A stretch of 21,002 nt of DNA, taken from positions 1 to 21,002 of the IMG/VR virus record IMGVR_UViG_3300048694_000540. One strand, written 5' to 3'. The stretch comes from a virus. Under the pieces are notes generated by a model that did not search any database, was not told the origin of the DNA, and was given only the letters and a program-made list of their open reading frames with translations. Positions within the stretch are counted from its first letter, which is position 1. Every line of letters begins with the position of its first letter. The position numbers and the translations under genes are program-made. Positions 1 to 21,002 of this stretch are shown here, one piece after another.

Positions 1-287
1 TCATTGATGTTAGATCGAACAATTTCGGTGCCCATCCTTTGAAGAATGATACGAGGAGTAATTTCTTCACCTAAACGAGCACTCCAGAAAGAATCGACCT
101 TTTCTCGAAACTCTCTGGATTCATTCGTATCACCTTCAAGCAAAGGTCTTGGCCATCCAAACATAGTGGATACTGTGTCTTTCAACACATCAGCAAAGGC
201 AAATTGCTTAAAAGAAAACTTATCGGTAAGGACTTCACCAACTGTACCCTTACCTGATCCTGCAAACCCTGCCAAACCTATGATCAT
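1..287 (-). CDS. gp1-like deoxynucleoside monophosphate kinase, C-terminus cut by window edge
   Basis: The first 95 codons are present and the rest lies beyond the left edge. The N-terminus MIIGLAGFAGSGKGTVGEVL carries a P-loop (GFAGSGKGT, about residues 7-15). It is followed by segments I recall from marine T4-like gp1 dNMP kinases: FGWPRPLLEGDT, SREFREKVDSFW and TPRIILQRMGTE. T4 gp1 phosphorylates dNMPs, including the modified cytidine nucleotide, for phage DNA precursor synthesis; that activity is inferred here. The ATG shares one base with the TGA stop of the upstream glycosyltransferase-like gene (TGATG), and an AGGA lies about 8 nt upstream, so translation is probably coupled. The family assignment is fairly secure, the exact substrate is not. 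Confidence 0.8.
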   Translation of the reverse strand, partial: MIIGLAGFAGSGKGTVGEVLTDKFSFKQFAFADVLKDTVSTMFGWPRPLLEGDTNESREFREKVDSFWSARLGEEITPRIILQRMGTEIVRSNIN

Positions 288-1105
288 CAGAGATTTCCTG
301 TTAAAGCTGCGATTTTGGGTAGATCACCATTGAATGCATATGTACCAACATGTTGGGTCTTCATCCATGGGCACAACCAAATTTTACCTCCAATAGCTCT
401 CCAATATTGACAAAACATGTAATCTTCAGACAAGTACCTATGACTGTCTGGGTCGATCACTGTATCAAAGTAAGCATGAATGTATCGTGAACCATCAAAG
501 TTAGATTGACCAACATGATCTGGCTTATAGTTCAAGTGTGGATATTCTTCTTTAAACTTATCAAATACCTCACGCTTGACCATCATGAATCCAGTACCGA
601 TTTCCATAACTTCAAGTGGTTCTGTTACATTGAATTGCTTGGTGCCTGGCACAGCATTGAACACATATTCACCAGTCACACTTTGCAATTCAGCAGGATC
701 AAATTTGCTTTCATCGAATGTAGGATTCTTGAGCAAGTTCTTAGAAGCCGTCCACACAGCTTTCCAATTGATAGATTTCTTAGGATATGGACCACCAATA
801 ACATCTTTATCAAGTACTGCTAATGCTAAAACATCCATAGGGTCAAACAAAATATCTGAATCGATGAATAGCAAATGTGTCATACCTGATCTAAGAAATT
901 CATCAACCAAATAATTTCTTGCACGAGTAATCAAACTTTCATTGAAGAGAAATGAGAACCTGCATTCGATACCATACTTCATACACAAGCCTTGCAGATC
1001 AAGGCAAGCCTTCATATAAAGCCCGTTGCAATTACCACCATACATGGGTGTGGCTACAAACAACTTAACTTTACGCAATTCTTCGACTTTGATTGATAAT
1101 TCCAT
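287..1105 (-). CDS. GT-A/family 2-like glycosyltransferase, hypothetical
   Basis: A 272-aa protein. Near the N-terminus is a nucleotide-sugar-binding-type strand (KLFVATPMYGG, about residues 14-24), followed by an ITRARN segment (about 59-64) and a DxD motif in LLFIDSDILFDP (D82, D84). The DxD usually binds the metal and sugar diphosphate in GT-A enzymes. The C-terminal half has YLSEDYMFCQYWRAIGG and a histidine in a TQHVG context, positions typical of an acceptor or second metal site. ATG 1105 is preceded by GGAGC at 7 nt. There are no membrane segments or signal peptide, so it should be cytosolic. T4-superfamily phages use such enzymes to glycosylate DNA bases or virion proteins; the acceptor here is unknown. 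The terminator upstream and the overlap with the gp1-like gene suggest a two-gene unit. Confidence 0.65.
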   Translation of the reverse strand: MELSIKVEELRKVKLFVATPMYGGNCNGLYMKACLDLQGLCMKYGIECRFSFLFNESLITRARNYLVDEFLRSGMTHLLFIDSDILFDPMDVLALAVLDKDVIGGPYPKKSINWKAVWTASKNLLKNPTFDESKFDPAELQSVTGEYVFNAVPGTKQFNVTEPLEVMEIGTGFMMVKREVFDKFKEEYPHLNYKPDHVGQSNFDGSRYIHAYFDTVIDPDSHRYLSEDYMFCQYWRAIGGKIWLCPWMKTQHVGTYAFNGDLPKIAALTGNL

Positions 1106-1135
1106 ATGTAGAGCTCCATGATAATAAAATATACG

Positions 1136-1151
1136 ATGTCAGAACTGACAT
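1136..1151. repeat. Perfect 7-bp dyad with 2-nt centre, possible operator
   Basis: The plus strand reads ATGTCAG-AA-CTGACAT. It lies between the terminator at 1185-1213 and the glycosyltransferase start, where a promoter for that unit would be expected. The size and symmetry fit a dimeric repressor site. I could not find a convincing sigma70 or T4 late promoter around it, so the regulatory role is inference. Confidence 0.35.
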
Positions 1152-1184
1152 GAGTATATATGATCGAAATGGGAGCACTCACAT

Positions 1185-1213
1185 AAAAAAAGAGGGAGCA
1201 CAAGGCTCCCTCT
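1185..1213 (-). terminator. Rho-independent terminator after the small HTH gene
   Basis: On the minus strand a perfect 9-bp GC-rich stem (AGAGGGAGC / GCTCCCTCT, bases 1191-1199 and 1205-1213) with the 5-nt loop CTTGT is followed by at least six more Ts. It starts about 20 nt after the stop of the 74-aa gene. The stem is identical to that of the terminator behind gp23 at 14515-14542. Confidence 0.93.
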
Positions 1214-1232
1214 CTATTCAGAGTAAACGCTA

Positions 1233-1457
1233 TCAGGCCGCACGATTTGCGGCAAACCGATAGAACATTGTCCTCTTACCATCTACATTGCGATAATTGC
1301 TGTAGATGACACGACCTTCACGACTGCGAAGGTCATGAACCCGCTTATGAACATTTGCCAAAGGCACTCCAGCAATAACAGCAAGCCGAGCAGGAGTAAT
1401 ACCTGCGCCAGTGGTGTTACGACGAAGATGCTTGGCGACACGAGTAAGTTGGGACAT
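1233..1457 (-). CDS. Small winged-helix DNA-binding protein, hypothetical
   Basis: A 74-aa basic protein (predicted, no signal peptide or membrane segment). Residues about 18-45 (GAGITPARLAVIAGVPLANV and following) look like a helix-turn-helix: a helix, a tight turn at AGVP, and a recognition helix NVHKRVHDLRSREG. Then comes a beta-hairpin wing, VIYSNYRNVDGKRTMFYRF. ATG 1457 has a GGAG 7 nt upstream. The gene sits between two terminators: one at 1490-1532 at the end of the AAA+ gene and one just after its own stop. It either depends on read-through or has a promoter I did not find. It could regulate the neighbouring AAA+/VWA genes, whose leaders contain long inverted repeats, but nothing in the sequence proves this. 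Confidence 0.7.
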   Translation of the reverse strand: MSQLTRVAKHLRRNTTGAGITPARLAVIAGVPLANVHKRVHDLRSREGRVIYSNYRNVDGKRTMFYRFAANRAA

Positions 1458-1489
1458 ATAGTTTCTCCATAAAAAATGTCACACTTCAC

Positions 1490-1532
1490 AAAAACCTGGT
1501 GGTAATGCCGTGACAATTACATCACCACCAGG
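1490..1532 (-). terminator. Terminator hairpin after the AAA+ ATPase gene
   Basis: Minus-strand arms at 1520-1532 (CCTGGTGGTGATG) and 1495-1507 (CATTACCACCAGG) pair over 13 bp with a single G-U wobble. The loop is 12 nt and five Ts follow immediately. It begins 6 nt beyond the ATPase stop. The loop is unusually long for an intrinsic terminator, and hairpins with 11-12-nt loops also occur at the two preceding junctions of this module. Confidence 0.72.
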
Positions 1533-1538
1533 GTTCAC

Positions 1539-2717
1539 TTAGAACTGGACATCAGCCGTTGATGCTCCTTCAGGAGCAGCAGGCGGGTTGATAGTTTCAT
1601 CCAGCTTCTTATACAAATCCATAAAAGAGTTCTTGGTATCAGTGTCAAAGCGATTAAGACAAAGTTGAATAGCCTTTTCACGGTTCTTACCGAAGATAGC
1701 AAAAGCTTCGCAAATATGAACCAGACGCCGAGTTGAAATGATTTCAGATACAGCACCTTCAAGGAAGGACTTACGGATCACTTCAGCCCAATCGACCAAC
1801 CGCTTAACAAAGTCGGGGTCTTCCACATTGACCGACTTGAGAACATTCGTCAAAATCTTCATTTCGACCTTGTTCTGAGGATATTCTTGTTCCATAGTAA
1901 CAGAGAAACGCTCAAGGAAAGCTTCGTTCATAACATTGGTACCAATGAAACGACCGTCATCAGAGCCCTTACCCTTGGTGTTAGCCGTGGCAATGATAGT
2001 GAATCCTTGAGTGGGTGTAATAAGCTTGTTGATCTTTTTAAGGAAAACCGGCTTACCTTCAAGTACAGGCTGAAGACACATAAGCTTGTTGGAGCCAAGG
2101 TCGACCTCGTCCAAAAGAAGGACAGCACCACGCTCCATGGCATGAATGACTGGACCATTCTGCCAAACGGTACGACCATCGACCAGTCGGAAACCACCAA
2201 GGAGGTCATCTTCGTCCGTTTCGATGGTGATATTGACACGGATGCATTCACGCTTTTCAACAGCACAAACTTGTTCGACCATCATGGTTTTACCGTTACC
2301 AGAAAGACCGGTCACATATACGGGATAAAACCGCTTTGACGAAATAATAGAACGGACATCAGAAAAATGTCCGAATGGTACATAACCAGGAGCCTTAGAC
2401 GGAATCAAAGACACCTGGTCGGGCATGTCAATCTTAACAGCAGCTACCGCCATATCAGCTACATGCATATCAGGAGCCGGTGCAGCCGGAGCCACATGCT
2501 TAGTCTTAACCTTAGGCTTGGGCATATCAAGCCCGGCGAGACTGTACAGACCACGACCGACACGGCGGTCGGCATCATTCGTCAACCACTGAGGAATCTT
2601 AATGTCAAATTCCTCACACACTTCGACAATTTGCTGTCGGCTGATTTCGGTAATTGAACCGAACTTATCAGCGACGGCGGCGAGGAACACAGAGCGATCA
2701 AGAACCTTAGGCATCAT
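1539..2717 (-). CDS. CobS/MoxR-like AAA+ ATPase
   Basis: A 392-aa protein. The N-terminal part (about 1-65) resembles a small DNA- or partner-binding domain. A Pro/Ala-rich linker (about 66-108) leads to an AAA+ domain: Walker A GLSGNGKT (137-144), Walker B LLLDEVD (200-206), sensor 1 ATANT (243-247) and an arginine-finger-like ERF (269-271). This is the CobS/MoxR type of AAA+ protein, whose members work with VWA-domain partners to remodel proteins or insert metals. Its partner is very probably the VWA protein encoded just upstream. Phage copies are often labelled cobS, but nothing else here points to cobalamin synthesis. The start is one of two adjacent ATGs behind GGAG (2717 or 2714). The gene has its own strong sigma70-like promoter and is GC-rich compared with the phage background. 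Confidence 0.88.
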   Translation of the reverse strand: MMPKVLDRSVFLAAVADKFGSITEISRQQIVEVCEEFDIKIPQWLTNDADRRVGRGLYSLAGLDMPKPKVKTKHVAPAAPAPDMHVADMAVAAVKIDMPDQVSLIPSKAPGYVPFGHFSDVRSIISSKRFYPVYVTGLSGNGKTMMVEQVCAVEKRECIRVNITIETDEDDLLGGFRLVDGRTVWQNGPVIHAMERGAVLLLDEVDLGSNKLMCLQPVLEGKPVFLKKINKLITPTQGFTIIATANTKGKGSDDGRFIGTNVMNEAFLERFSVTMEQEYPQNKVEMKILTNVLKSVNVEDPDFVKRLVDWAEVIRKSFLEGAVSEIISTRRLVHICEAFAIFGKNREKAIQLCLNRFDTDTKNSFMDLYKKLDETINPPAAPEGASTADVQF

Positions 2718-2741
2718 TTATCTCCAATTTGATTGTGATAC

Positions 2742-2770
2742 ATCATACATGATTGGCAGAGAAAAGTCAA
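2742..2770 (-). promoter_or_regulatory. Sigma70-like promoter for the AAA+ ATPase gene
   Basis: On the minus strand TTGACT (2770-2765) is followed after exactly 17 nt by TATGAT (2747-2742). The predicted start lies about 15-20 nt before the ATG. Each hexamer matches consensus at five of six positions. The -35 box directly abuts the inverted repeat at 2771-2812. Confidence 0.75.
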
Positions 2771-2812
2771 TTGGAACCAGAGAAATTTTATTGCTTTTTT
2801 CTCTGGTTCCAA
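2771..2812. repeat. Perfect 15-bp inverted repeat with 12-nt loop between VWA and AAA+ genes
   Basis: Arms 2771-2785 (TTGGAACCAGAGAAA) and 2798-2812 are exact reverse complements with a 12-nt centre. It lies 16 nt beyond the VWA stop and touches the -35 box of the next promoter. There is no clean T-run after it on either strand: the minus strand continues TTGACTTTT. It could be a weak terminator, an RNA-processing or stability hairpin, or an operator. Confidence 0.7.
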
Positions 2813-2828
2813 GAAATAATTTTCTCTT

Positions 2829-5033
2829 TTAATATGAAGCATTTGCTACACGGGTAATGAACTTGGTAAGCATGATACGATTGATACTTTTGCGATCCGA
2901 GAACTTCATAAAGGTCTTGGTGATCTGGTTTTTGGTCATGTTGTTATTCACAACTAAATCATCAATAGTCCTTTGACGAACAACACGGACGATATAGTAC
3001 TCATCATATCCAGCACTTTCAACAGCCGCAAACTGGTTATCTTTCCAGCACTTGCGAGTTTCTTCATTGTTTACAACGGAATCATCAATGATACGCGAAC
3101 TAACAAGATGATTAAGCTGTGAACCCTGATATAGATAGAAACCAACCAAATTACAACCAGTGCGATCCTTGAGAATACGGAGGAATGTAGAAGTCATTCC
3201 ATAGTAAAGGTCATTTAGCCAATAGGTTTTCTTGGTAACTTCGTCACGGATAATATACTTATTACCATTTTTCTTTTTTGGCGAAGAAACCGAACTATTG
3301 TGAGCACAAGGATCAGAACCACCGTCCGTAAGGAAGATGGTGTTCACCACTTGCAACTTATTCTTGTTGCGAAAATCATTGACAATCTTATCCGCAGCAA
3401 GGATCGTCTGGTTCAAAGGAGTTGAGTCCATACGGTCACAACGAAACATTTGACGATTTGCTGCCATCCACAACAACTCATAAGCTTTCTGCAAGGTGCC
3501 AACATTCATCCTAGAAGAAAGAATGTTCCTGATCTTAAAAGCACCAATAAAGTTGACCGTCGTGTTATCACCAACAACTTGTTGCGGTGATGCATGATTT
3601 TGGTAATGAGTGCGGAACAGGTATACTTCAAAAGGAATATTAACACGCTTACAGAACATGGTCAGCGAAAACAGTTGCTTCATTGTATAATCAAGGTTCT
3701 GTGTCATCGACCCTGACCAGTCGAGGAACATAATAAAGCCATGGTTCTTACCCTTAGGTATAACCGTGACCTTCTTAAAAATATCTTCCGTGAACTTATA
3801 CTGCGGAAGCTTGTTGGTATTGATAACACCAGTCTTAGCCGTTGCAATACGGGCATAAGCATCAGCCGACTTACGCATCTCAAATTCTTTGACCATAAAG
3901 GAAATGGTGTCGGATTCTTTGCGACGCCATTCTGCCAATCTAGCCATCAGAACAGCAAAGTTTTGACGAGTAAGATTGTGATCAAGCAATTCTTTTTCCA
4001 TGTCAGCCATGACAACTGTATAATCATCGATAATTGCATCATGGTTCAGCTTAGGAACATTACGATAGATATAATTAACATCGTTATCCATGACAATCTT
4101 GGACATGGATTCTTCATATGCTTCCTGAGTTTCCGACTTTAATTCATCGGAATCATCATTCTTCTTTTCGAGTTTCGAGACCTCGACCTCTTCATCATCA
4201 CTTTCCTGAACATCATCACTTTCCTGAACATCATCACCCTCATTTTCGCCTTCTTCATCATCAGAACCGTTTGAGGAAGCTTCGGTGTCGTCTTCATCCT
4301 CCTGATCAAGATCATCCTGATCATTATCGGAATCAGCGGCATCCATATCTTCATCAGAGTCTTCCGATTCTTCGGACGATTGATCAGCAAGCTTTTCTTC
4401 TTTTTGCTTTTCATTCTTAGCCTTGGCATAGCCATAAAGCTCGTCAGTCAAAGCAACCACATCCTCGAAAGTTTCCGTGTTTTCCATACGACGGATAAAA
4501 GCACGTTCTTCTGGCGTAAATTTAATATAAATGCCAGTAGACTTAAAGTAGATGTTAGCACGGTCCATAAACGAAAGCCCGTTAACATCCTTGTTTTGGA
4601 TTCCAAAGAAATCCATGTCGTTCAATTCCTTGTAACCAATCGCATAGTTGCGCTTGGAACCAGGATAACGACGCTTTTGAAGCTTATCAATACGAGCATC
4701 TTCCACAATGTTAAGAAAACCCTTGATGGTCATCAGAACATTATCAGACGGTTTGCGGTCATTGTGATACTTGAAGGAAATGTCGGTGATAGCGGTCAAC
4801 CACTTTTCGGCAGGCGTGTCAAGGGCATGCCCGACTTCGTGGACAACCAACATGTCATACAGGTCTTCCGAGATGTTCTGCCATACAGGCAAAACAAGGA
4901 CACGGCTGTCGGTATCAAAAGATGCGGTTTTAGCACCAGGTTCATGGTACATAGTAATATTCTCAGTGGCCAGAAGTTTAGCCAACTGGTTCTTGACCTC
5001 GAAAGAAATTGCTTGATTGCCTGTGGCGCTCAT
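2829..5033 (-). CDS. CobT-like VWA-domain protein with an HExxH metalloprotease-like domain
   Basis: A 734-aa protein counted from ATG 5033, which has GGAG 6 nt upstream. A longer reading from TTG 5063 is less likely. Residues 1-200 hold HEVGHALD (zinc ligands H65 and H69, catalytic E66) and a downstream VEDARIDKL (about 110-118) that could give the third ligand. Residues 203-310 are an extremely acidic linker. Residues about 420-640 form a VWA domain with a complete MIDAS: DWSGS (D438, S440, S442), T538 and D570. As I recall, CobT proteins share the order N-domain, acidic linker, VWA, and a segment resembling VEDARIDKL, but are not known for HExxH. With the adjacent CobS/MoxR-like ATPase it probably forms a chaperone- or protease-like complex. 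The substrate is unknown. Confidence 0.85.
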   Translation of the reverse strand: MSATGNQAISFEVKNQLAKLLATENITMYHEPGAKTASFDTDSRVLVLPVWQNISEDLYDMLVVHEVGHALDTPAEKWLTAITDISFKYHNDRKPSDNVLMTIKGFLNIVEDARIDKLQKRRYPGSKRNYAIGYKELNDMDFFGIQNKDVNGLSFMDRANIYFKSTGIYIKFTPEERAFIRRMENTETFEDVVALTDELYGYAKAKNEKQKEEKLADQSSEESEDSDEDMDAADSDNDQDDLDQEDEDDTEASSNGSDDEEGENEGDDVQESDDVQESDDEEVEVSKLEKKNDDSDELKSETQEAYEESMSKIVMDNDVNYIYRNVPKLNHDAIIDDYTVVMADMEKELLDHNLTRQNFAVLMARLAEWRRKESDTISFMVKEFEMRKSADAYARIATAKTGVINTNKLPQYKFTEDIFKKVTVIPKGKNHGFIMFLDWSGSMTQNLDYTMKQLFSLTMFCKRVNIPFEVYLFRTHYQNHASPQQVVGDNTTVNFIGAFKIRNILSSRMNVGTLQKAYELLWMAANRQMFRCDRMDSTPLNQTILAADKIVNDFRNKNKLQVVNTIFLTDGGSDPCAHNSSVSSPKKKNGNKYIIRDEVTKKTYWLNDLYYGMTSTFLRILKDRTGCNLVGFYLYQGSQLNHLVSSRIIDDSVVNNEETRKCWKDNQFAAVESAGYDEYYIVRVVRQRTIDDLVVNNNMTKNQITKTFMKFSDRKSINRIMLTKFITRVANASY
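4193..4237. repeat. 18-bp tandem repeat, 2.5 copies, inside the acidic linker
   Basis: The unit CATCATCACTTTCCTGAA occurs at 4193-4210 and 4211-4228, with a 9-bp start of a third copy. It encodes repeated DDVQES in the VWA protein linker. The two full copies are identical, which suggests a recent slippage duplication in a stretch with loose sequence constraint. Confidence 0.85.
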
Positions 5034-5062
5034 GTGTGTCTCCGTTTCATCGATTTGAGACA

Positions 5063-5091
5063 ATAATATAGGTGTTGATCGACAAATGCAA
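5063..5091 (-). promoter_or_regulatory. Possible sigma70-like promoter for the VWA gene
   Basis: On the minus strand TTGCAT (5091-5086) and TATTAT (5068-5063) are 17 nt apart, with ATG 5033 about 30 nt downstream of the -10. The -10 is good (five of six), the -35 poor (three of six). Both boxes overlap the inverted repeat at 5065-5101, which would allow repression. Supported by position more than by sequence. Confidence 0.4.
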
Positions 5092-5101
5092 CACCTATAT
5101 T
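5065..5101. repeat. Perfect 13-bp inverted repeat with 11-nt centre in the VWA leader
   Basis: Arm AATATAGGTGTTG (5065-5077) is the exact reverse complement of 5089-5101. The 11-nt centre is ATCGACAAATG. It fills much of the 98-nt gap between the DruA-like gene and the VWA gene and covers the likely -10 region. It is AT-rich at its base and lacks a T-run, so an operator or leader hairpin fits better than a terminator. Confidence 0.75.
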
Positions 5102-5131
5102 TGCATATCAGCTATGCAGCCAGCGCATGTC

Positions 5132-6385
5132 TTATCGACCAACCTGTTGTAAATACTTGGATTTTGTTTGGTCCCAGGTCATATAGATCAGATCATCATA
5201 GAACAGAGTATCTTTGCTCACCCTATCCTGAGCGACCAGAGACTTTATTCTTTTGGAAGCATATTTGTCTTTCCACAGATCAACCAGATAGGAATATGAA
5301 GTATCAAACGACTTGACCAAATCTTGTTCACCTATTTCACCTCTCAAAAACTCACATGAATTATTATACAGTGGGCTGAAATAGATACCTCTCTGATGAT
5401 TTGATTTGATCAATTCTTTTGGTAGACTCAATCTACTGTAAGTGAAGGTATATGATCTATTTCGATGATCTCTCTTATAAGGCTGACCTGTATCTTTCTT
5501 AGCCTCATACCACTCAAAATATTTTCTTGTGTGATTTCTCATCAACCAAGCTTTGATCATACCGATAGTCTTCTTTGTAGGTTCATATGAAACAGAACCT
5601 TCAGAAAATCCCATCTTCTTCCAATGCTTAAGCCCATCATACTGACTTAGACCGCCCATCTTATTTTTACCATACAGAGATGTGGTTGTCACACCAACCA
5701 ATGTGTCTTTGTATTGTGCTTTCCATTGCTTTTGTACTTCATCAGATAAACACAACAATGCTAAGAGTTTACCTCCAACATAGTTATAACCAAGAGGCTG
5801 TAGAGGCACAATCGTAGACCCAATGGCTGTATAGTTGATCATATGACCTTGTGTTTTCTTAGTTCTATCCCAACCAATGAACTTATCACGAGGAGTCAAG
5901 TCAAGGAAATCAGATGATATACAAATAAGCCCAAGATACTTTTTACTCTTAGCATCAACGACCAAGAAATTTAGGTTACGACCAATATTGGAATTATTCT
6001 TCATCGTAGAAGTGAAATTTCTTATTGTGTTCCATGTGACAGACAACTCAGCTTCTTTAGTATACACCAATTCTGGCTGAAGTTCCATGTAATCATCTGG
6101 GCTCGAAGGTATCCAGATGTTCTTCTTAATTTGGGAAATGAACTTATCTTTTTCCAAATCAAGCATCTGTGTCTCTTCACCAAATAGAGTAGACACCTTA
6201 GATGATGGATATCTTTCTTGTATTTCACACCACTTTTGATAAAGCGTATATTCCTCAACTGTCATCTTGGACACATCTTGTAAGTCTGACATCAAAGATG
6301 ATCTGAGTTGGTCATCTGTAATATTTTCAATGTTCTTAAGAGGATCTGTGTCTAGCCAGTTCTTCCATTGTTCTTCAATGTCCAT
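5132..6385 (-). CDS. DUF4338/DruA-like protein
   Basis: A 417-aa protein. Residues about 136-175 (GRNLNFLVV...YLGLICISSDFLDLTPRDKFIGWD) and the following blocks match what I remember of the DUF4338 family (Pfam DruA): IVPLQPLGYNYVGGKLLALL, VTTTSLYGKNKMGGLSQYDG and HWKKMGFSEG. The family is named from the DruA component of Druantia anti-phage islands, whose biochemical role is not settled. There is no helicase partner like DruE here; it stands alone. It starts 10 nt after the gp46 stop with an AAGG ribosome site, so it is the last gene of the recombination operon. A role in DNA binding or nicking, or as a decoy against host Druantia, is only inference. Confidence 0.65.
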   Translation of the reverse strand: MDIEEQWKNWLDTDPLKNIENITDDQLRSSLMSDLQDVSKMTVEEYTLYQKWCEIQERYPSSKVSTLFGEETQMLDLEKDKFISQIKKNIWIPSSPDDYMELQPELVYTKEAELSVTWNTIRNFTSTMKNNSNIGRNLNFLVVDAKSKKYLGLICISSDFLDLTPRDKFIGWDRTKKTQGHMINYTAIGSTIVPLQPLGYNYVGGKLLALLCLSDEVQKQWKAQYKDTLVGVTTTSLYGKNKMGGLSQYDGLKHWKKMGFSEGSVSYEPTKKTIGMIKAWLMRNHTRKYFEWYEAKKDTGQPYKRDHRNRSYTFTYSRLSLPKELIKSNHQRGIYFSPLYNNSCEFLRGEIGEQDLVKSFDTSYSYLVDLWKDKYASKRIKSLVAQDRVSKDTLFYDDLIYMTWDQTKSKYLQQVGR

Positions 6386-6395
6386 TATAAAACCT

Positions 6396-8099
6396 TTATG
6401 CTAAAGAGCTAAAATTCTTCACTTTGTGGAATCTATAGACTTTCTTAAACTTATCTACCAACTGGTCTTGTTTGTGACTGATGACAAATACATTTGTATC
6501 ACCAATCATGTTCCACATGATCTTGAGGAACTCATCGGTACCATTTGTATCTAGTGAGCCATCAAAGATTTCATCTAGTATGAGTAAGTTTGTATTGACA
6601 CTATTTTTCATCTTAGCAACCGCTCTCCATGTAAAGAGCAAGGCTAAGTCAATTCTCATTTTTTCGCCTTCAGAAAAGTTCTGATAGGAAAACTCATCTC
6701 TATACCTGGATTTAATTGTCTCTTCAAAGTTTTCGTCGATGTTGAAATTAACAAAGAATCCCATCTGAAGAAGATACTTATTGATGTGCTTGTTGATCAC
6801 AGGAAGATATTGCTTGATGATTTTAGTTTTGATGCCACCATCTTTGAGTAACTGGATAGCGGTATCAATGTACATCTTTTCATTAAGCAAGGACTCTTTC
6901 TGAGAAACCAGTCCATCAATCTCAGACTTGATTATATCATATTCTTTCTGTGAGTCAAGCAATACATCATCGGAATTAATGCTAGACTTCTCGATGTCCA
7001 ACAACATAGACTTGAGAGATGATACTTTGGACTCCTTAGATGTGATTGTGTTCCTGATGCTTTCAGCCTCTTGAATTAATTTATCTAAGGTATCAATCTC
7101 TTTGAGCACGGAATCTATTTGTTCACTAATCTTAGCTAAACCATCACCAAATTCTACAAGTTTGGCATTCAATGATATTAATTCACTCTCTTTGAAGTCT
7201 TGTGCAATAGATTGCTTGCATGTTGGGCAATTGTTGTTGTCATGGTAGAAATCAATCTTACATTGGTGAGACTTTTGGTTTATCTCGATACCTGATTTGA
7301 GACTGATCAGTTTAGTAAACTTCTTTCTCAGAGCCTCATGAACTTTAGTTGAGGAGAGAATTTCAGTACGTTCATGGCGATGTTCTTCAATTTCTTTTTC
7401 AATTTTTGCAATCTGGTCCCGGTAATCATTTTCTTGTTCCTTTAGCTTTCTAAGCTTCTGTTCGTTGTTTTGTTTTAGACTTGTTATTGTCTTCTCAATA
7501 AAAGACTTTTTCTCTTCTTTACCTAAACTCTCAATTCTATTACGATCAAGGCCCTCTCTGTTGTTTTGAGCTTTGATCTTAACAATATTATTCATAACGG
7601 AAAAGATTTGTATGTCCAACAGGTCTTCAATAACCGACCTTCTATCAGCAGGAGATAGCTGCATAAACGGAGTAAAGGATGCCGAACCAAGAATAACAAT
7701 CTGCGTGAAAGATTTATAATTCATCTTGAGTATGAACTTTTCAAGATGATCTTGGTAATCTTTGGATGCAGAATCTTGATTGAGGCATACATCATCACAA
7801 TATATCTCAAATACGTTTGGTTTGATGCCACGGATCACTTTATAATTTTTATTATTGGTAGAAAACTCGATCTCAGTAAGACAACCCTTCTCGTTAACTG
7901 AATTGACAAGTTGTGGCTTATTGATCTTTCTAAACGGTTTGCCAAATAAAGAGAAAGTCAACGCATCCAAGATGGTCGACTTTCCGGCACCGTTTTCACC
8001 GATGATCAAAGCATTTGGTGTGTCATTTAATTTTATTTCTGTCCATATGTTGCCTGTCGATAAAAAATTCTTCCATCTTATACATTTGAATTTTATCAT
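6396..8099 (-). CDS. 46: gp46 recombination endonuclease subunit, Rad50/SbcC-like ATPase
   Basis: A 567-aa SMC-like ATPase, close to T4 gp46 (about 560). Walker A is GENGAGKST (34-42). Two coiled-coil arms flank a zinc hook CPTC (C291, C294). Near the C-terminus come the signature-type FSEGEKMRIDLALLF and Walker B LLILDEIFD (505-513), then a switch histidine in VISHKQD. With gp47 it resects DNA ends to load UvsX/UvsY for recombination-dependent replication and degrades host DNA. Its start lies inside the reading frame of the upstream 88-aa gene, with GGGAAGA about 4 nt before the ATG. The assignment is secure. Confidence 0.95.
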   Translation of the reverse strand: MIKFKCIRWKNFLSTGNIWTEIKLNDTPNALIIGENGAGKSTILDALTFSLFGKPFRKINKPQLVNSVNEKGCLTEIEFSTNNKNYKVIRGIKPNVFEIYCDDVCLNQDSASKDYQDHLEKFILKMNYKSFTQIVILGSASFTPFMQLSPADRRSVIEDLLDIQIFSVMNNIVKIKAQNNREGLDRNRIESLGKEEKKSFIEKTITSLKQNNEQKLRKLKEQENDYRDQIAKIEKEIEEHRHERTEILSSTKVHEALRKKFTKLISLKSGIEINQKSHQCKIDFYHDNNNCPTCKQSIAQDFKESELISLNAKLVEFGDGLAKISEQIDSVLKEIDTLDKLIQEAESIRNTITSKESKVSSLKSMLLDIEKSSINSDDVLLDSQKEYDIIKSEIDGLVSQKESLLNEKMYIDTAIQLLKDGGIKTKIIKQYLPVINKHINKYLLQMGFFVNFNIDENFEETIKSRYRDEFSYQNFSEGEKMRIDLALLFTWRAVAKMKNSVNTNLLILDEIFDGSLDTNGTDEFLKIMWNMIGDTNVFVISHKQDQLVDKFKKVYRFHKVKNFSSLA

Positions 8100-8289
8100 T
8101 CAATCTTCCCATTGTAATATTATTATCTGCTCTAATTTCAGAATTTTTCCAAGTCCAACATTCACCAGTATTATATTGAAAACACACCCAAAGTAGATCA
8201 TGTTCTATTCCATAATCAATGAGAAAATGTGCTAAAGCTTTGCCTTTGGGTGTGATCAATGGTAATGGCGGATCAATTCTTATCATCAT
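8023..8289 (-). CDS. Conserved small protein between gp47 and gp46, function unknown
   Basis: An 88-aa protein whose first 60 residues (IDPPLPLITPKGKALAHFLI, then DLLWVCFQ, TGECWTWKN and NNITMG) look like a small protein I recall at the same place, between genes 47 and 46, in marine T4-like phages. The last 25 codons overlap the start of gp46 in another frame, a 77-nt overlap. Its ATG overlaps the gp47 stop by 4 nt (ATGA). No catalytic motif is visible. The fixed location suggests a link to the 46/47 nuclease or simply translational coupling. Confidence 0.75.
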   Translation of the reverse strand: MMIRIDPPLPLITPKGKALAHFLIDYGIEHDLLWVCFQYNTGECWTWKNSEIRADNNITMGRLNDKIQMYKMEEFFIDRQHMDRNKIK

Positions 8290-9362
8290 ACATGATCAAC
8301 CGACAAAGCTTCAGTGTATACATCTCGCATAAATGACTTCATTTTATCATTGTTCACATTCAATGTCAAGCCATTTATATAAGAGTCCAATATGGTTGGT
8401 GTGTCTTGTGATTCATCTATTTCACTGTTTTCATTGATTTCAGCGAATGTTGAAATGTCTTCAATTACTGAAATATCCACGGTATCTGATTTATATAGCT
8501 TTTCCATTAACAGATCAAACGCATATGGATTATTCCTATTGACACACAGAACCTTTACATATGTATCTTTATACTTAGAATAATCAGTAGCATTTATCTT
8601 CTCAATGATGTTTGGTTCTTTTACATCATCATAAGCTAACATCTTGAACATTGGATATGGATTCTGAATGAACTCATATTTTCTGGTCTCGGTGTCAAAG
8701 ATAGTAAACCCACGTGGATCATTATAGTCTGACCATGTATATTCACCAAATGCACCAAGATAGTGTATGTTGCCCTTAGATGACTTGTGATGATAATGCC
8801 CAGAAAAGACCAAATCAAATTTGGAATATTTGTCTGTCTCATCACCATGATCTGATATATTTCCCTTGAGCAATTCAAATCCTTTTAGCTCAAGATGACC
8901 CATAACAATCTCTGCTTTGGTATCCCTGATCTGTATATTAGTCAATTCTGCATTAGATGAATCAATCCATGGAATAAGAAGTATGTCTAGCCCATCGATA
9001 TTGATTGTCTGAGGAAGATTGTAGGTATGAATGTTCTTGTATCTTCCTGTGACAATTTCATCTAATGAATTCACAGAACAAACATCTTTATAATACCTAT
9101 CATGATTACCAGCAATGATATGCGTCTCAATTTCCATTCCTTCAATGGGTGCAAGAAATGTATTACGACAAACTTTGGAAGTTAGATAGCTCAAATACTT
9201 TCGGCGATCAAACAAATCACCAAGATGTATAATATGTTGGATATTCCTTTCTTCAAGAACCGAAAAGAAATGTTCCATACTTCTTTCAAAATAAGCATGA
9301 AATACTGGGCTATCATTTCTGATACCATAGTGTGTATCACATATCAAAGCAATCTTAGCCAT
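8286..9362 (-). CDS. 47: gp47 recombination endonuclease subunit, Mre11/SbcD-like nuclease
   Basis: A 358-aa metallophosphoesterase (T4 gp47 is 339). Motif I is CDTH (D9, H11), II is LGDLFDRR (D49), III is AGNHDRY (N86, H87), followed by VMGHLELKG and the C-terminal FSGHYHH. Together these bind the two manganese ions of an Mre11-type nuclease. It is the partner of gp46. ATG 9362 shares one base with the upstream TAA stop (TAATG), with GGTGAG as ribosome site. The C-terminal region (about 300-330) is acidic and less conserved, typical of a partner-binding tail. Confidence 0.95.
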   Translation of the reverse strand: MAKIALICDTHYGIRNDSPVFHAYFERSMEHFFSVLEERNIQHIIHLGDLFDRRKYLSYLTSKVCRNTFLAPIEGMEIETHIIAGNHDRYYKDVCSVNSLDEIVTGRYKNIHTYNLPQTINIDGLDILLIPWIDSSNAELTNIQIRDTKAEIVMGHLELKGFELLKGNISDHGDETDKYSKFDLVFSGHYHHKSSKGNIHYLGAFGEYTWSDYNDPRGFTIFDTETRKYEFIQNPYPMFKMLAYDDVKEPNIIEKINATDYSKYKDTYVKVLCVNRNNPYAFDLLMEKLYKSDTVDISVIEDISTFAEINENSEIDESQDTPTILDSYINGLTLNVNNDKMKSFMRDVYTEALSVDHV

Positions 9363-9565
9363 TAGCTCACCTTTTTCTTGGGCTTCTTCAATCCTTCAGA
9401 TAGTATTAGTTCGTTATCATATTTCTTGATGGCTTGTTCAATTACCAATTTGATTTCATCAAGTCTCATTCTATAGTTACCACGCACATACACATTGTCT
9501 CGTGTATTGAGTAGTCCTTCTATAATCTGTTGAACTTGATATGGAACATTATTAGGCTTGTTCAT
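9362..9565 (-). CDS. Small conserved phage protein between gp55 and gp47, function unknown
   Basis: A 67-aa protein starting MNKPNNVPYQVQQIIEGL and ending in a lysine-rich tail. A GAGGAG 5 nt before ATG 9565 picks this start; the longer open frame upstream is only the shadow of the gp55 tail. It overlaps the gp55 stop by 14 nt, and its own stop shares a base with the gp47 start. It is mostly helical by eye, with no membrane segment. Its place in the 55-47-46 operon suggests a replication or transcription accessory role, but no function can be assigned. Confidence 0.75.
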   Translation of the reverse strand: MNKPNNVPYQVQQIIEGLLNTRDNVYVRGNYRMRLDEIKLVIEQAIKKYDNELILSEGLKKPKKKVS

Positions 9566-10133
9566 GATTCTCCTCATAAAATTGTTGTAGGCCTTCTTTG
9601 GCCTTCTTTCTTTTCTCTTTCTTTTCCTCTTCTTTTTTCTCGAATTTGGCCATGAAAGTATTGATATTATCATAGTTCTGATGAGGTTGCAAGTGGTTAC
9701 CATCACTATCCGTCAACAATGTATTATCTGTTGTTGTCATCATTTCTTGGTAATTACTATAGATGGTATACCTATTTCTTTCCTCTTTGTTGATACGCCT
9801 TAGGAAAGCATAATATACAATCTGTGTGAAGTAAGCAAAAGGATTGGATGTAGTCGATTCTCCATTGCTATAGTTTGGATTGTAGTCTTTGAAATACAGG
9901 ATACAATTCTCTACACCATCCGAAATCATTTCATCTCGGAATGAATAGTTGATAAAACATGGCTTAGTGGAAAGATTCTCTGCAATCTTGTAAATGCATT
10001 CACCAATATAATTGGAAATTCTTGGTTCTTCTGTTCCTGCCTCTTTAGCTTGGTTTAGTTGTTTGTGGTATTCTACAATAGCCTCGTAGAATTTCTTATT
10101 GTCCACATACATAACCTTTTTTCTTGGTTTCAT
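9552..10133 (-). CDS. 55: gp55 late-transcription sigma factor
   Basis: 193 aa from ATG 10133, chosen because AGAGG lies 7 nt upstream; a TTG at 10151 would add six residues. The N-terminal YVDNKKFYEAIVEYHKQL matches T4 gp55 (YVNNKELLQAI). FRDEMISDGVENCILYF and NPFAYFTQIVYYAFLRRINKEERN match the sigma region 2-like core that reads the TATAAATA -10 box. After a lysine/glutamate-rich linker the C-terminus GLQQFYEEN resembles the T4 clamp-binding end SLDFLYEAN, which lets the sliding clamp gp45 activate late transcription. A late promoter of the expected type lies before gp22 in this window. The assignment is strong. Confidence 0.92.
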   Translation of the reverse strand: MKPRKKVMYVDNKKFYEAIVEYHKQLNQAKEAGTEEPRISNYIGECIYKIAENLSTKPCFINYSFRDEMISDGVENCILYFKDYNPNYSNGESTTSNPFAYFTQIVYYAFLRRINKEERNRYTIYSNYQEMMTTTDNTLLTDSDGNHLQPHQNYDNINTFMAKFEKKEEEKKEKRKKAKEGLQQFYEENHEQA

Positions 10134-10144
10134 GCATTTTCCTC

Positions 10145-10173
10145 TTGACAAAGGGTTGACAGACTGCTATAAC
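10145..10173 (+). promoter_or_regulatory. Plus-strand sigma70-like promoter in front of gp55 (antisense)
   Basis: TTGACA (10145-10150), a 17-nt spacer and TATAAC (10168-10173) on the plus strand, in the 71-nt gap upstream of gp55. It points away from gp55 and would transcribe antisense to the 91-aa gene, the 153-aa gene and uvsW. No plus-strand gene follows. A second TTGACA starts at 10156. It may be chance, or it may make an antisense RNA. Confidence 0.4.
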
Positions 10174-10204
10174 TGCTCTGTGCCTGTTTCAATGAATAGT
10201 AATA

Positions 10205-10480
10205 TTAGATATTGGTTAGTTGCTTAAGTTTCCTGATTTGCTTTTCAATTACCTCTTTCCTGTTAGGCCACTTGATCATAGGTTTATCTGGGTTTTTAGC
10301 CAAGTTCTCCAGCAAAGGTAAGAATATCTTCTCCAAAGCATATAATCTATTCTTTAGATCATCCACTTGATCATTCAATGATGTATGAACAGCATTGTTT
10401 ACTATGATGTCTTCCTCATGGGCAAAAGAGAATCCAAAGTCATGAGAATCATCCACATCTACATAATTATTCTTTTTCAT
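10205..10480 (-). CDS. Conserved small coiled-coil phage protein, function unknown
   Basis: A 91-aa acidic-to-neutral protein. The middle (about 32-60, SLNDQVDDLKNRLYALEKIF) has heptad spacing of leucines, suggesting a short coiled coil, followed by NPDKPMIKWPNRKEVIEKQI. The PxKPMIKWPNR segment looks familiar from marine T4-like phages, but I cannot name the protein. The start shares a base with the upstream stop (TAATG). It is flanked by a uvsW-side gene and gp55, so it is probably expressed with them. Confidence 0.72.
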   Translation of the reverse strand: MKKNNYVDVDDSHDFGFSFAHEEDIIVNNAVHTSLNDQVDDLKNRLYALEKIFLPLLENLAKNPDKPMIKWPNRKEVIEKQIRKLKQLTNI

Positions 10481-10941
10481 TAATGTAACCTCTTCTTGTT
10501 GTTTTTAATTTCATTAAGAAGTTTATTAACATAATCCAGATCCGATTCAGTTATATCTTCTGATTTGATCTCATCTTCATCTAGTTCTTCTTCCGATTCT
10601 TCTTCACCGCCATATTCAAACTTTACTTCATTGAGTCGTTCCAATGAAGCATAATAGTATGTCATCATATTTGTTGATGGTGATGCTATTGTAAGAACAT
10701 CACTTGGATATATAACAAATTCTTGTTTGTCTACAATTCTAGGAAACATCCATTGCATTAGAGATACTGAAAGATAACCTGCTCTCTCGCCTAATGTATA
10801 TACAATTTTTAATGGATTGAAAAAAATATAATAGTTGCCAGTACCCTTATCTTCTATATATGCGAGCTCCGTAACAAGGTCTTCGCCTGTATTTAATCTG
10901 ACGACTCTTAACTTGGTAGACGAACTTATTGGTTGATGCAT
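10480..10941 (-). CDS. Conserved phage protein with possible Sm-like beta barrel, function unknown
   Basis: A 153-aa protein. The first 100 residues are beta-rich: LRVVRLNTGEDLVTELAYIE, then YYIFFNPLKIVYTL and LMQWMFP. This pattern, with a charged GEDLV turn, resembles Sm/Lsm-like or SH3-type barrels, but that is a fold guess from memory of cyanophage homologues. The tail (about 112-153) is acidic and then basic. ATG 10941 lies one base beyond the uvsW stop, so it is coupled to uvsW. An RNA- or ssDNA-binding role is possible but unproven. Confidence 0.72.
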   Translation of the reverse strand: MHQPISSSTKLRVVRLNTGEDLVTELAYIEDKGTGNYYIFFNPLKIVYTLGERAGYLSVSLMQWMFPRIVDKQEFVIYPSDVLTIASPSTNMMTYYYASLERLNEVKFEYGGEEESEEELDEDEIKSEDITESDLDYVNKLLNEIKNNKKRLH

Positions 10942-10942
10942 A

Positions 10943-12391
10943 TCAGTTACCTTTCAAATCTAACTTATACAATTTGAATGAAAACTTTTCTTCGGAATAT
11001 ATTTTGATTCTTTCAGTCAAATGTCTAAGTGTATAATTTTCTTTTTTGTTATATCTCAAATCATCAGCAATATCATACAATGTGGCTGAAGTCTTTGTCT
11101 CAGATGTTCTGAGTGATCTACCAATAGACTGTAGATTTCTTATTCGAGATTTAGAAGGGCTAGCAAAAATAATATTATGTAGATTCCGAATGTTAACGCC
11201 AGTAGATGTGGTTCCATAAGAAGCGACAATGATGGCATTTGTTTCTTTCTCCATTATATGTCGGACTTCTTCTCTGATCTCGACATCTGTTTTACCGTAG
11301 ATAAAAAATACTTTACGGTCATCTCTATTTATCAAGTCATATAAAATTTTACCATGTTTATCCACATATTGATAAAGAACTAATGTATTACCTGATAATG
11401 ATAGAGCAAGATTTGCTATGAATTTATTACGAGATTCATTGAGCACTAGATATTCAATTTCTTGCTGATATGTAAAATTCTTGGCTGCTTGGCATATAGA
11501 ATTGGAATGTTTGAGTAACAGACATTTGATGGAGAAATCTGCTACATGTTTTTGATCCATGAGTTCTTTGGTAGTTATGACTTTCTTAACTGGACCAAAA
11601 AGACCTTCAAGTACAAGCTTGTTTGTCTTAGTTCCATCGAGTGTACCAGTTGTGCCAATCCTATACTTAGCATTGGTCAGAGATGTCATTATATGTGTAA
11701 GAGATTTAGCCTTGAATAGATGCGCTTCGTCACCTATTACCGCATCATATTGTTGAAAGTACGATGAAGGTAATTCATACAAGCTTTGCCATGTTGATAT
11801 AGTAACAGGCATATCTGACTGCTTATCCCTACCAGCAAAAATAGTATGAATGCAATTATCAGAATCATACCCATAATCAGAAAAATCAGAATATAATTGG
11901 CTGACAAGAGAAGTTGTAGGAACGATGATAAGAATTTTTGTAACATTTATGTATCTCATTATTAGATAGATTATAAGAGACTTACCTGATGCTGTTGGTG
12001 ATAATAGTAATGCTCGTTTTTTATTAATTGCATGAACAAATGCTTCTAATTGATAGTCTCTAGGTTCGTATTTGCAGTTTATAGATTGAGCAAATTGCTT
12101 AGCTTCACTAAGCGTAATTGAAGATTCTTGAACCGTTTCATACTTGAAATCATAGTCTCGATCTTCACAAAATGATTTGATATAAGGAACAAGACCACGA
12201 TACATTTGTCTGGTTCTGGATTCATAAAGGCGTATCTTACCATCCCAAAGTTTTGCTCTAAACTGTGGAGTAAATTGATATCCAGGCACATGAAAGGTAA
12301 AAGCATCTCTTAGTTCATAACCAATATCGTCAGAACAATCTATGCTAACATATGCTTCATTTTTGTTTTTAACAATCAGTTCATTTGCCAG
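10943..12391 (-). CDS. uvsW: UvsW superfamily 2 helicase, start codon unclear
   Basis: A helicase of about 480 aa (T4 UvsW is about 500). Walker A is SPTASGKS, motif II is DEAH (in VIGDEAHLFKA), the motif III-like GTTGT comes next, and motif VI is QSIGRSLR near the C-terminus. UvsW resolves R-loops and recombination intermediates and switches T4 from origin- to recombination-dependent replication. The first ordinary start in frame is GTG 12289. The frame upstream of it still matches the T4 N-terminus (VSIDCSDDIGYELRDAFTFH against VRIDCEESTFHELRDFFSF). That stretch has no ATG, GTG or TTG back to a stop at 12415. CTG 12391, with GAGAG 8 nt upstream, is my best guess. See the separate finding. 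Confidence 0.9.
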   Translation of the reverse strand: MANELIVKNKNEAYVSIDCSDDIGYELRDAFTFHVPGYQFTPQFRAKLWDGKIRLYESRTRQMYRGLVPYIKSFCEDRDYDFKYETVQESSITLSEAKQFAQSINCKYEPRDYQLEAFVHAINKKRALLLSPTASGKSLIIYLIMRYINVTKILIIVPTTSLVSQLYSDFSDYGYDSDNCIHTIFAGRDKQSDMPVTISTWQSLYELPSSYFQQYDAVIGDEAHLFKAKSLTHIMTSLTNAKYRIGTTGTLDGTKTNKLVLEGLFGPVKKVITTKELMDQKHVADFSIKCLLLKHSNSICQAAKNFTYQQEIEYLVLNESRNKFIANLALSLSGNTLVLYQYVDKHGKILYDLINRDDRKVFFIYGKTDVEIREEVRHIMEKETNAIIVASYGTTSTGVNIRNLHNIIFASPSKSRIRNLQSIGRSLRTSETKTSATLYDIADDLRYNKKENYTLRHLTERIKIYSEEKFSFKLYKLDLKGN

Positions 12392-12830
12392 AAGTAAATC
12401 TCTCCCAATCCATTATAGACTTTAATTGCCATGTTCTATTATTAATTTCTTTGAGAATAGAAGTACACGTGTCAACAATTTCTTGATGCAATATCTTCTT
12501 AATCAGAATAGTATTTAGATCGTCATCGGAATCAAGATACATGGGTATTTCTGGTCGCAGAATCTTCTTTGGTATTGGTTGCCATCCATGTTCTTTTAAG
12601 TCATCTGGGTTATTCAGATCACCAGAGTAATACTCATATTTTAATCTTTTGAGTCTGGTATAATCGTTCATTAATTTTTTGACAATTAGATTATGATGTG
12701 ATAGTATATGTAGATATTTGGCGTGGAGAGATGCAACTTTGGCTAATGTCCTAGCAGGTTCAGTTTCATCAATAACAGCATCTTTAGCCCATTCTTCATG
12801 TAATGAATCTATAGTTACAGGTGGTTTCAT
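12381..12830 (-). CDS. uvsY: UvsY recombination mediator
   Basis: 149 aa (T4 UvsY is 137). It matches T4 UvsY in layout: an N-terminal segment on EEWAKDAVID, a helical part ASLHAKYLHILSHHNLIVKK, then RLKRLKYEYYSGDLNNPDDL (T4 has ALKARLDYYSGRG), and a C-terminal helix. UvsY loads the recombinase UvsX on gp32-coated ssDNA. It is the first gene of the operon: the ATG has GAGGG 4 nt upstream and follows the sigma70 promoter at 12860-12888. Its stop overlaps an ATG (ATGA) that would suit uvsW but is out of frame with it. Confidence 0.92.
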   Translation of the reverse strand: MKPPVTIDSLHEEWAKDAVIDETEPARTLAKVASLHAKYLHILSHHNLIVKKLMNDYTRLKRLKYEYYSGDLNNPDDLKEHGWQPIPKKILRPEIPMYLDSDDDLNTILIKKILHQEIVDTCTSILKEINNRTWQLKSIMDWERFTSGK

Positions 12831-12859
12831 TTGACCCTCTATATTGTTGCGAATGAATC

Positions 12860-12888
12860 AGTATAGAGTATTAATAAAGAAATGTCAA
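12860..12888 (-). promoter_or_regulatory. Near-consensus sigma70 promoter for uvsY and the recombination operon
   Basis: On the minus strand TTGACA (12888-12883, perfect) is followed after 17 nt by TATACT (12865-12860). Transcription should begin near 12852, about 20 nt before the uvsY ATG. It sits in the 64-nt gap between the tail tube gene and uvsY, and separates the late structural block from the early or middle replication block. Confidence 0.85.
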
Positions 12889-12894
12889 GTACTA

Positions 12895-13413
12895 TTATAG
12901 CCTTGTTATCTCAAATCTATCATATCTGAATGTTATATCTGCTGTTACTATAGCAGAAGCATCCAGTTTCGTATCAAAATTTATACCACCAATAGATATT
13001 GGGTGACAATTTAAAAAATTAATACGAATGTTTGGTATATTAGCGTTTGTGTTGATTGTCAATATGCCTTCATGATATGGTGATTTCTTTTCATCATAGA
13101 AACGAATATATTCTCTAAAATCTTTAGGGAAAGTCAAAGCAACTAGCCAATCATGTGTTTCTTGCCATACACGAATATCTTCATCTATTATAACAGACAT
13201 GATCAAACTATCATATTGAAGCTTATCACCATGTCTATATGTATTCGAGAACGGAGTTTCTATACTCACAGGATTTGTAGATATACCAGGTAGATTGACA
13301 CTTTGACAAAAATATCTCAAAAATGGTAATTGCGGAAATGTAAATGAAAACCTAGTTGGTTGTAGAAAACTTGTGTTCTCAGGTATCTTTGTTAGTATTG
13401 AAGTGTTTGTCAT
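12895..13413 (-). CDS. gp19-like tail tube protein
   Basis: A 172-aa beta-rich protein. Segments FLQPTRFSFTFPQLPFLRYF, CQSVNLPGIS, TYRHGDKLQYDSLIMSVIID and WQETHDWLVAL follow the layout of T4 gp19-family tube proteins: an opening strand, a VNLPG-type loop, a GD(K/R)xxxD element and a central helix. This family also covers the gp54 tube-initiator type, so another tube-fold role is possible. ATG 13413 overlaps the peptidase stop by 4 nt (ATGA). A poor late-promoter-like AATAAATA lies about 55 nt upstream. Confidence 0.72.
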   Translation of the reverse strand: MTNTSILTKIPENTSFLQPTRFSFTFPQLPFLRYFCQSVNLPGISTNPVSIETPFSNTYRHGDKLQYDSLIMSVIIDEDIRVWQETHDWLVALTFPKDFREYIRFYDEKKSPYHEGILTINTNANIPNIRINFLNCHPISIGGINFDTKLDASAIVTADITFRYDRFEITRL

Positions 13414-14252
13414 CTATATTTTTTCTTTATAAATTGTTCAAAGTTTTCATTCATTTTACCCTCTTTATATTTATTATAAAGATCAAGTAATGCAGGATCG
13501 GATGTTACAGATTGTCTTGCTGAATATCCAGCCGCCGCTCTTACATCAGACCAAGATTTACCGGATGTTGATTGAGGTTCAGATTTAGGTTGAATCTTTG
13601 GTAATTCTGGTGTAGGTTCTGGTGTTGCAACTGGTTCAGGTTTCTTTGTTGCGGCTGCATTTGTAGCACCTCCATCATCATATGCAATTGGCTTTTCGGG
13701 TTTTGGTTCTGGTGTTTTTGGTTTTTCTGGAGTCAATGACATATCTTTTGATGCCATTGGAGCTGGTGATACTTTTTCAGGTTTTTTTTCTGGGCTTGCC
13801 GCTGGTGCTTCTGGTTTTTGTGCTGGTTTCCAGTTTGGATCTGCACCTTCTCTTGGATGTGCAGAGAAATGCATTGTATCTTTGCTGTTTTTCCATTCAC
13901 CGCCCCATCCTAATCCATATTTTTTATGTAATCTATCTTTTCTAACTATATCTGGCATATCAGTCTGCCCATAGTTATGATGGTGTGGAAAAGTATGTGG
14001 GTTTTGACCGGGATTAATATCAATTGCCATGGCATCAGCATGAGCACTGCGATGACCACTTCCTGCAACCGTTGCGCCTGGTCTATATGAACTAATAGAT
14101 TTAATCTTATAACCAGAATTTTCCAAATCATCCACCATCGATTTAAATTTATGTGCATGATCACTATGAACATGATATGCAACACCACTTTTTGTCATAA
14201 GTTTTGTTATTGGTGGACCATCTTCTTTGAGAAAACTCTTGAATGATTTCAT
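13410..14252 (-). CDS. M15-type peptidase with a capsid-targeting-like N-terminus
   Basis: A 280-aa protein. Residues 20-135 form a peptidase M15-like domain: the SxHxxGxAxD signature is present as SAHADAMAID (S69, H71, D78, glycine replaced by A74), and the last zinc ligand is H128 in TMHFS. M15 enzymes cut D-Ala peptide bonds in peptidoglycan. A Pro/Lys/Glu-rich linker (about 142-230) joins a 50-residue C-terminal tail. The N-terminus MKSFKSFLKE resembles the T4 capsid-targeting peptide of internal head proteins (MKTYQEFIAE as I recall), with an LxE site for the gp21 protease. It has no signal peptide. It starts on the stop of the 80-aa gene (TAATG), with AGGA a distant 11 nt upstream. It may be a packaged lysozyme-like protein or a tail lysin. 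Confidence 0.75.
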   Translation of the reverse strand: MKSFKSFLKEDGPPITKLMTKSGVAYHVHSDHAHKFKSMVDDLENSGYKIKSISSYRPGATVAGSGHRSAHADAMAIDINPGQNPHTFPHHHNYGQTDMPDIVRKDRLHKKYGLGWGGEWKNSKDTMHFSAHPREGADPNWKPAQKPEAPAASPEKKPEKVSPAPMASKDMSLTPEKPKTPEPKPEKPIAYDDGGATNAAATKKPEPVATPEPTPELPKIQPKSEPQSTSGKSWSDVRAAAGYSARQSVTSDPALLDLYNKYKEGKMNENFEQFIKKKYR

Positions 14253-14494
14253 TAGTTCAATATCCTATAAAATGTTGATATTCTTTGATTACCATTTCCT
14301 GGTGTGCTAACTTCAATCTTTTTAATTACTGCATCGATATTATTTTTCCAATAATTCAGAAATTCATGAACCTTAGGTATGTCAGGCACAATATCATCAA
14401 ACTGACAATAAAACTCATTGACCAAATTTTTATAATCTGGCATATAGTAGATGACACCGACAAGTACTAATTCTTTGCGTTTTAATAGTATCAT
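14252..14494 (-). CDS. Small conserved protein after gp23, function unknown
   Basis: 80 aa from ATG 14494. The longer open frame starts inside the gp23 terminator and is not credible. The sequence MILLKRKELVLVGVIYYMPD continues with NLVNEFYCQFDDIVPDIP and FLNYWKNNIDAVIKKIEVS. It looks like a conserved small protein of marine T4-like phages, but I cannot name it. The ribosome site is poor. A T4 late promoter-like CATAAATA ends 6 nt before the ATG, so the message could be nearly leaderless. It is followed directly by the M15 peptidase gene. Confidence 0.7.
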   Translation of the reverse strand: MILLKRKELVLVGVIYYMPDYKNLVNEFYCQFDDIVPDIPKVHEFLNYWKNNIDAVIKKIEVSTPGNGNQRISTFYRILN

Positions 14495-14499
14495 AGTCT

Positions 14500-14507
14500 T
14501 ATTTATG
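14500..14507 (-). promoter_or_regulatory. Possible T4-type late promoter, CATAAATA
   Basis: Minus-strand CATAAATA matches seven of eight positions of the late consensus TATAAATA. It lies just downstream of the gp23 terminator, where a new late transcript for the 80-aa, M15 and tail tube genes would be needed. It is very close to the ATG at 14494, which weakens the case. Confidence 0.4.
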
Positions 14508-14514
14508 TTTCCAT

Positions 14515-14542
14515 AAAAAAAGAGGGAGCCGAAGCTCCCTCT
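14515..14542 (-). terminator. Rho-independent terminator after gp23, UUCG loop
   Basis: The 9-bp stem AGAGGGAGC / GCTCCCTCT (14534-14542 and 14521-14529) closes a TTCG tetraloop and is followed by six more Ts. C(UUCG)G loops are extra stable and common in T4 terminators. It begins about 27 nt after the gp23 stop. Confidence 0.95.
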
Positions 14543-14568
14543 CAAGTTTATAACTAAGTTTCTTCTTA

Positions 14569-15912
14569 TTATGTAAGGTTTCTTACACGGAAGATTCTGT
14601 AATAGATGTTTGCGTTTGAAGCGGTATCACGTGTACCAACAACGCCATCACCTGCTGTAGTAGCAAATGGGTTAGCAACCATACCATAACGGGTTTTGAA
14701 ACCAATCTTCGGTTGGAAGCTGTCTTGACCAATAGCTCTTACCATTTGTAATGGAACATATGGGCAATAGAATAGACCAGCGTCATAAGGAGATGTACCC
14801 TTATAACCTACTGTGCAGAGTTCATCGCCATTAGCTGAACCACCGAAATATGGATCGATGTAAACCTTAATACGACCATGTAGAGTACCGCAGAATGTGT
14901 TACCTGTGTCGTCTACTTGTAGGTTAGCTTGAAGTGCTGGAGTATAATCAAGAACACCAGCCATAGCTAGAGCAGAAGCAACGTCTGACGATACGATCAG
15001 CATGTTACCCTTGCCTCTACGTGTAGCACGAGCAATAGCATTAGCTTCACGTTCGATTTGGAATACTAGACCCTTGAACTTTTCAACTGACCAACGACCG
15101 TTTGAGTCTGTATCAAGATCGAAAGTACCAGCAGTTGTAACACCATATTGTGCACCAAGTGTAGCAGAACGGTAGATTGTACGAACGACTTCACGATTGA
15201 TTTCAGCAAGAATTTCTGTTGAAAGAATGTTAGCCAATTCGGTTTCAGCATCAAGACCATGAACTGCCTTCAAGTCTTGTGCAAGTTCCATTGTGTACTC
15301 TGCCTTTAGAGCACGGCTACGAGCAGTAACTGTAACCTTATCAATGCTGAAAGCCATTTCAGCAAAAGCATTACCTGTAGACCCGTCGCCAAGGGCTTCA
15401 GCTTGAGCTGTAGTCATACCTTTACCAACAGCATAAGAAGCGCCGTTTGTCCAGTCAACATATGGATTTGTGTTGCCCGATGGATGTGAACCAACACCAG
15501 TTAGACCCATAGCAGCATTTTGAGAAGAGAATGCTGTATTTGCTTCGTTGAATAGAGCTTCTGTGCCTGTTTGCGATGCATAGCGTGAACGCATAGCAAA
15601 GATCAAGCCTGTTGGACCTGTCATTGGCTGAACGCCGCAAATGTCATAAGCAATAAGGTTAGGAAGAGCACGTCTTACAAGAGAGATAAGAATTGGATCA
15701 TACGAACCAATGTTTGTCCCTGCTCCAAGACCACCACCCGAGTTAGTTGGTGCAGATTCGTTTAGTTGGCGTGATTCTTCTGCCATTGCCTTTTCTTGGT
15801 TCTCAAGAATAACAGCAGTAACAGCACGACGATATGGGTCCTTAATTTGTGATAGACCGTCAAAGTCTAGAACTGGGGACCACTTTTGTTCAAGTTGTTC
15901 TGTTAAGTACAT
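14569..15912 (-). CDS. 23: gp23 major capsid protein
   Basis: 447 aa (T4 gp23 is 521). The N-terminus KWSPVLDFDGLSQI and ILENQEKAM match T4 (KWKPLLEGEGLPEI, IFENQEKDF). The hallmark ALPNLIAYDICGVQPMTGPT (T4: AIPNLIAFDICGVQPM) marks the start of the mature shell domain. A likely gp21 cleavage site is LNE at residues 50-52, which would release a scaffold-targeting peptide shorter than the 65 residues of T4. It forms the hexamers of the head. It lies downstream of gp22 with a 32-nt gap, has an AAGGAAG ribosome site, and ends at a strong terminator. The assignment is certain. Confidence 0.98.
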   Translation of the reverse strand: MYLTEQLEQKWSPVLDFDGLSQIKDPYRRAVTAVILENQEKAMAEESRQLNESAPTNSGGGLGAGTNIGSYDPILISLVRRALPNLIAYDICGVQPMTGPTGLIFAMRSRYASQTGTEALFNEANTAFSSQNAAMGLTGVGSHPSGNTNPYVDWTNGASYAVGKGMTTAQAEALGDGSTGNAFAEMAFSIDKVTVTARSRALKAEYTMELAQDLKAVHGLDAETELANILSTEILAEINREVVRTIYRSATLGAQYGVTTAGTFDLDTDSNGRWSVEKFKGLVFQIEREANAIARATRRGKGNMLIVSSDVASALAMAGVLDYTPALQANLQVDDTGNTFCGTLHGRIKVYIDPYFGGSANGDELCTVGYKGTSPYDAGLFYCPYVPLQMVRAIGQDSFQPKIGFKTRYGMVANPFATTAGDGVVGTRDTASNANIYYRIFRVRNLT

Positions 15913-15944
15913 TTAAAAACTTCCTTTTCTTTTTGTTATAAATG

Positions 15945-17426
15945 TTAAATAAGTTTTGTTTTACCGAGAGCACGAACATAGGCACCCATAGGACCTGTAT
16001 GCTCTTCAGAAATCATTGATCTGCCGTCTGTCATATCAACATTATCAAGTGTTGATTGAGCAGTTACATTAGCAGGGAAATAGCTTTCTCTGAGAGTATA
16101 AACCTTTCTGGCATACTCGTCGGTAGAATTAAAGTCGATGTTTTCAGCAAGTGCTTTTAGCTTTTCTGCTTGTGTAGTTGTTAGACCTTCACATACAGAA
16201 GCAAGAACTTCATACTTCTTAGATTCACCAAGCATCTTGTTTAGAGAAACATTGCGATCGATTTCTTCGTTTAGCTTGCCTTCAAGTGCTTCGACCTTTT
16301 CTGCAAGACCTTCTACGATAGAAACCTTATCTTCTGGAACATCAATATAATGTTCTGCAAATAGATTACGGAGACCTGTCATGAAATCTTCTGTCAATTC
16401 TGAACGAAGACCAGATTCGATGGCAATTTCGTTTTCAGAGATCCATTGTTCTACGACATAGTTTAAGTAATCATCTACTTGTTCTGTGATTTGTTCCATA
16501 ATAGAAGAAACTTCTTGTTCTAGCGATTCAGCATAAGCTTCTTCGATGACAGCAAGTTCTTCTTGTAGTCTTGTGTTTACAGCCGATTCAAAAATTGTTT
16601 CAGCCTTAACACGGAATTCTTCTGAAAGTTGTTCGCCGGCTAGAAGAGCATCAACATGTTCTTTCATTGTCTTAGAAGATTCTTCCTCTTCTTCGCCTTC
16701 TTCTTCTTCTTTCTTAGCCTTCTTAGCTTCTTTCATCATCTTCTTAGGTTGCTTGCTAGATTCTTCTTCAGCTTCTTCAGCTTCTTCAGCTTCTTCTGAA
16801 ACGAGTTCAAAGTTTTCTTCGATAGCTTCTGCAATTTGATCCTCAGAATAGCCTTCTTCAAGCATAGCATCAATGAATGCTTGGAGCTCTTCTGTCATTT
16901 CAAATTCTTCATCCATTTCCTCTTCTTCTTCAGCCTTCTTGGCTTCTTTCATCATCTTATTAGACTTGCCAGATTCTTCCTCTTCGTCTTCTTCCTTACG
17001 AGCTTCTTTTAGAGAACGATATATTTCTTCTAACTTCTTTTTCTTATTCATCTTATCATCTTCTTCCATCTCTTCAGCCATAGCACCTTGCTTTTTAATA
17101 GGCTCTTGAGGTACAGCAGATGCGCCAGAACGAGACTTATCTTTACCAACCTTACCTGCTGCCTTAGCAGATGGTGGAATATCTGTGTTATTTACTAATG
17201 CTGGACCTAGATCCTGTGCAGCTTCAGCACCACCTGGAGGCATCGATCCTGGATTAGCAAAACGACCTTCTGATGCCCTTGACATTGGGCGAAGGGTTGC
17301 CATATTAGGATTTGATCTTTGATTCATAGTATCACGATCAGGATTTGCTTGATTAGATGAAACAGAAGGAATCATACCTTCCTTCATCAAGATAGATTTT
17401 GCTGTTTCAGTTAATGACTTACCCAT
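15945..17426 (-). CDS. 22: gp22 prohead core scaffold protein, extended
   Basis: 493 aa, far longer than T4 gp22 (269). Residues about 255-470 (VDALLAGEQLSEEFRVKAET and onward, a helical acidic rod) carry the gp22-like part. The C-terminus SMISEEHTGPMGAYVRALGK has an ISE site fit for gp21 cleavage. Residues 1-255 are an extra region: a polar N-terminus (about 1-115), then highly charged Glu/Lys stretches with the repeated motif KMMKEAKKA (157-165 and 229-237) and a helical insert TEELQAFIDAMLEEGYSEDQ between them. gp22 fills the prohead core and is degraded by gp21 on maturation. A late promoter lies 32 nt before the ATG. Confidence 0.9.
   Translation of the reverse strand: MGKSLTETAKSILMKEGMIPSVSSNQANPDRDTMNQRSNPNMATLRPMSRASEGRFANPGSMPPGGAEAAQDLGPALVNNTDIPPSAKAAGKVGKDKSRSGASAVPQEPIKKQGAMAEEMEEDDKMNKKKKLEEIYRSLKEARKEEDEEEESGKSNKMMKEAKKAEEEEEMDEEFEMTEELQAFIDAMLEEGYSEDQIAEAIEENFELVSEEAEEAEEAEEESSKQPKKMMKEAKKAKKEEEEGEEEEESSKTMKEHVDALLAGEQLSEEFRVKAETIFESAVNTRLQEELAVIEEAYAESLEQEVSSIMEQITEQVDDYLNYVVEQWISENEIAIESGLRSELTEDFMTGLRNLFAEHYIDVPEDKVSIVEGLAEKVEALEGKLNEEIDRNVSLNKMLGESKKYEVLASVCEGLTTTQAEKLKALAENIDFNSTDEYARKVYTLRESYFPANVTAQSTLDNVDMTDGRSMISEEHTGPMGAYVRALGKTKLI
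16770..16796. repeat. 9-bp tandem repeat, three copies, in gp22
   Basis: AGCTTCTTC occurs three times in a row and encodes the repeated EEA units of the acidic part of gp22. It is a simple slippage repeat. Confidence 0.8.
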
Positions 17427-17457
17427 TGTTGATTAACTCCTTTGATATGGTTATCTA

Positions 17458-17465
17458 TATTTATA
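17458..17465 (-). promoter_or_regulatory. T4-type late promoter for gp22/gp23
   Basis: The minus strand has TATAAATA, an exact match to the T4 late -10 element read by gp55. It is in the 43-nt gap between gp21 and gp22, 32 nt before the gp22 ATG. With the terminator after gp23 it defines a short, highly expressed 22-23 unit. Confidence 0.85.
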
Positions 17466-17469
17466 TTTT

Positions 17470-18123
17470 TTAAATTTTGCGAATAAAATTCTCGAATAAC
17501 TTTAATGCCGTATCTTCTATTTCTCTGCGGCTTAAAGTCTTAATATGATTTCTTGTGTCTTCTGCTGCCTCAGACATTTTCCAGTTTCCACTTTCATCAT
17601 AAAACCAGTTAACTTTTTCCATAATCCCACGAACAAAAGCGTCTGGTGCTGAAGGATCGGCTACAACATCAGCAGCAGTGGCTAACTTAAAATCATCTTG
17701 AACTAATTGATAACCATTATGTGCTTTCAGAGAACCAACACCACGAGTTGAAACACCTAGATTAGCACCAGAATCAAGTAGCCCTTTAACTATACTACCC
17801 ATTGGAGTATCAACAATTTTTGCTTTACCAATGAAGTTAGATCCATCTGGATGAAGACTTGTTATCATATGAGATACACGATCAAGATTGATGGATGGAG
17901 TATCAGGATGACCTAGCTCTCCATATGCACGATTCTTATTCACGTATTCACGATTATATCTATCAACTTCCCTACTCAAAACATTGAATGGATAAATTCT
18001 TCCATTTCTGTTTTGTTTTTCTGCTTGCATGAAAACACCAGTGATAAAATGTGATTTTTTACCATCTTTGGATTCTTCAACAAGATAACTAATTTCTTCT
18101 ACTTGTTCTTTTATCAACTTCAT
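17470..18123 (-). CDS. 21: gp21 prohead core protease
   Basis: 217 aa (T4 gp21 is 212). A herpesvirus assemblin-like serine protease. The probable catalytic residues are H72 in AYGELGHPDTPS and S125 in LGVSTRGVG; VVADPSAPDAF follows as usual in the family. NRNGRIYPFNVL is another hallmark. It is packaged in the prohead core, activates itself, and cuts gp22, gp23 and internal proteins after (L/I)xE sites before DNA packaging. ATG 18123 lies 3 nt beyond the stop of the basic 81-aa gene. The assignment is secure. Confidence 0.95.
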   Translation of the reverse strand: MKLIKEQVEEISYLVEESKDGKKSHFITGVFMQAEKQNRNGRIYPFNVLSREVDRYNREYVNKNRAYGELGHPDTPSINLDRVSHMITSLHPDGSNFIGKAKIVDTPMGSIVKGLLDSGANLGVSTRGVGSLKAHNGYQLVQDDFKLATAADVVADPSAPDAFVRGIMEKVNWFYDESGNWKMSEAAEDTRNHIKTLSRREIEDTALKLFENFIRKI

Positions 18124-18126
18124 TGG

Positions 18127-18372
18127 TTATAGCCCCAATCTCTTTCTTTTTTGTAGTGACCTAGCACGCTTTCTAATTGCTTGCTGCATATGTGCACGAC
18201 GTTTAGCTTTGCCTTTTCTAGCACCCATTTTTCTATTACGTCTTTCTGTTGGTGATATTCTTTGTAGTTTACCACCACGAAATGACATACCGGGCACATT
18301 AGACACTTTTTTGCGTCTTTGAATTTGACCGTTTCTAATTCTGACTTTTATTAATTTGACTCTTGCTGCCAT
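18127..18372 (-). CDS. Very basic 81-aa head-region protein, function unknown
   Basis: Arg/Lys make up about 40 percent of the chain, with GMSFRGGKLQRISPTERRNR and a C-terminal helix-like RKRARSLQKRKRLGL. I recall similar small basic proteins next to gp21 in several large phages. The slot is where T4 has the prohead core genes 67 and 68. The charge would suit binding DNA or the acidic scaffold gp22. The start shares a base with the upstream stop (TAATG). It has no transmembrane segment. Naming it gp67 or gp68 is not justified by the sequence, since T4 gp67 is acidic. Confidence 0.75.
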   Translation of the reverse strand: MAARVKLIKVRIRNGQIQRRKKVSNVPGMSFRGGKLQRISPTERRNRKMGARKGKAKRRAHMQQAIRKRARSLQKRKRLGL

Positions 18373-18983
18373 TATACTTGACCACGACGCTGTTTGATAA
18401 CCGATTGATTAGTAGTTTCGCCTGTTGCTACCATTACTTTACCTGATGGAAGCATTAATTCTTCATTTTTAATGCCTACTATACTCTTCAATCTTGATAA
18501 TAATGTTGATTTATTGACTTTTTGATACCTTGGAAAATTCTTTTGGACATGCTTTTGGACTAACCTTTGTATTCTCTCACTAGTAATTCTACGTTGTCTT
18601 TCGCTAAATTCGCGTCTTCTAGAAGCATCTGATGATTTTTGTTGGCCAGCAGCAATTCTCATAGCAGTGTGTAATTCAGCAGCCTTTTTCGATTCTTTTG
18701 CAAGATCAGATTTTGTACTAGGTTTAATGGGCGGATGCTTCACTTTTTTTCCTTGATTTCTTGCCATCATCGTCAATGCTAGTTGTTGTGCTGTTTTTGC
18801 TGGATCATGAACTTTTTTTTTTCTAGACTCAGTTAATTCTTCTTCTTTTATTGAATCTCTTGCACTCATCATCTTCTTCATTTCACACATCTTACGTTCA
18901 ACAATAGATACAATTTGTTCATTTATTGCATCAGTTGCTGCTTTATAATCTTTACCGATAATGCTTTCTACTAGCTTACTCAT
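18372..18983 (-). CDS. Head-assembly protein in the gp67/gp68 position, function unknown
   Basis: 203 aa, basic overall. The first 45 residues (MSKLVESIIGKDYKAATDAI, then IVERKMCEMKKMM) look like the N-terminus of small prohead core proteins in T4-like phages. The rest is helical and Lys/Arg-rich: RRREFSERQRRITSERIQRL (about 122-141), then a short hydrophobic-polar C-terminus LMLPSGKVMVATGE. It lies in the T4 68-slot, two genes before gp21, and overlaps the upstream stop by 4 nt (ATGA). A scaffold role is likely from position, not from motifs. Confidence 0.7.
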   Translation of the reverse strand: MSKLVESIIGKDYKAATDAINEQIVSIVERKMCEMKKMMSARDSIKEEELTESRKKKVHDPAKTAQQLALTMMARNQGKKVKHPPIKPSTKSDLAKESKKAAELHTAMRIAAGQQKSSDASRRREFSERQRRITSERIQRLVQKHVQKNFPRYQKVNKSTLLSRLKSIVGIKNEELMLPSGKVMVATGETTNQSVIKQRRGQV

Positions 18984-19489
18984 GATGCTGCTGGTCCTCT
19001 GTTGAATGCTACAGGGTCGGCTGTTTGTCCAGCATCATAATCCCTGCTATCTTTTCTTAAATCTACGAACAGAGTAAATGTATTACCTGTTCCAATATTT
19101 GTTGTTGATATTAGTATATTACCAGTTGCATTTGCTTCTGGATTTGATATAACTGCTACATCACCCATACTAGCAAAATCATAATCAAATGGTGTAGAGG
19201 CAAATGTGATTATTTCTGAATTTGAATCACCTTGCCACTGTAGTTTATAATAGCTTCCGGCAGCAGATGTTGCATTACCAAAGATTCTCTTGATGGTTGT
19301 TCTATAATTTGTCTTTCTGTCTGTACCAGTAGATAGAATATAACCATTTGCATTGAGAGCATTCTTAAGTGATCCAGCATCAATTAGAACTGTATTAGAT
19401 TGTGCTGTGCCATCAGAGATAAACACATACTTGATCAGTGCTCTTTTATTGGTGTCAATTAGTTTTTGCTCTCTTATGAGATTTGCCAT
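18980..19489 (-). CDS. Conserved virion structural protein, function unknown
   Basis: A 169-aa beta-rich protein beginning MANLIREQKLIDTNKRALIK, a start I recall from marine T4-like phage structural proteins. Strands alternate with Gly/Asn/Thr-rich turns (SNPEANATGNILISTTNIGT), and the C-terminus carries DLRKDSRDYDAGQTADPVAF. There is no enzyme motif. It begins 3 nt after the stop of the upstream virion gene, inside the head-gene cluster. A head decoration or neck role is possible but not shown. Confidence 0.7.
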   Translation of the reverse strand: MANLIREQKLIDTNKRALIKYVFISDGTAQSNTVLIDAGSLKNALNANGYILSTGTDRKTNYRTTIKRIFGNATSAAGSYYKLQWQGDSNSEIITFASTPFDYDFASMGDVAVISNPEANATGNILISTTNIGTGNTFTLFVDLRKDSRDYDAGQTADPVAFNRGPAAS

Positions 19490-19492
19490 ATC

Positions 19493-21002
19493 TTATTGCC
19501 TTACTGAGAAATTGATGACTTTAGTTAAAGAAGTGATATCTTCGTTGATCATCTTCTCAACTTTTTTCTTATTTCTTTTATTTAGTGATTCGTGTATATT
19601 CATAATCTTTTTTGCTATTCTACCGTTTACTGTTACAGAAGAATCTTCAAATACTAATTCTGCTTCCGCATCTTTGTTTTCAGAAAGAATGCGAATCTTG
19701 TTGAAATTGGTTTGTTCATTCACACCGAAAGCTTTTCTTTGAGCAATATTGGCCAATGGATCACCACCATAAGGAGTTTGGTTAGATTTGCCGATTGTTA
19801 CACCTGTTAGACTTTTTCCAAAATCATATTGACCGACTATTGATCTGAAATCGCCGCCTGGAGCTGATGCTGATCCTGAATCACTACCTCCACCACCACT
19901 TACTGCTAATGCACCAAGTGCAGCAGCGCCTTTAGCTGCGCCTTTAACTCCACGACCAATACCCTTAATAGCTCTACCAGGTAATGTTTTTCCTGCACCT
20001 GCTGCTGCACCTCTTGCTGCGGCAACTGCTTTAGCTCCCATTCCTGTTTTTCCTAATAGTTCAGCACCTTTCAATGCAGCTTTTCCGCCAGCATAAGCAC
20101 CTTTGGCCAAACTTAATCCTGCACCGAATGGAATTGCATATGAACCATATTCACCAACTTTAGTTGCAGTTGGATGTTCTTTTGCTAGACGTTCTCGTTC
20201 TTCTTTTCCGCCTAGTGCATCAATTGCCTTATCACTTAGTCCAAAACTAAGTTCTCTTGCTGCACCTGCTGCCGCTGCTTTTGTGGCGTCCCATGCACCT
20301 TCTTCTTCAATATTTTTTTCTCTTTTTTCTTGAAGACGGTGTTTGAATGATTCTTTAATTGTGTTTTTCATTTTTGCCTCTGGTCTTGGTCCCCAAGGAG
20401 TTTCGTTTCCTACTTTGTCTGATTGCAAACCTTGCTTTGCCTGAATAGATGGTACAGAACCTTTTAATTCTTTTGGTTTTACTTCCTTTGTGCCTCTCAT
20501 CTTCTCAAATGCGGCACGAAGACCTACACCCAAAGCAACACCAGCCGTTGTTGGAAGATCAGAATGTTTAGCAGCATATTTTATTGCTTCAATATTACCA
20601 CCTTGAACCATATTTCTCTGTTTAGCACCTAAATTAGCAGCAAGTTTTTGTCGTTTTTCAGGATCATCACTTGTTGAGTGCCATATTCTAGTAAGTTTTC
20701 CTGGATCTTCTTTTGATATTTTTTCCAATCTTTTAGTAGTCAAATCAGCAATAGATGTTCTTTTTTCCGTTTCTTCATTCATTGTTAAATGTGTGCCCAA
20801 ATTCTTTGAACTTGATCCAAATGGTATTGAAACATACTTATCTAGTGCTTGTGAATAATAAAGAGCGACCTTTTGATTGTCAGGATATACTCTGATAGCT
20901 TTTCTTTTTAATATAATAACAGCCGGCATATCTTTATCAGATGGATATGCCATCTTTGACTTTGGATCTAATTTGGACAAATAATCTTGTTGTTCATCAA
21001 GA
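19493..21002 (-). CDS. Large Ala/Gly-rich virion protein, N-terminus beyond window
   Basis: The frame stays open to the right edge (seven codons LDEQQDY before the TTG at 20980), so the true start lies outside the window. About 500 codons are visible. The first part (KRKAIRVYPDNQKVALYYSQ, ALDKYVSIPFG) resembles a structural protein encoded near gp20 in marine T4-like phages. The middle, about 240-370 of the visible part, is rich in Ala, Gly and Lys (GAAAGAGKTLPGRAIKGIGR, then GAAKGAAALGALAVSGGGG). It could be a membrane-active or flexible segment. The C-terminus ELVFEDSSVTVNGRIAKKIM, then ESLNKRNKKKVEKMIN, is helical. Its function is unknown. Confidence 0.72.
   Translation of the reverse strand, partial: LDEQQDYLSKLDPKSKMAYPSDKDMPAVIILKRKAIRVYPDNQKVALYYSQALDKYVSIPFGSSSKNLGTHLTMNEETEKRTSIADLTTKRLEKISKEDPGKLTRIWHSTSDDPEKRQKLAANLGAKQRNMVQGGNIEAIKYAAKHSDLPTTAGVALGVGLRAAFEKMRGTKEVKPKELKGSVPSIQAKQGLQSDKVGNETPWGPRPEAKMKNTIKESFKHRLQEKREKNIEEEGAWDATKAAAAGAARELSFGLSDKAIDALGGKEERERLAKEHPTATKVGEYGSYAIPFGAGLSLAKGAYAGGKAALKGAELLGKTGMGAKAVAAARGAAAGAGKTLPGRAIKGIGRGVKGAAKGAAALGALAVSGGGGSDSGSASAPGGDFRSIVGQYDFGKSLTGVTIGKSNQTPYGGDPLANIAQRKAFGVNEQTNFNKIRILSENKDAEAELVFEDSSVTVNGRIAKKIMNIHESLNKRNKKKVEKMINEDITSLTKVINFSVRQ

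Follow-up and report, generated by a model that had tools for sequence, protein, structure and literature searches.

The cobS gene is one of 25 core genes of cyanophages (PMC3037559); it has been counted as a vitamin B12 gene in ocean surveys and its role in B12 synthesis is unsettled (PMC9983427). The cyanophage cobT has been described as mistakenly annotated as a peptidase, and a hijacking of the CobN protein of the host has been proposed (PMC8651126). The architecture in which a zincin-VWA protein is paired with a MoxR ATPase is already known for some jumbo phages, from a MoxR and metallopeptidase-vWA pair in group 2.2, for which a role in virion assembly was proposed (PMC7824862). Here, we have analysed a 21 kb viral fragment from IMG/VR (IMGVR_UViG_3300048694_000540), which in its entire length is referred to as the window and which encodes a pair of this kind. 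In the open-licence literature searched, we did not find the residue-by-residue contrast with cellular CobT, the occurrence in conjugative elements and the recurring replication and recombination context that are described below.

A conserved gene pair in T4-like phages

The PHROG matches of the window include gp46, gp47, gp55, uvsW and gp23, supporting its assignment to a T4-like phage as in the original prediction. On the minus strand, it encodes a protein of 734 residues (2829-5033, phrog_459, ATG start), which an alternative TTG start upstream at 5063 would extend to 744 residues, and a CobS-like AAA+ ATPase of the MoxR clade with 392 residues (1539-2717, phrog_249). The larger protein is composed of a predicted zincin domain (residues ~12-212), an acidic linker (~214-303), a helical region and a VWA domain containing the MIDAS (~430-734). 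The assignment of the ATPase is based on Pfam (AAA_5, E=6.5e-17), PHROG (phrog_249, 'porphyrin biosynthesis', E=3e-117) and its motifs, comprising a Walker A sequence GLSGNGKT (137-144), a Walker B sequence LLLDEVD (200-206), N246 and R330/R331, all of which are invariant or nearly so in 32 homologues, and the protein matches the solved CobS (9ujv) with E about 1e-23. The complete set of AAA+ motifs that had been claimed for this gene is thus found, and the adjacent VWA protein with a full MIDAS would place the ATPase among those members of the MoxR clade that work with a VWA partner. The MIDAS is formed by D438-W-S440-G-S442-M (3705-3722, minus strand) and completed by T538 and D570, with the five residues D438, S440, S442, T538 and D570 shared by all 55 aligned homologues, and the closest structures of the VWA domain are those of NorD (Z 15.8) and the MIDAS domain of midasin (Z 14.5), both of which are partners of AAA+ proteins. 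In the preceding linker (residues 214-303; 4125-4394, minus strand), aspartate and glutamate account for 49% of the residues. This region lacks a confident structure and appears disordered in a model of the full-length protein (mean pLDDT 73.3).

The VWA protein and the ATPase form a conserved pair in the T4-like Kyanoviridae and constitute a real unit, in line with the partnership expected from the initial reading. The ATPase gene is located at most 1.5 kb downstream of the VWA gene in 105 of the 139 testable viral loci in IMG/VR, where the pair is preceded by gp46/47 in 84 of 118 cases and followed by gp45/44 in 90 of 107. The clade counts of phage records are equal for both genes (365 Synechococcus, 61 Cyanophage and 24 Prochlorococcus), and the relatives retrieved are Kyanoviridae that include a Pelagibacter phage infecting SAR11 and an Ochrobactrum phage. 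The pair is borne by nearly all marine T4-like cyanophages. In about 30 viral loci of a side lineage (L099, L101, L107, L120 and others), the VWA gene is found without an adjacent ATPase; a search of five such contigs in their whole length located an ATPase elsewhere in one (87 kb) and none in four fragments of 46-96 kb.

A short gene following the ATPase, which encodes a winged-helix-like protein of 74 residues (1233-1457, minus strand), had been regarded as part of the same module. Of the first 80 loci, 45 contain it, each belonging to a close relative, and S-PM2, HTVC008M and the OC phage lack it. We have rejected it as a component on this distribution, and it is thus probably not part of the module. 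The region between the VWA and ATPase genes contains a perfect inverted repeat of 15 bp (TTGGAACCAGAGAAA / TTTCTCTGGTTCCAA, ~2766-2813), directly followed by a sigma-70-like promoter just upstream of the ATPase gene (TTGACT-17-TATGAT, 2742-2770, minus strand), which shows 10 of 12 matches in a window whose total count of such promoters is only modestly above that of shuffled sequences. The late-promoter core ATAAATA has four matches in the window, none of them within 6 kb of the pair. The site of the promoter and the positions of the late cores provide weak evidence for a putative early or middle expression of the pair; the literature searched gives no transcription timing and the papers found do not name these genes. 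A gene for a DruA-like protein of 417 residues (DUF4338, known from Druantia defence systems; PADLOC E=1.7e-20) at 5132-6385 is placed between gp46 and the VWA gene in the window and in roughly 20 related loci. PADLOC showed no match to the VWA, ATPase or winged-helix genes, and we have discarded a reading of these three as a defence system.

The zincin-like domain and its counterpart in cellular CobT

The N-terminal domain of the 734-residue protein carries the sequence HEVGH at residues 65-69 (4827-4841, minus strand), which would provide two zinc ligands and the catalytic glutamate, and the sequence EDARID at residues 111-116 (4686-4703, minus strand), whose E111 is predicted to act as third ligand. 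All 55 aligned homologues share H65, E66, H69 and E111, and also D112 and R114, and both HExxH and the ED-x-R-(I/V)-(D/E) motif are intact in each of the 148 viral homologues whose N-terminus is complete. Since the motif is kept throughout this set and the protein matches phrog_459 ('peptidase') in a full-length profile alignment (651 bits, E=6.3e-195, residues 10-730), HExxH does not occur by chance. The four putative active site residues are found where the original prediction had placed them, and the full MIDAS and acidic linker that it described are present as well.

When modelled alone, the domain reaches a mean pLDDT of 92.7, and a single helix of the model bears HEVGH while a subsequent one bears E111. 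The highest-scoring structural matches are zincins without exception (ZMPSTE24, Z 7.3; BlaR1, 7.0; Ste24, 6.2), as are the further fold matches to ArdC (Z 6.1), abylysin (5.9) and IrrE (5.6). With middling Z-scores below 8, it is the unanimity of these matches in combination with the motif, rather than the score alone, that supports the predicted zincin fold. A search of a viral structure library matched the domain to further proteins of phages and haloviruses that are named CobT or VWFA, and the absence of a solved CobT chain among the fold matches is uninformative. Searches of the 734-residue protein against Pfam and NCBIfam returned nothing significant, M48 and other Pfam peptidase families gave no significant match to the N-terminal domain among the families listed, and a sequence search of the PDB with the protein or its profile recovered only noise from the acidic linker. 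The conserved HExxH motif with its third ligand and the confident model of a zincin fold (Z 5 to 7.3) support an assignment of the domain to the zincin metallopeptidases. We have high confidence in the architecture of a zincin-VWA protein combined with an AAA+ ATPase, and the protein is more likely to be active as a protease than inactive.

A sample of true cellular CobT was defined by Alphaproteobacteria proteins above the curated CobT cut-off. The window proteins do not reach the cut-offs of either cellular family, with 10.3 bits compared to 759 for TIGR01651 (CobT) and 90.6 bits compared to 558.55 for TIGR01650 (CobS). Whereas the N-terminal domain of the window protein is intact, a merged alignment shows that HExxH is kept in 0 of 32 cellular CobT proteins, where the histidine columns are occupied by A/S and R/K and the column of the catalytic glutamate mostly by I/F/V/Y. 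The glutamate corresponding to E111 is retained in all 32. The relationship between both domains is established in two steps, with a group of mobile-element or ICE-like CobT proteins matching the window domain in a profile comparison (probability 98.4, E=7e-15) and cellular CobT in hhalign (probability 96.3, E=1.6e-9), whereas the direct comparison of the window profile with cellular CobT is weak (probability 17); the acidic linker is common to both. In a tree of 37 proteins, whose root is unplaced, cellular CobT forms one clade (100/100) that is joined to HExxH-bearing phage proteins. Because of this single clade, and with HExxH being the rule in zincins, a single loss of the motif in the cellular line would be the simplest reading. 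The N-terminal domain of cellular CobT is, by its substituted residues, a presumably dead zincin, which offers an evolutionary account of this part of the protein. CobT was found in 42 of 58 sampled genomes of Alphaproteobacteria and the CobN family in 22. CobN is missing from 21 genomes that contain CobT, and likewise from the Caulobacter control. Cellular CobST may thus function in something other than the chelation of cobalt, although some of the sampled genomes may be incomplete.

Relatives in other phages, plasmids and presumed integrated elements

Relatives extend beyond the T4-like phages into plasmids, which were found with the ATPase as query; a plasmid search with CobT of the Ochrobactrum phage gave no matches. 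HExxH is present in nearly all phage and plasmid relatives examined. The pair and its relatives usually reside beside replication or recombination genes, an association that was judged by inspection and that indirectly suggests a link to these processes. In the Kyanoviridae, this neighbourhood represents one inherited synteny. Relatives adjoin uvsX and a primase/helicase in phage DLP6, a DNA polymerase in SSU5, and primase, helicase and polymerase genes in ICP2; a Rhizobium phage, an Acinetobacter element and pAMS5a carry them beside dnaE. Those of conjugative plasmids, IncC among them, are located next to ssb, recT/bet and a lambda-exonuclease, together with DUF3150, and close variants of this arrangement are found in two further loci. 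No replication gene is annotated within 6 kb of the copy in a Gordonia phage.

Several of these proteins depart from the form found in the window. CobT of the Vibrio phage ICP2 (L167:2883-4625), which groups with cellular CobT on a long branch (92/80), retains HECYH and carries a valine in place of the third-ligand glutamate, and a plasmid copy from P. aeruginosa (L228:4875-6608) contains the sequence HEILCH, which corresponds to a one-residue insertion in HExxH and is followed by ED-x-R. In light of both cases, activity may not be universal. In pAMS5a the protein is split, with the HExxH half in a gene of its own that ends in a sigma-like helix-turn-helix and the VWA half encoded next to it (L171:1064-2104 and 2104-3492). 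In conjugative plasmids, the ATPase and VWA genes occur together with DUF3150 (L169:12647-13924), and a DUF3150-like N-terminus, as judged by eye, is encoded upstream of two chromosomal copies with HExxH (L218 and L220), suggesting that these reside in integrated elements. Our literature search found no paper on the function of DUF3150, and the portions of the IncC and SXT papers that were searched contain no description of the pair. The CobN family is absent from all 14 phage, plasmid and viral records carrying the pair or a relative.

Function of the pair and its relation to known systems

The original prediction had disfavoured a plain cobalt chelatase, a view that is supported by a conserved HExxH motif in a zincin-like fold and by the absence of CobN from the 14 elements. 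Two findings that it had named as contrary evidence, HExxH in cellular CobT and chelatase genes elsewhere, did not come up in the 32 aligned CobT proteins and, as regards CobN, in these elements. With its intact partner resembling a zinc protease and its replication and repair neighbours in unrelated phages and plasmids, the pair is more likely an ATP-driven machine that cuts or remodels proteins than a B12 enzyme. As a viral CobST cobaltochelatase, it would cooperate with CobN of the host to insert cobalt and raise the level of cobalamin for nucleotide synthesis. This account draws on the homology between mobile-element and cellular CobT, the shared acidic linker and the match of the ATPase to solved CobS, and a CobN/ChlH-family protein is present in cyanobacterial hosts (Synechococcus elongatus control), where it could be borrowed. 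We nevertheless consider it improbable in view of scores that remain far below the cut-offs and of a motif that is invariant in the window family and gone from cellular CobT. The borrowing of a host CobN would also offer no explanation for the relatives on IncC plasmids in E. coli, which to our knowledge lacks de novo corrin synthesis, and the pair is in addition found in a SAR11 phage. A role as assembly chaperone and peptidase, which folds or trims structural proteins of the virion, would agree with the equivalent domain architecture of the group 2.2 jumbo-phage pair (PMC7824862) and with the frequent processing of virion proteins in phages, but it appears improbable as well, since relatives with intact HExxH are found in conjugative plasmids, which have no virion. 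The location of the pair within a replication cluster, its distance from the late-promoter cores and a gene resembling a T4-type prohead protease elsewhere in the window (17470-18123, recognised by reading rather than by a search) point in the same direction. From the initial proposal of an ATP-driven protease or remodeller acting on a host or virion protein, we thus retain the machine, whereas a virion target has become less likely. The pair might also function as a chaperone only, with the zincin domain binding metal or a peptide without cutting, as in NorQ/NorD or RavA/ViaA. The nearest VWA structures, NorD and midasin, belong to non-proteolytic remodellers, and cellular CobT itself exemplifies a dead zincin; this reading is nonetheless unlikely, since the catalytic E66 stays invariant across a highly divergent set of sequences, and a domain that only binds metal or a peptide would not require this.

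Intact HExxH, absent CobN, plasmid relatives and the neighbouring replication and recombination genes together argue against chelation and a purely virion-related role. We give about even weight, for and against, to the reading of the pair as an ATP-driven remodelling protease of the zincin type, borne by mobile elements and serving the DNA metabolism of the element. In such a machine, the CobS-like protein would form a hexameric ring carrying the VWA protein, whose MIDAS may grip an acidic residue on the target. ATP hydrolysis, relayed via the flexible acidic linker, would pull or open this target and present it to the N-terminal zincin domain for putative cleavage. The most likely targets would be proteins on replicating or recombining DNA, and a target in DNA metabolism is plausible from the gene context. 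As a more tentative and less probable extension, phages, phage-plasmids, conjugative plasmids and ICEs might share a class of metalloproteases resembling SPRTN and Wss1 and powered by a CobS ring, which would strip or cut proteins on replicating or recombining DNA and of which CobT would be a protease-dead cellular offshoot. The conserved H65, E66 and H69 offer a direct handle on the protease reading, and should the partner prove to be an active protease, B12 inferences drawn from cobS of marine cyanophages would be wrong.

The window pair can be compared with several known systems. Its N-terminal domain shares the HExxH helix and the later helix with the third ligand with zincins such as ZMPSTE24/Ste24, BlaR1, ArdC and IrrE, from which it differs by the absence of a significant Pfam peptidase match and by its soluble, VWA-fused form. 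As in NorQ/NorD, an AAA+ ring would be combined with a VWA co-chaperone, and NorD is the best structural match of the VWA domain, although the matched chains cover this part alone and the likeness is limited to it. Midasin (Rea1) is approached by the ATPase, which scores 188 bits against the AAA part of midasin and 112 against CobS. Unlike the two-gene window pair, midasin is a single giant chain, for which we know of no zincin domain. The cobaltochelatase subunits CobS and CobT (TIGR01650/TIGR01651) are homologous in the ATPase and the N-terminal domain and share the acidic linker and VWA domain; they are distinguished by the loss of HExxH in cellular CobT, by the low scores of the window proteins and by the absence of CobN from the 14 elements. 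The group 2.2 jumbo-phage pair (PMC7824862), to which the window pair is likened by description and not by sequence, shows the same domain order and pairing with an ATPase. However, whereas that pair was assigned to virion assembly, the type found in the window belongs to the cyanophage core, has relatives on plasmids and is usually found among replication and recombination genes.
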